Shown here: positions 1 to 64,000 of the stretch, in pieces | Layout of the letters: every line of letters starts with the position of its first letter | Position numbering within the stretch: position 1 is the first letter of the stretch | DNA from: Phenylobacterium parvum | Lineage (GTDB): Bacteria > Pseudomonadota > Alphaproteobacteria > Caulobacterales > Caulobacteraceae | Assembly: GCF_003150835.1 (NCBI RefSeq) | Contig: NZ_CP029479.1 | Coordinates: 62,001-126,000, forward strand | Length of the DNA stretch: 64,000 bases | Direction: 5' to 3' | Made by a program: the position numbers and the translations under genes | Notes under the pieces: model-generated | The model's input: only the letters and a program-made list of their open reading frames with translations | Databases searched by the model: none | What the model was told of the DNA's origin: nothing

Positions 1-1662
1 CGGCATGGGCTTGCCGGTCTTGTGGTGCAGGGCGAAGCGGTTGAGCACCTCCGGCGTCGGCAGCCAGTGCTCGTTCACCTGAGAGGGGAACTCCACATAG
101 TCGCGCGAGACCGCCGTACCGGACAGGGTCGGGTAGGTCACCGCGGAGTTGAGGCCGTGCAGGGCGTGGCCAAACTCGTGGAACAGGGTCTCGGCGTCAT
201 CCCAGGAGATCAGGACCGGCTCGCCGGGGGCCCCCTTCACGAAGTTGGAGTTGTTGGAGACGATGGTGGTGACCCTGCCGCCGAAGTTCCTCTGGTCCCG
301 GTAGGCGTTCATCCAGGCGCCGGAACGCTTGCCCGGACGGGCGTAGGGATCGAAGTACCAGAGGCCCACGTGCTGGCCCTCGCGGCCCTTGACCTCCCAG
401 ATGCGGATGTCGGGGTGGGCGACCGGCAGGCCCTTCACCTCCTCGAACCCGAAGCCGAAGAGCTGGCCGGCGGCCCAGAACATCCCCTCGCGCAGGTTGT
501 CGAGCTGCAGGTAGCCCTTCACCTCGTTCATATCGAGGTCGTACTTCGCCGTCCGGACCTTCTCGGCATAGTAGCGGTAGTCCCAGGGCTCGATCTTCAC
601 GCCCAGCTTCTCGGTGTCGGCAAGGGCCTGCATCTCGGCCACTTCCTCGCGGACCCGGGCGGTGGCCGCCGGCCAGACCCGCATCATCAGCTCCATCGCC
701 TTCTCGGGCGTACCCGCCATGGTGTCGGACAGGCGCCAGTGGGCGTGGGTGGCGTAGCCCAGCAGCTTCGCCCGCTCGGCCCGCAGCTTCAGGATCTGGC
801 GGATCAGTCCGTTGTTGTCCTTGGCGTCGCCGTTGTCGCCCCGGCTGTAATAGGTGCGCCAGACCTTCTCGCGCAGGTCACGCCGCGCCGAATAGGTCAG
901 GAAGGGGTCCATGGACGAGCGGGTGTTGAGGATGGCCCATTCGCCCTTGCGTCCCCGCGCTTCCGCCGCGCCGGCGGCGGCGGCGCGCACGTCGTCGGGC
1001 AGGCCGGTCAGCTCGGCCTCGGACTTCAGGTAGAGGACATAGTCGGTCTCGTCGGCCAGCAGGTTCTGGCTGAACCGGGTGTAGAGGCCCGCCAGCTCCT
1101 GGTTGATCGCCGCCACCCGGGTCTTCTGCGGCCCGGTCAGCCGGGCGCCGGCGCGGACGAAGCGGGTGTGGTGGACCCACATCAGCCGGTGCTGCTCGGG
1201 GGTCAGCCCGGCCTGGGCGCCCTTGGTGTAGACCGCGTCGATGCGACGGAAGAGGGCGGCGTTCTGGAGGATGGCGTCCTGGTGGGCCGCCAGCAGGGGC
1301 TCCACGGCTTCCTCGACCTTCTGGACATCCGACGAGGCCAGGGTGTTGGTCCAGATGAAGTAGTAGGTCAGGACCCGGGCCGTCATCTGGCCCGTCAGCT
1401 CCAGGGCCTCGATGGTGTTGGCGAAGGTCGGCGGCGCCCTGTTGCCCGCGATGGCGTCGATCTCCGCCCGCTCGGCCGCGAGGGCCTGTTCGATCGCGCC
1501 GCGGAAGTCCTGGACCCGCACCTTGTCGAAGGCCGGGACCCCGCCGTAGGGGCCGGTCCAGGGCTGGGTCAGCGGATTGGCCGCCGCCGCCAGTGCGTTC
1601 AGGGGCAGGGCCTGGGCGGCGGCGAGGGCGCCGGAGGCGGCGAGGAAGGTGCGGCGCTTCAT
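1..1662 (-). CDS. dcp: M3 family peptidyl-dipeptidase (Dcp-like), C-terminus cut by window edge
   Basis: Zinc metallopeptidase of the thimet/Dcp (M3A) family that removes dipeptides from peptide C-termini. 554 codons are visible without a stop. E. coli Dcp is about 680 residues, so roughly the last fifth lies outside the window. The zinc motif HEFGH is at residues 495-499, followed by ALHGL as in Dcp. The N-terminus MKRRTFLAASGALAAAQA has a twin-arginine followed by TFL and a hydrophobic stretch, so Tat export to the periplasm is likely (inference). The ATG at 1660-1662 starts this signal. It is divergent from murI with 139 bp between the starts. Confidence 0.9.
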   Translation of the reverse strand, partial: MKRRTFLAASGALAAAQALPLNALAAAANPLTQPWTGPYGGVPAFDKVRVQDFRGAIEQALAAERAEIDAIAGNRAPPTFANTIEALELTGQMTARVLTYYFIWTNTLASSDVQKVEEAVEPLLAAHQDAILQNAALFRRIDAVYTKGAQAGLTPEQHRLMWVHHTRFVRAGARLTGPQKTRVAAINQELAGLYTRFSQNLLADETDYVLYLKSEAELTGLPDDVRAAAAGAAEARGRKGEWAILNTRSSMDPFLTYSARRDLREKVWRTYYSRGDNGDAKDNNGLIRQILKLRAERAKLLGYATHAHWRLSDTMAGTPEKAMELMMRVWPAATARVREEVAEMQALADTEKLGVKIEPWDYRYYAEKVRTAKYDLDMNEVKGYLQLDNLREGMFWAAGQLFGFGFEEVKGLPVAHPDIRIWEVKGREGQHVGLWYFDPYARPGKRSGAWMNAYRDQRNFGGRVTTIVSNNSNFVKGAPGEPVLISWDDAETLFHEFGHALHGLNSAVTYPTLSGTAVSRDYVEFPSQVNEHWLPTPEVLNRFALHHKTGKPMP

Positions 1663-1801
1663 GGGAACTCCGTCTGGCGAGGTGTCTGGCTGGCGAGCCG
1701 TTCCGCCTGAGATAGGCGCGTCCGGGCGCGGCGTCACCTGACAGGTCCGTCATGTGTCGAGGGGCTCTGGCGCGGCGCCCCCGGGCGGGCTAGTCGGAGG
1801 C

Positions 1802-2653
1802 ATGGCGATCGGCGTCTTTGATTCCGGGATTGGCGGCCTCAGCGTGCACCGCAGGCTGGTGGAGCGGTTCCCCCGCGCCGACTTCGTCTACCTGGCCGAC
1901 CAGGCCAACACCCCCTACGGGGGCCGTTCGGGCGAGGAGATCGTCGACCTGACCCGGGCCGGCTGCGAGCGCCTGTTCGCACAGGGCTGCGACCTGGTGA
2001 TCCTGGCCTGCAACACCGCCTCGGCCATCGCCCTGCGCCGGCTGCAGCAGACCTGGCTGCCCGGGGTGCGGGCGGCGCGCGGGCGGCCGACCAATGTGCT
2101 GGGCATCATCGTCCCCACCATCGAGGCCGCCACCGGCCTGCCCTGGGAGCACGAGGCCGAGCGCCGGGGCGACAAGGTCGAGAAACTGGACGTCCTGGCG
2201 GTCTTCGCGACCCCGGCCACGGCCGCCTCCCGCGTGTACGAGATCGAGATCGACAAGCGCCGCCAGGACGTGGCGGTCTTTGTCGAGCCCTGCCCCGAGC
2301 TCGCTGGCCAGATCGAGTCCGGGGCGGCCCGGCCGTTGCTGGAGGCCAGTGTGGCGGCCCATGTCGAGGCCGTGACCCGGCGGATCGGGCGGGCGCCCGA
2401 CCGGGCGATCCTGGGCTGCACCCACTACGAGATCATCTCCGACGTCTTCCGGGCGGCGCTGAAGCCCGGCACGCCCCTGGTCCACCAGCCGGACGCCACC
2501 GCTGCGGCCCTCGCCGCCTACCTGGAGCGGCGGCCGGAATACGCGGTCGGCGACGACGGGCGGCGGGTCTTCCTGACCACCGGCGCCCCCGGCCTCCAGC
2601 ACGACCTGGCCGAGGCCTTCTGGGGCGCGCCCCTGAGGTTCGGTCCCGCCTGA
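1802..2653 (+). CDS. murI: Glutamate racemase
   Basis: Converts L-glutamate to D-glutamate for peptidoglycan precursor synthesis in the cytoplasm. 283 residues, usual for the family. The N-terminal FDSGIGGLSV carries the catalytic-site Asp7. The two acid-base cysteines are C70 (LACNTAS) and C206 (GCTHYE). The start is the ATG at 1802, one base after a GGAGG; an in-frame upstream GTG/ATG extension (to 1754) adds a Gly/Pro stretch with no family similarity and is rejected. It is followed 53 bp later by a GST-like gene on the same strand. No regulatory site is visible. Confidence 0.95.
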   Translation: MAIGVFDSGIGGLSVHRRLVERFPRADFVYLADQANTPYGGRSGEEIVDLTRAGCERLFAQGCDLVILACNTASAIALRRLQQTWLPGVRAARGRPTNVLGIIVPTIEAATGLPWEHEAERRGDKVEKLDVLAVFATPATAASRVYEIEIDKRRQDVAVFVEPCPELAGQIESGAARPLLEASVAAHVEAVTRRIGRAPDRAILGCTHYEIISDVFRAALKPGTPLVHQPDATAAALAAYLERRPEYAVGDDGRRVFLTTGAPGLQHDLAEAFWGAPLRFGPA

Positions 2654-2706
2654 CCCGGCGCGATTGGCGCTACCCTTGGGCCGCCGGGCGCGGCAAGATG
2701 GGTCCC

Positions 2707-3321
2707 ATGAAGCTGCTCCTGTCCCCCGCCTCGCCCTATGCCCGCAAGGTCTGGCTGGCCGCCGCCGAACTGGGCCTTGCCGACCGGATCGAGACGCTGA
2801 ACGCCTCGGCCTCGCCGGTGGCTGACAACCCTGAGCTCTCGGCCCTGAATCCCCTGGGCAAGATCCCGGTCCTGGTGACCGACGATGGCCAGGCCCTCTA
2901 CGACAGCCGGGTGATCGCCGACTATCTCGACAGCCTGACCCCGCGACGGCTCTGCCCGGCCGACGGCCCGGCGCGGTGGACCGTCCAGACCCTGCACGCC
3001 GCCGCCGACGGCCTCCTGGATGCGGCCCTCCTCGCCCGCTACGAGGAGGCGCTCCGACCCGAGCCCCTCCGCTGGGCCGACTGGCGCCAGGGGCAGGGCG
3101 AGAAGATCCGCCGGGTCCTTGACCTCCTCGAGGCCGCCGACCTCAAGGCCGGGGACGACGCCCGGATCTGCGACATCGCGGCGGCCTGCGCCCTCGGCTA
3201 CCTGGACTTTCGTTTCGCCGCCGAGCCCTGGCGGGACAGCCGGCCGCGCCTGGCCGCCTTCTTCGAGGCCTTCACCCGGCGCCCGGCCTGGGCGCTGAGC
3301 GATCCGGCGCGCGCCGCGTGA
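2707..3321 (+). CDS. Glutathione S-transferase family protein
   Basis: About 204 residues with the two-domain GST layout. The thioredoxin-fold N-terminus reads LLSPASPYARKVW, with Ser/Tyr in the position of the usual S-P-[FY]-x-R-K-V motif. An NPLGKIPVL segment near residues 52-60 (conserved cis-Pro) and a YDSRVI glutathione-contact segment follow. An all-helical C-terminal half comes next. The start is set at the second ATG (2707), where the fold begins; 2698 is an alternative three codons upstream. The substrate cannot be told. The stop overlaps the GTG start of the next gene (GTGA), suggesting translational coupling. Confidence 0.85.
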   Translation: MKLLLSPASPYARKVWLAAAELGLADRIETLNASASPVADNPELSALNPLGKIPVLVTDDGQALYDSRVIADYLDSLTPRRLCPADGPARWTVQTLHAAADGLLDAALLARYEEALRPEPLRWADWRQGQGEKIRRVLDLLEAADLKAGDDARICDIAAACALGYLDFRFAAEPWRDSRPRLAAFFEAFTRRPAWALSDPARAA

Positions 3322-3731
3322 GCGACCCCGCCTACCCGTCCGGGGCCCGCGAGACCTTCGCCGCCCGCTACCTGACCGCCGAGGGCAGGCTGGATCGCCG
3401 GGGATTCCTGGTCTCGGGCCTCATCCTCCTGGGCGTCGCCGTGCTCTACGATGCGGTGTCGGCCGGGCCCCTGCAGTGGATCACGGGCTGGCTGGCCTGG
3501 CCCCTCCTGGTCTGGATCGGGGCCTGCCTGCTGGCCCGCCGGCTGCACGACCGGGGCCGGAACGGCTGGATCGCGGCGGTCATCCTGGCGGCCCTGGTGG
3601 CGGTCTGGCCGCAGCCCTCGGGCTTCCTGGACTTCCCCTTCGTGCTGATCCTGGTCTGGGCGGGGGTGGAGCTGGGCGTCATGACCGGCGAGCCGGGGGT
3701 GAACCGCTATGGACCCCCGCCGCGCGGCTGA
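3318..3731 (+). CDS. DUF805 family inner-membrane protein
   Basis: 137 residues. The DUF805 hallmarks are a GRLDRRGFLVSG-like entry, RRLHDRGRNGW between hydrophobic segments, and a C-terminal NRYGPPP. There are three to four predicted membrane segments, roughly residues 30-50, 55-75, 80-97 and 101-120. The molecular role of the family is unknown. The GTG start at 3318 overlaps the upstream GST stop by 4 bp. The gene ends 8 bp from the convergent lipB stop, so the two transcripts must end in a very short shared space. Confidence 0.85.
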   Translation: MSDPAYPSGARETFAARYLTAEGRLDRRGFLVSGLILLGVAVLYDAVSAGPLQWITGWLAWPLLVWIGACLLARRLHDRGRNGWIAAVILAALVAVWPQPSGFLDFPFVLILVWAGVELGVMTGEPGVNRYGPPPRG

Positions 3732-3739
3732 GCGGCGAT

Positions 3740-4465
3740 TCAGCCGGGTGGATCGGCGGGTGCAAGGGCGCCAAACACCTCCCGGAAGGCCTGGCGCAGG
3801 GCCTCGTCGGCGTCGTCCATCGTGCAGGTCAGCCCCAGGTCGGCCAGGCTGGTCACCCCATGTTCGGTCTGGCCGCAGGGGACGATGCCGGAGAAGTGCG
3901 ACAGGTCCGGCTCCACGTTCATCGAGATTCCGTGGAAGGAGACCCAGCGGCGGATCTTGACCCCGATGGCGGCGATCTTGTCCTCCCGCGCGGGAAGGCC
4001 GGGGCTTCGCCGCTCGACCCACACCCCTACCCGGCCCTCGCGGACGGCGCCCTCGACGGCCAGCCGGGACAGGGCGTCGATGATCCAGGCCTCGAGGGCG
4101 GCCACGAAGGCGCGGACGTCCTTCCGCCGGGCCGAGAGGTCCAACATGACGTAGGCCACCCTCTGGCCGGGCCCATGATAGGTGAACTGGCCGCCGCGGC
4201 CGGTCTTGAAGACGGGGAAGCGGTCCGGATCCAGAAGGTCGGCGGCCTTGGCCGACACGCCCGCCGTGTAGAGGGGCGGGTGCTCCAGGAGCCAGACCAG
4301 CTCGCCCGCCTCGCCCCGGGCGATGGCCTCGGCCCGGGCCTCCATGGCCGCCAGCGCCTCCGCATACCCGACCCGTCCCCGCGAGACGGCCCAGCCGCAG
4401 GGGGCGCCGTCCGCCCGCCCGAAGACGGGCGCGGCGGCGACAGGATTTAACGTCCGGTCAATCAT
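3740..4465 (-). CDS. lipB: Octanoyl-[ACP]:protein octanoyltransferase LipB
   Basis: Transfers octanoate from acyl carrier protein to lipoyl domains of 2-oxoacid dehydrogenases, the first step of lipoate assembly. 241 residues. The catalytic Cys197 (IVPCGQ) and Lys163 (EDKIAAIG) are 34 residues apart, as in E. coli LipB (C169/K135). [13 protein letters not shown] at 89-101 is the substrate loop. The start is the ATG at 4463-4465 reading MIDRTL. The frame stays open upstream across the FliN-like gene and tRNA, but that part is a shadow. It is divergent from the FliN-like gene with 102 bp between the starts. Confidence 0.95.
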
Positions 4466-4567
4466 GTTGGCGCCAGTCTGTGTCTGCTTGAGTCGCCGTG
4501 CAAGCCGGCTGCTGCGCCGGGGGTGCGGCCCTGTAACTTCGCCTTGCGTCTCTGAGGGGGTCCCGCC

Positions 4568-4822
4568 TTGGGCCAGATCAACGCCGTCAACGTCGACATC
4601 GCCGTGGTGCTGGGCCGTTCCAACCTGCCCATGGCCCAGCTGCTCCGGATGGGCCGCGGCGCGGTGATCCCGCTGGATGCAGGGGTCCATGACGAGGTGT
4701 GGATCCTGGCCAACAACCACCCGGTGGCCCGTGGGGAAATCCAGATCAACGACGACCGCATCGCCATCACCGTGACCCGGGCGGCGGACGTCTATGACTT
4801 CATGGCCGGCGGCAATTCCTGA
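4568..4822 (+). CDS. Orphan FliN-like SpoA-domain protein
   Basis: 84 residues consisting of a single SpoA (FliM/FliN C-ring) domain. [28 protein letters not shown] and [15 protein letters not shown] match FliN beta-strand core signatures. In FliN this domain forms the lower flagellar C-ring or the type III sorting platform. The protein lacks the N-terminal extension of canonical FliN and no other flagellar gene is in the window. The start is TTG at 4568, seven bases after GAGGGGG; no in-frame ATG precedes the fold. It is followed by a short hairpin and tRNA-Leu. Its role in the flagellar motor is inferred only. Confidence 0.8.
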
Positions 4823-4835
4823 TCGGGCGGCTTCA

Positions 4836-4853
4836 CAAAGCCTTCCGGCTTTG
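4836..4853. terminator. Short hairpin after FliN-like gene
   Basis: Perfect 7-bp stem CAAAGCC/GGCTTTG with a TTCC loop, 13 bases after the FliN-like stop and 22 bases before tRNA-Leu. There is no U-tract, so it may be a weak terminator or an RNA-processing boundary. Confidence 0.35.
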
Positions 4854-4875
4854 GTAGGCCCGCCGCTCACCACGA

Positions 4876-4960
4876 GCGGTCGTGGCGGAATTGGTAGACG
4901 CGCAGCGTTGAGGTCGCTGTGGGGCAACCCGTGGAAGTTCGAGTCTTCTCGACCGCACCA
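4876..4960 (+). tRNA. tRNA-Leu (anticodon GAG)
   Basis: 85 nt with acceptor stem GCGGTCG/CGACCGC, discriminator A and encoded CCA. The D-arm reads TGGCGGAATTGGTAGACGC, typical of leucine tRNAs. The anticodon stem CAGCG/CGCTG encloses the loop TTGAGGT (anticodon GAG, reading CTC/CTT). A class II variable arm and a T-arm GTTCGAGTC follow. Confidence 0.97.
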
Positions 4961-5025
4961 GTGAGCCAAAGGGTCCAGGGACAAGGTCCGATCAGTCACG
5001 CATAGAGCCAGGAGGGCAGGTCCGC

Positions 5026-6456
5026 ATGAGCCGCGACGCCGAACACCCCCTGCGCGATGACGCGGCCCTGGTCCCGGCGCCTGCCGAGGACCTCGAGGAC
5101 CTCGCCCTTGGCGATGACTACGCTCTAAATCCGGACTTCGTCGCCCTGGTGGTGGACGCCGCCGACCGTGGCGACGCCGAGCGCCTGCGCGAGCTTCTGG
5201 CCGCCCTGCATCCCGCCGACGTCGCCGACCTGATGGGCTTCCTCTCAGCCGCCGACCGGGAGGAGGTGATGGCCCACCTCGACCCCGAGGCCCTGGCCGA
5301 GATCCTGGCGGAGATCGAGCCCGAGATCCGCGAGGACCTGCTCGAGCGCATGCCCTCGGCCACCCTGGTCCGGGCCCTGGGCGAGATGGACTCCGACGAC
5401 GCCGTCGACCTGGTCGAGGACCTCGAGGCCGACAAGCGGGCCCAGGTGCTGGCCGCCCTGCCGGACGTCGACCGCGCGGCCATCGAGACCTCCCTGGCCT
5501 ACGAGGACGAGACGGCCGGCCGCCTCATGCAGCGAGAGGTGGCCTCCGCCCCCCAGTTCTGGACGGTCGGCCAGGCCCTGGACCACTTCCTCGCGTCGGG
5601 CGAGGAGATGCCCGAGCTGTTCTTCGACGTCTATGTCGTCGACCCCTCGCACCGCCCCCTGGGCGGGGTGCCCGTCAGCCGCCTGCTGCGCCACGACCGC
5701 GACACGCCCCTGGCGCGGATCATGGAGCCCCTCACCGAGATTCCGGTCGGCATGGACCAGGAAGAGGCGGCCTACATCTTCAACAAGTACCACCTGATCT
5801 CCGCCCCCGTGGTGGAGCCGGGCGGTCGCCTTGTGGGCCAGCTCACCGTCGACGACATCGTCGGGGTCATCCGCGAGGAGGGCGAGGAGGACATCCTGGC
5901 CCTGGCCGGCGTGTCAGACGTCGGCCGCGACGCCAGCCTTGCGGGCGCCGTCCGCTCGCGCCTGCCCTGGCTGGTCCTCAACCTGGGCACTGCGGCCCTG
6001 GCCTCCAGCGTGATCGGCGCCTTCCAGGGGGCCATCGCCCAGGTCATCACCCTTGCCATCCTCATGCCCATCGTCTCGTCCCTGGGAGGCAACGCCGGCA
6101 CCCAGACCCTGGCCGTGGCGGTGCGGGCCCTGTCCAGCCGCGAGCTGAACGCCGCCAACTCCGCCCGGATCATCGGCCGCGAGGTCCTGACGGGGCTCCT
6201 GAACGGAACGGTCCTGGCCCTGCTGATGGCCGGCGCCGTCCTGGTCCTCTTCCAGGACACACGGCTCGCCCTGACCGTGGCGCTGGCCATCGTCGCCAAC
6301 TTCCTGGTCGCCGCCCTGGCGGGCATCTCCGCCCCCATCATCCTGGATCGCCTGGGCCGCGACCCGGCGGTCTCCTCCTCGGTGCTGGTGACCTTCGCCA
6401 CCGACTTCATGGGCTTTCTGGCCCTCCTGGGGATCGCCAGCCTGATCCTGCTGTAG
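5026..6456 (+). CDS. mgtE: Magnesium transporter MgtE
   Basis: 476-residue Mg2+ channel of the inner membrane. An acidic alpha-superhelical N domain (about 35-135, many Asp/Glu) is followed by two CBS domains (about 140-262). Five C-terminal membrane helices (about 295-476) include the pore signature [14 protein letters not shown] near residue 350. In the family, Mg2+ bound by the N and CBS domains closes the pore. The ATG start has AGGAGG at 5010-5015, ten bases upstream. The gene starts 65 bp after tRNA-Leu and is followed 49 bp later by ivd; whether the two share a transcript is not clear. Confidence 0.95.
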
Positions 6457-6505
6457 GTTTCGCCCGCCTCGCCCCTCCGGCGGGTGCGTGGTATGGCCTC
6501 CGGCC

Positions 6506-7663
6506 ATGAGCCAGCCGAACTTCGACTTCGCCCTCGGCGAGACCGCCGACGCCCTGAGGGCCTCGGTCGCCCGCTTCGCCGCCGAGCGCATCGCCCCGCG
6601 CGCCGCCGCCATTGACCGGGACAACGCCTTTCCCCGCGACCTCTGGCCGCAGATGGGCGCCCTGGGCCTCCTGGGGATCACGGTCGAGGCCGAGGACGGC
6701 GGGGCGGGCCTGGGCTATCTCGAGCACGTGGTGGCCATGGAGGAAATCTCCCGGGCCTCGGCCTCGGTAGGCCTGTCCTACGGCGCCCACTCCAACCTCT
6801 GCGTGAACCAGATCCGCCGCTGGGGAACCCCGGCCCAGAAGGCCCGCCATCTGCCCCGCCTGATCTCGGGCGAGCATGTCGGCGCCCTGGCCATGAGCGA
6901 GGCCGGTTCTGGCTCCGATGTCGTCTCCATGCGCCTGCGGGCCGAGAAACGCGGCGACCGCTACGTCCTCAACGGGACCAAGTTCTGGATCACCAACGGC
7001 CCCCACGCAGACGTCCTGGTGGTCTATGCCCGCACCGAGCCGGACGCCGGCCCCCGGGGCATCACCGCCTTCCTGGTGGAGCGCGGCATGGCCGGCTTCT
7101 CCACAAGCCCCAAGCTGGACAAGATGGGCATGCGCGGCTCCGACACGGCTGAACTGGTCTTCCAGGACTGCGAGGTGCCGGAAGAGAATGTCATGGGCCC
7201 CGTCAACGGCGGCGTCGGCGTCCTGATGAGCGGCCTGGACTACGAGCGGGCCGTTCTGGCGGCGGGACCCCTCGGCATCATGCAGGCCTGCCTGGACCTG
7301 GTCCTGCCCTATGTGCGGGAGCGGAAACAGTTCGGCCAGGCCATCGGCGCCTTCCAGCTCATGCAGGCCAAGGTGGCGGACATGTACGTGGCCCTGAACT
7401 CGGCCCGGGCCTATGTCTACGCCGTGGCGCGGGCCTGCGACGCGGGCCTGGCCACCCGCCACGACGCCGCCGGCGCCATCCTCCTGGCCTCGGAGAACGC
7501 CGTGAAGGTGGCGCTGGAGGCCATCCAGGCCCTGGGCGGCGCCGGCTACACCCGCGACTTCCCCGCCGAGCGCCTGATGCGCGACGCAAAGCTCTATGAC
7601 ATCGGCGCCGGCACCAACGAGATCCGCCGCTACCTGATCGGCCGCGAGCTGATCGGCGCCTAA
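6506..7663 (+). CDS. ivd: Isovaleryl-CoA dehydrogenase
   Basis: FAD-dependent acyl-CoA dehydrogenase converting isovaleryl-CoA to 3-methylcrotonyl-CoA in leucine breakdown. 385 residues. The catalytic base is E247 in [14 protein letters not shown], the position characteristic of isovaleryl-CoA dehydrogenases (ordinary short/medium-chain enzymes carry the Glu nearer the C-terminus). [10 protein letters not shown] (130-139) and the C-terminal [19 protein letters not shown] are family signatures. The start is the ATG at 6506; an in-frame GTG at 6488 adds six unlikely residues. The next step of the pathway is encoded by mccB/mccA beyond the patatin gene, which fits the assignment. Confidence 0.93.
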
Positions 7664-7680
7664 GTCCCGCCGGAACGGAT

Positions 7681-7736
7681 GAGGGGCCGCCCCGTCGCCG
7701 GAACGGCCCCTCCATTGTCGGACCGCCCTGCGGTCC
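7681..7736. terminator. Pair of hairpins between ivd and the small ORF
   Basis: GAGGGGCCG (7681-7689) pairs with CGGCCCCTC (7704-7712). GGACCGC (7720-7726) pairs with GCGGTCC (7730-7736) around a CCT loop. Both lie between the ivd stop and the converging small ORF and could serve either strand. There is no strong U-tract. Confidence 0.5.
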
Positions 7737-7749
7737 CGCAACCCGTCGC

Positions 7750-7818
7750 CTAGGCGCGCGCCTCTCCGACGGAGGTCCAGGTCACGGTTTCCGCATGCGG
7801 ATGAAGACAATGAGACAC
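7750..7818 (-). CDS. Candidate 22-residue small protein or leader peptide with an extended Shine-Dalgarno
   Basis: GTG start at 7816-7818, 22 codons, TAG stop at 7750-7752. The peptide starts SHCLHPHAE, rich in His/Cys, and continues ETVTWTSVGEARA. Directly upstream on the minus strand is GAAAGGAGGTGATCCA: GGAGG is 7 bases from the GTG. On the plus strand this run reads as the 3' end of alphaproteobacterial 16S rRNA (CTGGATCACCTCCTTTC), giving near-perfect anti-SD pairing. An imperfect inverted repeat (GGTTGGCC/GGCCAGCC, 7838-7858) precedes it and two hairpins follow. It lies 82 bp downstream of the patatin gene on the same strand. Function unknown; it could be a leader peptide with no coding gene directly behind it. 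Confidence 0.55.
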   Translation of the reverse strand: MSHCLHPHAETVTWTSVGEARA

Positions 7819-7900
7819 TGGATCACCTCCTTTCAATGGTTGGCCAAGGTGGCCAGCCTGCGCCTGCTTCGCCCGTCCTGACAAGTCGGGCCGCGTCACG

Positions 7901-9640
7901 TCAGGGGAATGCGGGGCGCGCCGGCGGGCGGTGGCGCAGGTCCTCCAGGGGGCCGGCGATCCGGTCCAGCGAGGCGAGGGCGGCCGTGTAGCCGGCGGCG
8001 ACGGCGGGGTCGTAGGCGCTCCAGTCGCGGATCTCCACCCCGGCCAGCTCGGGCAGGATCAGGACGTCGGCCCCCTCCCGTGCGGCGGCCAGGTCGCGGC
8101 CCGAGGAGACGGTGGCGGCGCGGATCAGCAGGGAGACGATGGGCGGGCCCTTGCGCCACTGGCCCGACAGGACCCAGCGCAGGAGGGATCGCGGTCGGAC
8201 GATGTCGGCGGCGGTGATGGACAGGCCCCGGCTGACGTCGACCCCGATGATGGGGCCGGACAGGCCGCCGCGCATGACGTCCACGGGCAGGTTCTTGAGG
8301 ACGGCGCCGTCCACCAGCACGTTCTGGCCCTGGAGGGCGGGCGGCAGGAGGCCGGGGAGGGAGATGGAGGCCCGCAGGGCGGCGCGGACGCTTCCCCGCC
8401 GATGCACCTGGTGGGCGCCCGTGGTGAGGTTGGAGGAGACGCAGAAGAAGGGGCGCCAGAGGTCGGAGAACTGGACGTCGCCAAAGTGCTCCTCGAGCCG
8501 CCGGGCGACCTTCTCGCCCCGGGTCATGGCCAGCATGGGGAAGGCGATGTCATCGAGGGGGCTGGAGGCGACGAAGGCCCGCCGTATGCGCTGGTCCATC
8601 TCGTCCAGGTCCCAACCCAGGGCGAGGCCTGCAGCGATCACCGCCCCCATGGAGGCGCCCCCCACATGGTCGATGGGCACGCCGCGCTCGGACAGGGCGC
8701 GGATGACGCCGATATGGGCGTAGGCCCGGGCGCCGCCGCCGGAGAGGACCAGGCCCACGGCCCGCCCGGTCAGCCTGCGGACCAGGCGCGCCAGGTCGCC
8801 GGGATCGCCCTGCCGAAGGTGTGTCAGGCCCACCGCCCCGGTCGCCGTCATCCAGGCCTCGCCACCGCGCGGGCGGCGGATGCCCGCCGGCTGCACCAGC
8901 ACAAGCTCTGCCCCCACGGCCAGGGCGGGCGGGGTGTGGGCCGCGGCGCCGGGCGGCGGCGGGAAGTCCCCCCGGCCCACCCGGAAGAGCCGGTCCACCT
9001 GGCGGGCGATCTTGCCGGCCCAGGCCGCCTCCCCGTGGCCGGCGACATAGAGGGCGTAGTCGACGGAGTGCTCAAGATTGGAGAACCAGGAGGTCTCGGC
9101 CTCCTGCGCCTCGGAGCCCGCGACGGCGGCCGTGAAGCCGGCGGCCCGGATGCCCTCGGCCAGGGACTCGACCAGGTCCCTCACGCCCTCGATGGGGCCC
9201 TGGGCGACGAAGCCGAAGACCGTGGGCTCCACCAGGGCGGCCGTGCGGCCGGCGTCCCGGGCCCGGCCCACCATCAGGCGGGCGAGGTCGGTCATGATGT
9301 CCGGGTCCGTCTCGCATGCGGCGAAGAAGACCTCGCGGTCCAGGGACAGGATCTCGGAGTCCCGCAGGGCGGTCAGGCGACCGGAATGAACGGCGCCCGT
9401 GATCAGGCTCATCTCTCCCGCGGGCTCGCCGGGGCGGACGACGCCCAGGAAGCGGGGCTCATCGCCCCCGTCGACCCGGAAGGCGCCCAGCCGCCCGGCC
9501 CTCAGCAGGTGAAGCTCATCGGCCGGCTCGCCGGGCCGGAACAGGTCCAGCCCTCCCGGCAGGCACCACCAGCGCGCCGACCCGGACTGGCGGGCGGTCT
9601 CGAAAAGCCGGGCGAGGGCGGTTTCGGTCGGGATTTGCAC
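7901..9640 (-). CDS. cNMP-binding domain / patatin-like phospholipase fusion
   Basis: 579 residues. An N-terminal cyclic-nucleotide-binding (cNMP) beta-roll domain (about 15-125) includes [12 protein letters not shown], the phosphate-cassette-like segment. A linker region of about 170 residues follows, then a patatin lipase domain (about 295-500). The patatin signatures are [11 protein letters not shown] (301-311, oxyanion hole), GASMG with nucleophile S330, and the dyad Asp D444 in VDGAVLKN. The layout resembles neuropathy-target-esterase/RssA-type lysophospholipases. Whether it binds a nucleotide is unknown. Divergent from mccB (100 bp between starts). Confidence 0.88.
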
Positions 9641-9652
9641 GCCCCATGATAA

Positions 9653-9666
9653 CCCTGCTTGCAGGG
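9653..9666. promoter_or_regulatory. Palindrome in the patatin-mccB divergent region
   Basis: CCCTGC TT GCAGGG: two perfect 6-bp arms around a 2-bp centre, 13 bp before the patatin start and 75 bp before mccB. It is a possible operator for the divergent pair. No known regulator site is matched with certainty. Confidence 0.3.
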
Positions 9667-9740
9667 CGGATGGAAACCCGCTCGGGGGCTGGGGTCCGCA
9701 CGGACTAGCCGCCGGCCCGGCCCCCGGCTATGCCTTGTCC

Positions 9741-11363
9741 ATGCCCGTCCTGAAGAGCGCCCTCGATCCGGCTTCGGCGGCCTTCCGCGCCAATGCGGAG
9801 GTCAACCGCGCCCTCGCCGCCCAGCTGGCCGGGCGCACGGCCCAGGCCGTCCTCGGCGGGCCCGAGGACAGCCGCCGCCGGCACGAGGCCCGGGGCAAGC
9901 TCCTGCCCCGGGACCGGGTGGAGGGCCTGCTGGACCCGGGCGCGCCCTTCCTCGAGATCGGCGCCCTTGCGGCCTTTGGCCTCTACGACGACGAGGCCCC
10001 GGCCTCGGGCCTGATCGCCGGCATCGGCCGGGTCAGCGGCCGGGAGGTGATGATCCTGGCCAACGACGCCACGGTGAAGGGCGGCGCCTACTTCCCCCTC
10101 ACCGTGAAGAAGCACCTGCGGGCCCAGGAGATCGCCGAGCAGAACGCCCTGCCCTGCGTCTACCTGGTGGACTCCGGCGGGGCCAACCTGCCCCACCAGG
10201 CGGAGGTCTTCCCCGACCGCGACCACTTCGGCCGCATCTTCTTCAACCAGGCCCGGATGAGCGCCCGGGGGATCGCCCAGATCGCCTGCGTCATGGGCTC
10301 GTGCACGGCGGGGGGCGCCTATGTCCCGGCCATGTCCGATGAGACCGTGATCGTGCGGGGGACCGGGGCGGAGAGCCAGGGCACCATCTTCCTGGGCGGC
10401 CCGCCCCTGGTGAAGGCCGCCACGGGCGAGGTCATCTCGGCCACCGACCTCGGCGGGGCCGACGTCCACGGACGCCGCTCGGGCGTGGTGGACCACGTGG
10501 CCGAGGACGACCGGCACGCCCTGGCCATCGTCCGGCGGATCGTCGCCGGCCTCAACACACGCCGCCCGGAGGGACCGGTCCTGGCCGAGCCCCGCCCGCC
10601 CCTGTTCGATCCCGCCGAGCTCTACGGGGTCATCCCCCAGGACGTCCGGGCGCCCTACGACGTGCGCGAGGTCATCGCCCGGATCGTCGACGGCTCGGCC
10701 TTCGATGAGTTCAAGGCCCTCTACGGCCAGACCCTGGTCTGCGGCTTCGCCCGGATCTGGGGCTATCCGGTGGCCATCCTGGCCAACAACGGCATCCTGT
10801 TCTCGGAGAGCGCCCTCAAGGGGGCCCACTTCATCGAGCTGGCCTGCCAGAGGGGCATCCCCCTCCTTTTCCTGCAGAACATCTCCGGCTTCATGGTCGG
10901 CGGACGCTACGAGGCCGGCGGCATAGCCCGGGACGGCGCCAAGCTGGTCACCGCCGTGGCCTGCGCCGAGGTGCCCAAGCTGACCGTGCTGATCGGCGGC
11001 TCCTTCGGGGCCGGCAACTACGGCATGTGCGGCCGGGCCTATTCGCCGCGCTTCCTCTGGAGCTGGCCCAACGCCCGCATCTCGGTGATGGGCGGCGAGC
11101 AGGCCGCCAGCGTCCTGGCGACCATCCGCCGCGACGGGATCGAGGCTCGGGGCGGCCAGTGGCCCGCCGAGGAGGAAGAGGCCTTCAAGGCGCCCGTGCG
11201 CGAGCGCTACGAGGCCGAGGGCGATCCCTACTTCGCCACCGCCCGCCTGTGGGACGACGGGATCATCGACCCCGCCCAGACCCGCGATGTCCTGGGCCTG
11301 TCCCTGTCCGCCGCCCTGAACGCCCCGATCGCGCCAACGCGCTTCGGCGTCTTCCGAATGTGA
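9741..11363 (+). CDS. mccB: 3-methylcrotonyl-CoA carboxylase, carboxyltransferase (beta) subunit
   Basis: Transfers CO2 from biotin to 3-methylcrotonyl-CoA, giving 3-methylglutaconyl-CoA. 540 residues, the standard length. The two crotonase-fold halves of carboxyltransferases are visible. [17 protein letters not shown] and [13 protein letters not shown] are in the N-half; [12 protein letters not shown] and [16 protein letters not shown], with [15 protein letters not shown], are in the C-half. These match MCC-beta rather than propionyl-CoA carboxylase. ATG at 9741 is chosen; an in-frame TTG at 9735 adds two residues. It begins a three-gene run with the hydratase and mccA. Confidence 0.93.
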
Positions 11364-11389
11364 ACGATCCCCGAAACCGGAGCCCTGAC

Positions 11390-12235
11390 ATGTCCAACCC
11401 GATCGCCGATCCCCTGGTCGAGGGCGTCGACAGCGACGCCGCCTCGGACCTGGTGCGCCTGGACACCACCCAGGAAGGGGTGGCGGTGGTCACCCTCAAC
11501 CGGCCGGACGCGCGCAACAGCTTCAACGCCGAACTGATCGGCGCCCTGCACGAGACCTTCGAGACCCTCCAGGCCGCCGAGGGCGTGCGGGTGGTGTTCC
11601 TGCGCGGCGCCGGCAAGGTCTTCTCCGCCGGGGCCGACCTGAACTGGATGCGCGACGCCGCGCACTGGACCGAAGCAGAGAACCGCGACGACGCCATGGG
11701 CCTGGCGCGCATGCTCAAGGCCCTCTGGGATATCCCGGCCCTGACCGTGGCCCTGGTGCAGGGCGGCGCCTGGGGCGGGGGCTGCGGCCTCGCCGCCGCC
11801 TGCGACATCGCCGTGGCCGAGCGGGGCGCGAAGTTCGGCTTCTCCGAGGCCCGGCTGGGCCTGATCGCCGCCACCATCAGCCCCTACATCGTGGCCGCCA
11901 TTGGCCCGAGGGCCTCCCGCGGCCTGTTCGCCTCGGCCCGCACCTTCGACGCCGACGAGGCCCTGCGCATCGGGCTGGTGAGCGAACTGGTCGATGACGC
12001 CGCCGCCCTGGCGACCGCCGCCGACCGCATCGCCGGCGAGGCCATGGCCTGCGCCCCCGGCGCCATCGCGGCCTCCAAGGCCCTGGTCGACGCCGTCGCC
12101 CATCGCGAGATCGGCCCCGCCGTCATGGAGGACACCGCCCGCCGGATCGCCCAGGCCCGGGTCAGCGCCGAGGGCCGCGAGGGCGTCGCCGCCTTCCTTG
12201 CCCGCAGGTCGCCCTCCTGGGCAGGACAGGGCTGA
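11390..12235 (+). CDS. liuC: Enoyl-CoA hydratase family, probable 3-methylglutaconyl-CoA hydratase
   Basis: 281-residue crotonase-fold enzyme that should hydrate 3-methylglutaconyl-CoA to HMG-CoA. Family signs are NRPDARNSFNAEL near the N-terminus, the CoA-binding oxyanion segment FSAGADLNWM, and QGGAWGGGCGLAAACDIAVAE. The specificity is assigned from its place between mccB and mccA, which is where this gene sits in leucine/isovalerate (liu) operons; sequence alone supports only the family. ATG at 11390 is the start, 26 bp after mccB. The segment before VRLDTTQ is a 20-residue N-terminal extension. Ends 8 bp before mccA. Confidence 0.85.
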   Translation: MSNPIADPLVEGVDSDAASDLVRLDTTQEGVAVVTLNRPDARNSFNAELIGALHETFETLQAAEGVRVVFLRGAGKVFSAGADLNWMRDAAHWTEAENRDDAMGLARMLKALWDIPALTVALVQGGAWGGGCGLAAACDIAVAERGAKFGFSEARLGLIAATISPYIVAAIGPRASRGLFASARTFDADEALRIGLVSELVDDAAALATAADRIAGEAMACAPGAIAASKALVDAVAHREIGPAVMEDTARRIAQARVSAEGREGVAAFLARRSPSWAGQG

Positions 12236-12243
12236 ACCTCTCC

Positions 12244-14127
12244 GTGTTCCGCTCCGTCCTTGTCGCCAACCGGGGCGAGATCGCCCGCCGGATCTTCCGA
12301 ACCGCCCGCCGCCTGGGGGTGGAGACGATCGCGGTCGCCTCGGACGCCGACCTCGACGCCGCCCACGTGCGCGAGGCCGACCGGGCGGTGCGCATCGGCC
12401 CGGCGCCGGCGGCGGAGAGCTACCTGTCCATTCCCGACCTGGTGGCCGCGGCCCTGGAAAGCGGCGCAGAGGCGGTGCACCCGGGCTATGGCTTCCTGTC
12501 CGAGAACGCCGCCTTCGCCGAGGCGGTGCAGGCGGCGGGCCTCATCTGGATCGGGCCCTCGCCCGAGGCCATCCGCGCCATGGGCCTGAAGGATTCCGCC
12601 CGCGAGCGGATGATCGCCGCAGGCGTGCCGGTCACGCCGGGCTGGCAGGGCGATGACGGGCAGGAGGGCACACTGCTCGCCGCCGCCCGCGACCTGGGAT
12701 GGCCGGTCCTGATCAAGGCGGCGGCCGGAGGCGGCGGGCGCGGCATCCGGCGGGTGGACGCCGCCGCTGACTTCGCAGCCGCCCTGGCGGCCTGCCGGCG
12801 GGAGGCCCTGGCCGCCTTTGGCGACGACCGGGTCCTGCTGGAGCAGTGCATCGAGGCGCCCCGGCATATCGAGGTCCAGGTCTTCGGCGACGCCCATGGC
12901 GGCCTTGTCCACCTGTTCGAGCGCGACTGCACCCTGCAGCGCCGCCGCCAGAAGGTGATCGAGGAGGCCCCCGCTCCCGGCATGACGCCCGAGGTCCGCG
13001 ATGCGGTCTGCGCCGCCGCCCTCGCCGCCGCCCGGGCCGTGGACTATGTCGGGGCCGGCACGGTGGAGTTCATCGCCGACGCCCGCGAGGGCCTGCGGGC
13101 CGACCGCATCTGGTTCATGGAGATGAACACCCGGCTGCAGGTCGAGCATCCCGTCACCGAGGCCGTCACCGGGGTGGACCTGGTGGAGTGGCAGTTCCAC
13201 GTCGCCGCCGGCGAGCCCCTGCCCCTGGCCCAGGACCAGATCACCCTGAAGGGCTGGGCGGTCGAGGCCCGGCTCTGCGCCGAGGTCCCCGAGCGGGGCT
13301 TCATCCCCTCCGTCGGCCCCCTGGAGCACCTGCGCCTGCCCGAGGGGGTGAGGGTGGATTCCGGCGTCGAGGCCGGCGACGAGGTGGGCCCGCACTATGA
13401 TTCCCTGATCGCCAAGCTCATCGCCTGGGCGCCGACCCGGGAGGGCGCCACCGAGCACCTCGCCGAGGCCTGCGCCGGTGTCGAGACCTGGCCCCTGAAG
13501 ACCAACGCCGCCTTCCTGGCCCGGTGCCTGGACGATCCCGACTTCCTGGCCGGGCGGATGGACACCGGCTTCATCGACGCCCGCCTCGACCGGCTGGCGG
13601 CCCCGGCCCGGCCGTCGGCCGGTCTCCTGCGCAATGCCGCCGCGGCCCTGGCCGCCCTGTCCGCCGGGGAGGCCAGCGCCCCCTCCCGCGCCCTTTCCGG
13701 CTTTCGCCTGAACGCCCCGCCGCGGGACCAGGTGCGGGTCTGGTGCGACGGCGTCGAAGTCGTGGCCGACCTGCAGGAGGGCGAGGATGAAGAGGCCGAC
13801 CTGCTGGACCTGGGCGAGGCCCTGGTCCTGTTCGAGGGCGGCTCGGCCTTCTGCGTCTCGGCTGGTCCCCCCGCCCCTGAAGGCGGCGCGGCGACGACGG
13901 GCGACGGCGCGGTCAGCGCGCCCCTGCCGGGCCGGATCGTCGCGGTGGCCGTCGCCGAGGGCGACCGGGTGCGCCGGGGCGACGTCCTCCTGGTGGTCGA
14001 GGCCATGAAGATGGAGCACAGCCTGACGGCGCCCTTCGACGGGGTGGTCGACGGCCTGTCGGCGGCGGTCGGCGACCAGGTCCGTGAGGGCGAGCCCCTG
14101 GCGCGGGTGCGGAGCGAGGCGCCGTGA
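12244..14127 (+). CDS. mccA: 3-methylcrotonyl-CoA carboxylase, biotin-containing (alpha) subunit
   Basis: 627 residues. The biotin carboxylase domain (about 1-445) starts SVLVANRGEIARRI. It has an ATP-grasp loop AAGGGGRGIRRV and EMNTRLQVEHPVTE, the biotin/bicarbonate site. A linker follows, then a C-terminal biotinyl domain with EAMKMEHSL, where K589 is the biotinylation site. It uses ATP and bicarbonate to carboxylate biotin for MccB. The GTG start at 12244 is the only codon in frame that gives the conserved N-terminus. The stop overlaps the GTG of the DUF1489 gene by 4 bp. Confidence 0.94.
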   Translation: MFRSVLVANRGEIARRIFRTARRLGVETIAVASDADLDAAHVREADRAVRIGPAPAAESYLSIPDLVAAALESGAEAVHPGYGFLSENAAFAEAVQAAGLIWIGPSPEAIRAMGLKDSARERMIAAGVPVTPGWQGDDGQEGTLLAAARDLGWPVLIKAAAGGGGRGIRRVDAAADFAAALAACRREALAAFGDDRVLLEQCIEAPRHIEVQVFGDAHGGLVHLFERDCTLQRRRQKVIEEAPAPGMTPEVRDAVCAAALAAARAVDYVGAGTVEFIADAREGLRADRIWFMEMNTRLQVEHPVTEAVTGVDLVEWQFHVAAGEPLPLAQDQITLKGWAVEARLCAEVPERGFIPSVGPLEHLRLPEGVRVDSGVEAGDEVGPHYDSLIAKLIAWAPTREGATEHLAEACAGVETWPLKTNAAFLARCLDDPDFLAGRMDTGFIDARLDRLAAPARPSAGLLRNAAAALAALSAGEASAPSRALSGFRLNAPPRDQVRVWCDGVEVVADLQEGEDEEADLLDLGEALVLFEGGSAFCVSAGPPAPEGGAATTGDGAVSAPLPGRIVAVAVAEGDRVRRGDVLLVVEAMKMEHSLTAPFDGVVDGLSAAVGDQVREGEPLARVRSEAP

Positions 14128-14525
14128 CCCTGCACATGATCCGCCTCTGTGTCGGCTGCGACACCATCGAGGACCTCGTCGCCTGGCACGGGAACAGCCC
14201 GGACCCCTGGCCCCTGCACACCCGCATGGCGCCCAAGCGGGTGGAGGAGTTGCTCGACGGCGGGTCCCTCTACCGGATCTTCCGCGGCCTGGTCCTGTGC
14301 CGCCAGGTGATCCTGTCCATCTCGCGGGTCGAGGCGGGGTCGGAAAGCCATTGCCGGATCGACCTGGAGCCCCGGATCATCCGGGTCGCCCCGACGCCGC
14401 GGCGGGCCTTCCAGGGCTGGCGCTACCTGGATCCGGCCGACGCCCCGCCCGACCTGGCCGAGACCGGCGGCGGGGACCTGCCGGACGACCTGGCCCGTCG
14501 CCTGCGCGAGGCAGGGGCCTGGTAG
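14124..14525 (+). CDS. DUF1489 family protein
   Basis: 133 residues beginning MTLHMIRLCVGCDTIEDLVAW, the conserved opening of alphaproteobacterial DUF1489. Further conserved blocks are RMAPKRVEELLDGGSLYRI and FQGWRYL. No membrane segment or signal is seen. The function is not established. The GTG start overlaps the mccA stop (GTGA), so it is translated with the leucine-degradation operon here; a link to that pathway is inference. It ends 6 bp from the convergent panC stop. Confidence 0.88.
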   Translation: MTLHMIRLCVGCDTIEDLVAWHGNSPDPWPLHTRMAPKRVEELLDGGSLYRIFRGLVLCRQVILSISRVEAGSESHCRIDLEPRIIRVAPTPRRAFQGWRYLDPADAPPDLAETGGGDLPDDLARRLREAGAW

Positions 14526-14531
14526 GCCGGT

Positions 14532-15389
14532 TCAGACCGCCATGTTGTCGATGAGCCGGGCCCGTCCCAGGCGGGCGGCGGCGAGGATGCGTCCCGGCCG
14601 GCCGCCGGGCATGGGGCCGGGTCCCAGCCGAGACAGGTCGCCCGCGTCGCGCACCTCGACATAGTCCACGGGCCCGAAGCCCGCCGCCTGAATTCGGGCG
14701 ACCGCTTCGGCCTCGACGCGTTCCACCGGTGCGCCCGAACGCAGGGCCAGGACCGCCTCGGCCAGGGCGGCGGCCAGCTCCGGCGCCCGCTGGCGCTCCT
14801 CCGCGGTCAGGTAGGCGTTGCGGGAGGACAGGGCCAGGCCGTCCGCCGCCCGGGCGGTGGGCGCGCCCAGGATCTCCACCCCGAGGTCGAGGTCGGCGGC
14901 CATGCGGCGGATGACCTGGAGCTGCTGATAGTCCTTCTCGCCAAAGACCGCGACGTCGGCGCGCGTCTGGTTCAGGAGCTTGGCCACCACGGTGGCGACC
15001 CCGGCGAAATGACCGGGCCGGGCCTGTCCGTCGAGGGGCTCGGACACCCCCGACACCGTCACCACAGTGGCGGCGCCGGGCGGATACATCTCTGCGGCGG
15101 CGGGGGCGAAGAGGAGATGGCAGCCCGCTCCGGCCAGCTTCCCGGCGTCGCCGGCCTCGTCACGGGGATAGGCGGCCAGGTCCTCGTTCGGACCGAACTG
15201 GGTCGGGTTCACGAAGATGGAGGCCGCCACGCGGTCGGTCCGGGACAGGGCGAGGCGGATCAGGGACAGGTGCCCCTCGTGCAGGGCGCCCATGGTTGGG
15301 ACAAAGCCCACCGACAGTCCCTCGCGCCGCCAGCCGGCGACGGCGGAGCGGAGGTCGGCGACGGTGCGGACGACGGGAAGGGTGGTCAT
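14532..15389 (-). CDS. panC: Pantothenate synthetase
   Basis: ATP-dependent ligation of pantoate and beta-alanine, the last step to vitamin B5. 285 residues. Class I synthetase-like motifs are present: PTMGALHEGHLSLI (HIGH-type, about 30-43), FVNPTQFGPNEDL, FGEKDYQQLQVIRR and the KMSKS-like LSSRNAYL. The start is ATG at 15387-15389; the open frame continues upstream over the mipZ antisense region and is ignored. It is divergent from mipZ with 156 bp between them. panB is not adjacent. Confidence 0.95.
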   Translation of the reverse strand: MTTLPVVRTVADLRSAVAGWRREGLSVGFVPTMGALHEGHLSLIRLALSRTDRVAASIFVNPTQFGPNEDLAAYPRDEAGDAGKLAGAGCHLLFAPAAAEMYPPGAATVVTVSGVSEPLDGQARPGHFAGVATVVAKLLNQTRADVAVFGEKDYQQLQVIRRMAADLDLGVEILGAPTARAADGLALSSRNAYLTAEERQRAPELAAALAEAVLALRSGAPVERVEAEAVARIQAAGFGPVDYVEVRDAGDLSRLGPGPMPGGRPGRILAAARLGRARLIDNMAV

Positions 15390-15545
15390 GGCGGGGGGCT
15401 TATGGCCCGGGGGCGGGTCCGGCGTCCATCCATCCACAGGCGATCCGCCCCTGTGCGTTGACGCCCCGGGGACCGGACGCCAAGGCTGGAGGCCAGCGGG
15501 AATCGGTCCGGTCCCTCCGGATGCGCCCGCCGGCGGAGTCTTCCG

Positions 15546-16355
15546 ATGGCCGACATCATCGTCGTGGGCAACGAGAAGGGCGGGGCGGGCAAGTCCACCC
15601 TCGCCATCCACCTCATGACCGCGCTCCTGCATGGCGGCGCCCGGGTCGGAGCCCTGGACCTGGACGTGCGCCAGCAGTCCCTGGCCCATTTCATCGACAA
15701 CCGCGCCGCCTGGCTGGCCGCCAATGGGGCGGAGGCCCCGATGCCCGAGAACGTCCGGCTGGACGCCGCCCTCGCCCGGGCGCCCGAGGCGGAGGCCCAG
15801 GCCCGGCTGGACGCGGCCCTCGAGGCCCTGTCCGGCTGCGACCTCATCGTGATCGACACTCCCGGCGCCGACACCGCCCTGAGCCGCGCCGCCCACGCCC
15901 GGGCGGACCAGATCGTCACCCCGATGAACGACAGCTTCGTGGACTTCGACACCCTGGGCGTGGTCGATCCCGTGACCCTGGAGCTCAAGCGGCCGAGCCT
16001 CTATTCCGAGACGGTGTGGAACAGCCGCAAGGACCGGGCCCAGGCGTCCGGGCGGTCCATCGACTGGGTGGTGCTGCGCAACCGCCTGGCTCCGGCTGAC
16101 GCCCGCAACCGCCGCCGGGTGGACGAGCGGGTCCAGGCCCTGTCCCGCCGGGCCGGCTTCCGGGTCGGCCCCGGCCTTCGCGACCGGGTGATCTATCGGG
16201 AGCTCTTTCCCTTCGGCCTGACCATCGCCGACCTGTCGCCTTCGATCCGCCCCGTCTCCATGAGCCTCCAGCACGTTGCGGCCCGACAGGAACTGCGCGA
16301 CCTGATGGGCTTCCTCGGCCTGTCCCCTGACGGGGCCCAGCTGGCCGCCCAGTAA
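15546..16355 (+). CDS. mipZ: MipZ, ParA-family division-site positioning ATPase
   Basis: 269 residues with a deviant Walker A GNEKGGAGKST (signature Lys11, Lys16). IVIDTPGADTALS is the switch II region. The long block PMNDSFVDFDTLGVVDPVTLEL, and RNRLAPADARNRRR followed by GPGLRDRVIYRELFPFGL, match Caulobacter MipZ closely. MipZ dimers bind DNA near ParB at the poles and block FtsZ assembly there, confining the ring to midcell. Start ATG 15546. The final TAA overlaps the next start (TAATG). This gene is the best single clue to a Caulobacterales-type host. Confidence 0.95.
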   Translation: MADIIVVGNEKGGAGKSTLAIHLMTALLHGGARVGALDLDVRQQSLAHFIDNRAAWLAANGAEAPMPENVRLDAALARAPEAEAQARLDAALEALSGCDLIVIDTPGADTALSRAAHARADQIVTPMNDSFVDFDTLGVVDPVTLELKRPSLYSETVWNSRKDRAQASGRSIDWVVLRNRLAPADARNRRRVDERVQALSRRAGFRVGPGLRDRVIYRELFPFGLTIADLSPSIRPVSMSLQHVAARQELRDLMGFLGLSPDGAQLAAQ

Positions 16356-16795
16356 TGACCTGGCTTTTGATCGCCGCAGTCGCCCTGGGCCTCCTGGCCT
16401 GGGCCGGGCGGACCGGCGCCCGGACCGGGCGACGGGAGTGGCGGCTCATCGCCGGAGGGCTGGCCCTCGCCGCCCTCGTCGCCGGCGTCCTCAGCCTCCT
16501 GAGGGGGGGCTGGCCCCTGGGTCTCGCCCTTGTCGCCGGAGGGCTGGCCCTCGCCGGCGCTGCGAGGTCTCCGACGCCAAAGGCGGGGACCCGGCCCGAT
16601 CCTCCGCAGTCCCAGCCCGAGGGCATGAGCCTGTCCGAGGCCCGGTCGGTCCTCGGCCTCGGCGCGGACGCCAGCCGGGAGGATGTCCTCGAGGCCCACG
16701 CCCGCCTGATCCGCCGCACCCACCCCGACGCCGGCGGCACGGACGGCCTCGCCGCCCACCTCAACGCCGCGAGGGACAGGCTGCTTGGGGGATAA
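16355..16795 (+). CDS. Small membrane protein with C-terminal J-domain
   Basis: 146 residues. Two or three N-terminal hydrophobic segments (about 2-18, 30-50, 53-70) are followed by a Pro-rich linker and a C-terminal J-like domain (about 92-146). That domain has the HPD tripeptide at 123-125 (LIRRTHPDAGG) and a final LNAARDRLLGG. The topology resembles Pam18/TIM14 and bacterial DjlA-like proteins, which stimulate DnaK at a membrane. The start overlaps the mipZ stop by one base (TAATG), so coupled translation is likely. A role with DnaK or in division is inference. Confidence 0.85.
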   Translation: MTWLLIAAVALGLLAWAGRTGARTGRREWRLIAGGLALAALVAGVLSLLRGGWPLGLALVAGGLALAGAARSPTPKAGTRPDPPQSQPEGMSLSEARSVLGLGADASREDVLEAHARLIRRTHPDAGGTDGLAAHLNAARDRLLGG

Positions 16796-16829
16796 CCGGG
16801 GCGGCTGTTGGGGTCTCCGGAGGACATTC

Positions 16830-16904
16830 ATGGGACAGGCCCGACTTTTCCGGTGTAGGGTCGTGCCTGTCGGGCTTGGACCCGGCCATCCGAAACCCGT
16901 GTGA
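16830..16904 (+). CDS. Candidate 24-residue leader ORF upstream of folE
   Basis: ATG at 16830 with GGAGG at 16819-16823, six bases between, giving 24 codons to TGA at 16902-16904, seven bases before the folE GTG. The peptide begins MGQARLFRCRV and is not recognisable. The leader also contains two competing pairings: ACAGGC with GCCTGT, and GCCCGAC with GTCGGGC, all between 16834 and 16886. Either a translated leader coupled to folE or an untranslated regulatory RNA is possible. Confidence 0.35.
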   Translation: MGQARLFRCRVVPVGLGPGHPKPV

Positions 16905-16911
16905 GTCCAAC

Positions 16912-17613
16912 GTGAAGCCTCCGGCAGACCCTCAACAGGAGCCCGTCTCCGCCCGGATCCGCGCCCGGATCCAGAAGGCGAAGAAGCGGTTCTTCGCCAA
17001 TGACAACATCTCCGCCTACATCCGCGAGGGGGAGCTGGACGACCTCCTGTCAGAGGTGGAGGGCAAGTTCCGCGAGGTCCTCAAGAGCCTGGTGATCGAC
17101 ACCGAGGCGGACCACAACACCCAGGACACCGCCAAGCGCGTGGCCAAGATGTACGTGACCGAGGTCTTCCGCGGCCGCTATACCGACGCGCCGCCGGTCA
17201 CGGAATTCCCCAACGCCTCGTCCCTGAACGAGCTGATGATCGTCGGCCCGATCACGGTGCGCAGCGCCTGCAGCCACCACTTCTGCCCGATCATGGGGCG
17301 CCTCTGGATCGGCCTGATGCCGAACGAACACTCCAACCTGATCGGCCTGTCCAAGTACTCGCGCCTGGCCGAGTGGGTCATGTCCCGGCCGCAGATCCAG
17401 GAAGAGGCCATCACCCAGTTGGCGGACCTCCTGATGGAAAAGGTCCGCCCGGACGGCCTGGCCGTCGTCATGGAGGCCGACCATTTCTGCATGCACTGGC
17501 GGGGCGTGAAGGACAGCGAGACCATGATGATCAACTCGGTCATGCGTGGCTCCTTCCTGAAGGATCACACCCTGCGGGCCGAATTCCTCTCCCTCATCAA
17601 GAACAGGACCTGA
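16912..17613 (+). CDS. folE: GTP cyclohydrolase I
   Basis: Converts GTP to 7,8-dihydroneopterin triphosphate for folate and other pterins. 233 residues. The zinc ligands C120 and H123 (SACSHHFCPIMG) and C193 (HFCMHW) match E. coli C110/H113/C181; the usual CEHH is CSHH here. GLSKYSRLAEW and QIQEEAITQLADLL are also family blocks. The start is GTG 16912; no in-frame ATG lies before the conserved core. Five bases separate it from the BLUF gene, so both should be on one mRNA. Confidence 0.92.
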   Translation: MKPPADPQQEPVSARIRARIQKAKKRFFANDNISAYIREGELDDLLSEVEGKFREVLKSLVIDTEADHNTQDTAKRVAKMYVTEVFRGRYTDAPPVTEFPNASSLNELMIVGPITVRSACSHHFCPIMGRLWIGLMPNEHSNLIGLSKYSRLAEWVMSRPQIQEEAITQLADLLMEKVRPDGLAVVMEADHFCMHWRGVKDSETMMINSVMRGSFLKDHTLRAEFLSLIKNRT

Positions 17614-17618
17614 TTCCC

Positions 17619-18047
17619 ATGCTCGTGCGCTGCCTCTACGCCAGCCGCCCCGTCCAGCCCATGAACGGCGCGCTGCTCGACGGCATCCTCGAACAATGCC
17701 GCCGCAATAATCCCCGGCAGGGGATCACCGGCCTCCTATGCGTCGCCGATGACCTGTTCGTCCAACTGCTCGAGGGCGGCCGCGACGAGGTCTGCGAGAT
17801 CTTCAACGCCATCGTCCGGGACGACCGGCACAAGCAGGTCCGCCTGCTCTCCTACGAGGAGATCACGGAGCGGCGCTTCGGCAACTGGACCATGGGCCAC
17901 GTGGCCATTCCCCGGGTGAACCCCTCCCTGCTGCTCAAGTACTTCAAGCGCGTGGAGCTGGACCCCTTCGACGGGTCGGGGCAGGCCACCCTGTCCCTGC
18001 TGGGAGAACTGGTCGCCACGGCGGCCATCGTCACCCGCGGCGAGTAG
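17619..18047 (+). CDS. BLUF-domain blue-light sensor protein
   Basis: 142 residues: a single FAD-binding BLUF domain (about 2-95) with a short helical C-terminal cap and no output domain. The photochemical residues are all present: Y7 (CLYASR), N31 (RNNPRQGITGLL), Q49 (FVQLLEGG), W90 and M92 (FGNWTMGHV). These line up with Tyr8/Asn32/Gln50/Trp91/Met93 of short BLUF proteins. It lies five bases after folE and is presumably co-transcribed. It ends 3 bp from the convergent carboxypeptidase gene. Its partner is unknown. Confidence 0.92.
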   Translation: MLVRCLYASRPVQPMNGALLDGILEQCRRNNPRQGITGLLCVADDLFVQLLEGGRDEVCEIFNAIVRDDRHKQVRLLSYEEITERRFGNWTMGHVAIPRVNPSLLLKYFKRVELDPFDGSGQATLSLLGELVATAAIVTRGE

Positions 18048-18050
18048 GGA

Positions 18051-19439
18051 TCAGGCCGAGGGCGGAAGCACCATGCAGGGCTGGCCGCGGGCCTTCAGGG
18101 CCTTGCAGGCGGCGCGGGCCGACGATTCCGAATAGCCGGTGAACCGGGTGCGCCAGGAGGCGCCGGACTTCTCCGCCCGACCACCGGCGCTGAAGTGGTC
18201 CGGCGCCAGCTTGCGCACCACTTCGGCCTGCTTTCGGGCGAGGTCCTGAGACCGGAAGGCGCCGACCTGGACCGACCACTTGCCGGCGGCGGCGCGACCG
18301 CCCTGGCGAAGTCCGGTGGAGGCGGGGTCGACGATCTCGAACTGGGAAAGGTTCCGGGGCGGCGGCGCGCTGGTCAGGACCACCCGGTCCGGCGCCACGA
18401 TGTCGGCGCCCGACTCAGAGGGGCGGGCCTGGGCGTAGAGCGTCACCGGCGCGGGCTCGCTCTCGAAGCTGGCCTGGGCGAACTGGACGCGCTCGCCCCG
18501 GTCACGGCGGGAGGCCAGCTCAAAGCCCGTCAGAAGCAGGTTTTCGGCCTTGGCGTTGCGTCGGGCGTTGGAGGGGCCGCCCAGCACGACCGCGATCAGC
18601 CGCCGGTTCCCGCGCACGGCCGACACCGCAAGATTGTAGCCCGAGGCGCTGGTGAAGCCGGTCTTCAGCCCATCCGCTCCCGGCATCCGCCAGAGGAGGC
18701 CGTTGTGGTTGTTCATCTGCCGTCCCTGGAACGTAAAGGACTGCTGGCTGAACATGGCGTAGTGCTGGGGGAAGTCGCGAAGGACCGCCCGCGAAAGGAT
18801 GGCGAGGTCGCGCGCCGTCGTCACCTGGCGGCTGTCCGGCAGGCCCGAAGCATTCACGAAATGGGTGTTGACCATGCCGAGTTCGCGGGCCCGGAGGGTC
18901 ATCATGGCGGCGAACCGGCGTTCGCTGCCCTCGCCCAGCTTCTCGGCGAGGGCGACCGACACGTCATTGGCCGACTTGATGGCCAGGGCCTGCATGGCCT
19001 CGGAGACGCTGAGGCTGGCGCCGACGGGAAGACCCAGCTTGGTCGGGCTCTGGGCCGCCGCCTTCGGAGAGATCACCACCCGGTCATCGGGAGAGAGGCG
19101 TCCGGTCGAGAGGGCCTCGAAGGTCAGGTAGAGGGTCATGACCTTGGTGATCGAGGCCGGATACCGAAGGCTGTCACCCCGGCGCGAGAACAGGACCTCG
19201 CCTGTCTCGGCGTCCACGACCACGGCGGCGTAGCGCATTTCCTGGAAGGGTGGGAGCGGCGTGGTGGCCGCGATCGCCGGCGAGCCCAGGGCTCCCATGG
19301 CCACAGCCACGGCGACCGAGAGGCCAGCGATCCAGCGTGGAAACCGGGTGAGCGCGGAGGGACGTCGATCGGCTGTCGGCAAGTCGGGCGTCCCTGTCGT
19401 CTCCGGCGTCCGCCGGCGGGTTTCAGGTTGAGGGCGCAT
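18051..19439 (-). CDS. D-alanyl-D-alanine carboxypeptidase (S11) with C-terminal SPOR domain
   Basis: 462 residues. A cytoplasmic lead (1-35) and a signal or anchor segment (about 36-57) precede the penicillin-binding-protein domain. The active-site motifs are SITK at 96-99 (nucleophile S96), SAN at 156-158 and KTG at 259-261. It trims the terminal D-Ala from peptidoglycan stem peptides in the periplasm. The C-terminal 75 residues (WSVQVGAFRSQDLARKQAE onward) form a SPOR domain, which binds denuded glycan at division sites. This suggests septal targeting. Divergent from the phasin gene. Confidence 0.93.
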   Translation of the reverse strand: MRPQPETRRRTPETTGTPDLPTADRRPSALTRFPRWIAGLSVAVAVAMGALGSPAIAATTPLPPFQEMRYAAVVVDAETGEVLFSRRGDSLRYPASITKVMTLYLTFEALSTGRLSPDDRVVISPKAAAQSPTKLGLPVGASLSVSEAMQALAIKSANDVSVALAEKLGEGSERRFAAMMTLRARELGMVNTHFVNASGLPDSRQVTTARDLAILSRAVLRDFPQHYAMFSQQSFTFQGRQMNNHNGLLWRMPGADGLKTGFTSASGYNLAVSAVRGNRRLIAVVLGGPSNARRNAKAENLLLTGFELASRRDRGERVQFAQASFESEPAPVTLYAQARPSESGADIVAPDRVVLTSAPPPRNLSQFEIVDPASTGLRQGGRAAAGKWSVQVGAFRSQDLARKQAEVVRKLAPDHFSAGGRAEKSGASWRTRFTGYSESSARAACKALKARGQPCMVLPPSA

Positions 19440-19521
19440 CTTACCCCTTGCCGCATTGCAGGAAAGTAAATTCCGCCCGGCGCACCTTCACGGACAGGTT
19501 ATGTTGCGCCGCACAATCCCG

Positions 19522-19550
19522 TTGACTGCTGCGCTGCAGCATGAGATATC
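19522..19550 (+). promoter_or_regulatory. Predicted phasin promoter
   Basis: TTGACT (19522-19527), a 17-bp spacer and GATATC (19545-19550), 63 bp before the phasin ATG. It has a good sigma-70-type -35 and spacing; the -10 is an imperfect match. Confidence 0.5.
19529..19539. promoter_or_regulatory. Predicted PhaR-type operator
   Basis: CTGC GCT GCAG, matching the CTGC-N3/4-GCAG pattern reported for the PHB-responsive repressor PhaR in Rhodobacter. It sits inside the spacer of the predicted phasin promoter, as expected for repression. Confidence 0.5.
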
Positions 19551-19613
19551 GCGTCGCAGCACAAGTCTTCCGGCGGCCTTCGTCGTCCGGACCCCACCGA
19601 CAGGAACGCCCAG

Positions 19614-20039
19614 ATGGCCGCCGCCAAGACCGCCGCCGACAAGATCGCCAACGCCGGCAATGAAGCCCTCCGTGACGCCATGGAGAAGAGCATGACGGGC
19701 CTCAATGACCTGACCGCCCATTCCCGCAAGAACGTGGAGGCCGTCATCGCCTCGGTGACCGCCACGGCCAAGGGCGCCGAGGCCCTGGGCGCCGAGGCCG
19801 TGGCTTTCTCCAAGGCCGCCGTCGAGCGCCAGACCGCCGCCGTCCAGTCCCTGAGCGGCGTGCGCAGCGTCCAGGACCTGATCGAGGTCCAGAGCGACCT
19901 GGCCAAGACCCACATGGAGGCCGCGGTCGCCCAGATGGGCAAGACCACCGAGCTCATGACGGCCATGTTCCGCGACGCCTACCAGCCCTTCAGCGCCCGC
20001 ATGACCGCGGCGGTGGAGAGCCTCCAGTCGGGTCGCTGA
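19614..20039 (+). CDS. Phasin family protein
   Basis: 141 residues, almost wholly helical, Ala-rich, no signal sequence. Heptad-like amphipathic segments include GLNDLTAHSRKNVEAVIAS and AFSKAAVERQTAAVQSL. The block VQDLIEVQSDLAKTHMEAAV and a C-terminal YQPFSARMTAAVESL are typical of phasins. Phasins coat polyhydroxybutyrate granules in the cytoplasm and control their size. The promoter carries a PhaR-like operator and the gene is followed by a strong terminator, so it is probably monocistronic. Confidence 0.9.
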   Translation: MAAAKTAADKIANAGNEALRDAMEKSMTGLNDLTAHSRKNVEAVIASVTATAKGAEALGAEAVAFSKAAVERQTAAVQSLSGVRSVQDLIEVQSDLAKTHMEAAVAQMGKTTELMTAMFRDAYQPFSARMTAAVESLQSGR

Positions 20040-20071
20040 CCCTCGGGGGCCCAGGCCCCTCCGACCTTCAG

Positions 20072-20111
20072 GCGGCGCGGTTCCCGGTCGGGGGCCGCGC
20101 CGCTTTCGTTT
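20072..20111 (+). terminator. Rho-independent terminator of the phasin gene
   Basis: 9-bp stem GCGGCGCGG (20072-20080)/CCGCGCCGC (20095-20103) followed by TTTCGTTT. Confidence 0.75.
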
Positions 20112-20146
20112 GACTTGGCCCGCACGGCTGTGGAAGTCGGAACCCC

Positions 20147-21043
20147 ATGCTCCCGACCCTCCGGCAACTGCAGTACCTCAAGCTCCTGGTCGAGCACGGC
20201 GGCTTCGGAAAGGCCGCCGAGGCGGCTCATGTCACCCAGCCGACCCTGTCCGCCGGCATCCAGGAGCTGGAGAAGATCCTGGGCGCGCCGGTGGTCGACC
20301 GGGCGCGTTCCGGCCTGATCCTGACCGATGTGGGCGAGGCGGCCCTGGCCAAGGCGCAGGTCATCCTCAATGAGGCCGATGAACTGGTCCAGGCCGCCCG
20401 CAGCGCTGGCCAGCCCCTCACGGGCCGGTTCCGCTTGGGCGTGATCCCGACCATCGCCCCCTTCCTCCTGCCCCGCGCCCTGCCGCTCCTGAGGTCCCGT
20501 TTCCCGGACCTGCGGCTCTATCTCCGCGAGGACCTGACCCAGAGGCTGATCGCCGCCCTGAAGTCGGGCCACCTGGACGCGGCCCTGATCGCCCTGCCCT
20601 TCGACATGACCGGCCTGGACAGCGCCCATGTGGCGCACGACGAGATCCTCGCCGCCCTGCCCGCGAGCCACCCCCTCGCGGGCCAGGCGCGCACCCGGCC
20701 CTCGGAGCTGGAAGACGGGGACCTGATCCTCCTGGAGGATGGCCATTGCCTGCGCGACCACGCCCTGGCCGCCTGTGGCCTTAGGCCGCCGCGCCAGAGC
20801 GATTCCGAGGCGACCTTCGCCGCGACCTCCCTGCCCACCCTCGTCCAGATGGTGGGGTCGGGACTCGGCGTGACCTTCCTGCCGTCCATGGCCGTGGCGG
20901 CTGGACTCACGGAGGGGACCTCCATCGAGGTCCGTCCCCTCCAGGCCGAGGATCCGACCCGCGAGATCGTGGTCGCCTGGCGGTCCGGATCGATCCGGGG
21001 CGTCGAGGGCCGGCTGCTCGCCGAGACCCTCCGAGAGGCCTGA
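20147..21043 (+). CDS. oxyR: LysR-type peroxide sensor OxyR
   Basis: 298 residues. The N-terminal winged helix-turn-helix (about 3-62) contains FGKAAEAAHVTQPTLSAGI, and a substrate-binding-like domain follows. The redox pair C201 and C210 lies in LLEDGHCLRDHALAACG, spaced nine residues as in E. coli OxyR C199/C208. Disulphide formation on contact with hydrogen peroxide should switch on catalase and peroxidase genes. No catalase gene is adjacent. It is preceded by the phasin terminator; the TTGACTT at 20110-20116 is a possible -35. Confidence 0.93.
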   Translation: MLPTLRQLQYLKLLVEHGGFGKAAEAAHVTQPTLSAGIQELEKILGAPVVDRARSGLILTDVGEAALAKAQVILNEADELVQAARSAGQPLTGRFRLGVIPTIAPFLLPRALPLLRSRFPDLRLYLREDLTQRLIAALKSGHLDAALIALPFDMTGLDSAHVAHDEILAALPASHPLAGQARTRPSELEDGDLILLEDGHCLRDHALAACGLRPPRQSDSEATFAATSLPTLVQMVGSGLGVTFLPSMAVAAGLTEGTSIEVRPLQAEDPTREIVVAWRSGSIRGVEGRLLAETLREA

Positions 21044-23113
21044 TCAGTCCATCAGCCGGCGGGCGAGGTAGACATAGTGCCGCGCCCAGCGCCGGGCGTT
21101 CAGCTCGGGATCGGAGTCATTGGAGTGACCCCCGAGGGTCTGCTCATGGTAGAGGTAGGGAACCCCCAACGCTTCCAGGCGCGCCGCGTACTTGCGGGCG
21201 TGGCCCGGATGGACCCGGTCATCCCGGGTGTTGGTGGTGATGTAGGCCTCGGGGTAGGCCACCCCAGGCTTCAGGTTCTGGTACCCCGAGTAGCGGGCGA
21301 TGAAGGCGGCGTCCTCCGGCACGTCCGGGTTCCCGTACTCGCCGACCCAGGACGCCCCGGCGGACAGCTTGTGATAGCGAAGCATGTCCACCAAGGGGCT
21401 CTCCACCACCACTGCGTTCCAGAGATCCGGGTGCTGGGTCATCGACACCGTGGTCAGGACCCCTCCGTTTGAGCGGCCGTAGATGCCCAGCCGCCGGGGC
21501 GAGGTCAGCCCGCGGGCGGTCAGGTCCCGGGCCACGGCCGCAAAGTCGTCGAAGGCCAGCTGGCGCTTCTCGCGCATGACCGACTGGTGCCAGGCGGGGC
21601 CGAACTCGCCGCCACCGCGGATATTGGCGATGACGTAGGCGCCGCCCCGCGACAGCCAGAGCTTGCCCATCTCCGGCTGGTAGATGGGCGGCTTGGCGAT
21701 CTCGAACCCGCCGTAGCCGTACATCAGGGTCGGGGTGGAGCCGTCCTTCCGGGCGCCCTTGGGCGAGACCACGAAGTAGGGGATGCGGGTCCCGTCACTC
21801 GACGTCGCCCAGTACTGGGCGACGCTGGCGCCTTCGGCCGCAAACCTCGGGGGAAGGGCGGCGATCCGGGCCGTCTGGCCAGTGGCGGCGTCCACCCGCC
21901 ACAGGGACGGGGGATCGAGGAAGCCCTCGGCCGAGATCATCACGACATCGTCGGTCTCGCTGGCCGAGATGATCTGGAAGGTCGCGTCCCGCGGGAGGGC
22001 GAGGCGCTCGCCGGTCCAGCGACCGCGAGCCATGTCGAAGACCTCCACGGCGCCCTTGACCTCGTCGAGCAGGTTCACCACCACAAGGCCCGCCGTCACC
22101 TCGACCTCCTGGACCGCCTGCCGGGGGCCCGGCGCGAAGACCAGCTCTGGCTTGCCGGCTGGGTCGTCCCGGCGCAGGGCGACCACCGAACCGCGGCTGA
22201 AGCCCTTCCAGTCTTCCTTGATGATGAAGATCATCCGGCCCTGGGCGGAGCCCTGGTAGGTGGCGCGAAGCGGCAGGGGCAGGCGGATCAGCCGGCCGTC
22301 CCGCCAAAGGCTGAACTCGGAACGGAAGAAGTCGACCGCCCGGTTGATGACCAGGCCCTGGCTCCGGCCCGACTCGTCCCGCAGGACGGTGGCGGCGACC
22401 GACACGTCCGAGGCCTGGCCCCGGAAGACGTCGCGGGTTTCGCCCCGGCGGTTCAGGGTGCGCAGGACGAAGGGATAGCCTGATGCGGTCACCTCGCCGG
22501 GGGTCCATTCCCTGGCGGCGACCAGGGTGTCGCGATCCAGCCAGTCCACGGTTTGCTTGAAGGGGGGCAGGCGGAACCCGCCGTCGACGAAGGTCCGGCG
22601 GGTGACGTCGTACTCGCGCAGCTCCACCGCGTCGCCGCCGCCATCGGACAGGCGGACCAGGCACAGGGTCGCGGCCGGCGGGAGGCAGGTCGCGCCCTTG
22701 AAGATCCAGTTCCGGCCCTCGGCCCGGGACAGGGCGTCCAGGTCCAGGAGGGGGGTCCACTGCGGCTGTCCGGCGCGGTAGGCGTCTTCGCCGGTGGTGC
22801 GCCAGACGCCCTGTATGTGCTCGGCGTCCTGCCAGAGATTGTCCACCGCCCCGCCGCGCAGTCTCGGCCAGGCGATCCGGTCCGCCGCAGTGAAGATGGC
22901 GCGGGCCTCCTGCAGGAAGACGGGGTATCGCCGATCTCCCTCCAGGACCGCCGCCGTCCGCGCGTTCTGGCGCGCCACCCATTCCAGGGCACGGGGCGAC
23001 TCGATGTCCTCAAGCCAGAGGAAGGGGTCCTCTGCGCGCGCCGCCGCAGGCGGACCGGCGAGGGCCAGGGTCAGGACAAAGAGGCGAAGGAAGGTGGTAA
23101 GTTGGCGCTTCAT
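21044..23113 (-). CDS. Prolyl oligopeptidase family (S9A) serine peptidase, exported
   Basis: 689 residues. A signal peptide of about 27 residues ends PPAAARA before EDPFLWLED, the standard entry of prolyl oligopeptidases. The beta-propeller region spans about 70-420. The alpha/beta-hydrolase domain has nucleophile S548 in GIYGRSNGGVL, Asp in TRDDRVHPGH (about 631) and H663 in LGGHSND. It should cleave short peptides after proline in the periplasm. The ATG at 23111-23113 starts the signal peptide. It is divergent from dapF (79 bp); a TTTGCGCAAA palindrome lies at 23123-23132. Confidence 0.92.
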   Translation of the reverse strand: MKRQLTTFLRLFVLTLALAGPPAAARAEDPFLWLEDIESPRALEWVARQNARTAAVLEGDRRYPVFLQEARAIFTAADRIAWPRLRGGAVDNLWQDAEHIQGVWRTTGEDAYRAGQPQWTPLLDLDALSRAEGRNWIFKGATCLPPAATLCLVRLSDGGGDAVELREYDVTRRTFVDGGFRLPPFKQTVDWLDRDTLVAAREWTPGEVTASGYPFVLRTLNRRGETRDVFRGQASDVSVAATVLRDESGRSQGLVINRAVDFFRSEFSLWRDGRLIRLPLPLRATYQGSAQGRMIFIIKEDWKGFSRGSVVALRRDDPAGKPELVFAPGPRQAVQEVEVTAGLVVVNLLDEVKGAVEVFDMARGRWTGERLALPRDATFQIISASETDDVVMISAEGFLDPPSLWRVDAATGQTARIAALPPRFAAEGASVAQYWATSSDGTRIPYFVVSPKGARKDGSTPTLMYGYGGFEIAKPPIYQPEMGKLWLSRGGAYVIANIRGGGEFGPAWHQSVMREKRQLAFDDFAAVARDLTARGLTSPRRLGIYGRSNGGVLTTVSMTQHPDLWNAVVVESPLVDMLRYHKLSAGASWVGEYGNPDVPEDAAFIARYSGYQNLKPGVAYPEAYITTNTRDDRVHPGHARKYAARLEALGVPYLYHEQTLGGHSNDSDPELNARRWARHYVYLARRLMD

Positions 23114-23192
23114 GGAGGTCTTTTTGCGCAAAGACCCGCCCCTGTCTCGCGAAAGTCGCCCGGAGGGGGTTGTGCGACTATATAGGGAGCCC

Positions 23193-24005
23193 ATGGAGCG
23201 CCCCTTCCTCAAGATGAACGGCCTGGGCAACGACTTCATCGTCGTGGACGCCCGCCGCCGCGCCTTTGCCCCGGATCCGGAGACCATCCGGCGCCTGGCC
23301 TCGCGGTCGGAAGGGATCGGCTGCGACCAGTTCGTGGTCATTGGCGCCTCGGAGACGGCCGACGCCTCGATCCGCTTCTGGAACCCCGATGGCGGCGAGG
23401 CCGGCGCCTGCGGCAACGCGTCGCGCTGCGTGGCCTGGCGCCTGATGGAGGACGCCGGGACGGACGAGGTGCGCCTGGAGACCGCAGGCGGCGTGCTGGC
23501 GGCCTGGCGTCAAGGACCGATGCGGGTGGCCGTGGACATGGGCCGGCCACGCCTGTCCTGGCGGGCCGTCCCGCTCTCGGGGCCCCATGACACCCTGGCG
23601 GTTCCCGTGCCGGAGGCCGCACCCCTGGGGCCCGCGACCTGCCTGTCCATGGGCAACCCCCATGCGGTCTTCTTCGTCCCCTCCCTTTCGGACATCGACG
23701 TCGCAGGCCTGGGCGCCCGCATCGAGGCCAGCCCCCTCTTCCCGGAGCGGGTGAATGTGGGGTTCGCCGAAGTCCGCAGCCGGACCCACCTCCGGCTGAG
23801 GGTCTGGGAGCGTGCCGCGGGCCTGACCCGGGCGTGCGGCTCAGGCGCCTGTGCGGCCCTGGTGGCCGGCGTACGCAGGGGCCTGGCGGGCCCCGCCGGC
23901 CGGCTGGAGCTGGACGGGGGCGACCTGGAGATCGCCTGGGGGATCGACGGCCGCGTGCTGATGACCGGCGATGTCGAGATCGAGTTCGAGGGGCGGCTGC
24001 CATGA
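23193..24005 (+). CDS. dapF: Diaminopimelate epimerase
   Basis: Interconverts LL- and meso-diaminopimelate for lysine and peptidoglycan. 270 residues with the two-fold symmetric fold. The catalytic cysteines are C73 (GACGNASRC) and C215 (TRACGSGAC). The N-terminus FLKMNGLGNDFIVVD is diagnostic. The start is the ATG at 23193. Its TGA overlaps the ATG of mtaB (ATGA), starting a four-gene coupled run dapF-mtaB-ftsY-yciB. Confidence 0.96.
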   Translation: MERPFLKMNGLGNDFIVVDARRRAFAPDPETIRRLASRSEGIGCDQFVVIGASETADASIRFWNPDGGEAGACGNASRCVAWRLMEDAGTDEVRLETAGGVLAAWRQGPMRVAVDMGRPRLSWRAVPLSGPHDTLAVPVPEAAPLGPATCLSMGNPHAVFFVPSLSDIDVAGLGARIEASPLFPERVNVGFAEVRSRTHLRLRVWERAAGLTRACGSGACAALVAGVRRGLAGPAGRLELDGGDLEIAWGIDGRVLMTGDVEIEFEGRLP

Positions 24006-25297
24006 GCGGCTCGGACGTCCAGGTCGTCACCTTCGGCTGCCGACTCAACGCCTACGAGAGCGAGGTCATCCGCGCCCGCGCCGCTGAGGACGGCGTCACC
24101 GACGCCGTGGTCTTCAACACCTGCGCCGTGACGGGCGAGGCCGTGCGGCAGGCCCGTCAGGCGATCCGCAAGGCCCGCCGGGAGAACCCGGGCGCGCGGC
24201 TCATCGTCACCGGCTGCGCCGCCCAGATCGAGCCGGAAACCTTCGCCGCCATGCCCGAGGTCGACCTGGTCCTCGGCAATGCAGACAAGGCCCGTCCCGG
24301 CGCCCTCTCGCCCCTGGCCGAGGGGCCCCGGGTGCGGGTCAACGACATCATGAGCGTGCGCGAGACCGCCGGTCACCTGATCGCCGGGGTGCGCGACCGG
24401 GCCCGGGCCTATGTCGAGGTGCAGAACGGCTGCGACCATCGCTGCACCTTCTGCGTCATTCCCTTCGGTCGCGGAAACTCCCGGTCGGTTCCCGCCGGCG
24501 AGGTGGTGGAGCAGGTCCGTCGCCTGGTCGCAGAGGGCTGCAAGGAGATCGTGCTGACCGGCGTCGACGTCACCAGCTGGGGGGCGGACCTGCCGGGCGC
24601 GCCTTCCCTGGGCCAGCTGGCGGGGCGGATCCTGCGCCTGGTCCCCGACCTTCCCCGCCTGCGCCTGTCCTCCATCGACGCCGCCGAGATCGATCCCGAC
24701 CTCATGGCCCTTCTGGCGGACGAGCCCCGCCTGATGCCGCACCTGCACCTGTCCCTGCAGGCCGGCGACGACATGATCCTCAAGCGGATGAAGCGCCGGC
24801 ACAGCCGGGCGGATGCGCTGAAGCTCGTGTCCGATGTGCGCGCCGTGCGCCCCGATGTCGCCTTCGGCGCCGACCTGATCGCCGGCTTCCCCACCGAGAC
24901 TGAGGACATGTTCGCAAACACCCTCGACCTGGTGGAGGCGGCGGACCTGGCCTTCCTGCATGTCTTTCCCTACAGCCCCCGCCCGGGCACGCCTGCGGCG
25001 CGGATGCCGCCCGTCCCGAAGGCGGAGGTCCGCGAGCGCGCCGCCCGGCTGCGGGCTGCGGGCGAGGCGGCCCTGTCCCGTCACCTGGCCGCCCAGGCCG
25101 GCCGCGAGGTCCGGGGCCTGGTCGAGCGTCCCGGCCTGGCCCGGGCCGAGGACTTCTCCGAGATCGCCTTCACAGGCGCCGCCCCTGTGGGCGAGATCGC
25201 GACCTTCCGGATCGCCGGCCAGGACGGACGGCGGTTGCTGGCCGCCCCGACCCCTAGGATCATGGCCGGCCAGCCGCTAGAAGTCCGGCATGACTGA
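24002..25297 (+). CDS. mtaB: tRNA threonylcarbamoyladenosine methylthiotransferase MtaB
   Basis: Radical-SAM enzyme adding a methylthio group to t6A37 of ANN-decoding tRNAs. 431 residues. The N-terminal UPF0004 domain has the cluster cysteines C13, C41 and C72. The radical SAM motif C144-x3-C148-x2-C151 (NGCDHRCTFC) follows. GADLIAGFPTET and FPYSPRPGTPAARM are late conserved blocks, and the C-terminus is TRAM-like. The IVTGCAAQ pattern favours MtaB over MiaB or RimO. It overlaps dapF by 4 bp and ftsY by 8 bp. Confidence 0.93.
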   Translation: MSGSDVQVVTFGCRLNAYESEVIRARAAEDGVTDAVVFNTCAVTGEAVRQARQAIRKARRENPGARLIVTGCAAQIEPETFAAMPEVDLVLGNADKARPGALSPLAEGPRVRVNDIMSVRETAGHLIAGVRDRARAYVEVQNGCDHRCTFCVIPFGRGNSRSVPAGEVVEQVRRLVAEGCKEIVLTGVDVTSWGADLPGAPSLGQLAGRILRLVPDLPRLRLSSIDAAEIDPDLMALLADEPRLMPHLHLSLQAGDDMILKRMKRRHSRADALKLVSDVRAVRPDVAFGADLIAGFPTETEDMFANTLDLVEAADLAFLHVFPYSPRPGTPAARMPPVPKAEVRERAARLRAAGEAALSRHLAAQAGREVRGLVERPGLARAEDFSEIAFTGAAPVGEIATFRIAGQDGRRLLAAPTPRIMAGQPLEVRHD

Positions 25298-26225
25298 ACC
25301 CAAGACAGGCTGGTTCCAGCGCCTCACAGGCGGCCTTGCCCGGACCTCCCGGGCCCTGACCGAGCAGGTGGCCTCGACCTTCACCAAGCAGCCCCTCGAC
25401 CAGGCCCGGATCGACGCCCTGGAGGAGATGCTGATCGAGGCTGACCTGGGCCCCAGGTCCGCGGCGCGGATCACCGAGGCCTTCGCCGCCACCCGGTTCG
25501 GGAAGGCGGTGGACGAGGCCGAGGTGCTCGAGGCCCTGTCCGAGGCCATCGCCGACGAACTCGCCGGGCATGAGGGCCGGTTCGATCCCCTGTCCGGCCC
25601 GCGTCCCTATGTGGTCCTGTTCATCGGGGTCAATGGCTCGGGCAAGACCACCACCCTGGGCAAGATCGCCGCTGACCTGAAGGGGCGCGGCGCCCGGGTG
25701 CTCGTGGTGGCCGGCGACACCTTCCGGGCCGCCGCTGTCGAGCAGCTGAAGGTCTGGGCCGAGCGGGCCGGCGCCGACTTCATGAGCCGTCCGACGGGCT
25801 CCGACGCCGCAGGGCTGGCCTTCGACGCCCTCGAGAAGGCCCGGGCCGAAGCCTACGACGTGGTGCTGATCGACACCGCCGGCCGGCTGCAGAACAAGCA
25901 GGGGCTCATGGACGAGCTCCTCAAGGTCATCCGGGTGATCAAGAAGGTTGATCCCGACGCTCCGCATGAGACCCTGCTGGTGCTGGACGCCACCGTGGGC
26001 CGCAACGCCCTCGCCCAGGAGAACATCTTCGGCAACCAGATCGGGGTCAGCGGCATCGTCATGACCAAGCTGGACGGCACCGCCCGGGGCGGGGTCCTGG
26101 TGCCGGTGGCCCAGGCCTCGGACTCGCCCATCAAGCTGATTGGCGTCGGCGAGGGGATCGACGACCTCCAACCCTTCGACGCCCGGGCCTTCGCCCGATC
26201 CGTCGTCGGTCTCGGGGAGAACTGA
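25290..26225 (+). CDS. ftsY: Signal recognition particle receptor FtsY
   Basis: 311-residue SRP-type GTPase docking ribosome-nascent chain complexes at the inner membrane. A short N domain (about 1-95) precedes the G domain, with G1 GVNGSGKTT (113-121), G2 DTFRAAAVEQL, G3 DTAGR and G4 TKLDGTARGG. GVGEGIDDLQPFD closes the domain. The acidic A domain of E. coli FtsY is absent, which is usual in alphaproteobacteria. It overlaps mtaB by 8 bp and is followed 3 bp later by the YciB-family gene. Confidence 0.96.
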   Translation: MTEPKTGWFQRLTGGLARTSRALTEQVASTFTKQPLDQARIDALEEMLIEADLGPRSAARITEAFAATRFGKAVDEAEVLEALSEAIADELAGHEGRFDPLSGPRPYVVLFIGVNGSGKTTTLGKIAADLKGRGARVLVVAGDTFRAAAVEQLKVWAERAGADFMSRPTGSDAAGLAFDALEKARAEAYDVVLIDTAGRLQNKQGLMDELLKVIRVIKKVDPDAPHETLLVLDATVGRNALAQENIFGNQIGVSGIVMTKLDGTARGGVLVPVAQASDSPIKLIGVGEGIDDLQPFDARAFARSVVGLGEN

Positions 26226-26228
26226 GAC

Positions 26229-26816
26229 ATGGCCTACGGCAGAGGCGGCGCCCGCCGCTGGATCTCCAGCCTGGTGGACTTCGGATGGCCCCTGGGCCTC
26301 ATCATCGGCTACCTGGTCACCCGCGACATGGTCCTGGCCAGCTGGGGTCTGGTGGCCGGCGCAGCCATCGCCCTGGTGGTCGGCTACGTGCTGGAGCGGC
26401 GGATCGCCCCCATGCCCCTGGCGGCGGGGGTTCTGGCCCTGGTCTTCGGCCTGCTGACCCTGATCTTCAAGGACCCCCGCTTTGTCTACGTCAAGCCGAC
26501 AGTGACCTCCCTGGCCTTCGGGCTCCTGCTGCTGGGAGGGCTGGCCATACGCCGGAACCCTCTGAAGATGTTGCTGGGCTCCAGCCTGCCCATGCCCGAC
26601 GAGGGCTGGCGCAAGCTCACCCTTCGCTATGGGCTCTTCTTCCTGGTCATGGCCGCCGTGAACGAGTTCATCTGGCGCACCCAGTCCGAAGGAGTCTGGC
26701 TGGCCTTCCGGTTCCCCGGTTCCAGCCTCATCCACATCGCCTTCGGCCTCGCCCAGGCGCCCCTGATCCTGCGCTACGCGCGGACGGACGAGACTCCGCC
26801 GCCCCCCGTGGAATAG
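26229..26816 (+). CDS. Septation protein A / YciB (IspZ) family membrane protein
   Basis: 195 residues with five or six hydrophobic helices. The family blocks are IFKDPRFVYVKPTV, GWRKLTLRYGLFFLVMAAVNEFIWR and FPGSSLIHIAFGLAQAPLI. YciB proteins are inner-membrane proteins linked to cell-envelope synthesis and division; the mechanism is unclear. Start ATG 26229, three bases after the ftsY stop, so probably the last gene of the dapF-mtaB-ftsY unit. Confidence 0.88.
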   Translation: MAYGRGGARRWISSLVDFGWPLGLIIGYLVTRDMVLASWGLVAGAAIALVVGYVLERRIAPMPLAAGVLALVFGLLTLIFKDPRFVYVKPTVTSLAFGLLLLGGLAIRRNPLKMLLGSSLPMPDEGWRKLTLRYGLFFLVMAAVNEFIWRTQSEGVWLAFRFPGSSLIHIAFGLAQAPLILRYARTDETPPPPVE

Positions 26817-26842
26817 CCTGACCTGGACGCCGGAGCTCGCCC

Positions 26843-27340
26843 ATGTCCGAAACCGCGCCGACCGAGGCCGCCCTCAGCCACCTTCTCCACCGCGCCGTAC
26901 AGGCGGCGGCGGACCTCCATGCGGGCCTCGTGGGTCCGGAGGGCCTCACGCCCCGCCAGTTCGCGGTCCTCTCCGCCATAGCCTTTGCCGAGGGTTCCAC
27001 CCAGACCCAGCTGGTCCGGGCCACGGGAGTGGACCGGTCCACACTGGCCGAGCTGGTGACCCGCCTCATCGCCCGGGGCCTGGTGTCCCGTGAAAGGTCG
27101 TCTGCGGACGCCCGGGCCAACCAGGTCTCGCTGACTGAGTCCGGGCGCACTCTCCTGGAGGCCTCCCGCCCCCTTGCGGCCGAGGCGGACCTGGCTCTCC
27201 TGTCCCGCCTTCCCGAGGACCGGCGCGCCCGCTTCCTCAAGGACCTGAGGCGCCTGGTCGCCGCGCCGGAAGACGCCGGAGCGGACAAGCCCCGGAAGAA
27301 GAAAAAGAAGAAGAAAAAGGCCGAGAGGGCGACGGCCTAG
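26843..27340 (+). CDS. MarR family transcriptional regulator with lysine-rich tail
   Basis: 165 residues. A winged helix-turn-helix of the MarR type includes LTPRQFAVLSAIAFAEGSTQTQL, VDRSTLAELVTRL and the wing LVSRERSSADARANQVSLTESG. The last 16 residues contain eight consecutive lysines, coded by mixed AAG/AAA, after the normal MarR dimerisation helix. The ligand and targets are unknown. ATG at 26843 has GGAG ten bases upstream. The next gene is convergent, 20 bp away. Confidence 0.87.
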   Translation: MSETAPTEAALSHLLHRAVQAAADLHAGLVGPEGLTPRQFAVLSAIAFAEGSTQTQLVRATGVDRSTLAELVTRLIARGLVSRERSSADARANQVSLTESGRTLLEASRPLAAEADLALLSRLPEDRRARFLKDLRRLVAAPEDAGADKPRKKKKKKKKAERATA

Positions 27341-27360
27341 AGGCCTGTGACCTCGTGCGT

Positions 27361-27618
27361 CTAGACCCGGATGTCGACCAGGGATCCCGGTCTCGGCGGC
27401 CGCATGGACCGGTTGGGGTCAGTCTCCGCGGCGGATCGCGGGGCGACGACGGCGGGGGGCTGGGAGGCCTGGGCGGAGGCCGCAGCCGCCCCGGTCCGGG
27501 TCCCGGCCTCTGCACCCCTCAGGTTCCGGGCGAAGTCCGGAAGGCGCGGCGCGTCGGCGGCCCGGTTGGGCTGGGCGGGCGGAACCGGGGGCGGGCCGGA
27601 GCGCAGGGCGGTGACCAT
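27361..27618 (-). CDS. Hypothetical 85-residue Pro/Ala-rich protein
   Basis: Not recognised. MVTALRSGPPPVPPAQPN, then a low-complexity Ala/Pro/Arg stretch, ending RPPRPGSLVDIRV. A basic Pro-rich body with a short hydrophobic C-terminal PRGS-x-VDIRV-like end is a pattern I associate with short alphaproteobacterial proteins of unknown role. No signal peptide or membrane helix. The ATG at 27616-27618 lies 60 bp downstream of ccmG on the same strand. Two GTTAACC sites lie in that gap. The assignment as a gene rests on strand context and a clean end. Confidence 0.55.
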   Translation of the reverse strand: MVTALRSGPPPVPPAQPNRAADAPRLPDFARNLRGAEAGTRTGAAAASAQASQPPAVVAPRSAAETDPNRSMRPPRPGSLVDIRV

Positions 27619-27634
27619 CGGGGCCTCAAAACAG

Positions 27635-27683
27635 GGTTAACGAAACCTGACCCTGTCGGCGCCCGGGTTCAGGAAAGGTTAAC
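27635..27683 (-). promoter_or_regulatory. Two GTTAACC sites between ccmG and the 85-residue gene
   Basis: GTTAACC occurs at 27635-27641 and 27677-27683 (minus strand), the second across the ccmG stop. TTAACC is the core half-site of the cell-cycle regulator CtrA in Caulobacter, so control by CtrA is possible but unproved. Confidence 0.3.
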
Positions 27684-28194
27684 GGCCGACCCTGGCGGCG
27701 AGCCGGGCGGCGTCGGCCTCGGTGAGGGGGGCGGAGATCTTGTCGAGGATCCGTCCCGATCCGTCGACCAGGTAGGTTTCCGGCACGCCGGAGACGCCCA
27801 ACTCGATTCCGGCCCGGCCCTCCCGGTCCACCAGGACCCGGGCATAGGGATCCCCGGTGCGGGCCAGGAAGGCCCGGGTCTTCTCCGGGGCGTCCTTGTA
27901 GGCCACACCGACAATGGGGACCCCGCGGGCCTCGAGGGCGACCAGGAGGGGCGCCTCGATCTCGCAGGGCGCGCACCAGGAGGCGAAGACATTGACCAGG
28001 TAGGGGCCTTCGCCCGGGGCCGCCAGGGTGTCCGGAAGCCCGTCCGCCAGGGTGGGCAGGGTCACTTCGGGGACGGGCTTGCCCACCAGGGCCCGGGGCA
28101 GGAAGCGGGGATCATTTCGCAGGCCGAACAGGGCGAAGAGAAGACCCAGCGCCACCAGCACTGCGACGGGGGCGAGGGCGATCAGGCGCTTCAA
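27679..28194 (-). CDS. ccmG: Thiol:disulfide interchange protein CcmG/DsbE
   Basis: 171 residues. An N-terminal membrane anchor (about 5-24) is followed by a periplasmic thioredoxin fold with active site WCAPC (C74, C77). LNVF-type and GVPETYLVD (conserved cis-Pro) segments follow. It reduces apocytochrome c cysteines before haem attachment. The start is TTG at 28194, because the TGA of ccmD overlaps it (TTGA); translational coupling is likely. It is third of the ccmC-ccmD-ccmG run. Confidence 0.93.
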   Translation of the reverse strand: MKRLIALAPVAVLVALGLLFALFGLRNDPRFLPRALVGKPVPEVTLPTLADGLPDTLAAPGEGPYLVNVFASWCAPCEIEAPLLVALEARGVPIVGVAYKDAPEKTRAFLARTGDPYARVLVDREGRAGIELGVSGVPETYLVDGSGRILDKISAPLTEADAARLAARVGR

Positions 28195-28373
28195 GACGGG
28201 TCCTCCCCGGCGCCGTCGCCCTCCCGGGCGCGGGATTCAAGCGACTCCGCCCGCCGGCGCCAGCGTCGGGCGAAGGCCAGGCTCGACACCGTCAGCCAGG
28301 CTAGGGCCGCTGCGCTCACGCCATAGGACGTCCAGATGTAGAAGCCGTAGGGGCCGGGATCGAGATCCAGCAT
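28191..28373 (-). CDS. ccmD: Haem exporter protein CcmD
   Basis: 60 residues, with GPYGFYIWTSYGVSAAALAWL forming the single membrane helix after a short N-terminus, then a basic tail RRWRRRAESLESRA. These are the usual CcmD features (about 60 residues). CcmD helps release holo-CcmE from the CcmABC complex. ATG start at 28371-28373, two bases after ccmC; the stop overlaps the ccmG TTG. Confidence 0.88.
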   Translation of the reverse strand: MLDLDPGPYGFYIWTSYGVSAAALAWLTVSSLAFARRWRRRAESLESRAREGDGAGEDPS

Positions 28374-28375
28374 GG

Positions 28376-29101
28376 TCACCTCGCCAGCCGGGCTTCGGCC
28401 GCCGCCGCGCGCCGCCGCCACACCTCGCCGCGGATCCTGACCAGCCAGAGGGCGCCGAAGGCGGACATGTAGGACAGGCTCATGAGGAGGAGGGGCAGGA
28501 GGAAGACCGGCGCAGCCCGCGATCCGCCCGCCGCGAACACCGTCCGGCCCTGGTGAAGGGTGTTCCACCACTCCACCGACCAGTGCACCACAGGCACGTT
28601 GATCAGGCCGACCAGGGCGAGGATGGCCGCGGCTCTGGCGCCCTTGGCCTCGTCGTCGATGGCGGCCCTCAGGGCCATGTAGGCCAGGTAGAAGAGGAAG
28701 AGGACGAAGACGCTGGTCAGTCGGGCGTCCCAGACCCACCAGGCGCCCCACATGGGCTTGCCCCAGAGCGACCCCGTCGCCAGGGCCAGGGCGGTGAAGA
28801 CCGCGCCGAGGGGCGCGGCGGCCCGGGCGGCGGCGTCGGCCAGGGCCTGCCGGAAGACCAGGGACAGGAAGCTCGCCCCGCCCAGGCAGACATAGACGAA
28901 GAGCCCCAGCCAGGCGGCCGGGACGTGGATGAACATGATCCTGACGGTGTCGCCCTGCTGGTAGTCCTCCGGCGCGGTGAAACCCAGCCAGAGGCCAGCT
29001 GCGGCCAGGGCCAGGGCCAGGGCGCCGAACAGGGGTGCGGCCCAGGCCGAGAAGGCCATGAAGCGGTGCGGATTGTAGAGGAAGGCGAGGGCCTGCGTCA
29101 T
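28376..29101 (-). CDS. ccmC: Haem exporter protein CcmC
   Basis: 241 residues, six membrane helices. The haem-handling tryptophan-rich motif WGAWWVWDARLTS sits between helices. Histidines of the MFIHVPAAW and VVHWSVEWWNTLHQG blocks fit the haem ligands of CcmC. It presents haem to the chaperone CcmE at the periplasmic side. The start is ATG 29101 (MTQALAFLYNPHRF); an upstream in-frame start adds 12 residues and is less likely. CcmE, CcmF and CcmH are not in the window. Confidence 0.93.
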   Translation of the reverse strand: MTQALAFLYNPHRFMAFSAWAAPLFGALALALAAAGLWLGFTAPEDYQQGDTVRIMFIHVPAAWLGLFVYVCLGGASFLSLVFRQALADAAARAAAPLGAVFTALALATGSLWGKPMWGAWWVWDARLTSVFVLFLFYLAYMALRAAIDDEAKGARAAAILALVGLINVPVVHWSVEWWNTLHQGRTVFAAGGSRAAPVFLLPLLLMSLSYMSAFGALWLVRIRGEVWRRRAAAAEARLAR

Positions 29102-29168
29102 GCCTCGCCCCTTAGCCCCGGTCCGCGCCGGCGGCAACGAAAAGCCGCCGGCGCGGGGCTCGCCGGAC

Positions 29169-29675
29169 TTACTTCGGGCCGTCGTGATCCATACCCGGGC
29201 CGCCGGGGCCGGGGCCCATCATCCGGCGCTCGATCCGGATTTCCCGGCGCTCGCCGCCGGGAGGCGGCAGGGCGTCGAAGGCCTTCTTCTGCGACGGCGT
29301 CAGCTGGGCGTAGAAGGTCCGCGTGGCCGCGGCGCGGCGGTCGAATTCCGCCAGGCGCTCCACCAGGCGGGCGCGCTGCCGATCAAGGCGATCGGGGGTG
29401 GTCAGGGCCTTGGCGCGCGCTTCCGGAGACGGCGGCTCGGGCGGCTTCTGGGAGGCGAGGAAGGCCTTCAGTGCGGGCTCCTGGGCGGGCGTCAGCTGCA
29501 GGACGTCGCGAAGGCGTTGGGCCCTCGCCTCGGGGTCCGGTCGCTTGATCTCCATCATGCGCATGCCGCCGGGGGGCGGACCGCCAGGCGGCGGAGACTG
29601 GGCGAAGGCGCCCGTGGCGGCCGAGAGGGCCAGGACGGCTGCAAGGCCGGCGGCGCCGAAGGTGGAACGGATCAT
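29169..29675 (-). CDS. LTXXQ-motif (Spy/CpxP-like) periplasmic protein
   Basis: 168 residues. A signal peptide MIRSTFGAAGLAAVLALSAATGAFA leads into a Pro/Gly-rich stretch. Two LTXXQ motifs follow, LTPAQEPALKAFL and LTPSQKKAFDAL, spaced about 60 residues. The Arg/Glu-rich helical pattern is that of the Spy/CpxP family, which bind unfolded proteins or sense envelope stress. The tail is GPGPGGPGMDHDG, Met/His/Asp rich. It lies between ccmB and ccmC on the same strand, so it may be co-transcribed. ATG 29675 starts the signal; an upstream start is disfavoured. Confidence 0.8.
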   Translation of the reverse strand: MIRSTFGAAGLAAVLALSAATGAFAQSPPPGGPPPGGMRMMEIKRPDPEARAQRLRDVLQLTPAQEPALKAFLASQKPPEPPSPEARAKALTTPDRLDRQRARLVERLAEFDRRAAATRTFYAQLTPSQKKAFDALPPPGGERREIRIERRMMGPGPGGPGMDHDGPK

Positions 29676-29741
29676 GTCTGTGCTCCTTGGATGCACCCCT
29701 TGCCCTTTCAACGCCGCCGGAAGTCGATTCCGTCGCGCGGG

Positions 29742-30407
29742 TCAGGAAAGGGCGTTACGGCAGGCCGCCGCCATGGCCAGGGGGCCAAGGGCGACGGCGG
29801 CGGCGGCATAGGCGCCGAGCAGGGCGAAGCCGGCCCGCCAGGGGAGCCCCGTCGTGAAGGCGTCCAGGGCGCCGCCCCCGAAAATCACGGGCGGGACGAA
29901 CAGGGGCAGGACGATGACCGCCGTCAGGAGGCCGCCACGCCGCGCGCCCAGGCTGAGGGCCGCCCCGATTCCGCCGGTGAAGGCGAAGGCCAGCCCGCCG
30001 GCGAGGGCGCAGGCGAAGAGCAAGGGGGCAAGAGCGGGCGAGGCGCCCAGGGCGATGGCCGCCACCGGCGCCAGAAGGGCCAGGGGCGCCCCCGTCGCCA
30101 GCCAGTGTCCCAGGCATTTCAGGGCGCAGGTGAACTCGAGGGGCAGGCCCGAATGGACCATCAGGTCCAGGGCGCCGTCCTCGAAGTCCCGCTCGAACAG
30201 CCGCTCCAGGCCCAGGAGGGCCGACAGGGCCAGGACCGTCCAGGCGGCCCCCGGGGCGATCTGGGCCAGGCGTTCAGGTTCTGGCCCCGAGGCCAGGGGC
30301 AGGAGCAGGGTGGCGCCGGCGAAGAAGCCGCCGGTGACCATGAGGCCGCCGCCCCGCCCCCAGGCGATGGCCATTTCCCTGCGGAGCAGCCTGAGGGCGG
30401 CGCTCAC
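29742..30407 (-). CDS. ccmB: Haem exporter protein CcmB
   Basis: 221 residues (the typical length), six hydrophobic helices. The conserved [22 protein letters not shown] region after helix 2, and [15 protein letters not shown], are family signs. It is the permease part of the CcmAB ABC transporter that frees holo-CcmE. The GTG start at 30405-30407 overlaps the ccmA stop (GTGA). No ATG start fits the known N-terminus. Confidence 0.92.
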
Positions 30408-31009
30408 GGGCGGATCTCCAGGGCCAGGCCGGCGACTGGCAGGGGGTCGTGCACCGCCGCCAGGATCAGGCCTCCGCCCTCCAGGTGCGCGGCCATGATC
30501 TGCAGGGCCTCGGCGCGCCAGCGGGCGTCCAGCGGGCTCAGGGGTTCGTCCAGCAGCCAGAGCGGGCGGGGCGCCGACAGGAGCCGGGCCAGGGCCAGTC
30601 TCCGCCTCTGCCCGGCCGAAAGGCGACGGACCTCCAGGTCCACCAGCCGGCCGAGTTCCAGCCGCTCGACGGCCGCCTCCACGGCCGCCTGGGTTCCGCC
30701 CAGCCATCCGGTCCAGAAGTCGAGTTCCTCTCCGGTCGTGCGCGAGGACTTGAGCCCATCCAGGTGCCCGAGGAGATGAAGGCCGGCGGCCCGCGCCGCC
30801 GCGGGGTCCGCATCGCCGAAACCAATGCGACCGGAATCGATGGCGCCAAGACCCGCCACGGCCCTCAGCAGGCTGGTCTTGCCCGAGCCGTTCGCGCCGG
30901 TCAGGGCGCAGGCCTGGCCGGCCTCCAGGCGCAGGTGCAGCCCGGAGAACAGGCGCCGTCCGCCCCGGGAGAGGGACAGGTCCTCGATCTGCAGGCCCAG
31001 GTTCACCAT
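30404..31009 (-). CDS. ccmA: Haem exporter ATP-binding protein CcmA
   Basis: 201-residue ABC ATPase. Walker A is GANGSGKTS (about 38-46). The ABC signature is [16 protein letters not shown], the Walker [12 protein letters not shown], and the switch His is in AAVHDP. Length and signature fit CcmA, whose ATP hydrolysis powers release of haem-loaded CcmE. Start ATG 31007-31009. It overlaps ccmB by 4 bp. It is divergent from acnA with 174 bp between the starts. Confidence 0.93.
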
Positions 31010-31082
31010 TTCCTCCCGGGCGGCGCATGGACGCGGCCCCGCCGAAGGTCTATGACGCCGGCGGCTGCACTCGCCCCGGAGG

Positions 31083-31107
31083 GCGTTCGCGGCGCCGGGG
31101 CGAACGC
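31083..31107. repeat. Hairpin in the ccmA-acnA divergent region
   Basis: GCGTTCGC (31083-31090)/GCGAACGC (31100-31107), 9-base loop. It is a possible operator or 5'UTR structure of acnA. Confidence 0.35.
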
Positions 31108-31183
31108 TGTGTGTCCGCCCACCCGGGCGCGCGATCTCCGGTTCGATTGGTGTGCGGTCCGGAACAGAGGAAGGATCCCTGAC

Positions 31184-33874
<2,691 letters not shown>

Positions 33875-33881
33875 TCCGGGT

Positions 33882-33912
33882 CGCCGCGCCCTTCCTTGCG
33901 GGGGGCGCGGCG
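33882..33912 (+). terminator. Terminator-like hairpin after acnA
   Basis: Perfect 10-bp stem CGCCGCGCCC (33882-33891)/GGGCGCGGCG (33903-33912), 8 bases after the acnA stop. No U-tract. Confidence 0.5.
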
Positions 33913-33971
33913 GACCGGTTTCACGCCATCTTGATCAGGCGCGCCGGACAACTGGGATTATGTGCGGGCCA

Positions 33972-34670
33972 ATGCGTGGAGCCCTGATCGCCTGTCTCCT
34001 GTTCCTGGCGCCCCTCGCCGCCCAGGCGGCGACGCGTGCGCCCGTGATCGTGGAGCTCTACACGGCCCAGGGCTGCGCTCCCTGCAATGACTCCGGAAAG
34101 GTGATGGAGGGCCTGGCGGGCCGCCGGGACGTGCTCCCCCTGACCTTCAGCGTCGATTACTGGGACTATCTCGGCTGGACCGACACCCTGGCGCGGCCAG
34201 AGTTCGTCACCCGCCAGAAAACCTATGTCTCGCGCTTCGAACTTGAGGATCCCTACACGCCCCAGGTGGTGGTGGGCGGCCGCGGACAGGCCGGGGCCCT
34301 TGAGGCCGAGCGCCTGGACGCCCTGGTCGCCCGCGCCGCACAGGCGCCGGCCGGTCCCAGGGTCAGCCTGACCGCCACCCGGGCGAGCGTGGCCCAGGGG
34401 ACGTCGCCCAAGGGCGGGGCCGAAGTCTGGATGGTGCGGTACGATCCCCGTCCGAGGAGCGTCCAGGTCCGGCGCGGCGACAATCGCGGAGAGACCGTCG
34501 TGGCGGTGAACGCCGTGCGTGAGCTGAGGCGCCTGGGCTCCTGGCGGGGACGGGGGCTGACCTGGACCCTTCCGGAAGCGACCGAACCCGGGCTCGTCAC
34601 TGTCGTGATTGTCCAGGCCCCGCGGGGCGGAAGGATCCTGTCGGCCGCAAGCCGTCGGCCCTCGACCTGA
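33972..34670 (+). CDS. DUF1223 family secreted protein with thioredoxin-like CxxC
   Basis: About 232 residues. A signal peptide MRGALIACLLFLAPLAAQAA is followed by VIVELYTAQGCAPCNDSGKVM, where CAPC is placed as in thioredoxin folds. SVDYWDYLGWTDTLARPEF and YTPQVVVGG are strong DUF1223 blocks. It probably acts in the periplasm, though activity is unknown. ATG 33972 begins the signal; 33960 is an alternative four residues longer. The following 231-bp gap holds a structured element. Confidence 0.82.
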   Translation: MRGALIACLLFLAPLAAQAATRAPVIVELYTAQGCAPCNDSGKVMEGLAGRRDVLPLTFSVDYWDYLGWTDTLARPEFVTRQKTYVSRFELEDPYTPQVVVGGRGQAGALEAERLDALVARAAQAPAGPRVSLTATRASVAQGTSPKGGAEVWMVRYDPRPRSVQVRRGDNRGETVVAVNAVRELRRLGSWRGRGLTWTLPEATEPGLVTVVIVQAPRGGRILSAASRRPST

Positions 34671-34699
34671 AGGGCTGGGAACCTGGATTGGGGGTAGGG

Positions 34700-34783
34700 C
34701 GTCGGCTGGCCTGGCGGCCCGCCCCCGGGCGGGGGGCTGGGGGGGCTGTTCAGTTACCCGGAAGCGGGTCCGGCCAGCCGACG
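34700..34783. ncRNA. Predicted structured RNA element, unassigned
   Basis: A perfect 12-bp stem CGTCGGCTGGCC (34700-34711)/GGCCAGCCGACG (34772-34783) encloses two hairpins: CCCGCC-GGCGGG (34718-34733) and ACCCG-GAAG-CGGGT (34756-34769). This three-way shape lies in the 231-bp gap between DUF1223 and DUF2794. It matches no RNA family I can name. Strand and expression are unknown. The rest of the gap shows no further feature. Confidence 0.4.
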
Positions 34784-34901
34784 AAGCCAATTTCTTCCCT
34801 CTATCGGGCGGGGTCGCGTCCGAAATAAGGTCTTTTCGCGGCGCGTGGGGGCGCCTGCAGGGCGATTGCCCCAGGGCCCGGGCGGGGGCTAACCTGCCCG
34901 C

Positions 34902-35237
34902 ATGGCGGCGGAACCCTTCCCCACGGGCGGCCCTCCGGGGCGCGTCTTCTTCGAGCGCGGGGAGTTCCTCCGCATTCTCAACCTCTATGGCCGCATGGTC
35001 GCCGCGGGGGAATGGAAGGACTACGCCATCGACCCCCTGCCGGACGCCTGCGTCTTCTCGGTCTTCCGCCGGGCGTCCGAGGCGCCCGCCTACCGGATCG
35101 AAAAGCGCCCCGCCCTGGCCCGCCGGCAGGGCGCCTGGGCGGTGATCGGCGAGGGCGGCATGGTCCTCAAGCGCGGCCACGACCTGGCCCAGGTGCTGAC
35201 CGTCTTCGATTCCCGCCGCTTCCGCGTGGTCGACTGA
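34902..35237 (+). CDS. DUF2794 family protein
   Basis: 111 residues. GRVFFERGEFLRILNLYGRMVAAGEWKDYAID, CVFSVFRRASEAPAYRIEKRPALAR and GGMVLKRGHDLAQVLTVF are the conserved blocks of alphaproteobacterial DUF2794. No signal peptide or membrane helix is seen; function is unknown. The ATG is at 34902 with only a weak upstream RBS. It converges on the BI-1 family gene. Confidence 0.88.
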   Translation: MAAEPFPTGGPPGRVFFERGEFLRILNLYGRMVAAGEWKDYAIDPLPDACVFSVFRRASEAPAYRIEKRPALARRQGAWAVIGEGGMVLKRGHDLAQVLTVFDSRRFRVVD

Positions 35238-35260
35238 GGCCCCCCAAGGCCGGGCGCACG

Positions 35261-35289
35261 AAAAAGCCCCGGCGGTCGCCCGCCGGGGC
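35261..35289 (-). terminator. Rho-independent terminator of the BI-1 family gene
   Basis: 10-bp stem GCCCCGGCGG (35266-35275)/CCGCCGGGGC (35280-35289). On the minus strand the stem is followed by TTTTT (35265-35261), so it terminates leftward transcription 45 bp after the BI-1 stop. Confidence 0.8.
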
Positions 35290-35334
35290 CCTGTTCGTCG
35301 AGGTTCCGGAATTCCCCGCCGTCCCGGGGGACCG

Positions 35335-36087
35335 CTAGCGGCGGTCGCCGAGAAGGCTGAGCAGGAACTGGAAGAGGTTGATGAAGTTCAGGTACAGGCT
35401 CAGCGCACCGTAGTTGGTGGCCACGGCCGTGGAGGCCTCGTCGCCGCCCAGGTCGTAGTACATCAGCTTCAGGCGCTGGGTGTCCCAGGCGATCAGGCCG
35501 GCGAAGATGAACACGCCCAGGATGCTGATGACGAAGCTCATCATCGGCAGCTTGAGGAAGATGTTCACCAGCGAGGCGAGCACCAGGCCGACCAGGCCGA
35601 TGATCAGGAAGCTGCCCATGCCTGACAGGTCGCGCTTGGTGGCGTAGCCGAACAGGGACAGGCAGGCGAAGGCCGCCGCCGTGATCAGGAAGGTCTGGGC
35701 CAGGGCCTGCCCGGTGTAGACCAGGGTCAGGACGCCCAGCGAGGCGCCCATGAGCACCACGATGCTCCAGTAGGCGATGCCCGCGCCGCGGGGCGTCTGG
35801 CCGCCCTTCGCGAAGCTCGAGAAGAGGATGATGGCCAGGGGGGCGAAGCTGACGATCCAGCCCAGGGGCGTCATGCCGGCCATGCGGCCGTCAGCCGAGA
35901 CCATGAACATCAGGTCGCGGACCGGGGGGAACATGCCGGTCAGCCAAGCCATGGCGCCCGAGACCACAAGGCCCAGGGCCACCTTGTTGTAGACGCCCAG
36001 CATGAAGCTGCGCAGGCCGGTGTCGACGGCCATGTCGGCGCGGTCCACCAGAACGGGATGGGCCGAGCGGTTGTTGAAGTCGTTCAT
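35335..36087 (-). CDS. Bax inhibitor-1/YccA (YbhL) family membrane protein
   Basis: 250 residues with seven hydrophobic helices after a 35-residue polar N-terminus. The family motifs are the TLVYTGQALAQTFLITAAAF region and the C-terminal FIFAGLIAWDTQRLKLMYYDLGG, followed by ALSLYLNFINLFQFLL. The bacterial members are implicated in protection of membrane proteins or ion handling. ATG at 36085-36087; its AAAGGA ribosome site is within the loop of a hairpin (see the leader entry). A strong terminator follows. Confidence 0.92.
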   Translation of the reverse strand: MNDFNNRSAHPVLVDRADMAVDTGLRSFMLGVYNKVALGLVVSGAMAWLTGMFPPVRDLMFMVSADGRMAGMTPLGWIVSFAPLAIILFSSFAKGGQTPRGAGIAYWSIVVLMGASLGVLTLVYTGQALAQTFLITAAAFACLSLFGYATKRDLSGMGSFLIIGLVGLVLASLVNIFLKLPMMSFVISILGVFIFAGLIAWDTQRLKLMYYDLGGDEASTAVATNYGALSLYLNFINLFQFLLSLLGDRR

Positions 36088-36088
36088 C

Positions 36089-36123
36089 GAACGAAGATCC
36101 TTTCCGTTCGCCCGCATCGGGCG
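36089..36123 (-). promoter_or_regulatory. ybhL-type leader: tandem hairpins sequestering the RBS
   Basis: In the mRNA sense, CGCCCG-ATG-CGGGCG (36123-36109) is followed by GAACG-GAAAGGATCTT-CGTTC (36109-36089); they share one base. The AAAGGA site lies in the second loop, immediately before the ATG. A ybhL leader motif has been described upstream of this same gene family in alphaproteobacteria, which supports the call, though I cannot align to its model. Confidence 0.5.
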
Positions 36124-36186
36124 TGGAAGAAATATCGGTGCACCCTGCGTCTTGTGCAAGCGGCGCCGTGGGCTAGGCTCATTGCC

Positions 36187-36741
36187 ATGATCCGTCTCTT
36201 CGCCGCCCTGGACCTGCCCGATGAGGCCGCCGAGGCGCTCGCGCCCTTCCAGCGCGGTCTTTCGGGGGGCGAATGGCGCCCGCGGGAGGCCCTTCACGTC
36301 ACCCTGAAATTCGCGGGCGACCTGCGCGAGGACATGGCCGACGACCTCGCCGCCGAGCTGGTCCGGGTTGGCGGCGCGCCCCTGGACGTGGAACTCGCAG
36401 GGGCGGGAGCCTTCGGCGAGGGCCGCGACATCCATGCGGTCTGGGCCCGGGTGACCCCGTCGGAGCCCCTGTCGCGTCTGGCCCGGGCCTGCGAGGTCGC
36501 CGGGCGCCGTGCGGGCCTTGCGGCCGACGCCCGCGCCTATACGCCCCATGTCACCCTGGCCTACCTCAAGCGGCCCGCGCCCGAGGCCGTGGCCCGCTGG
36601 CTGGCCTTTGCCGAGGCCCTGAAGGTCCCGGCCTTCCGCCTTCACCAGTTCGGGCTCTATTCAAGCTGGCGCGGCCCGGACGGATCACGCTATCGGCTCG
36701 AACGCAGCTATCCGCTCGACCGACGGGCGGGGCCCGCCTGA
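36187..36741 (+). CDS. thpR: RNA 2',3'-cyclic phosphodiesterase (2'-5' RNA ligase family)
   Basis: 184 residues of the 2H phosphoesterase fold. The two active-site motifs are HVTL at 37-40 (EALHVTLKFAGDL) and HVTL at 121-124 (TPHVTLAYLKR). The N-terminus MIRLFAALDLPDE and a late FGLYSSWRGPDGSRY are characteristic. In vitro the family opens 2',3'-cyclic phosphates and ligates tRNA halves. The ATG at 36187 is used; the open frame upstream overlaps the divergent leader. It precedes uppP by 22 bp. Confidence 0.9.
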   Translation: MIRLFAALDLPDEAAEALAPFQRGLSGGEWRPREALHVTLKFAGDLREDMADDLAAELVRVGGAPLDVELAGAGAFGEGRDIHAVWARVTPSEPLSRLARACEVAGRRAGLAADARAYTPHVTLAYLKRPAPEAVARWLAFAEALKVPAFRLHQFGLYSSWRGPDGSRYRLERSYPLDRRAGPA

Positions 36742-36763
36742 CGCACCGTCCGAGGAGCCGCCC

Positions 36764-37564
36764 GTGCCTGACTGGATCTCCGCCATCATCCTGGGCGTGG
36801 TCGAGGGCCTGACCGAGTTCATCCCGGTCTCGTCCACCGGGCACCTCCTGCTGACCAAGACCGCCCTGGGCCTGCCTCCGGGCTTCTGGGACACCTTCAT
36901 CGTCCTTATCCAGCTGGGGGCCATCCTCGGCGTCGTGGCCCTTTACTTCCGCAAGCTGTGGGACGTCGTCCTGGGCCTTCCCACCTCGCAGAGGGCGCGC
37001 CATTTCGCCCTGTCGGTCTTTGTCGCCTTCCTTCCCGGCGCCCTCGCCGGCGCCTTTCTGCATGACGTCATCAAGGGCGTGCTCTTCGAGAGCCCGCGGC
37101 TGATCTGCTGGTCGCTGATCATCGGCGGCGTCGTCCTCCTGGTGATCGATCGCCGCGCCCCGGCGCCGCGTGAGACCGACGCCATGGCCCTGAGCCTGAA
37201 GACCTCGCTCCTTGTCGGTCTTTTCCAGACCCTCGCCCTGATTCCCGGCGTCTCCCGTTCGGGCGGCACCATCGTCGGGGCCATGCTGATGGGGGTGGAG
37301 AAGCGCGCCGCGGCGGAATTCTCCTTCTTCCTCGCCATGCCGACCATGGCCGGCGCCTTCGTCCTGGACTTCTGGTCAAGCCGCGGCGAACTGCACGGCG
37401 ACCGGATCGGGCTCCTGGCCCTGGGCTTCGTCGTCAGCTTCGTCGTCGGCTACGCCGTGGTGAAGTTCATGCTCGACTTTGTCGGCCGCCGGGGCTTCGC
37501 GCCCTTTGGGTGGTGGCGGATCCTGGTCGGTGTCGCGGGCCTGGCCCTGTTGGGTCTGCGCTGA
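36764..37564 (+). CDS. uppP: Undecaprenyl-diphosphatase
   Basis: 266-residue membrane phosphatase (BacA type) recycling undecaprenyl pyrophosphate for peptidoglycan and other glycans. The active-site blocks are EGLTEFIPVSSTGHLLL (about 14-30) and IPGVSRSGGTI (about 166-176). About eight hydrophobic helices are predicted. GTG start at 36764 with GAGGAG upstream (36751-36756). Convergent with the NDUFA9-like gene, from which it is separated by a 13-bp triplicate repeat. Confidence 0.95.
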   Translation: MPDWISAIILGVVEGLTEFIPVSSTGHLLLTKTALGLPPGFWDTFIVLIQLGAILGVVALYFRKLWDVVLGLPTSQRARHFALSVFVAFLPGALAGAFLHDVIKGVLFESPRLICWSLIIGGVVLLVIDRRAPAPRETDAMALSLKTSLLVGLFQTLALIPGVSRSGGTIVGAMLMGVEKRAAAEFSFFLAMPTMAGAFVLDFWSSRGELHGDRIGLLALGFVVSFVVGYAVVKFMLDFVGRRGFAPFGWWRILVGVAGLALLGLR

Positions 37565-37566
37565 AC

Positions 37567-37605
37567 GCCCGGGTCAGGCGCCCGGGTCAGGCGCCCGGGT
37601 TAGGC
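37567..37605. repeat. Three tandem copies of a 13-bp unit
   Basis: GCCCGGGTCAGGC occurs at 37567-37579 and 37580-37592, and GCCCGGGTTAGGC at 37593-37605. The third copy contains the stop codon of the minus-strand gene. It sits between the two converging gene ends. Confidence 0.9.
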
Positions 37606-38568
37606 AACCGCGTCGCCGGCGGCGGTCCGGGCGAACTGGCCGCCCTTTCGGAACCGGTAGAGATAGGTCGGCAGCACCGCCTCGACGGTCTCGGGCGTGA
37701 TCCCCAGCTCGGCCAGGCCCGGCGCCTGGCCCGAGACCACGTTGTCGGTCTTGAGCAGTTCGACCTGGTCGGCGGTCAGGGGCGGCGCCACGGGCGTCAG
37801 GGCGAAGGGTGCGCAAAGGGTTCCCACCAGGCCCGCCAGGGGGAAGGGCAGGGGGGCGTAGAGCCGGCGTCGGCCGGTTTCCTTCAGGATCAGGTCCAGG
37901 ATCTCCCGGAAGGTGAAGACCCCCGGCCCGCCGAGTTCGAAGGTCTGTCCCGAATGCTGCGGGTCCAGGGCGACGCTGGCCGCCGCCCTCGCCACGTCGC
38001 CGACATAGACCGGCTGGAAGCGGGTGTGTCCGCCGCCGATCAGGGGCAGGAAGGGGCTGATGACGGCCATCTCGCCGAACTTGTTGAAGAAGTCGTCGCC
38101 GGGCCCGAACACGATGGAGGGCCTCAGGATCACCGCCGAGGGCAGGACCTCGCGTACGGCGGCCTCACCCTCGGCCTTGGAGCGGGCGTAGCGGGCGGTC
38201 GAGGCCGGGTCGGCGCCGAGGGCCGACATCTGGACGAAGCGGGCGCCTGCGGCGGCGGCGGCCTGGGCCAGGGTCCGGGCGGCGTCGACGTGCACGGCCT
38301 TGAAGGTCTGGCGGCCGGTCTCGTAGAGCAGGCCGACCAGGTTGATCACCGCGTCCGCGCCCTCCACCGCCCTGGCGACCGAGGCGGCGTCCCGGACATT
38401 GGCCTGGACCACCTCAACCTGCCCGACATCGCCCATCAGCCGCATCTCGTGGGCCAGGTGCGGCTGGCGCACCGCCACCCGGACCCGGGCGCCCCGACGG
38501 GCCAGGGCCCGGACGATCTGGGTTCCGATGAAACCGGAACCGCCGAACACTGTGACGAGGTCTGGCAT
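37600..38568 (-). CDS. NAD(P)-binding epimerase-like protein (NDUFA9 / complex I assembly-type)
   Basis: 322 residues, Rossmann fold. VTVFGGSGFIGTQIVRAL (G-x-x-G-x-x-G), ADAVINLVGLL and a YARSKAEGE (YxxxK) stretch are visible. SIVFGPGDDFFNKF and FQPVYVGDVARA match the atypical SDR subgroup related to NDUFA9 of respiratory complex I and to ubiquinone-linked NADH-binding proteins. The enzyme reaction is not known. No nuo gene is adjacent. The stop TAA falls inside the triplicate repeat. Confidence 0.83.
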   Translation of the reverse strand: MPDLVTVFGGSGFIGTQIVRALARRGARVRVAVRQPHLAHEMRLMGDVGQVEVVQANVRDAASVARAVEGADAVINLVGLLYETGRQTFKAVHVDAARTLAQAAAAAGARFVQMSALGADPASTARYARSKAEGEAAVREVLPSAVILRPSIVFGPGDDFFNKFGEMAVISPFLPLIGGGHTRFQPVYVGDVARAAASVALDPQHSGQTFELGGPGVFTFREILDLILKETGRRRLYAPLPFPLAGLVGTLCAPFALTPVAPPLTADQVELLKTDNVVSGQAPGLAELGITPETVEAVLPTYLYRFRKGGQFARTAAGDAVA

Positions 38569-38719
38569 GACTTCTTGGCTCCGAGGGGCGAGACAGGACC
38601 GTGGGGATAGACGATGCCTCGCCGCCCTGCAATCGGCGGCGGCCCTTCGGTGCGTATGGCCGTTGACCCGACCCGGACTTGGCCCTAAGGAAGCGCCCTC
38701 GCACGGTCCGACGGATCGG

Positions 38720-38806
<87 letters not shown>

Positions 38807-38808
38807 CC

Positions 38809-38826
38809 GTCCCCCTTTCGGGGGGC
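38809..38826 (+). terminator. Hairpin behind tRNA-Leu
   Basis: GTCCCCC/GGGGGGC around TTTC (38816-38819), one G-U pair, starting 3 bases after the CCA. It is a possible terminator without U-tract. Confidence 0.4.
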
Positions 38827-38858
38827 GAAGCACAATCAACCGGCGGAGACGGCGGACC

Positions 38859-39476
38859 GTGGCGAACTATCTTCATGAAGGTGATCTTCCCGACGGCCTC
38901 TTCGCGGGCGTCGCTTCCGTCGCCGTGGATTCGGAGACCATGGGCCTGCGGCTGGGCCGGGATCCCCTGTGCGTGGTCCAGCTCTCGGCCGGGGATGGCG
39001 ACGCCCATCTGGTCCGCCTCTCCCGCCCGGATTACGACGCGCCGAACCTCAAGGCCCTGCTCGTCGACCCGGCGGTGACCAAGATCCTGCACTTCGGGCG
39101 GTTCGACATCGCCATGTTCCGGCTGCACCTGGGCGTGGTGACCGGGCCGGTCTACTGCACCAAGATCGCCTCCAAGCTGGCGCGGACCTACACCGACAAG
39201 CACGGCCTCAAGGACGTCTCCCGCGAACTCCTCGGCGTCGACATGTCCAAGGTCCAGCAGAGCTCGGACTGGGGCGCGCCGGTCCTGTCCCCCGAACAGA
39301 TCGCCTACGCCGCCTCGGACGTCCTGCACCTGCACCGGCTGCGCGAGCGACTGGACGACATGCTCCGCCGCGAGGGCCGGGACGCGTTGGCGCAGGCCTG
39401 CTTCCAGTTCCTGCCGCACCGGGCCCTGCTGGACCTGGCCGGGTGGGAGGAGACGGACATCTTCGCCCATGCCTGA
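38859..39476 (+). CDS. rnd: RNase D-like 3'-5' exonuclease (short form, no HRDC)
   Basis: 205 residues with DEDDy exonuclease motifs: VAVDSETMGL (Exo I, D24/E26), ILHFGRFDIAMF (Exo II) and QIAYAASDVLHLHRL (Exo III with Tyr and Asp). LGVDMSKVQQSSDWG is a typical RNase D link. E. coli RNase D is about 375 residues with two HRDC domains; here those are lacking, as in many alphaproteobacterial rnd-like proteins. It probably trims tRNA or other RNA 3' ends. GTG start at 38859, 52 bp after tRNA-Leu. Confidence 0.88.
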   Translation: MANYLHEGDLPDGLFAGVASVAVDSETMGLRLGRDPLCVVQLSAGDGDAHLVRLSRPDYDAPNLKALLVDPAVTKILHFGRFDIAMFRLHLGVVTGPVYCTKIASKLARTYTDKHGLKDVSRELLGVDMSKVQQSSDWGAPVLSPEQIAYAASDVLHLHRLRERLDDMLRREGRDALAQACFQFLPHRALLDLAGWEETDIFAHA

Positions 39477-39497
39477 CGCCGGTCCGGAGCAGGGGCG

Positions 39498-40124
39498 ATG
39501 ACGGACGGCGTCGCCCTTCCCGCGGCCCGCCGCGCCCGCGAGGCGGCGTCCTGGCGTCGGCGCTCCCGCCGCGTGCGCCAGCTCCGCCTCCTGCTGCCGG
39601 CCCTGGTCGGCGTCATACTCCTTGTTCTGGCCGGCTACCTGTCCCTGGCCCTCGTCGCGGCGCCGCGGACCCGGCCGGTGGAGACCGGAACCCCCATCCA
39701 GCTGGTGAACCCGCGGTTCGTCGGCCAGGACCGCAAGGGCCGGGCCTTCACCCTGACGGCGAAGACGGCGACCCGCGATCCCAAGGACTATGACCGGGTC
39801 TTCCTGGACCAGCCGGTCCTTATCCTGAAGCGGGATCCGGGCGAGCCCATCCGGGTCTCCGCCCTGAAGGGCGACTACAACGAATCCGACCATCTCCTGA
39901 AGCTGAACGGAGACGTGCGCCTGAATGGCGGCGACATCAGCTTCCTTACCGGCGCCTCGACCTTTGACACGGCCCTGGGCGAACTAGTCGGCGACGGCGC
40001 CATCGAGGGCGTGGGCTCGCTTGGAGAAATCAACGCGAAGTCCTATGGCGTATATGACAGGGGCGACCGGCTCGTGTTCGGCGGCGGGGTCAGCACCCGC
40101 CTCGAGCCGAGCTCGGGGCCCTGA
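39498..40124 (+). CDS. lptC: LPS export ABC transporter periplasmic protein LptC
   Basis: 208 residues. A basic N-terminal cytoplasmic stretch (RRRSRRVRQLRL), one membrane anchor (about 32-53), and a periplasmic beta-jellyroll follow. NPRFVGQDRKGRAFTLTAKTA and LKLNGDVRLNGGDISFLTGA are LptC blocks. It hands lipopolysaccharide from LptB2FG to LptA. ATG 39498. It opens the lptC-lptA-lptB run, with 18 bp to lptA. Confidence 0.9.
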   Translation: MTDGVALPAARRAREAASWRRRSRRVRQLRLLLPALVGVILLVLAGYLSLALVAAPRTRPVETGTPIQLVNPRFVGQDRKGRAFTLTAKTATRDPKDYDRVFLDQPVLILKRDPGEPIRVSALKGDYNESDHLLKLNGDVRLNGGDISFLTGASTFDTALGELVGDGAIEGVGSLGEINAKSYGVYDRGDRLVFGGGVSTRLEPSSGP

Positions 40125-40142
40125 GCGCAGGGACGAGCAAGG

Positions 40143-40700
40143 ATGAGACATCTGAAGAAGGTCGGCCGGTTCCACGAGCTTGGCGCGGCGGCGGCTGCGG
40201 TTCTGGTGCTGGCCGCGGCGACCTCCGTCCAGGCCCAGTTGGCCCGCAATTCCAAGGCGCCCGTCGACATCACCGCCGACCAGCTGGAACTGGTCAACAG
40301 CCAGTGCTCGGCCATCTACCGCGGCGGCGCCGAGGCCCTGCAGGAAACCAGCCGGCTGCGCGCCGACCAGCTGAAGATCATCTACGCCCCCGCCCCCGCC
40401 GGCGGCGGCAAGAACGGCTGCAGCAGCGATCTCCTGCGGATGGAGGCGACCGGATCGGTCTTCTACGTCACCCCCGACCAGAGGGTGCGCGGCGACCAGG
40501 CGGTCTATGACGCCAAGGCCCAGACCCTGACCGTCACGGGCTCTGTGGCGGCGTCCCGCGGCCAGGACGTGATGAAGGGTGAGCGGCTGGTGGTGAACAC
40601 CGTCTCGGGCGACGCGCGCATGGAAGGCGGGGGGGAGCGCAGCGGGCGCCGGGTCCGCACCGTCATCTATCCGGGCGCCAAGCCCGCAACCCCGAAATAG
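40143..40700 (+). CDS. lptA: LPS transport periplasmic protein LptA
   Basis: 185 residues. A signal peptide (about 1-31) ends SVQA. A jellyroll of the OstA type follows: APVDITADQLELVNSQCSAIYRGGAEALQETSRLRADQL, then VRGDQAVYDAKAQTLTVTGSV. It forms the periplasmic LPS bridge. The insertion GGGKNGCSS near residue 96 and a non-conserved Cys pair are notable but modest. The start ATG 40143 is 18 bp after lptC; lptB follows 8 bp later. Confidence 0.9.
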   Translation: MRHLKKVGRFHELGAAAAAVLVLAAATSVQAQLARNSKAPVDITADQLELVNSQCSAIYRGGAEALQETSRLRADQLKIIYAPAPAGGGKNGCSSDLLRMEATGSVFYVTPDQRVRGDQAVYDAKAQTLTVTGSVAASRGQDVMKGERLVVNTVSGDARMEGGGERSGRRVRTVIYPGAKPATPK

Positions 40701-40708
40701 GCCCGTCC

Positions 40709-41446
40709 ATGTCCGCGGCGCCTGAACAGGACGGCCTGGTCGTCGACCGGATCGGCAAGACCTATCGCGGCCGGGCCGTGGTCAAGGGCGTGTGCCTGCG
40801 CCTCGGCCGGGGCGAGGTGAAGGGCCTCCTGGGCCCCAACGGCGCCGGCAAGACGACCTGCTTCTACATGATCACCGGCCTGGTCTCGGCGGACGAGGGG
40901 CGGATCTGGCTCGATGGCGAGGATGTCACCGCCCAGCCCATGTACCAGCGCGCCCGGATGGGACTGGGCTACCTGCCCCAGGAACCCTCCATCTTCCGCG
41001 GCATGACCGTCGAGGAGAACGTCATTTCGGTGGTCGAGTTGCGCGAACCCGACGCGCGCAAGGCCCGCGAGACGGTCTCCGGCCTGCTGGCCGAACTGAG
41101 GATCGACCACCTGCGCAAGTCCCCGGCGGTCTCCCTGTCGGGCGGCGAGCGCCGGCGCGTGGAAATCGCCCGCGCCCTGGCGTCCGAGCCCGCCTACATG
41201 CTGCTGGACGAGCCCTTTGCGGGCATCGACCCCCTGGCCATCGCCGACATCCGCGAGGTCATCGGCTATCTCAAGGCCCGCGGCATCGGGATCATGATCA
41301 CCGACCACAATGTCCGGGAGACGCTGGACATCATCGACCGGGCGGCCATCATCCACGCAGGCGAACTGCTGCTCGAAGGCACGCCGGCCGAGATCGTCGA
41401 TAATCCCGAGGTCCGACGCGTCTATCTCGGGGAAGAGTTCGCCTGA
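40709..41446 (+). CDS. lptB: LPS export ABC transporter ATP-binding protein LptB
   Basis: 245 residues. Walker A GPNGAGKTT (42-50), Q-loop LPQEPSIF, ABC signature LSGGERRRVEIARAL, Walker B AYMLLDEPFAGIDPLA and switch His in ITDHNVRET are all present. The two conserved ends (VVKGVCLRL and VYLGEEF) are those of LptB. It powers LPS extraction from the inner membrane with LptF and LptG, which are elsewhere. Usually the next gene in alphaproteobacteria is rpoN; here two other genes intervene. Confidence 0.95.
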   Translation: MSAAPEQDGLVVDRIGKTYRGRAVVKGVCLRLGRGEVKGLLGPNGAGKTTCFYMITGLVSADEGRIWLDGEDVTAQPMYQRARMGLGYLPQEPSIFRGMTVEENVISVVELREPDARKARETVSGLLAELRIDHLRKSPAVSLSGGERRRVEIARALASEPAYMLLDEPFAGIDPLAIADIREVIGYLKARGIGIMITDHNVRETLDIIDRAAIIHAGELLLEGTPAEIVDNPEVRRVYLGEEFA

Positions 41447-41476
41447 CGCCCCTCTGGCGCCGGCGAGGGGGAAAGC

Positions 41477-42985
41477 ATGGTCGCCACGCCGAGGAACGCC
41501 GTCGTCATCCTGCTCGACAGCCTGAACCGGCACATGCTGGGGGCCTATGGCGGGACCGAGTTCGCGACCCCGAACCTCGACGCCTTCGCCCGGACGGCCG
41601 TGCGGTTTGACAACCACCACACGGGCTCCCTGCCGTGCATGCCCGCCCGCCACGACATCCTGTGCGGGGCCCTCGACTTCCTCTGGCGCCCCTGGGGGTC
41701 GGTGGAGATCTGGGAAGACGCCATCACCTACGAGCTGCACAAGGCCGGGGTCGTCTCGCAACTGGTCTCGGACCACCCGCACCTCTTCGAGACGGGCGGC
41801 GAGAACTACCATGTCGACTTCACGGCCTGGGCCTACGAGCGCGGCCACGAGGGCGACCCCTGGAAGACCCGGCCCGATCCCTCCTGGGCCGGCGCCCCCA
41901 TTTTCGGCCGCGACCACATGCCCTACCACGACAGCCGGGGCTGGTTCCGCGACGAGTCCGACTTCCCCGGGCCCCGGACCATGTCCGCCGCCGCCCGCTG
42001 GATCGAGGAGAACGCCGGCTGGCACGACCGGTTCTTCCTCTTCATCGACGAGTTCGACCCGCACGAGCCCTTCGACACCCCCGAGCCCTGGGCTTCGATG
42101 TATGACCCGGACTATGAGGGCCCGCCGATGATCTGGCCGCCCTACATGCAGGGGGCGGTGGAGAAGGGGGTCCTGAGCGAGGCCGCGGCGCGGCGGCTGA
42201 GGGCCAGCTACGGCGCCAAGCTGTCCATGATCGACCACTGGCTGGGTCGGGTTTTCAAGGCGATCGAGGACAAGGGCCTGGCCGACGACACCCTGGTCAT
42301 GGTCTGCACCGACCACGGCCACTACCTGGGCGAGAAGGACATCTGGGGAAAGCCGGGCGTGCCGGTCTACAACACCCTGGGGCACATCCCCCTGATGATC
42401 CGCCACCCAGGGATCGCGCCGGGCGCCTGCGACGCCCTGACGACCAGCGTGGACCTGTTCGCCACACTGGCCGACCTGTTCGGGGTCACGGTCCGCCAGC
42501 GCACCCATGGCCGCTCCCTCCTGCCCCTGCTGCGCGGAGAGTGCGAGGGCGTCCGCGACCACCTCCTCACCGGCGTCTGGGGCCGGGAGGTCCACCTGGT
42601 GACCCGCGAATGGAAATACGCCCGGGCTCCGGCGGGGGCGAACGCGCCCCTGTCCATGATGTCCAACCGCTGGTCGACCATGCCGACCCATTTGATCGAC
42701 CGGCATGTCGCCCTGCCGCACCCGGACCACCGCGCCTTCCTCGACCGCATGCCCGGCTCGGACATTCCGGTGATCCACCAGCCCTTCGCCGCCGGGGATC
42801 CCCTGCCGTTCTGGGCTCGCACCCGCGCTTCGGGAAACTATCTCTTCGACCGCGCCTCCGATCCGCAGGAGGTCAACAACCTGGCCGGGGGGGCCGATGA
42901 AGCCGGGGCGGCGCGCCGCCTGGCCGAGGCTCTCCGGGCGATCGAGGCCCCGGCCTCGCAATTCGAACGACTCGGACTGGACTGA
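41477..42985 (+). CDS. Cys-type sulfatase family hydrolase, no signal peptide
   Basis: 502 residues, alkaline-phosphatase fold. The formylglycine signature is C54-M-P-A-R (SLPCMPARHD); C54 would be converted to formylglycine. NAVVILLDSLNRHMLGAYGG gives the N-terminal metal Asp14, followed by Ser rather than a second Asp. TDHGHYLGEKDIWGK holds the second metal cluster. The lack of a signal peptide suggests a cytosolic enzyme, such as the phosphonate/choline-sulfatase type; the substrate is unknown. GAGGGGGAAAG precedes the ATG. It is inserted between lptB and rpoN. Confidence 0.88.
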   Translation: MVATPRNAVVILLDSLNRHMLGAYGGTEFATPNLDAFARTAVRFDNHHTGSLPCMPARHDILCGALDFLWRPWGSVEIWEDAITYELHKAGVVSQLVSDHPHLFETGGENYHVDFTAWAYERGHEGDPWKTRPDPSWAGAPIFGRDHMPYHDSRGWFRDESDFPGPRTMSAAARWIEENAGWHDRFFLFIDEFDPHEPFDTPEPWASMYDPDYEGPPMIWPPYMQGAVEKGVLSEAAARRLRASYGAKLSMIDHWLGRVFKAIEDKGLADDTLVMVCTDHGHYLGEKDIWGKPGVPVYNTLGHIPLMIRHPGIAPGACDALTTSVDLFATLADLFGVTVRQRTHGRSLLPLLRGECEGVRDHLLTGVWGREVHLVTREWKYARAPAGANAPLSMMSNRWSTMPTHLIDRHVALPHPDHRAFLDRMPGSDIPVIHQPFAAGDPLPFWARTRASGNYLFDRASDPQEVNNLAGGADEAGAARRLAEALRAIEAPASQFERLGLD

Positions 42986-42999
42986 GACCGGAGAAAGAC

Positions 43000-43989
43000 A
43001 TGGCCGCCAAGCCCCGCGCCCTCAAAACCCTTGCCGCCCTGACGGCTGTCCTGGGGGCCCTTGTCCTCTCGGCCTGCGCCCGGGACATCCCCTACGAGAC
43101 GCTCAAGGCCAAGTACGCCAACCCGGCCTCGAAGTTCGTCACCCTGCCGAACGGGGTCAGCGTCCACTACCGCGACCAGGGCCGGCCAGACGGCCCGCCG
43201 GTGGTGCTGGTCCATGGCTTCGCCGCCAACCTCGACACCTGGGAGCCCTGGGTCACCCGGCTCGGCGACACCTATCGGGTGGTGACCCTCGACCTTCCCG
43301 CCCATGGCCTCACCGTCACCCCGCCGGGCTACGAGATGTCCACCGGGGGCCAGGTCGAGGTCATCGACGAACTGACGCGGAAGCTGGACCTGCCCGCCTT
43401 CGTCCTGGCCGGCAACTCCATGGGCGGCGGGGCGTCCTGGAACTTCGCCCTGGCCCATCCGGACCGGCTGCGCGGCCTGGTCCTCGTGGCCTCGGTGGGG
43501 CCGCGGCCCCAGGCGGACGCCGCCGCCCCGCCGCGGGAGGGCCCGCCGGCGATCTTCCAGGTGATGGCCAATCCCGTCGGCCGTGCCGCCCTGCGGAGCC
43601 TCAACCCGCGTCCCCTGGCCGAGCCCGGCCTGAAGAAGGCCTATGTCGACGAGAGCCTGGTCACGCCGGCCCTGGTGGACCGGTATGTTGACCTCGCTCT
43701 TGCGCCTGGGCGCCGCGAGATGATCCTGGCCGGTCGCCGCGGCCCGCCCTCAGCCTCGCCCGATGCGGTGAAGGGGGTTTCGGTCCCCACCCTGGTGATG
43801 CACGGCGAGAAGGACACGGTCGTCCCGGTGGGCGTCGGCAAGCGCCTGGGCGAACTGATCCCGGGCGCCCAACTGATCCTCTATCCCGAGGCGGGCCACG
43901 TTCCGATGGAACAGATTCCGGATCGGTCCGCTGCGGATGTCAGGGCCTTCATCGAGTCGCTTCCCGCGACGAAGTCGCCGGAAAAATGA
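43000..43989 (+). CDS. Alpha/beta hydrolase lipoprotein
   Basis: 329 residues. A lipoprotein signal ALVLSAC places lipid-modified C26, so it is exported to the periplasm or outer membrane. The alpha/beta-hydrolase fold has the oxyanion motif VHGFAANLDTW. The nucleophile is S140 in AGNSMGG, the acid is Asp in MHGEKDTVVP, and the base is His in PEAGHVPM. The substrate is unknown; esterase or lipase-like activity is inferred. It starts 15 bp after the sulfatase stop, so the two form a pair. It precedes rpoN by 69 bp. Confidence 0.88.
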   Translation: MAAKPRALKTLAALTAVLGALVLSACARDIPYETLKAKYANPASKFVTLPNGVSVHYRDQGRPDGPPVVLVHGFAANLDTWEPWVTRLGDTYRVVTLDLPAHGLTVTPPGYEMSTGGQVEVIDELTRKLDLPAFVLAGNSMGGGASWNFALAHPDRLRGLVLVASVGPRPQADAAAPPREGPPAIFQVMANPVGRAALRSLNPRPLAEPGLKKAYVDESLVTPALVDRYVDLALAPGRREMILAGRRGPPSASPDAVKGVSVPTLVMHGEKDTVVPVGVGKRLGELIPGAQLILYPEAGHVPMEQIPDRSAADVRAFIESLPATKSPEK

Positions 43990-44058
43990 GACTCCGTTAA
44001 CCAAACGGGCGCCATCCCTTCGTAACCTGCAAGCAAGAAGCAGGCCAAGGAGGCGGAG

Positions 44059-45558
44059 TTGGCGCTCGGTGCGCGTCTTGAGGTTCGTCAGGGACAGGGG
44101 CTGGTCATCACGCCCCAGCTGCAGCAGGCGATCAAGCTTCTGCAGCTGTCCAGCGTCGAGCTCGAGGTCTTCGTCGAGGGCGAGCTGGAGCGCAATCCCC
44201 TCCTGGTCCGCGAGGATCCGGAGCCCGAGGGCGACGTCGCCGTCCCGGACTCCCGGTCGGACGACGTCCTGGCGGCCGACTGCATTCCCGACTCCGGCGC
44301 CGAGCCCGACCTCGACATCAGCCGGGAGGCGGAGGCCTCCCCCGGTGAAAGGGCGACGGGTGACCTCGCTTCCGGAGAGGACGCCGGCGGCGCCGTCGAC
44401 TGGAGCCGGGCGGGATCCGGGGGGCAGGGCTTCGAATCCGACGAGGATTTCTCCCAGCGCCTGGCCGAGGTGAAGACCCTCAGGGAACACCTGCTCGACC
44501 AGCTGGGCGTCTCCGGCCTCTCCGGCGCCGCCCATGCGGCGGCCGTCGTCCTCGTCGATTCGGTCGACGAGGGCGGATACCTGAGGTGCGACATGGCCGA
44601 GACGGCGGCCCGCCTCGGCTGTGATGAACCCTTCCTCGAGGAGGTGCTCGGGGTCCTCCAGGGGTTCGAGCCCACCGGGATCTTCGCCCGCGATGTTCGG
44701 GAGTGCCTTGCCCTCCAGCTCCGCGAGATGGACCGCTGCGACCCGGCCATGGAGGCCCTGCTCGACAACCTGGACCTCCTGGCCCGCCGTGATCTTGCCG
44801 CCCTGAAGCGCGCCTGCCAGGTCGATGACGAGGATCTCCGCGAGATGATCGCCGAGATCCGCGCCCTTACCCCCCGGCCAGGGGCGGCCTTCGGGGGTGA
44901 GCCTGCCGCGCCCGTGACGCCGGACGTAGTGGTCCGGGAAGGCCCCGGCGGGATGTGGAACGTGGAGCTGAACAGCGACACCCTGCCCAGGCTCCTGGTG
45001 GACCGCCGCTACTTCGCCCGGGTGTCGGCGGGCGCCCGGACCGACGCCGAGAAGGTTTTTGTCTCGGAGTGCTATTCCCAGGCCAACTGGCTGTTGCGCT
45101 GCCTCGACCAGAGGGCCCGGACGATCCTGAAGGTGGCGTCCGAGATCGTCCGCCAGCAGGACGGCTTCCTCGCCTTCGGGGTCACGCACCTGAGACCCTT
45201 GAACCTGCGCACAATCGCCGAAGCCATCGGCATGCATGAGTCCACGGTCAGCCGGGTGACGTCGAACAAGTACATCGCCACCACGCGCGGGGTCTTCGAG
45301 CTGAAGTTCTTCTTCACCGCCGCCATTCCCTCGACCGGCGGCGGCGAGGCCCACTCCGCCGAGAGCGTCCGGCACCGGATCCGCCAGCTCATCGAGACCG
45401 AGCACCCCGGGGCGGATATCCATTCAGATGACCGGATCGTGGAGATCCTGAGGGGCTCAGGCGTCGACATCGCCCGTCGCACCGTCGCCAAGTACCGGGA
45501 GTCCATGCGGATTCCCTCGTCCACGGAACGTCGTCGACTGATGGCCGCTGCGGGTTGA
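44059..45558 (+). CDS. rpoN: RNA polymerase sigma-54 factor RpoN
   Basis: 499 residues. Region I (LEVRQGQGLVITPQLQQAIKLLQLS) is Gln-rich at 9-33, region II is acidic, and the core-binding middle follows. The DNA-binding helix-turn-helix is about 380-400 (TIAEAIGMHESTVSRV), and the RpoN box ARRTVAKYRE lies at 472-481. It directs transcription of nitrogen and flagellar-type genes with enhancer-binding proteins. The start is TTG 44059, five bases after AAGGAGG. A GANTC and a GTTAACC lie upstream (43990-44002). Confidence 0.95.
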   Translation: MALGARLEVRQGQGLVITPQLQQAIKLLQLSSVELEVFVEGELERNPLLVREDPEPEGDVAVPDSRSDDVLAADCIPDSGAEPDLDISREAEASPGERATGDLASGEDAGGAVDWSRAGSGGQGFESDEDFSQRLAEVKTLREHLLDQLGVSGLSGAAHAAAVVLVDSVDEGGYLRCDMAETAARLGCDEPFLEEVLGVLQGFEPTGIFARDVRECLALQLREMDRCDPAMEALLDNLDLLARRDLAALKRACQVDDEDLREMIAEIRALTPRPGAAFGGEPAAPVTPDVVVREGPGGMWNVELNSDTLPRLLVDRRYFARVSAGARTDAEKVFVSECYSQANWLLRCLDQRARTILKVASEIVRQQDGFLAFGVTHLRPLNLRTIAEAIGMHESTVSRVTSNKYIATTRGVFELKFFFTAAIPSTGGGEAHSAESVRHRIRQLIETEHPGADIHSDDRIVEILRGSGVDIARRTVAKYRESMRIPSSTERRRLMAAAG

Positions 45559-45600
45559 ACCGGAGTTGACTCGCCGCGCGCATGGGCGCGTGCTGGCGGC

Positions 45601-46239
45601 ATGAAAGTCCAGGTCACCGGCAAGCATGTCGACGTCGGGTCGGCCCTGCGAGAGCGGGTCATCGACGAAATCAACCAGTCCATCGGCAGGGTCTTCGAGC
45701 GCGGCGGCTCGGCGGACGTCGTCGTCAGCCGCGAGGGCCACGCCTTCCGGGTGGACTGCTCCCTCCTCCTGGCCACGGGACAGCCCCTCGCGAGCCACGC
45801 CCTCGCCGCCGACGCCCATACGGCCTTCAGCGCGGCCCTTCACAAGATCGAGAGCCGGGTCCGTCGCTACAAGCACAGGCTCAAGAGCCATGCTCAGGCC
45901 GCCGCCGCCCGCAAGGCGGAAACGGCGGCCTATTTCGTCCTGAAGTCCCCTGACGAGGCCTCGGATGAGGCCTGGGACGCGCCTTTGGAGGCCCAGGACG
46001 CAGCTGGACCGCCCAGCGCCCTGGTCATCGCCGAGACCGAGACCCCGGTCCGGAGCCTGACGGTTTCCCAGGCGGTCCTGGAACTGGACTTGACGGACTC
46101 ACAGACAATCGTGTTCAGGAACGCCGCACATGGCGGATTGTCCGTCGTGTATCGCCGGCCGGACGGAAACATCGGCTGGATCGATCCCGAGCGTACCTCG
46201 GCCTCCCTTACGGGAGGGACGGGCGGCGCGACGGGCTGA
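45601..46239 (+). CDS. hpf: Ribosome hibernation promoting factor, long form
   Basis: 212 residues. The N-terminal S30AE domain (about 1-95) includes VTGKHVDVGSALRERVIDE and HAFRVDCSLLL. A linker and a C-terminal dimerisation domain follow, with VSQAVLELDLTDSQTIVFRNAAHGGLSVVYRRPDG. The long form builds 100S disomes. It lies 42 bp after rpoN, with ptsN next: the usual alphaproteobacterial order. A dimerisation-domain YRRPDGNIGWIDP end is intact. Confidence 0.93.
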   Translation: MKVQVTGKHVDVGSALRERVIDEINQSIGRVFERGGSADVVVSREGHAFRVDCSLLLATGQPLASHALAADAHTAFSAALHKIESRVRRYKHRLKSHAQAAAARKAETAAYFVLKSPDEASDEAWDAPLEAQDAAGPPSALVIAETETPVRSLTVSQAVLELDLTDSQTIVFRNAAHGGLSVVYRRPDGNIGWIDPERTSASLTGGTGGATG

Positions 46240-46296
46240 AAGTCGTCCCTCGCCTTTCCGGCGGGGCGCCGGCCGCACCGTCAGTGAGCATGGGTT

Positions 46297-46770
46297 TTGC
46301 AGGACCGTCTTTCCATCGCCGACCTGATCGGGCCCAGCGCCGTGGCCGTCGGATTTGGCGCCCGCACCGCCCGTCAGGTGATGAACCTCATCGCCGACAA
46401 GGCCGCCCAGAACTTCGGCCTGGACCCGGCCGTGGTCCTGGCCGGACTCCTGGAGCGCGAGCAGGCGGGTTCAACCGGACTCGGCCGGGGCGTCGCTGCG
46501 CCGCACGCCCGGGTGACGGGGCTGGAGGGCAGCCGGGTGGTCGTGGTCCGGCTGGAGCAGCCGATCCCCTTCGGGGCCATTGACGGCCAGCCTGTGGACC
46601 TCTTCTTCGCCCTGCTTTCGCCCATCGAGTCCGGGGTCGAGCACCTGCGCGCCCTGGCGCGGATTTCCAGGCTGCTGCGGCGGGAAGACCTGCGCGACCA
46701 ACTTCGGCGCGCGTCCGACGCGGACGCCGTCAGGTTCCTCCTCGCCCAGGGCGAGGCGGCCGCGGCCTGA
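46297..46770 (+). CDS. ptsN: PTS nitrogen regulatory EIIA component PtsN
   Basis: 157-residue EIIA-Ntr. The phosphorylated His is H70 in GVAAPHARV. GAIDGQPVDLFFALLSP and HLRALARISRLLRR are typical. It takes phosphate from NPr and signals nitrogen/potassium state. It starts at TTG 46297; an ATG at 46290 is out of frame. It converges on the DUF1150 gene with 10 bp between. Confidence 0.93.
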   Translation: MQDRLSIADLIGPSAVAVGFGARTARQVMNLIADKAAQNFGLDPAVVLAGLLEREQAGSTGLGRGVAAPHARVTGLEGSRVVVVRLEQPIPFGAIDGQPVDLFFALLSPIESGVEHLRALARISRLLRREDLRDQLRRASDADAVRFLLAQGEAAAA

Positions 46771-46780
46771 GCCGCACCCT

Positions 46781-47059
46781 TCAGTGCACCGAGACGGGCG
46801 CCAGTTCGTGCGCCATGGCCGCCGCGATCGCGGCGTCACGATCCCCGAGGACGGCGAGGCGTTCGCCATCTGCGCGATGGACCGCATAGAGCACCTGGTC
46901 GGGCTGCAGCTCGATGCCCTCGATGCGGCCGGTGGGCGTGCTGGCCAGGATCTCCGCCGCAAGGACGGGCCGGACGTAGACGACATCGGGGGCTCCGAGG
47001 GCGGCGAAGGCCTCGGGGGTCAGGACCTGCGCGGTCCGGGACTTGGCGTCGGGTGTCAT
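46781..47059 (-). CDS. DUF1150 family protein
   Basis: 92 residues. LTPEAFAALGAPDVVYVRPVLA and the central LQPDQVLYAVHRADGERLAVLGDR are typical of DUF1150, found beside small heat-shock genes in alphaproteobacteria. Function unknown. The ATG 47059 has GAGGAG eight bases upstream; an alternative ATG at 47083 overlapping the hsp20 stop (ATGA) gives 100 residues. It follows hsp20 on the same strand and is presumably co-transcribed. Confidence 0.88.
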   Translation of the reverse strand: MTPDAKSRTAQVLTPEAFAALGAPDVVYVRPVLAAEILASTPTGRIEGIELQPDQVLYAVHRADGERLAVLGDRDAAIAAAMAHELAPVSVH

Positions 47060-47082
47060 GGCTTTGTCTCCTCTGGCCGCCA

Positions 47083-47499
47083 TCAGCCGGCCGATTGGAT
47101 GGGAATGCGCCGGACCAGGCGCTCGGGTTCCGGACGGCTCAGGTCCACGTGCAGGAGCCCGTGTTCCAGCAGGGCCCGGTCGACCTCGACCCCGTCCGCC
47201 AGCACGAAGCTGCGGATGAAGCTGCGCGAGGCGATGCCCCGGTGCAGGTAGGCGTCGCCCTTGCCCCCGTCGTCGCGACGGCCGGCGATGGTCAGCTGGC
47301 GGTCCTCGAGGGTGATCTGGAGGGTTTCCGGGGTGAAGCCCGCCACGGCGAGGGTAATCCGGAGGGCGCCTCCCCCGAGGTCCTCGACATTGTAGGGCGG
47401 ATAGCCCTCCGCCGCCGCCTTGGCGGCGCGCTCGATCTGGCTGCGGGTGTGCTCGAAGCCGAGGAGAAAGGGGCTGTCGAAAAGCAGGGTCCGGGTCAT
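47083..47499 (-). CDS. Small heat-shock protein (Hsp20 / IbpA family)
   Basis: 138 residues. An N-terminal FDSPFLLGFEHTRSQIERAAK like IbpA is followed by the alpha-crystallin domain (about 36-125): YPPYNVEDLGGGALRITLAVAGF, then LTIAGRR and YLHRGIASRSFIRSFVLADGVEV. These oligomeric holdases bind unfolding proteins. ATG 47497-47499. The upstream 157-bp divergent region shows no clear sigma-32 site by eye. DUF1150 follows. Confidence 0.92.
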   Translation of the reverse strand: MTRTLLFDSPFLLGFEHTRSQIERAAKAAAEGYPPYNVEDLGGGALRITLAVAGFTPETLQITLEDRQLTIAGRRDDGGKGDAYLHRGIASRSFIRSFVLADGVEVDRALLEHGLLHVDLSRPEPERLVRRIPIQSAG

Positions 47500-47656
47500 G
47501 GGAGTCCTATCGTAAAGCGACTCTGAGGCGGTCCGTCCGGGTTCGGCCCGTCCCGCCTCCGTCCACATGTGGCGCGCCGGGGCCGGGCTTTCAATATCCA
47601 GCCGCCGCAGACCGGGCGGACTTGCGCGATGGCGCCTTAAGTCGCACCAAGGCGGC

Positions 47657-49291
47657 ATGACCGGACCCATGAACTTCGCCGTCCACTATGTGGGGGACGG
47701 ATATTCCACGGACGCCAAGCTGATGGGCCGGCAGGCCGTCGGCAAATCCCTGTTCCAGGCCCTATCCCGGCGCTGGGCGGAGGGCGAGGCCTTCGGGTTC
47801 GGCCGGGGCGCCGCCCGGGCCATGATGGACCACCTGTCCCGCGAGGACTTCCGCGGCCGCCTGATCTGGCGCGAGCAGGGATCCACCGTCCCGCCGCCTG
47901 GGTATCCCGGGGTGGTCTACCATCCGGGCCCCATTCCCACCGCCATGGCCCACGACCGGAACCGCGAAGGCCCCGGCGCCTACAGCCTGTTCGGCGTCAC
48001 CCACACCCTGTCCTCCCTGGGGGCCATGGACAGCATCGGGGACCTGGCCGGCGCCCCCTTCCAGCCCTGGGACGCCCTAGTCTGCACCTCCAGCGCCGCC
48101 GCCGTGCTGGTGCGGGGCCTTATGGCCGAGCGCCGGGCCTGGCTGGCCGAGCACTACGGCGCCCACCGGTTCAACGAGATCGAGCTCCCGGTCATCCCCC
48201 TGGGCGTCGACGTCGCCGCCCAGGCCCGACCACCCGCCGAGATCGCCGCGGCCCGCACGGCCCTGGGGCTGGACCCCGGCGAGGTCGCCTTCCTTTTCGC
48301 CGGCCGCCTGTCCTTTCACGCCAAGGCCAACCCTGCGCCCGTCTACATGGCGCTTGAGCGGGCCGCCGCCGGTCGCCGGCTCGTCTGCATCGAGGCGGGG
48401 CAGTTCCACAACGAGGCCATCGCCGCCTCCTACCAGGACGCCCAGAGGATCCTGGCCCCCTCCGTGCGCTTCCTCCATGCCGAGGGTGGCGATGCGGCGG
48501 CCTACCGCCAGGCCTGGTGCGCCGCCGACGTCTTCGTCTCCATCTCCGACAACATCCAGGAGACCTTCGGGATCACCCCGGTGGAGGCCATGGCCTCAGG
48601 CCTGCCGGTCCTGGTCTCCGACTGGAACGGCTACCGCGACACGGTGCGGGACGGCGTGGACGGCTTCCGGGTCCCGGTCACCGCCCCGCCGGACGGGGGC
48701 GCCATTGATCTCGCCCTGCGCCATGCCCTGAACCTGGACACCTACGACCGCTACATCGGACAGTTCAGCATGGCGACGGCGGCCGACCTCGGGGTCCTGG
48801 CCAGCCGAATGGCGGAGCTGGCCGACAGCGCCGACCTGCGCGCCCGCATGGGCGCCTCGGGGCGGGCCAGGGCCCTTGCCGAGTACGACTGGCCGGTCAT
48901 CCTGGATCGTTACCAGGCCCTGGCGGGAGAGCTCGACCGCCTCCGCGCCGGCGCCGATAGTCGCCGGATTGACTGGCCCCTGCGGCCCGATCCGGCGCGG
49001 CTGTTCGGTCACTTCCCTACCCGCCGGCTGGCACCCGACTGGACGGTCAGCGCCCCGCCCGGCCGGGAGCAGGCCCTGGAGGACCTGTTGCAGCTGCGCA
49101 TGACCGCCTACGTCCTCGATCCGGTCCGCCTGCCCCCGGAGATGATCCGCGAACTCCATCGCCTGGCCCTGGCCGGTCCCCGGACCCTGGCCGACCTCAT
49201 GGCGGCGGCCGGCGGCGGCGGGCGTCCGCGGCTGAGGGCTGTGCTCTGGCTGGCCAAGCTGGGCCTCGTGGAGCTGACGCCCCCGGCCTGA
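47657..49291 (+). CDS. Glycosyltransferase family 4-like protein with C-terminal extension
   Basis: 544 residues. The N-terminal half is Rossmann-like without obvious signature. In the C-terminal GT-B domain (about 200-440), VAFLFAGRLSFHAKANP binds the sugar nucleotide. ETFGITPVEAMASGLPVLVSDWNGYRDTV has the E-x7-E motif typical of GT4. The last ~100 residues (after about 440) are an extra all-alpha part of unknown role. ATG 47657 chosen (47669 possible). The glycan made is unknown. It is monocistronic and followed by a strong hairpin. Confidence 0.85.
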   Translation: MTGPMNFAVHYVGDGYSTDAKLMGRQAVGKSLFQALSRRWAEGEAFGFGRGAARAMMDHLSREDFRGRLIWREQGSTVPPPGYPGVVYHPGPIPTAMAHDRNREGPGAYSLFGVTHTLSSLGAMDSIGDLAGAPFQPWDALVCTSSAAAVLVRGLMAERRAWLAEHYGAHRFNEIELPVIPLGVDVAAQARPPAEIAAARTALGLDPGEVAFLFAGRLSFHAKANPAPVYMALERAAAGRRLVCIEAGQFHNEAIAASYQDAQRILAPSVRFLHAEGGDAAAYRQAWCAADVFVSISDNIQETFGITPVEAMASGLPVLVSDWNGYRDTVRDGVDGFRVPVTAPPDGGAIDLALRHALNLDTYDRYIGQFSMATAADLGVLASRMAELADSADLRARMGASGRARALAEYDWPVILDRYQALAGELDRLRAGADSRRIDWPLRPDPARLFGHFPTRRLAPDWTVSAPPGREQALEDLLQLRMTAYVLDPVRLPPEMIRELHRLALAGPRTLADLMAAAGGGGRPRLRAVLWLAKLGLVELTPPA

Positions 49292-49330
49292 GGGCCCGGA
49301 CCTTCAGAGACTGCGCATCCCGGAAATGGC

Positions 49331-49361
49331 GAAGGCCCGCCGGGGTGTCCGGCGGGCCTTC
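49331..49361. terminator. Bidirectional terminator-like hairpin
   Basis: Perfect 13-bp stem GAAGGCCCGCCGG (49331-49343)/CCGGCGGGCCTTC (49349-49361) with loop GGTGT. It separates the glycosyltransferase gene from the 3' end of the converging tRNA-Ala. Confidence 0.75.
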
Positions 49362-49362
49362 A

Positions 49363-49438
49363 TGGTGGAGCTAAGCGGAGTCGAACCGCTGACCTCTTGA
49401 ATGCCATTCAAGCGCTCTACCAACTGAGCTATAGCCCC
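49363..49438 (-). tRNA. tRNA-Ala (anticodon GGC)
   Basis: 76 nt on the minus strand. Acceptor stem GGGGCTA/TAGCTCC with one G-U pair, discriminator A and encoded CCA. D-arm AGCTCAGTTGGTAGAGC, anticodon stem CTTGA/TCAAG with loop ATGGCAT (GGC), T-arm AGCGGTTCGACTCCGCT. Confidence 0.97.
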
Positions 49439-49562
49439 GAGGTCTCGGGTCCCGCCCGGGCCCTGGGGGCCCTGCCGGGAAGGCGCGGAACCTAGTCCGG
49501 CGGATCGCAGCGATCAAGCCCGCTCTGGGGAAAAATCGCTGCGGCCGGAAGGACGACCCGCG

Positions 49563-50027
49563 TCAGTCGTCCGGATTGCCCTCGCCGGGCAGGCCGTCGA
49601 GGTCGGTGTCGTCGAAGTCGTCCTCCTCGTCCTCCAGGAAGGGCACGTCGCTGTCCTCGTCGTCCAGGTCGTCTTCCTCCTGGAAGGCGGCCAGGTCGTC
49701 CTCGGGAGGGGCGATGACTTCGCCGTCCTCGTCATCGACCACCAGGACCGGATCATCCACCGCCGCGTCGAGCTCGGGGGTGACGGCTTCGTCCTCCTCC
49801 TCCTCTTCGGCCTCGGCGCCGGTCTCCAGGACCTGGTCCTCGGCCTCGTCCTCGATGTCCCTCCCGGCAGGCGCCGCACGCGCACGGACGCGCCGGGTGC
49901 GGACAGCCTCGTCCGGGTCAAAGTCGTGGCTGCACTTGGGGCAGTGCGCCGGCCGGCGGTTCAGGTCGTAGAACTTCGCCTGGCAGCTGGGGCAAATCTG
50001 CTTCGCGCCGAGTTCAGGAAGGGCCAA
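49563..50027 (-). CDS. TIGR02300 family acidic protein with N-terminal zinc ribbon
   Basis: 154 residues. The N-terminus [15 protein letters not shown] and [14 protein letters not shown] gives four cysteines (C12, C15, C29, C32), likely zinc-binding. This is the diagnostic head of the TIGR02300 family. The remaining two-thirds is almost pure Asp/Glu (low complexity). Function is unknown. ATG start 50027. It diverges from aroA with 128 bp, and tRNA-Ala lies downstream on the same strand. Confidence 0.9.
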
Positions 50028-50155
50028 TGGGCGGGCCTCTGGTCAGGGTGGGATGGAAAGCGGGCTCCCTTGCCATGCGGCGGCGCCACTGTCAAAAGCA
50101 AAGCCCTTCAGGCGCGCCTGCCCCGTTTCACCCCGCCCCGGAGCCCGTCCCAGCC

Positions 50156-51493
50156 ATGTCCTCCACAGGCCAGACGGCCGCCCTGAGCGCCCGGCGGAGC
50201 GGACCCCTGCGCGGGCGCGTCCGCGCCCCCGGCGACAAGTCGGTCTCCCACCGCGCCCTGATCTTCGGCGCCCTCGCCCAGGGCGTCACCGAAGTCGAGG
50301 GCCTGCTGGAGGGCGAGGACGTCCTGCGTTCGGCGGCGGCCATGCGCGCCTTTGGCGCGGGGGTGGAGGCGCTGGGCGGCGGGCGCTGGCGGGTTACGGG
50401 CCGCGGCGGATTCGTCGAGCCGGAGGACGTCATCGACTGCGGGAACGCCGGGACCGGGGTCCGGCTCATCCTCGGCGCTGCCGCCGGGTTTGACCTCGCC
50501 GCCACTTTCACGGGCGACGCCTCCCTCCGTGGCCGTCCCATGAACCGGGTCATGAAGCCCCTCGCCGGGATGGGCGCCAGCTTCCTGCACCGCTCGGGCG
50601 GCCGCCTGCCCCTGACCCTGCGGGGAGGGAGCCTCCAGGGGATCGTCTATCGCCTGCCGGAACCCTCGGCCCAGGTGAAGTCTGCGGTCCTGCTGGCGGG
50701 GCTCAACGCCCGGGGCGACACGGTGGTGATCGAGCCCGAGCCGACCCGTGACCACACCGAGCGCATGCTGCGGGGTTTCGGCGCCCGGGTGGAGGTCGAG
50801 GACCTCCCCGAGGGGCGCAGGATCATCCTGGCCGGCGGCCAGGCGCTGTCGGGGACCCGGATCCGGGTGCCGGGGGATCCGTCCTCCGCCGCCTTCCCCC
50901 TGGTGGCCGCCCTGGTCACGCCGGGGTCAGAGGTGACGGTGGAGGGCGTCCTGCTCAACCCCCTGCGCACCGGCCTCCTGACCACCCTGCAGGAGATGGG
51001 TGCGGACCTCACCCTCTCCGGCGTCCGCGACGAGGGCGGCGAGCCGGTGGGCGACGTGACCGCGCGCTTCTCGGCCCTGCGGGGGGTCGACGTGCCGCCG
51101 GAACGCGCGCCTTCCATGATCGACGAGTATCCCGTCCTGGCGGTGGCCGCGGCCTTCGCCGAGGGCGTCACCCGCATGCGCGGCATCGGCGAGATGCGGG
51201 TCAAGGAAAGCGATCGGATCGCCCTGATGGCCGCGGGCCTCGCCGCCTGCGGCCTTGCCGTGGAGGAGGAGCCCGAGGGCCTTATCGTCAACGGCGCCGG
51301 CGGCAACCGGCCGCCGGTGGGCGGCGCGGCCGTCATCACACGCGGCGACCACCGGATCGCCATGTCGCACCTGGTCCTCGGCCTGGCGGCCGACGTCGAG
51401 GTCCGCGTCGACGAGCCCGGCATGATCGCCACCAGCTTCCCCGGCTTCGTCGACATGATGCGTGGCCTGGGCGCCGATATCGGCCCGGCATGA
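50156..51493 (+). CDS. aroA: 3-phosphoshikimate 1-carboxyvinyltransferase (EPSP synthase)
   Basis: 445 residues. [16 protein letters not shown] (about 25-40), [11 protein letters not shown], and the [20 protein letters not shown] segment fit the family. [15 protein letters not shown] and [14 protein letters not shown] follow. It condenses shikimate-3-phosphate and PEP in the aromatic pathway. The block GNAGTGVRL with Gly (not Ala) is seen at the glyphosate-contact position. The ATG 50156 is used; longer in-frame starts have no family match. It overlaps cmk by 4 bp (ATGA). Confidence 0.95.
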
Positions 51494-52134
51494 CCGCCGG
51501 CCTCGTGATCGCCGTCGACGGCCCCGCCGCCTCGGGCAAGGGATCCGTCGCCGCCCGCCTGGGCGCCGCCTACGGCCTGCCCGTCCTCGACACGGGCCTC
51601 CTCTACCGGGCGGTGGGCGTCGCCGCCGCGCGCGCCGGGGCCGATCCGGATGACGCCGCGGCCGCCGCCGCGGTCGCCGGGACGCTCGACCTGATGGCCC
51701 TGGACGACCCGGCCCTCCGCACCCGCGAGGCCGGTGAGCTGGCCAGCCGGGTGGCGGTGCATCCTGGGGTCCGGGCGGCCCTGAACGCCGCCCAGGTGGA
51801 TTTCGCCCGCCGGCCCGGCGGGGCGGTCCTGGATGGCCGCGATATCGGCACGGTCATCGCTCCCTGGGCCCCGGCCAAGCTGTTCGTGACCGCCCGGCCC
51901 GAGGTGCGCGCCGAGCGCCGCTGGCGCCAGCTCACCGCCCAGGGCGAGGCTGTCCCGCTGGAGGACGTGCTGGAGGATATCCGCCGGCGGGATGCCCGGG
52001 ACGGCGGCCGCGCCGACGCTCCCCTGGCCCGGGCGGCCGACGCGGTCTTGCTGGACACCTCCGAAATGACTATAGACCTCGCCGCCGATGCGGCCCGCCG
52101 CATTGTCGAGGCGGCGCGCGCCGGCCGGACCTGA
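51490..52134 (+). CDS. cmk: Cytidylate kinase
   Basis: 214 residues, P-loop NMP kinase. The P-loop is [14 protein letters not shown] (about 11-24). [29 protein letters not shown] and the [11 protein letters not shown] lid follow. It phosphorylates CMP/dCMP. ATG overlaps the aroA stop (ATGA). It precedes rpsA by a 159-bp leader. The order aroA-cmk-rpsA-ihfB is common in alphaproteobacteria. Confidence 0.94.
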
Positions 52135-52293
52135 TCCGGGCGGCAAATCCCATCGCGTCTTTCCCTCCCAGGCCGCGGGCAATCCCCGGCGCGGAACCCC
52201 GCGCCTTCGGTTTCACCTCCAACCCGACTCCGGGACACCGACCGCCTGACCGGCGACCTGCGTCCGGGTCACACCGACTGATGAAAGAACACC

Positions 52294-54003
52294 ATGGCTG
52301 ATGATGCTGGCCTGAATCCTTCCCGCGACGACTTCGCGGCCCTCCTGACCGAGTCCCTGGGCGGACGCGACTTCATGGAAGGCCAGGTGGTCAAGGGGAA
52401 GGTCGTGGGCCTCGAGAAGGACTTCGCGATCATTGACGTGGGCCTCAAGACCGAGGGCCGCGTCTCCATCAAGGAATTCGGCGCCGGGGAAGAGGGCCAG
52501 GCCCCCCTGGCCGTCGGCGACACTGTCGAGGTCTTCCTCGAGCGCGTCGAGAACGCCCTCGGCGAGGCCGTGATCAGCCGCGAGAAGGCCCGCCGCGAAG
52601 AGGCCTGGACCCGCCTCGAGGGCGTCCACGCCCGCAACGAGCCCGTCATGGGCGCCATCGTCGGCCGGGTTAAGGGCGGCTTCACCGTCGACCTCGGCGG
52701 CGCCTCGGCCTTCCTGCCCGGTTCGCAGGTCGACATCCGCCCCGTGCGTGACGTCGGCCCGCTGATGGGCAAGGAACAGCCCTTCGCCATCCTCAAGATG
52801 GACCGCCCGCGCGGCAACATCGTCGTCTCCCGCCGCGCCATCCTCGAGGAAGCCCGCGCCGAGCAGCGCACCGAGCTCGTCGGCCAGCTGCAGGAAGGCG
52901 AGATCCGCGAAGGCGTGGTCAAGAACATCACCGACTACGGCGCCTTCGTGGACCTGGGCGGCATCGATGGCCTGCTGCATGTCACCGACATGAGCTGGAA
53001 GCGCGTCAACCACCCCAGCCAGGTGCTGGCCGTGGGCGACACGGTCCGGGTCCAGATCGTCAAGATCAACCCCGACACCCAGCGCATCTCCTTGGGCATG
53101 AAGCAGCTCCAGTCCGACCCCTGGGACGGCGTCGAGGCCAAGTACCCGGTGGGCGCCCGCTTCACCGGCCGGATCACCAACATCACCGACTACGGCGCCT
53201 TCGTGGAGCTGGAAGCCGGCGTCGAGGGCCTGGTCCACGTCTCGGAAATGTCCTGGACCAAGAAGAACGTCCATCCCGGCAAGATCGTCTCCACCTCCCA
53301 GGAGGTCGACGTGGTCGTGCTGGACGTCGATCCGTCCAAGCGCCGGGTGTCCCTGGGCCTCAAGCAGGCCATGGACAATCCGTGGGAGGCCTTCGTGGCG
53401 GCCCATCCGATCGGCTCCACCGTCGAGGGCGAAGTCAAGAACGCCACCGAGTTCGGCCTGTTCCTCGGCCTGGACAACGACATCGACGGCATGGTGCACC
53501 TGTCCGACCTCGACTGGAACGTCTCCGGCGAAGAGGCCATCACGCGCTACCACAAGGGCGAGATGGTCAAGGCGCGGGTCCTGGACGTCGACGTCGAGAA
53601 GGAGCGCATCTCCCTGGGCATCAAGCAGCTCTCGGGCGACCCGCTCTCGGGCGACGTCTTCCGCAAGGGCCAGACCGTGACCGTCACCGTCACCGAGGTC
53701 ACCTCGGGCGGGATCGAGGTCCGCTTCGGCGAGGACGAGGCCCCCATGTCGGCCTTCATCCGCAAGTCCGACCTGTCCCGCGACCGCGCCGACCAGCGCC
53801 CCGAGCGCTTCGCCGTGGGTGACCGGGTCGACGCCCAGATCACCCTCGTGGACAAGGCGGCCCGCCGGGTCTCCCTGTCCATCAAGGCCCTGGAGATGGT
53901 CGAGGAGAAGGAAGCCATCGAGAAGTTCGGCTCGTCCGACTCCGGCGCCTCCCTGGGCGACATCCTGGGTGCGGCCCTCCGCGAGAAGGCCCAGAAGGAA
54001 TAG
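52294..54003 (+). CDS. rpsA: 30S ribosomal protein S1
   Basis: 569 residues with six S1 OB-fold repeats, roughly 32-100, 118-183, 204-272, 289-359, 376-446 and 463-532. Recurring signs are VVKNITDYGAFVDLGG-IDGLLHVTDMSW and RVSLGLKQ. It binds mRNA leaders and unfolds them for initiation. The ATG 52294 is used. A six-codon ORF (52281) overlaps the start. A strong hairpin terminator follows. Confidence 0.96.
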   Translation: MADDAGLNPSRDDFAALLTESLGGRDFMEGQVVKGKVVGLEKDFAIIDVGLKTEGRVSIKEFGAGEEGQAPLAVGDTVEVFLERVENALGEAVISREKARREEAWTRLEGVHARNEPVMGAIVGRVKGGFTVDLGGASAFLPGSQVDIRPVRDVGPLMGKEQPFAILKMDRPRGNIVVSRRAILEEARAEQRTELVGQLQEGEIREGVVKNITDYGAFVDLGGIDGLLHVTDMSWKRVNHPSQVLAVGDTVRVQIVKINPDTQRISLGMKQLQSDPWDGVEAKYPVGARFTGRITNITDYGAFVELEAGVEGLVHVSEMSWTKKNVHPGKIVSTSQEVDVVVLDVDPSKRRVSLGLKQAMDNPWEAFVAAHPIGSTVEGEVKNATEFGLFLGLDNDIDGMVHLSDLDWNVSGEEAITRYHKGEMVKARVLDVDVEKERISLGIKQLSGDPLSGDVFRKGQTVTVTVTEVTSGGIEVRFGEDEAPMSAFIRKSDLSRDRADQRPERFAVGDRVDAQITLVDKAARRVSLSIKALEMVEEKEAIEKFGSSDSGASLGDILGAALREKAQKE

Positions 54004-54026
54004 GTCCCCGACCAGGGATCTCCTGC

Positions 54027-54091
54027 GGCGCGCCTTTGGGCGCGCCGCCCGTCTTCGCGGCGGGCCGGGTCACCGGCCCGCCGTTTTCTTT
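54027..54091 (+). terminator. Double-hairpin terminator of rpsA
   Basis: First hairpin: GGCGCGCC (54027-54034)/GGCGCGCC (54039-54046). Second: CGGCGGGCCGG (54058-54068)/CCGGCCCGCCG (54073-54083), loop GTCA, followed by TTTTCTTT. The second is a classic intrinsic terminator. Confidence 0.85.
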
Positions 54092-54114
54092 GCCCGTCGC
54101 CGGCGCCCAAGGGC

Positions 54115-54142
54115 TTGACGCCAAAGGGAATTGCGCTGAAGT
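54115..54142 (+). promoter_or_regulatory. Predicted ihfB promoter
   Basis: TTGACGC (54115-54121), 13 bp, GCTGAAGT (54135-54142), an approximate match to the Caulobacter sigma-73 pattern TTGACGS-N10-14-GCTANAWC, 52 bp before the ihfB ATG. Confidence 0.45.
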
Positions 54143-54193
54143 GGTCGCCAGCCGGGCAGGACCTGGCGGCCGGAAGCCGGGGTGGCCTGGGGC

Positions 54194-54478
54194 ATGATCA
54201 AGTCCGAACTCATCGCCAGGCTGGCGGAAGAAAACCCGCACCTGACCCAGAAGGACATCGAGCGCGTCGTCTCGGTGATCCTCGACCGGATGATCCAGGC
54301 CCTCGAGGACGGCGGCCGGGTCGAGCTCCGCGGCTTCGGCGCCTTTTCCGTCCGCTCCCGGGGCGCCCGCTCCGGCCGCAATCCGAGGACCGGCGAGTCC
54401 GTTTCCGTCCGGGCCAAGCACGTGCCCTTCTTCAAGAGCGGCAAGGAGCTCCGGGTCCGGCTCAACGCCGACGACTGA
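54194..54478 (+). CDS. ihfB: Integration host factor subunit beta
   Basis: 94 residues of the HU/IHF family: [23 protein letters not shown], then [16 protein letters not shown] and [10 protein letters not shown], where Pro in RNPRTG intercalates in DNA, and the C-terminal basic tail. The position after rpsA is that of IHF-beta rather than HU. The ATG 54194 starts the fold; an upstream in-frame GTG-type start at 54182 is unlikely. A 7-bp hairpin overlaps the stop codon. Confidence 0.94.
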
Positions 54479-54487
54479 GATCGTCGG
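54468..54487 (+). terminator. Hairpin across the ihfB stop
   Basis: CCGACGA (54468-54474)/TCGTCGG (54481-54487), loop CTGAGA containing the TGA stop. No U-tract, so the termination role is weak. Confidence 0.35.
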
Positions 54488-54516
54488 AACCCAAGCGCAT
54501 TCCTAGGGGGGAATCC

Positions 54517-54939
54517 ATGTCCATTCTCAGTGAGTTCCGCGAATTCATCGCCCGCGGCAACGTGGTCGATCTGGCGGTCGGCGTCATCATCGGCGGGGCC
54601 TTCGGCAAGATCGTCACCGCCCTGGTCGAGGACGTGATCATGCCGCCGATCGGCCTCCTGACCAGCGGGGTCGACTTCTCCCACATGAACCTGGTGCTCA
54701 AGGCCGACAATCCGGCCACCAAGGTCGATGAGATGGTCGCCATCCAATACGGCGCCTTCCTGAACACCGTCATCCAGTTCATGATCGTCGCCTGGGTGGT
54801 CTTCCTGCTGGTCAAGGGCGTGAACACCCTGCGCCGCGCCCAGGCCGCCGAGGCCGCCGAGTCGGCCCCGCCGCCGGCGCCTTCGGCCGAGGAAACCCTC
54901 CTTGCCGAGATCCGCGACCTCCTGAAGTCCGGTCGCTGA
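54517..54939 (+). CDS. mscL: Large-conductance mechanosensitive channel MscL
   Basis: 140 residues. Amphipathic N-terminal helix [29 protein letters not shown], first membrane helix up to VIMPPIGLL, periplasmic loop, second helix [23 protein letters not shown] and a cytoplasmic bundle ending [11 protein letters not shown]. It opens under osmotic down-shock. AGGGGGG precedes the ATG 54517 by six bases. It is 38 bp after ihfB. Confidence 0.95.
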
Positions 54940-54975
54940 TCCTCACCCCTTGAAGTCGGCAGGCGCTGGCCCCTA

Positions 54976-55641
54976 ATGGCGGCCATGCGCCTTCCCGCCA
55001 AGATCTGCGGCCTGTCCACGCCCGAGGCGGTCGAGGCCGCCGTGCGTGGGGGCGCCGGGTTCCTGGGCTTCAACTTCTTCCCGCCCAGCCCGCGCTGCGT
55101 GACGCCCGAGGCCGCGGCCCGTCTCGCGGTCCCCGCCCGGGCCGCGGGGGTGCGGATCTGCGCCATCACCGTGGATGCCGGCGACGAGCTGGTTGACCGG
55201 ATCGCGGCCATCCTCGACCCGGACTTCATCCAGCTCCATGGCGCCGAGCCGCCGGCGCGGGGGGCCGAGGTCGCCGCTCGCACCGGCGCCGGCCTGATCC
55301 GCGCCCTGCCGGTCGGCGGCCCGGAGGATCTGGCGGCCGCCGCGCCCTGGACCGAGCTCGCCGACCACCTCCTGCTCGACGCCCGGCCGCCCCGGGGCGC
55401 GGCCTTGACCGGCGGCCTGGGAGTCGCCTTTGACTGGACCCTGACCCAGGGTTTCCGCCCCCCGCGTCCCTGGTTCCTGGCCGGCGGCCTCGACCCCTGG
55501 AACATCGCCGAGGCCCTGGAGGTTTCCGGGGCCCCGATGGCCGACGTTTCCTCTGGCGTGGAACGCGGTCCCGGACTAAAGGACCCCTCTCTGATCTCGG
55601 CCTTCCTCGACGCTGTCCGCCGAGCCCGACCACAGGCCTGA
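54976..55641 (+). CDS. trpF: Phosphoribosylanthranilate isomerase
   Basis: 221-residue TIM barrel. [15 protein letters not shown] holds the catalytic Cys, [18 protein letters not shown] follows, and the Asp in [12 protein letters not shown] is in place. IQLHGAE and [14 protein letters not shown] are phosphate-contact segments. It performs the Amadori step in tryptophan synthesis. ATG 54976 is used (54985 possible). One base separates it from trpB; the trpF-trpB-trpA set is standard here. Confidence 0.93.
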
Positions 55642-55642
55642 C

Positions 55643-56863
55643 GTGAACCAGATCGCACCGCTCAACGACTACTCCGCCTATCCCGACGCCTCGGGCCGCT
55701 TCGGTGACTACGGGGGCCGCTACGTGCCTGAAACCCTCATGCCCCTGGTGCATGAGCTGGAGGCCGCCTTCCGCGCCGCCATGGCCGACGAGGGCTTCCG
55801 CGGCGAGCTGGACGGCTACCTCAAGCACTATGTCGGCCGGCCCAGCCCGCTCTACTTCGCCGAGCGCCTGACCCGGCGGTTCGGCGGCGCCAAGGTCTAC
55901 CTCAAGCGCGAGGAGTTGAATCACACCGGCGCGCACAAGATCAACAACTGCATGGGCCAGATCCTGCTGGCCATGCGGATGGGCAAGACCCGCATCATCG
56001 CCGAGACCGGCGCTGGGCAGCATGGCGTTGCGACGGCCACGGTCTGCGCCCGCTTCGGCCTGCCCTGCGTGGTCTACATGGGCGCCGTGGACGTCGAGCG
56101 GCAGAAGCCCAACGTCTTCCGGATGAACCTCCTGGGCGCCCGGGTCGAGCCCGTCACCTCTGGGTCCTCCACCCTCAAGGACGCCATGAACGAGGCCCTG
56201 CGCGACTGGGTCACCAACGTCCACGACACCTACTACCTGATCGGGTCGGCGGCGGGCCCGCACCCCTATCCCGAGATGGTCCGCGAGTTCCAGGCGGTGA
56301 TCGGCCGCGAGACCCGCGAGCAGATCCTCCAGGTCGAAGGCCGCCTGCCGGACGCCGTCGTCGCCTGTGTCGGCGGGGGTTCCAACGCCATCGGCATGTT
56401 CCACCCCTTCCTGAACGATGAGGGCGTGCGCCTGATCGGGATCGAGGCCTCGGGCGACGGCATGGAGACCGAGCGCCACGCCGCCGCCATCAATGGCGGC
56501 CGCCCCGGCGTCCTGCACGGTAACCGCACCTATCTGATCCAGGACCCGGTCGGCCAGATCACCGAGGCCCACTCCATCTCCGCGGGCCTGGACTATCCCG
56601 GCATCGGGCCCGAGCACGCCTTCCTCCACGACGTGGGCCGGGCCGAGTACCTGACCTGCACCGACCGCGAGGCCCTGGACGCCTTCCAGCTCTGCGCCGA
56701 GCTGGAGGGGATCATCCCGGCCCTGGAGACTAGCCACGCCCTGGCCCGCCTGCCCGAGATCTGCGCCGAGCTGGGTCCCGAGGGGATCATCGTGGTCAAC
56801 CTCTCCGGCCGGGGCGACAAGGACGTCAACACCGTCGCCCAGGCCCTGGGGCTTTCGATTTGA
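55643..56863 (+). CDS. trpB: Tryptophan synthase beta subunit
   Basis: 406 residues, PLP-dependent. The Schiff-base K99 lies in [29 protein letters not shown], the phosphate loop [10 protein letters not shown] and the C-terminal SGRGDKD are all conserved. It makes Trp from indole and serine. It starts at GTG 55643 with a minimal leader of one base after trpF, and ends by TTGA overlap with trpA. Confidence 0.96.
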
Positions 56864-57693
56864 GCCGCGCCCGGATCGACGCCCGCTTTGCGCGCCTGCG
56901 CGCCGAGGGCCGGGCGGGCTTCGTGACCTACGTCATGGGCGGCGACCCCGACCCGGAGACCGCCCTGGCCATCCTCGAGGGCCTTCCCGCCGCGGGCGCT
57001 GACCTCATCGAGGTGGGCTTCCCCTTCTCTGATCCCCTGGCCGAGGGGCCGCCCATCCAGCGCGCCGCCCAACGGGCCCTGGCCCACGGCATGACCCTCC
57101 AGAAGACCCTCGACCTGGTGGCCGCCTTCCGCCGCAGGGACCAGGAGACCCCGGTCATCCTGATGGGCTACGCCAATCCCCTCGAGACTCCCGGCTACGC
57201 CGCTTTCGCCCGCGCCGCCGCCGAGGCGGGGGTCGACGGCCTGATCGTGGTGGACATCCCGCCTGAGGAAGCCGATCCCCTGGCGGACGCCCTCGACGCT
57301 CAGGACCTGTCCCTGATCCGCCTGGCCACCCCCACCACCGACGACCGCCGCCTGCCGGTGGTGGTCCGCCGGACTTCGGGCTTCGTCTACTACGTCTCCG
57401 TCGCCGGGGTGACCGGCGTGAAGGAGGCTGACGCCGGCGCCGTGGCCCCCAATGTCGAGCGGGTCCGCGCCGCCTCCGGACTGCCGGTCGCCGTGGGCTT
57501 CGGCGTCCGCACCGAGGAGAGGGCCGCCGAGGTCGCCCGCGTCTCCGACGCCGTCGTCGTGGGCTCTGCCCTGGTCGACGAGGTCGCCGACGCCCTGGCC
57601 GCAAACGAAGACGTGACCGGCCGGGTGCTTACAAAAGTCGCGGCTCTGGCTAAGTCTGTCCGTTCGGCGAGGACGCCGAGTCGCGGGGCATAG
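56860..57693 (+). CDS. trpA: Tryptophan synthase alpha subunit, with Glu in place of catalytic Asp
   Basis: 277-residue TIM barrel that cleaves indole-3-glycerol phosphate. [21 protein letters not shown] gives the catalytic acid E51. The second catalytic residue (Asp60 in Salmonella) aligns with E62, codon GAG at 57043-57045. [12 protein letters not shown] is normal. TTG start at 56860 overlaps the trpB stop (TTGA). It precedes accD by 7 bp. The substitution may be a lineage feature. Confidence 0.93.
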
Positions 57694-57700
57694 GCGCAGT

Positions 57701-58633
57701 ATGGCTATGGCTGACCACAAGGACGACAAATCCGGGAAGCCAGCCCAGGGCCAGCCTCCCCGGGAGCGCGGCGGCTGGCTGGCCAAGATTGCTCCTGGCG
57801 TCCGCAACCTGGTCGCCAAGCGTGAGACCCCCGACAACCTCTGGGTCAAGTGCCCCGACACTGGCGAGATGCTCTATCGCCCCGACCTCGAGGCGGCCCT
57901 CTGGGTCACACCGTCGGGCAGCCACATGCGGATCGGCGCTGCCCAGCGCCTGCGCTACACCTTTGACGACGGCCGGTTCGAGCGGATTCCCTCGCCTGTC
58001 GTCGTGGACGATCCCCTCAAGTTCCCGGACGATAAGCCCTACGCCGACCGCCTGAAAGCCGCGCGCAAGGCCACCGGCGAGCAGGATTCCATGGCCATCG
58101 CCTTCGGGAACATCCGGGGCGAACCGGCGGTGGTCATCGTCCAGGACTTCAACTTCATGGGCGGCTCCCTGGGCATGGGCGCCGGCGAGGCCTTCATCAA
58201 GGCCGCCGAGGAGGCCGTCCGCCGCAAGGTCCCCCTGGTCATCTTCACTGCCTCCGGGGGCGCCCGCATGCAGGAGGGGACCCTCTCGCTCATGCAGATG
58301 GCGCGGACCACCCTGGCCCTCAACGAGGTCAAGGCGGCGGGCCTGCCCTACATCGTGGTGCTGACCGATCCCACCACCGGCGGGGTTTCGGCCTCCTACG
58401 CCATGCTGGGCGACATCCACATCGCCGAGCCCAACGCCATGATCGCCTTCTCCGGCCGCCGGGTCATCGAGCAGACCATCCGCGAGGTCCTGCCGCCAGG
58501 CTTCCAGCGCGCCGAGTTCCTGGTCGAGCGCGGGATGGTCGACCTCGTCGCCGCCCGTTCCGAGCTTCCGGACGTCCTCGCCTCGGTGCTGAAGACCCTG
58601 ATGCTGGGCCGCGCCCGGGCCCGCGCCGCCTGA
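57701..58633 (+). CDS. accD: Acetyl-CoA carboxylase carboxyltransferase subunit beta
   Basis: 310 residues, malonyl-CoA synthesis. The crotonase core has VVIVQDFNFMGGSLGMGAGEAF, FTASGGARMQEG and DPTTGGVSASYAMLGD. The N-terminal zinc ribbon has only C51 (WVKCPDTGEMLYR) of four cysteines. The partner AccA is elsewhere. ATG 57701 (57707 also possible). It lies 7 bp after trpA and 19 bp before folC, as in many alphaproteobacteria. Confidence 0.94.
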   Translation: MAMADHKDDKSGKPAQGQPPRERGGWLAKIAPGVRNLVAKRETPDNLWVKCPDTGEMLYRPDLEAALWVTPSGSHMRIGAAQRLRYTFDDGRFERIPSPVVVDDPLKFPDDKPYADRLKAARKATGEQDSMAIAFGNIRGEPAVVIVQDFNFMGGSLGMGAGEAFIKAAEEAVRRKVPLVIFTASGGARMQEGTLSLMQMARTTLALNEVKAAGLPYIVVLTDPTTGGVSASYAMLGDIHIAEPNAMIAFSGRRVIEQTIREVLPPGFQRAEFLVERGMVDLVAARSELPDVLASVLKTLMLGRARARAA

Positions 58634-58652
58634 GCCCCCTCCCGGCGGGACC

Positions 58653-59972
58653 ATGTACGATCCGATCCGGGCGTCAGACGCCGTCATCCAGAAGCTGAGG
58701 GCCAACCATCCCTCGCTCATCGACCTGACCACCGGCCGGGTCGAGAGACTGCTTGAGGCCTTGGGGCGTCCCGACCTGCGCCTGCCCCCCGTCATCCACG
58801 TGGCCGGGACCAACGGCAAGGGCTCCACCACCGCCTTCCTCAGGGCCATGGCCGAGGCGGCGGGCCTGTCGGTCCACGTCCTCACCTCGCCGCACCTGGT
58901 CCGCTTCGCCGAGCGCATCCGCATCGCTGGCCGGCTGATCACCGACGAGGCCCTCGACGCCCTCGCCGACCGGCTGGAGGCGGTCAACGCCGGCCAGCCG
59001 ATCAGCTTTTTCGAGATCACAACGGTGCTGGCCTTTACGGCCTTCGCTGAGACCCCGGCGGATCTCTGCATCATCGAGGTGGGCCTGGGGGGTCGGTTCG
59101 ACGCCACCAACATCTTCCCCGCCCCCGCCGTCTCGGTGATCACTCCGGTCGACTACGACCACGTGGAGATGCTGGGTCCGGAACTCTCGAACATCGCCTG
59201 GGAGAAGGCCGGGATCATCAAGGCTGGCCGCCCTGTGGTCTCCGCCCGCCAGCGCGAGGAGGCCCTGCCGGTCATCGAGGCCGAAGCCGAGGCCCTGGGC
59301 GCGCCCCTGACCCTGGTGGGCCGCGACGCCGACATCTGGCGCGAGCGGGGCCGCCTGATGGTGCAGGCGCAGGACCGGCTGCTGGACCTGCCGGCGCCCT
59401 CCCTTCCCGGACCCCACCAGTTCGACAACGCCGGCCTCGCCGCCCTTGCCCTCCTGGCCCTGGACGATCCCCGGATCACCGAGGCGGCCCTGGGCCGCGG
59501 TGCGGAGACCGCGACCTGGCCAGGCCGGTTCCAGAGGCTGAAGGACGGCCCCCTGGGCCGGCTGGCCGCTGCACGGGGCTCGGATCTCTGGCTGGACGGC
59601 GCCCACAACCCCCATGGCGCGGAGGCCCTGGCCCGGACCTGCGCCGAAATGACGGCCCGGGATCCCCGGCCCCTGGTTCTGGTGGTGGGGCAGTTCGCGC
59701 GGAAAGACCCGAGGGGTTTCTTCGCCGCCTTCCGGGACCTGCCCCTGAGGGTCGTGGCGACCACCTTCGAGTCCTCGACGGCGCTGTCGCCGGAGGCCCT
59801 GGCCGAGGCGGCGCGGGCCGAGGGGCTTCCGGTCGAGACCGCCCCCGACGTCTCCGCCGCCGTCGCCCTGGCGCTGGAAGCCGCCGGTCCGCCCCCCCGT
59901 GTGGTGGTCTGCGGCGGCCTGCACTTCGCCGGCGAGGTCCTGGCGCTCAGCCCCGAGACCTGGCCCGCCTGA
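58653..59972 (+). CDS. folC: Bifunctional dihydrofolate / folylpolyglutamate synthase
   Basis: 439 residues, Mur-ligase fold. P-loop VAGTNGKGSTTAFL (about 50-63), LTSPHLVRFAERI, IEVGLGGRFDATN, ITPVDYDHVEMLG, and later DGAHNPHGAEAL. It adds glutamate to dihydropteroate and tetrahydrofolate. It follows accD. The gene ends 32 bp before the converging TonB receptor gene. Confidence 0.94.
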   Translation: MYDPIRASDAVIQKLRANHPSLIDLTTGRVERLLEALGRPDLRLPPVIHVAGTNGKGSTTAFLRAMAEAAGLSVHVLTSPHLVRFAERIRIAGRLITDEALDALADRLEAVNAGQPISFFEITTVLAFTAFAETPADLCIIEVGLGGRFDATNIFPAPAVSVITPVDYDHVEMLGPELSNIAWEKAGIIKAGRPVVSARQREEALPVIEAEAEALGAPLTLVGRDADIWRERGRLMVQAQDRLLDLPAPSLPGPHQFDNAGLAALALLALDDPRITEAALGRGAETATWPGRFQRLKDGPLGRLAAARGSDLWLDGAHNPHGAEALARTCAEMTARDPRPLVLVVGQFARKDPRGFFAAFRDLPLRVVATTFESSTALSPEALAEAARAEGLPVETAPDVSAAVALALEAAGPPPRVVVCGGLHFAGEVLALSPETWPA

Positions 59973-60004
59973 GGGCGGCCCGTTCGGCTGCAGGTCCAGC
60001 CTCG

Positions 60005-62047
60005 CTAGAAGACGCCCTTCGCCGTGAACCAGAACTGCCGCCCCTCCTCCCAGCGCCGGTATTCCCGGGCCGAGACAGACCCGGCCCGGGTGGGGGCGTA
60101 GACGGTCCGTTCGCTGGTGAACCCTCGGCCCATGGGGTGGAAGACGGTCATCCTCAGCTTCAGGTTCCGGAAGTGGCTGCTTTCGATGGACATCCGGAGT
60201 TCCGGGTCGACCGAGAAGGCGCTCACTTCCGGAACGAAATAGTCGAAGTTCTCGCCGCGGCCTTCCACCTGAAGGCTCCACGACAGCCTGTAGGCGGGAA
60301 GGTCCTGGCGCAGCTCGACGTCGTAATCCCAGGGGTCGAGGTCCGTGACCCGGCGGGACTGTCCCGTCAGGGGGTCGCTGAACGCGGCGTCGCGCCAGGA
60401 TCCCCGCGCGTCCAGCCGCAGCCCGGAGGCAAGGGAGGACAGGGAGACCGAGGCGCCGAACTCCGCGCCCCAGACCCGGGCCCGCCCGGCGTTCCCTGAC
60501 CCGAATCCTCCGCCCGGCAGGATGACGGGCTCCAGCACGTCACCCCGCCATTCGTGGAAAAGCCCGGCGTTCAGGACCAGACCGTCCCGGCCGCGAAGGT
60601 CGATATCCAGGCTCGCGCGCGTTTCCAGCTGGGGCCGCAACTCGGCGTTGCCGCCCTGGGTGCGGTCGTCGCCGACCTCCGCCGAGGCGGCGAAGGCGTC
60701 GAAGTCCAGCTGGCCCACGGTCCGCTTGAGGCCTGCATCCACGCTGACGCCGGGGCTGGGCCTCCAGGACAGTGACAGCGCCGGCTTGAAGAAGACCAGC
60801 TGCTGGCGGTTCTCCGCATCGCCGCTCACGGCGATCTCCGACCATTCCGCGGCGGCCTTCGCATCCAGGGTCAGCTTCGGGTTCAGGTCGTAGGCAAGGG
60901 TGTAGAAGGCTTCGGCGCGCCGTTCCTCCACAACCACGTCGGCGGCCGGCAGGAGGATGGGGGCGAGGGTCCCGCTCCCCGCCCGGTTCGCAAGGGAAAG
61001 GGCGGAGTCCAGCCGGTTGTAGGCGACTTCTCCGCCGGCTTCCGGGCGCAGCCGTCCCCCGACCGGGGTCACGGTCGCCCTCGCCACCCACTCGACGAAG
61101 GTGCGGTCGGCGCCAGCGACGATCTCCGAGGCCAGGGCGCCCGGCGGCGTCTCCGTCCGGCTTCCGCTGGCGGTCTCCTCGTGCCGCCAGCTCCCCAGGC
61201 TGAGGATCTTCAGGGACCAGGCGTTCGGCAGCCGACCCGACCACTCGCCGCCCAGTTCGGCGTCCAGGACATCCTCGTCGTAGGCGAGGGCCCTGAACTG
61301 GTCCGGCGATCCCGACGGCGGCCGGCCGAGATAGCCGGGAAAGTCGAAACGGGTGCGGGCTTCCTGACCCTCAACCCTGCCGTTGATGACGACCTCGCCG
61401 CCAAGGGCCTCGCGACGGATGTCGCCGGCCAATGTCAGTTCCCCGCCCTGGGAAAGCCGCGTCTCGTCCTCATGCAGCCTGAGCGCGCCATCAGGCGCGC
61501 TCCGAAGCCGGACGCCCTCCGTGTTGTCGCGGAAGGCCCGGAACTGCGCCCGTCCCGAACCCCGCCAGCCCAGTATGGGCCCGGAGACGCTGGCCTCCAT
61601 GTAGGGCCTGACGTCGCCACGATGGTTGAGCGAGGCCGAGACGCCCCAGGAGCCGGAAAGGCCAGTCTCCTTGACGATCAGGTCCACGATGACGGACCGA
61701 CCCGACGCTTCGCTGGTGGTCGGATTGGTGATGAGATCGATCCTCACCACGGCTGAGGCCGGAATCCGCGACAGCGCCTCCCGCGGCCCGCCGGCCTTGG
61801 ACCCAGGCCTTGAACCGTTGATCAGGACGTTGCCGCCGGTATCGCCGAAGCCGCGGCGCGACTCACCCTTGTCCACGGCGAAGCCGGGAACCCGCGCCAC
61901 CATGTCAAAAGCCGTGCTGGGGGCGAAGCTGTCGAAGTAGGCGCGGGGATAGCTCGTCACCCGAGCAGGTTCCGCCGCCATCCCGGCGGCGGGAGCGGCG
62001 AGAACAAGGGCGACGGCGAACGGGGAAGGCAGGCCGCGAAGGGTCAA
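60005..62047 (-). CDS. TonB-dependent receptor family protein (short, orphan)
   Basis: 680 residues. A signal peptide (about 1-24, LVLAAPAAGMAA) and a plug domain follow. The plug signatures are YFDSFAPSTAFDMVARVPGFAVDKGE, GNVLINGSRPGSK and RIPASAVVRIDLITNPT. The rest is a long beta-barrel of alternating hydrophobic strands ending in an aromatic C-terminal Phe. No clear TonB box is visible, and no partner transport gene is adjacent. The ligand is unknown. The start is TTG 62047; no ATG fits. Confidence 0.85.
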   Translation of the reverse strand: MTLRGLPSPFAVALVLAAPAAGMAAEPARVTSYPRAYFDSFAPSTAFDMVARVPGFAVDKGESRRGFGDTGGNVLINGSRPGSKAGGPREALSRIPASAVVRIDLITNPTTSEASGRSVIVDLIVKETGLSGSWGVSASLNHRGDVRPYMEASVSGPILGWRGSGRAQFRAFRDNTEGVRLRSAPDGALRLHEDETRLSQGGELTLAGDIRREALGGEVVINGRVEGQEARTRFDFPGYLGRPPSGSPDQFRALAYDEDVLDAELGGEWSGRLPNAWSLKILSLGSWRHEETASGSRTETPPGALASEIVAGADRTFVEWVARATVTPVGGRLRPEAGGEVAYNRLDSALSLANRAGSGTLAPILLPAADVVVEERRAEAFYTLAYDLNPKLTLDAKAAAEWSEIAVSGDAENRQQLVFFKPALSLSWRPSPGVSVDAGLKRTVGQLDFDAFAASAEVGDDRTQGGNAELRPQLETRASLDIDLRGRDGLVLNAGLFHEWRGDVLEPVILPGGGFGSGNAGRARVWGAEFGASVSLSSLASGLRLDARGSWRDAAFSDPLTGQSRRVTDLDPWDYDVELRQDLPAYRLSWSLQVEGRGENFDYFVPEVSAFSVDPELRMSIESSHFRNLKLRMTVFHPMGRGFTSERTVYAPTRAGSVSAREYRRWEEGRQFWFTAKGVF

Positions 62048-62112
62048 GACAGGCTCCGGGCCGGAAGACGCAGGGCGAAAACGGAAGAGGCGGGCCGAAA
62101 GACGAAGAGCGA

Positions 62113-62140
62113 GGCTGGGACAGCGCTTGCCGTCCCAGCC
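62113..62140 (-). terminator. Terminator-like hairpin after trxA
   Basis: 9-bp stem GGCTGGGAC (62113-62121)/GTCCCAGCC (62132-62140), 10-base loop, between trxA and the TonB receptor. On the minus strand it is followed by a pyrimidine-rich stretch. Confidence 0.5.
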
Positions 62141-62216
62141 TTGCCTGATCAGGTCGGATGCGCCGGACCTCGCTCGTCGCGCCGGAATGGACCCCGCCGG
62201 CGGCGGGACCTGCGGG

Positions 62217-62543
62217 TTAGCCGACGCCGGACTCGTTCAGCCAGTCGACGATCTTCTGCTTGGGCATGGCGCCGACCTTCATGGCGGTCATCTGGCCGTC
62301 CTTGAAGAGCATCATGGTCGGGATGCCGCGTACGCCGTAGCGGCTGGGGGTGTTCGGCGAGTCCTCGATGTTCAGCTTGGCCACGGTGACCTGCTCGCCC
62401 AGCTCGGCGGCGATCTGCTCCAGGGCCGGGGCGATCTGCTTGCAGGGGCCGCACCATTCCGCCCAGAAGTCCACCAGCACGGGCTTGCCCGACTTCAGGA
62501 CGTCGGCTTCGAAGGACTCGTCAGTGACGGCGACAGTACCCAT
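62217..62543 (-). CDS. trxA: Thioredoxin 1
   Basis: 108 residues. Active site WCGPC with C31 and C34 (FWAEWCGPCKQIAP), VTVAKLNIEDSPNTPSRYGVRGIPTMMLF (cis-Pro) and the usual C-terminus. It is the general cytoplasmic disulphide reductase. GAGGAG lies seven bases before the ATG 62543. It is downstream of addA on the same strand; 101 bp separate them. Confidence 0.96.
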   Translation of the reverse strand: MGTVAVTDESFEADVLKSGKPVLVDFWAEWCGPCKQIAPALEQIAAELGEQVTVAKLNIEDSPNTPSRYGVRGIPTMMLFKDGQMTAMKVGAMPKQKIVDWLNESGVG

Positions 62544-62644
62544 GCGGGGCTCCTCGGTTCTCGGGGTCCGGACCCGGCCGGACGTCAGGTCTTGATATGG
62601 CGCACCGGGCGCAGGGATCAACACCCTGATGTGTGGCTCCCGGA

Positions 62645-64000
62645 TCAGGTTTCCCGGTGCAGCCTGTCCAGGGCCTCGCGCAGCAGGTCTTCCGGCGCGG
62701 GGGTCAGCAGTGGGCCATCCGTCCAGACCAGGGCGGCGCGCACAGGTCGTCCGGGATAGAGCTCGCCCAGAACCGCCCAGTACATGGACAGCTGGCGCAG
62801 GTAGGCCGGATCCGCCGCCACGATGGAGGCGGGCGCGGGACGGTTGGTCTTGAAGTCGGCGAAGAGGACCTCGTCTGGCCGCACCACCAGGCGGTCGATC
62901 CTGCCGGAGATGCGGACGCCGGGCGGCAGCAGGCCCGAGCCCCCGACGATGGCCGCCTCCGCCCGCGACCCTGGCCCGAAGAGGAAGCTGAAGTCCGGGT
63001 GTTCCAGCACCCCCAGCGCCGCCTTCGCCATCTCTTCCGCCTGCGCGTCGGTCAGGCCGGCCTCCTTCGCCAGCAGCCGCCGCGCCGCGTCCGGTCGAGC
63101 TGGCCCAGGCAGGTCCGGAAGGACCTGGAGCAGGCGGTGGATCAGTTCTCCGCGCCGGAACCGGCCCATGCCTGCCGCGCCGGCCAGGGGCGAGACGGCG
63201 GCGACCGGGGCGGAGTCGCCCAGGTCCGAGGGCGAGGCCAGGCGGGCCAGGGGCTCGGGCCGGGCCGGCCGGGACAGCCAGGCGGGGGGAGGAGCCCGGG
63301 CCGCCTCCGGCGCCGTCGCGGCCTGTCCCAGCACCTCGGGGTCCTCTCCGAACCGCCGGTAGCCGAAGTCTTCCCCGGCGATCCGCCGGAACCGGCCGGC
63401 CAGGCGGACGGCGAAGACCGCGTCCATCACACCCCACCAGCCCGGCGGGTTGTCGGAGGACCGGTTGCCCGGCATGGCCCCGCAGACGATCAGCCGGTCC
63501 CGGGCCCGGGTCAGGGCCACATAGAGGAGCCGCTGGAGCTCCTGGTCCGCGGCGGCCTTGCGCAGCGCCCGGGCGTCGGTCTGGGCCTGGCAGTCGTCGT
63601 TCTTGGCGCCCAGCCAAAGGAAGGTCCCGTCCCCGGCCCGCGCCAGCCCGGCGCCATCGGAGTCGCTGAAGGTGGTGTCGGGCAGGATGATGACCGGGGC
63701 CTCAAGCCCCTTGGCCCCGTGGGCCGTCATCACGCGGACCTCGTCGGCGGCCTCGGCCTCCGTCTCCCGCTTGACGTCCACCTTCAGGCTGTCGAGGGCG
63801 GCGGCGAAGGCCTCGAGGTCGCGGACGCCGCTCTGCTCGAGCTCAAGGGTCTTCTCAAGGAAGACGCCCAGGGCCTCCTCGGCCTCACGGCCCAGCCGGG
63901 TCAGCAGCCTCTGTCGCTGGGTGCGCCCACAGGGCCCCGCGGACTCCAGCCGGCCGACGATGAAGTCGTAAGGCGACTGGCCTGCGGCGGCCAGGACGGG
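62645..64000 (-). CDS. addA: Double-strand break repair helicase AddA, C-terminal part
   Basis: 452 codons of the C-terminal part; the gene continues beyond the right edge. VRVMTAHGAKGLEAPVIILPD is helicase motif V of UvrD-like proteins, and LLYVALTRARDRLIV is motif VI. The C-terminal RecB-type nuclease holds GRIDRL and LFADFKTNR (PD-D/ExK). AddA with AddB resects double-strand breaks for RecA. The start lies beyond the right edge. Confidence 0.92.
   Translation of the reverse strand, partial: PVLAAAGQSPYDFIVGRLESAGPCGRTQRQRLLTRLGREAEEALGVFLEKTLELEQSGVRDLEAFAAALDSLKVDVKRETEAEAADEVRVMTAHGAKGLEAPVIILPDTTFSDSDGAGLARAGDGTFLWLGAKNDDCQAQTDARALRKAAADQELQRLLYVALTRARDRLIVCGAMPGNRSSDNPPGWWGVMDAVFAVRLAGRFRRIAGEDFGYRRFGEDPEVLGQAATAPEAARAPPPAWLSRPARPEPLARLASPSDLGDSAPVAAVSPLAGAAGMGRFRRGELIHRLLQVLPDLPGPARPDAARRLLAKEAGLTDAQAEEMAKAALGVLEHPDFSFLFGPGSRAEAAIVGGSGLLPPGVRISGRIDRLVVRPDEVLFADFKTNRPAPASIVAADPAYLRQLSMYWAVLGELYPGRPVRAALVWTDGPLLTPAPEDLLREALDRLHRET

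Follow-up and report, generated by a model that had tools for sequence, protein, structure and literature searches.

A Caulobacter sRNA family with a whole-tail Shine-Dalgarno and a conserved short frame as a candidate mini-mRNA of the Alphaproteobacteria

Described relatives of the locus

The closest described relative of the locus analysed here is the RNA family RF01867 (CC2171), recorded by Rfam as an sRNA of Caulobacter. One of its matches, in Mesorhizobium huakuii, had already been listed as MH_s33 (PMC5596092), and Rfam 15 counts the family among those with an improved structure, with one covarying pair (PMC11701678). In C. crescentus about 75% of the genes lack a Shine-Dalgarno (SD) sequence and about a quarter use one (PMC4117421), so that an SD matching the whole 16S tail stands out in this setting. 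The same article (Schrader 2014) reports that non-coding RNA regions of this bacterium are mostly untranslated and that two RNAs formerly taken as non-coding are translated; CC2171 may be one of these two, and its translation would then possibly be on record already.

Other systems resemble the RNA in single traits. The very strong SDs studied with rpsU of F. johnsoniae yield initiation complexes of unusual stability and favour a subset of the ribosomes (PMC9976891). The RNA described below shares with rpsU of this and other Bacteroidota an exceptionally strong SD and, as the likely regulated quantity, the accessibility of the 16S tail, and its predicted pairing of -28.0 kcal/mol clears the threshold of -13 kcal/mol for the rpsU type (PMC9976891). 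In contrast, the ORF of rpsU encodes bS21 itself, in an autoregulatory arrangement, whereas here we find a short and variable frame of 22 codons, with no ribosomal protein or other family matching it in Pfam or NCBIfam, carried by a separate structured transcript whose SD spans the entire tail. In S. aureus, ribosomes accommodate SD extensions proximal to the start codon, and the pairing reaches toward the start as it would have to do here (PMC13009471), although in that bacterium this is a genome-wide habit and the full-tail SD occurs once in the genome of P. parvum. The rnTrpL/peTrpL RNA of Sinorhizobium is likewise a small alphaproteobacterial RNA with a tiny ORF (PMC7298713, PMC10117765), but that RNA has no leader and goes back to the trp attenuator, whereas RF01867-type RNAs have a leader and an extreme SD and are independent genes with no conserved downstream operon. 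Finally, the CrfA sponge and the aR8 sRNAs SisA-D are also alphaproteobacterial RNAs that use SD or anti-SD-like sequences; in their case the partner is another RNA, and the accessible part of that work makes no mention of an ORF (PMC12559287).

Against this background, RF01867 itself was already known, and what appears to be new here is its class-wide range, the conservation of its frame and the combination of a whole-tail SD with a long-range helix that we call the clamp.

A full-length RF01867 member in Phenylobacterium parvum

The window, a stretch of 64,000 nt of the P. parvum chromosome, contains on the minus strand a full-length match to the RF01867 model (cmscan; positions 7842-7683, model positions 1-159, 102.6 bits, E 2.5e-20, above the gathering score of 75 bits). 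The terminator stem of the predicted minimum free energy (MFE) fold reaches 7681, beyond the end of the match, so the whole unit extends over 7681..7842 and comprises a 5′ leader, the SD, an ORF, the clamp and the terminator. The initial annotation had flagged a 22-codon ORF behind an SD mirroring the 16S 3′ end, with a GTG at good spacing and a TAG stop, and all these elements are exactly there: the extended SD GAAAGGAGGTGATCCAG at 7834-7818, with GAAAGGAGGTGATCCA exact at 7834-7819, and the ORF VSHCLHPHAETVTWTSVGEARA at 7818-7750, with its GTG at 7818-7816 and its TAG at 7752-7750. As the Rfam match covers this ORF, the latter makes up the 5′ portion of an RNA already catalogued and the locus is a known sRNA, with which it shares the 5′ block, the clamp and the terminator.

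The SD is complementary to the entire single-stranded 3′ tail of the 16S rRNA. This tail (...GGCTGGATCACCTCCTTTCT) was taken from rRNA operons in plasmid and chromid records of other Alphaproteobacteria and shows 100% identity in Azospirillum, Methylobacterium, Novosphingobium, Sinorhizobium, Paracoccus and others; a search of the available P. parvum sequence found no 16S gene. The pairing predicted between the 15-mer GAAAGGAGGTGATCC and the tail amounts to -28.0 kcal/mol, compared with -9.2 kcal/mol for AGGAGG. The unpaired tail is delimited by helix boundaries in the 16S rRNA, and the conserved pairing spans it and ends near those boundaries. Such a block is hardly repeated: the only other site in the window with up to 3 mismatches has 3, the 15-mer has one exact copy in the 2.83-Mb genome, and its three sites with 1 mismatch have no start codon at that spacing. 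Among 129 homologues found with the covariance model, 128 carry 0-3 changes in the 15-mer, and its first 11 nt are nearly invariant. In a search of paper texts for GGAGGUGAUCC, the sole match was a study of 16S processing by YbeY in Sinorhizobium.

The MFE fold of the RNA (-84.6 kcal/mol, z -3.16) contains both the long-range helix and the terminal hairpin of the RF01867 model. In the clamp, CATTGTC within codons 3-5 (7806..7812, minus) pairs with GACAATG (7713..7719, minus), which abuts a strong intrinsic-terminator hairpin, GAGGGGCCG..CGGCCCCTC (7681..7712, minus). The leader, single-stranded and starting with CAAC, most of the SD and the start codon are unpaired. The flanking elements described at first thus stand in part: the two hairpins after the ORF correspond, in the predicted fold, to the clamp and the terminator, and the inverted repeat said to precede it lies in the upstream or leader region. 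The T tract after the terminator is poor in P. parvum, and a CTTTTT-like tract follows it in many homologues.

Comparison of relatives supports both stems. On a sequence-only alignment of 60 Caulobacteraceae (A2), 92.6% of the cells of the clamp helix are paired and 25 show double changes, with a covariation of 0.237 that none of 500 shuffles reached and that slid controls (≤0.062) did not approach; the terminator stem covaries in this family as well. When codon 4 encodes Ser, the resulting CATAGT pairs with ACTATG, and the Arg or Gln versions (CATCGT, CACCG, CACCAAA) also go with matching partners. Since codon 4 drifts between Cys, Ser, Arg and Gln along with its pairing partner, the His/Cys-rich SHCLHPH start, originally read as a feature of the peptide, results from the RNA helix and not from the peptide. 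Across the class the arms have unrelated sequences and still pair, with -18.2 kcal/mol for own partners versus -13.4 for swapped ones, and the own partner beats the median swap in 87% of the cases.

For transcription, a promoter-like pair TTTGC-N17-CATATT is conserved upstream of most Caulobacteraceae homologues (L261-L320), 20-55 nt before the SD. This pair is absent at the P. parvum locus, where a weak candidate -35 element, TTGTCA (7879..7884, minus), is followed by no clear -10; we infer this promoter from the letters, since a sigma-70 consensus scan of the window found none at the RNA locus.

Range of the family across the class

RF01867 matches occur in 164 of 199 Caulobacteraceae genomes and, at E ≤ 0.01, in 96 of 385 alphaproteobacterial genomes, mostly under the Rfam gathering score. 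Every one of 20 weak matches examined has an exact or near-exact SD block followed by ATG, GTG or TTG and a short ORF, so that these 20 are real relatives. With the stringent search pattern defined as AAAGGAGGTGATC-NN-start, the exact pattern AAAGGAGGTGATCNNDTG gave 81 sites in 80 of the 385 genomes and none in the reversed-pattern control, always one site per genome save for a sphingomonad with two (G210). In a second, phylum-wide draw, by hand count, the pattern was present in 49 of 86 Alphaproteobacteria (a few sites, L332 and L350 among them, have the look of chance matches) versus 10 of 213 other Pseudomonadota. The hosts include Sphingomonas, Novosphingobium, Bosea, Methylobacterium, Microvirga, Azospirillum, relatives of Roseomonas and Brevundimonas, and plasmid-borne copies with no annotated feature in the gene table exist in Skermanella, Azospirillum and Methylobacterium. 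Diverged homologues scanned against Rfam matched no further families besides neighbouring tRNAs. Altogether, these comparisons show that an RNA filed under Caulobacter extends across the whole class Alphaproteobacteria, usually once per genome and far more widely than Rfam records, a range that appears to be new.

Some lineages have versions of their own. Sphingomonads (L051-L169) show two, with an MSHC or an MSHGSA start, whereas one family with genomes of 4.7-8.8 Mb (L345-L349) has a 14-codon version, VSYTKRCHLAGIAR, and a strongly conserved downstream block, TGGCATCGGGGCGCTCTCAGCCCTGGACCAGCGAGCA; a tRNA gene lies near the RNA in both loci of this family that were scanned.

A possible mini-mRNA and its alternatives

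Sequence comparison shows a unit of which each part is conserved, namely leader, full-tail SD, spaced start codon, short frame, clamp and terminator, and this unit is found in differing genomic contexts, which backs the early proposal of a self-contained transcript with an extreme SD. As far as the sequences tell, this gene of ~160 nt would be a minimal mRNA as well as a structured RNA. The class-wide range, the whole-tail SD and the constant tiny frame give it the appearance of a mini-mRNA that captures ribosomes, more than of a plain non-coding RNA. We give a probability of about 0.5 to this reading, in which the RNA is a self-contained mini-mRNA that captures 30S subunits and in which translation of the ORF matters for the RNA itself and not for the peptide, a function that we infer. 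Subunits would be captured through the 16S tail with exceptional affinity, and the initiating ribosome, sitting on codons 2-5, would thereby open the clamp. Without a ribosome the clamp would close and the RNA fold as a rod, with SD and start codon single-stranded, so that two states could exist, one ribosome-bound and open and the other free, clamped and stable. If the clamp depends on the ribosome in this way, translation and prompt termination would be selected for the state of the RNA and not for a peptide, and the RNA might serve as a reporter or a competitor of free, tail-competent 30S subunits. Given that the SD lies outside the clamp, the proposed switch may be weak.

A bolder version, which we consider rather improbable, would make this single-copy RNA a class-wide ribosome regulator that captures or gauges, through its whole-tail SD, those free 30S subunits whose 16S tail is accessible. 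Its switch would consist of a disposable ORF and a clamp that the ribosome opens, and it would relate to the 30S subunit roughly as 6S RNA does to RNA polymerase. Alphaproteobacteria of the C. crescentus type mostly initiate without an SD and yet keep one RNA with a nearly unchanged whole-tail SD. If its ORF is translated as the conservation implies, a family listed as non-coding would be a mini-mRNA with selected translation and a largely unselected peptide, and the sensing of free 30S subunits or of tail accessibility would become open to clean genetic study.

How far the frame itself is conserved bears on a conventional reading, that of the Rfam record, in which the SD-like block is the pairing seed of a non-coding sRNA, aimed at the 16S tail or at sRNAs that contain CCUCC, for example the aR8/SisA-D family, with the ORF as a by-product. 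A compact RNA with a z of -3.16 fits this description, a structural RNA could put an SD block to other use, and the aR8 sRNAs, which carry UUUCCUCCCU, are also widespread in the class (PMC12559287). Nevertheless, in 186 of 186 non-redundant loci, selected by the SD-plus-start pattern or the covariance model and not by their ORF, frame 0 stays open over 14 codons or more and ends ahead of a terminator that was located independently of the ORF, while frames +1 and +2 behave so in 28% and 43% of the loci. The start keeps a fixed spacing (GTG in 126, ATG in 53 and TTG in 3 of 182 loci), and the Caulobacteraceae frames end in all three stops (TGA 34, TAA 29, TAG 23), at corresponding places. The ORF usually has 18-26 codons across the class; 86 distinct Caulobacteraceae ORFs have 17-24, and 98.8% of them fall within 18-24, as against 10% expected from shuffles. 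Moreover, one homologue (L306, read against L002) carries an extra base behind the start codon and lacks one ~10 codons later, a compensated +1/-1 frameshift that restores the frame and the C-terminal half typical of its family. As for the partners, the aR8 core would pair with only -8.7 kcal/mol versus -28.0 for the 16S tail, and a sponge for aR8 sRNAs was rejected owing to this weak pairing. A purely non-coding sRNA is therefore unlikely in our opinion, and the retention of the frame in all 186 loci argues, at the level of sequence comparison, that RF01867 does not fit its non-coding label; it differs from the Rfam description in its conserved ORF as well as in its class-wide homologues.

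A conserved frame could also mean that the 22-residue peptide is the product, a functional microprotein whose expression the long SD merely secures. In this line, codons 5-17 have an in-frame pN/pS slightly below 1, some residues recur within families, such as VTW..EV.A in Caulobacteraceae and MSHGSA in sphingomonads, and in Azospirillum and related loci the ORF is extended to a signal-peptide-like protein of 56-59 aa. Nonetheless, the peptides of different orders are unrelated while SD and clamp are retained, codon 4 follows the RNA helix, and similar pN/pS values are obtained in another frame (0.63-0.95 by region in frame, 0.61-2.2 in the other frames and 0.61-0.82 in frame +2). In two genera that we looked at closely (L335-L342 and L345-L349), nucleotides are conserved rather than synonymous sites. 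We consequently regard a microprotein as improbable. The small ORF proposed at the outset holds for its start, frame and stop, which are conserved far beyond chance, and fails for its 22 amino acids, which are not conserved class-wide. A known protein family for the peptide was also sought, and discarded, as neither Pfam nor NCBIfam gave a match. As a separate observation, the ORF of Azospirillum-like and some other loci (L105, L139, L154, L219, L237, L256) extends to ~55-59 codons encoding a secreted-looking small protein with a signal-peptide-like sequence, which gives the impression of a frame co-opted as a real gene.

A short ORF, a long-range pairing and a terminator are also the ingredients of a leader-peptide attenuator acting on a downstream gene, and a same-strand gene does follow in some genomes, for example a branched-chain aminotransferase in part of the Sphingomonadales. 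In the window, however, the gap of 82 bp to the patatin-like ORF (7901-9640, minus), upstream of the RNA on the same strand, is confirmed, as is the claim that no same-strand coding gene follows: past the terminator comes an acyl-CoA dehydrogenase gene on the plus strand, ending at 7663 and convergent with the RNA. This convergent arrangement is common among the Caulobacteraceae homologues and frequent overall. Genomic contexts and downstream genes vary between orders, and the ORFs show no conserved repetition of the codons of a single amino acid. With a regulated same-strand gene absent in the window and a context that is not conserved, attenuation was rejected as unsupported and seems very unlikely.

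Last, a functionless fragment of a 16S gene, derived or arisen by chance, has practically no probability left, for although the plus strand reads like a 16S 3′ end, the identity extends for 17 nt on one side and no further than the tail end on the other, the Rfam scan of the window has no SSU rRNA match, and the class-wide counts of a single-copy pattern with a reversed control of zero, the covariation of the clamp and the conservation of the frame refute it.

The plus-strand genes facing the RNA seem to form a cluster in their own right: judging the ORF translations by eye, positions 6488-14127 (plus) likely encode leucine/isovalerate degradation, with the acyl-CoA dehydrogenase accompanied by a carboxyltransferase, an enoyl-CoA hydratase and a biotin carboxylase, all convergent with the RNA.
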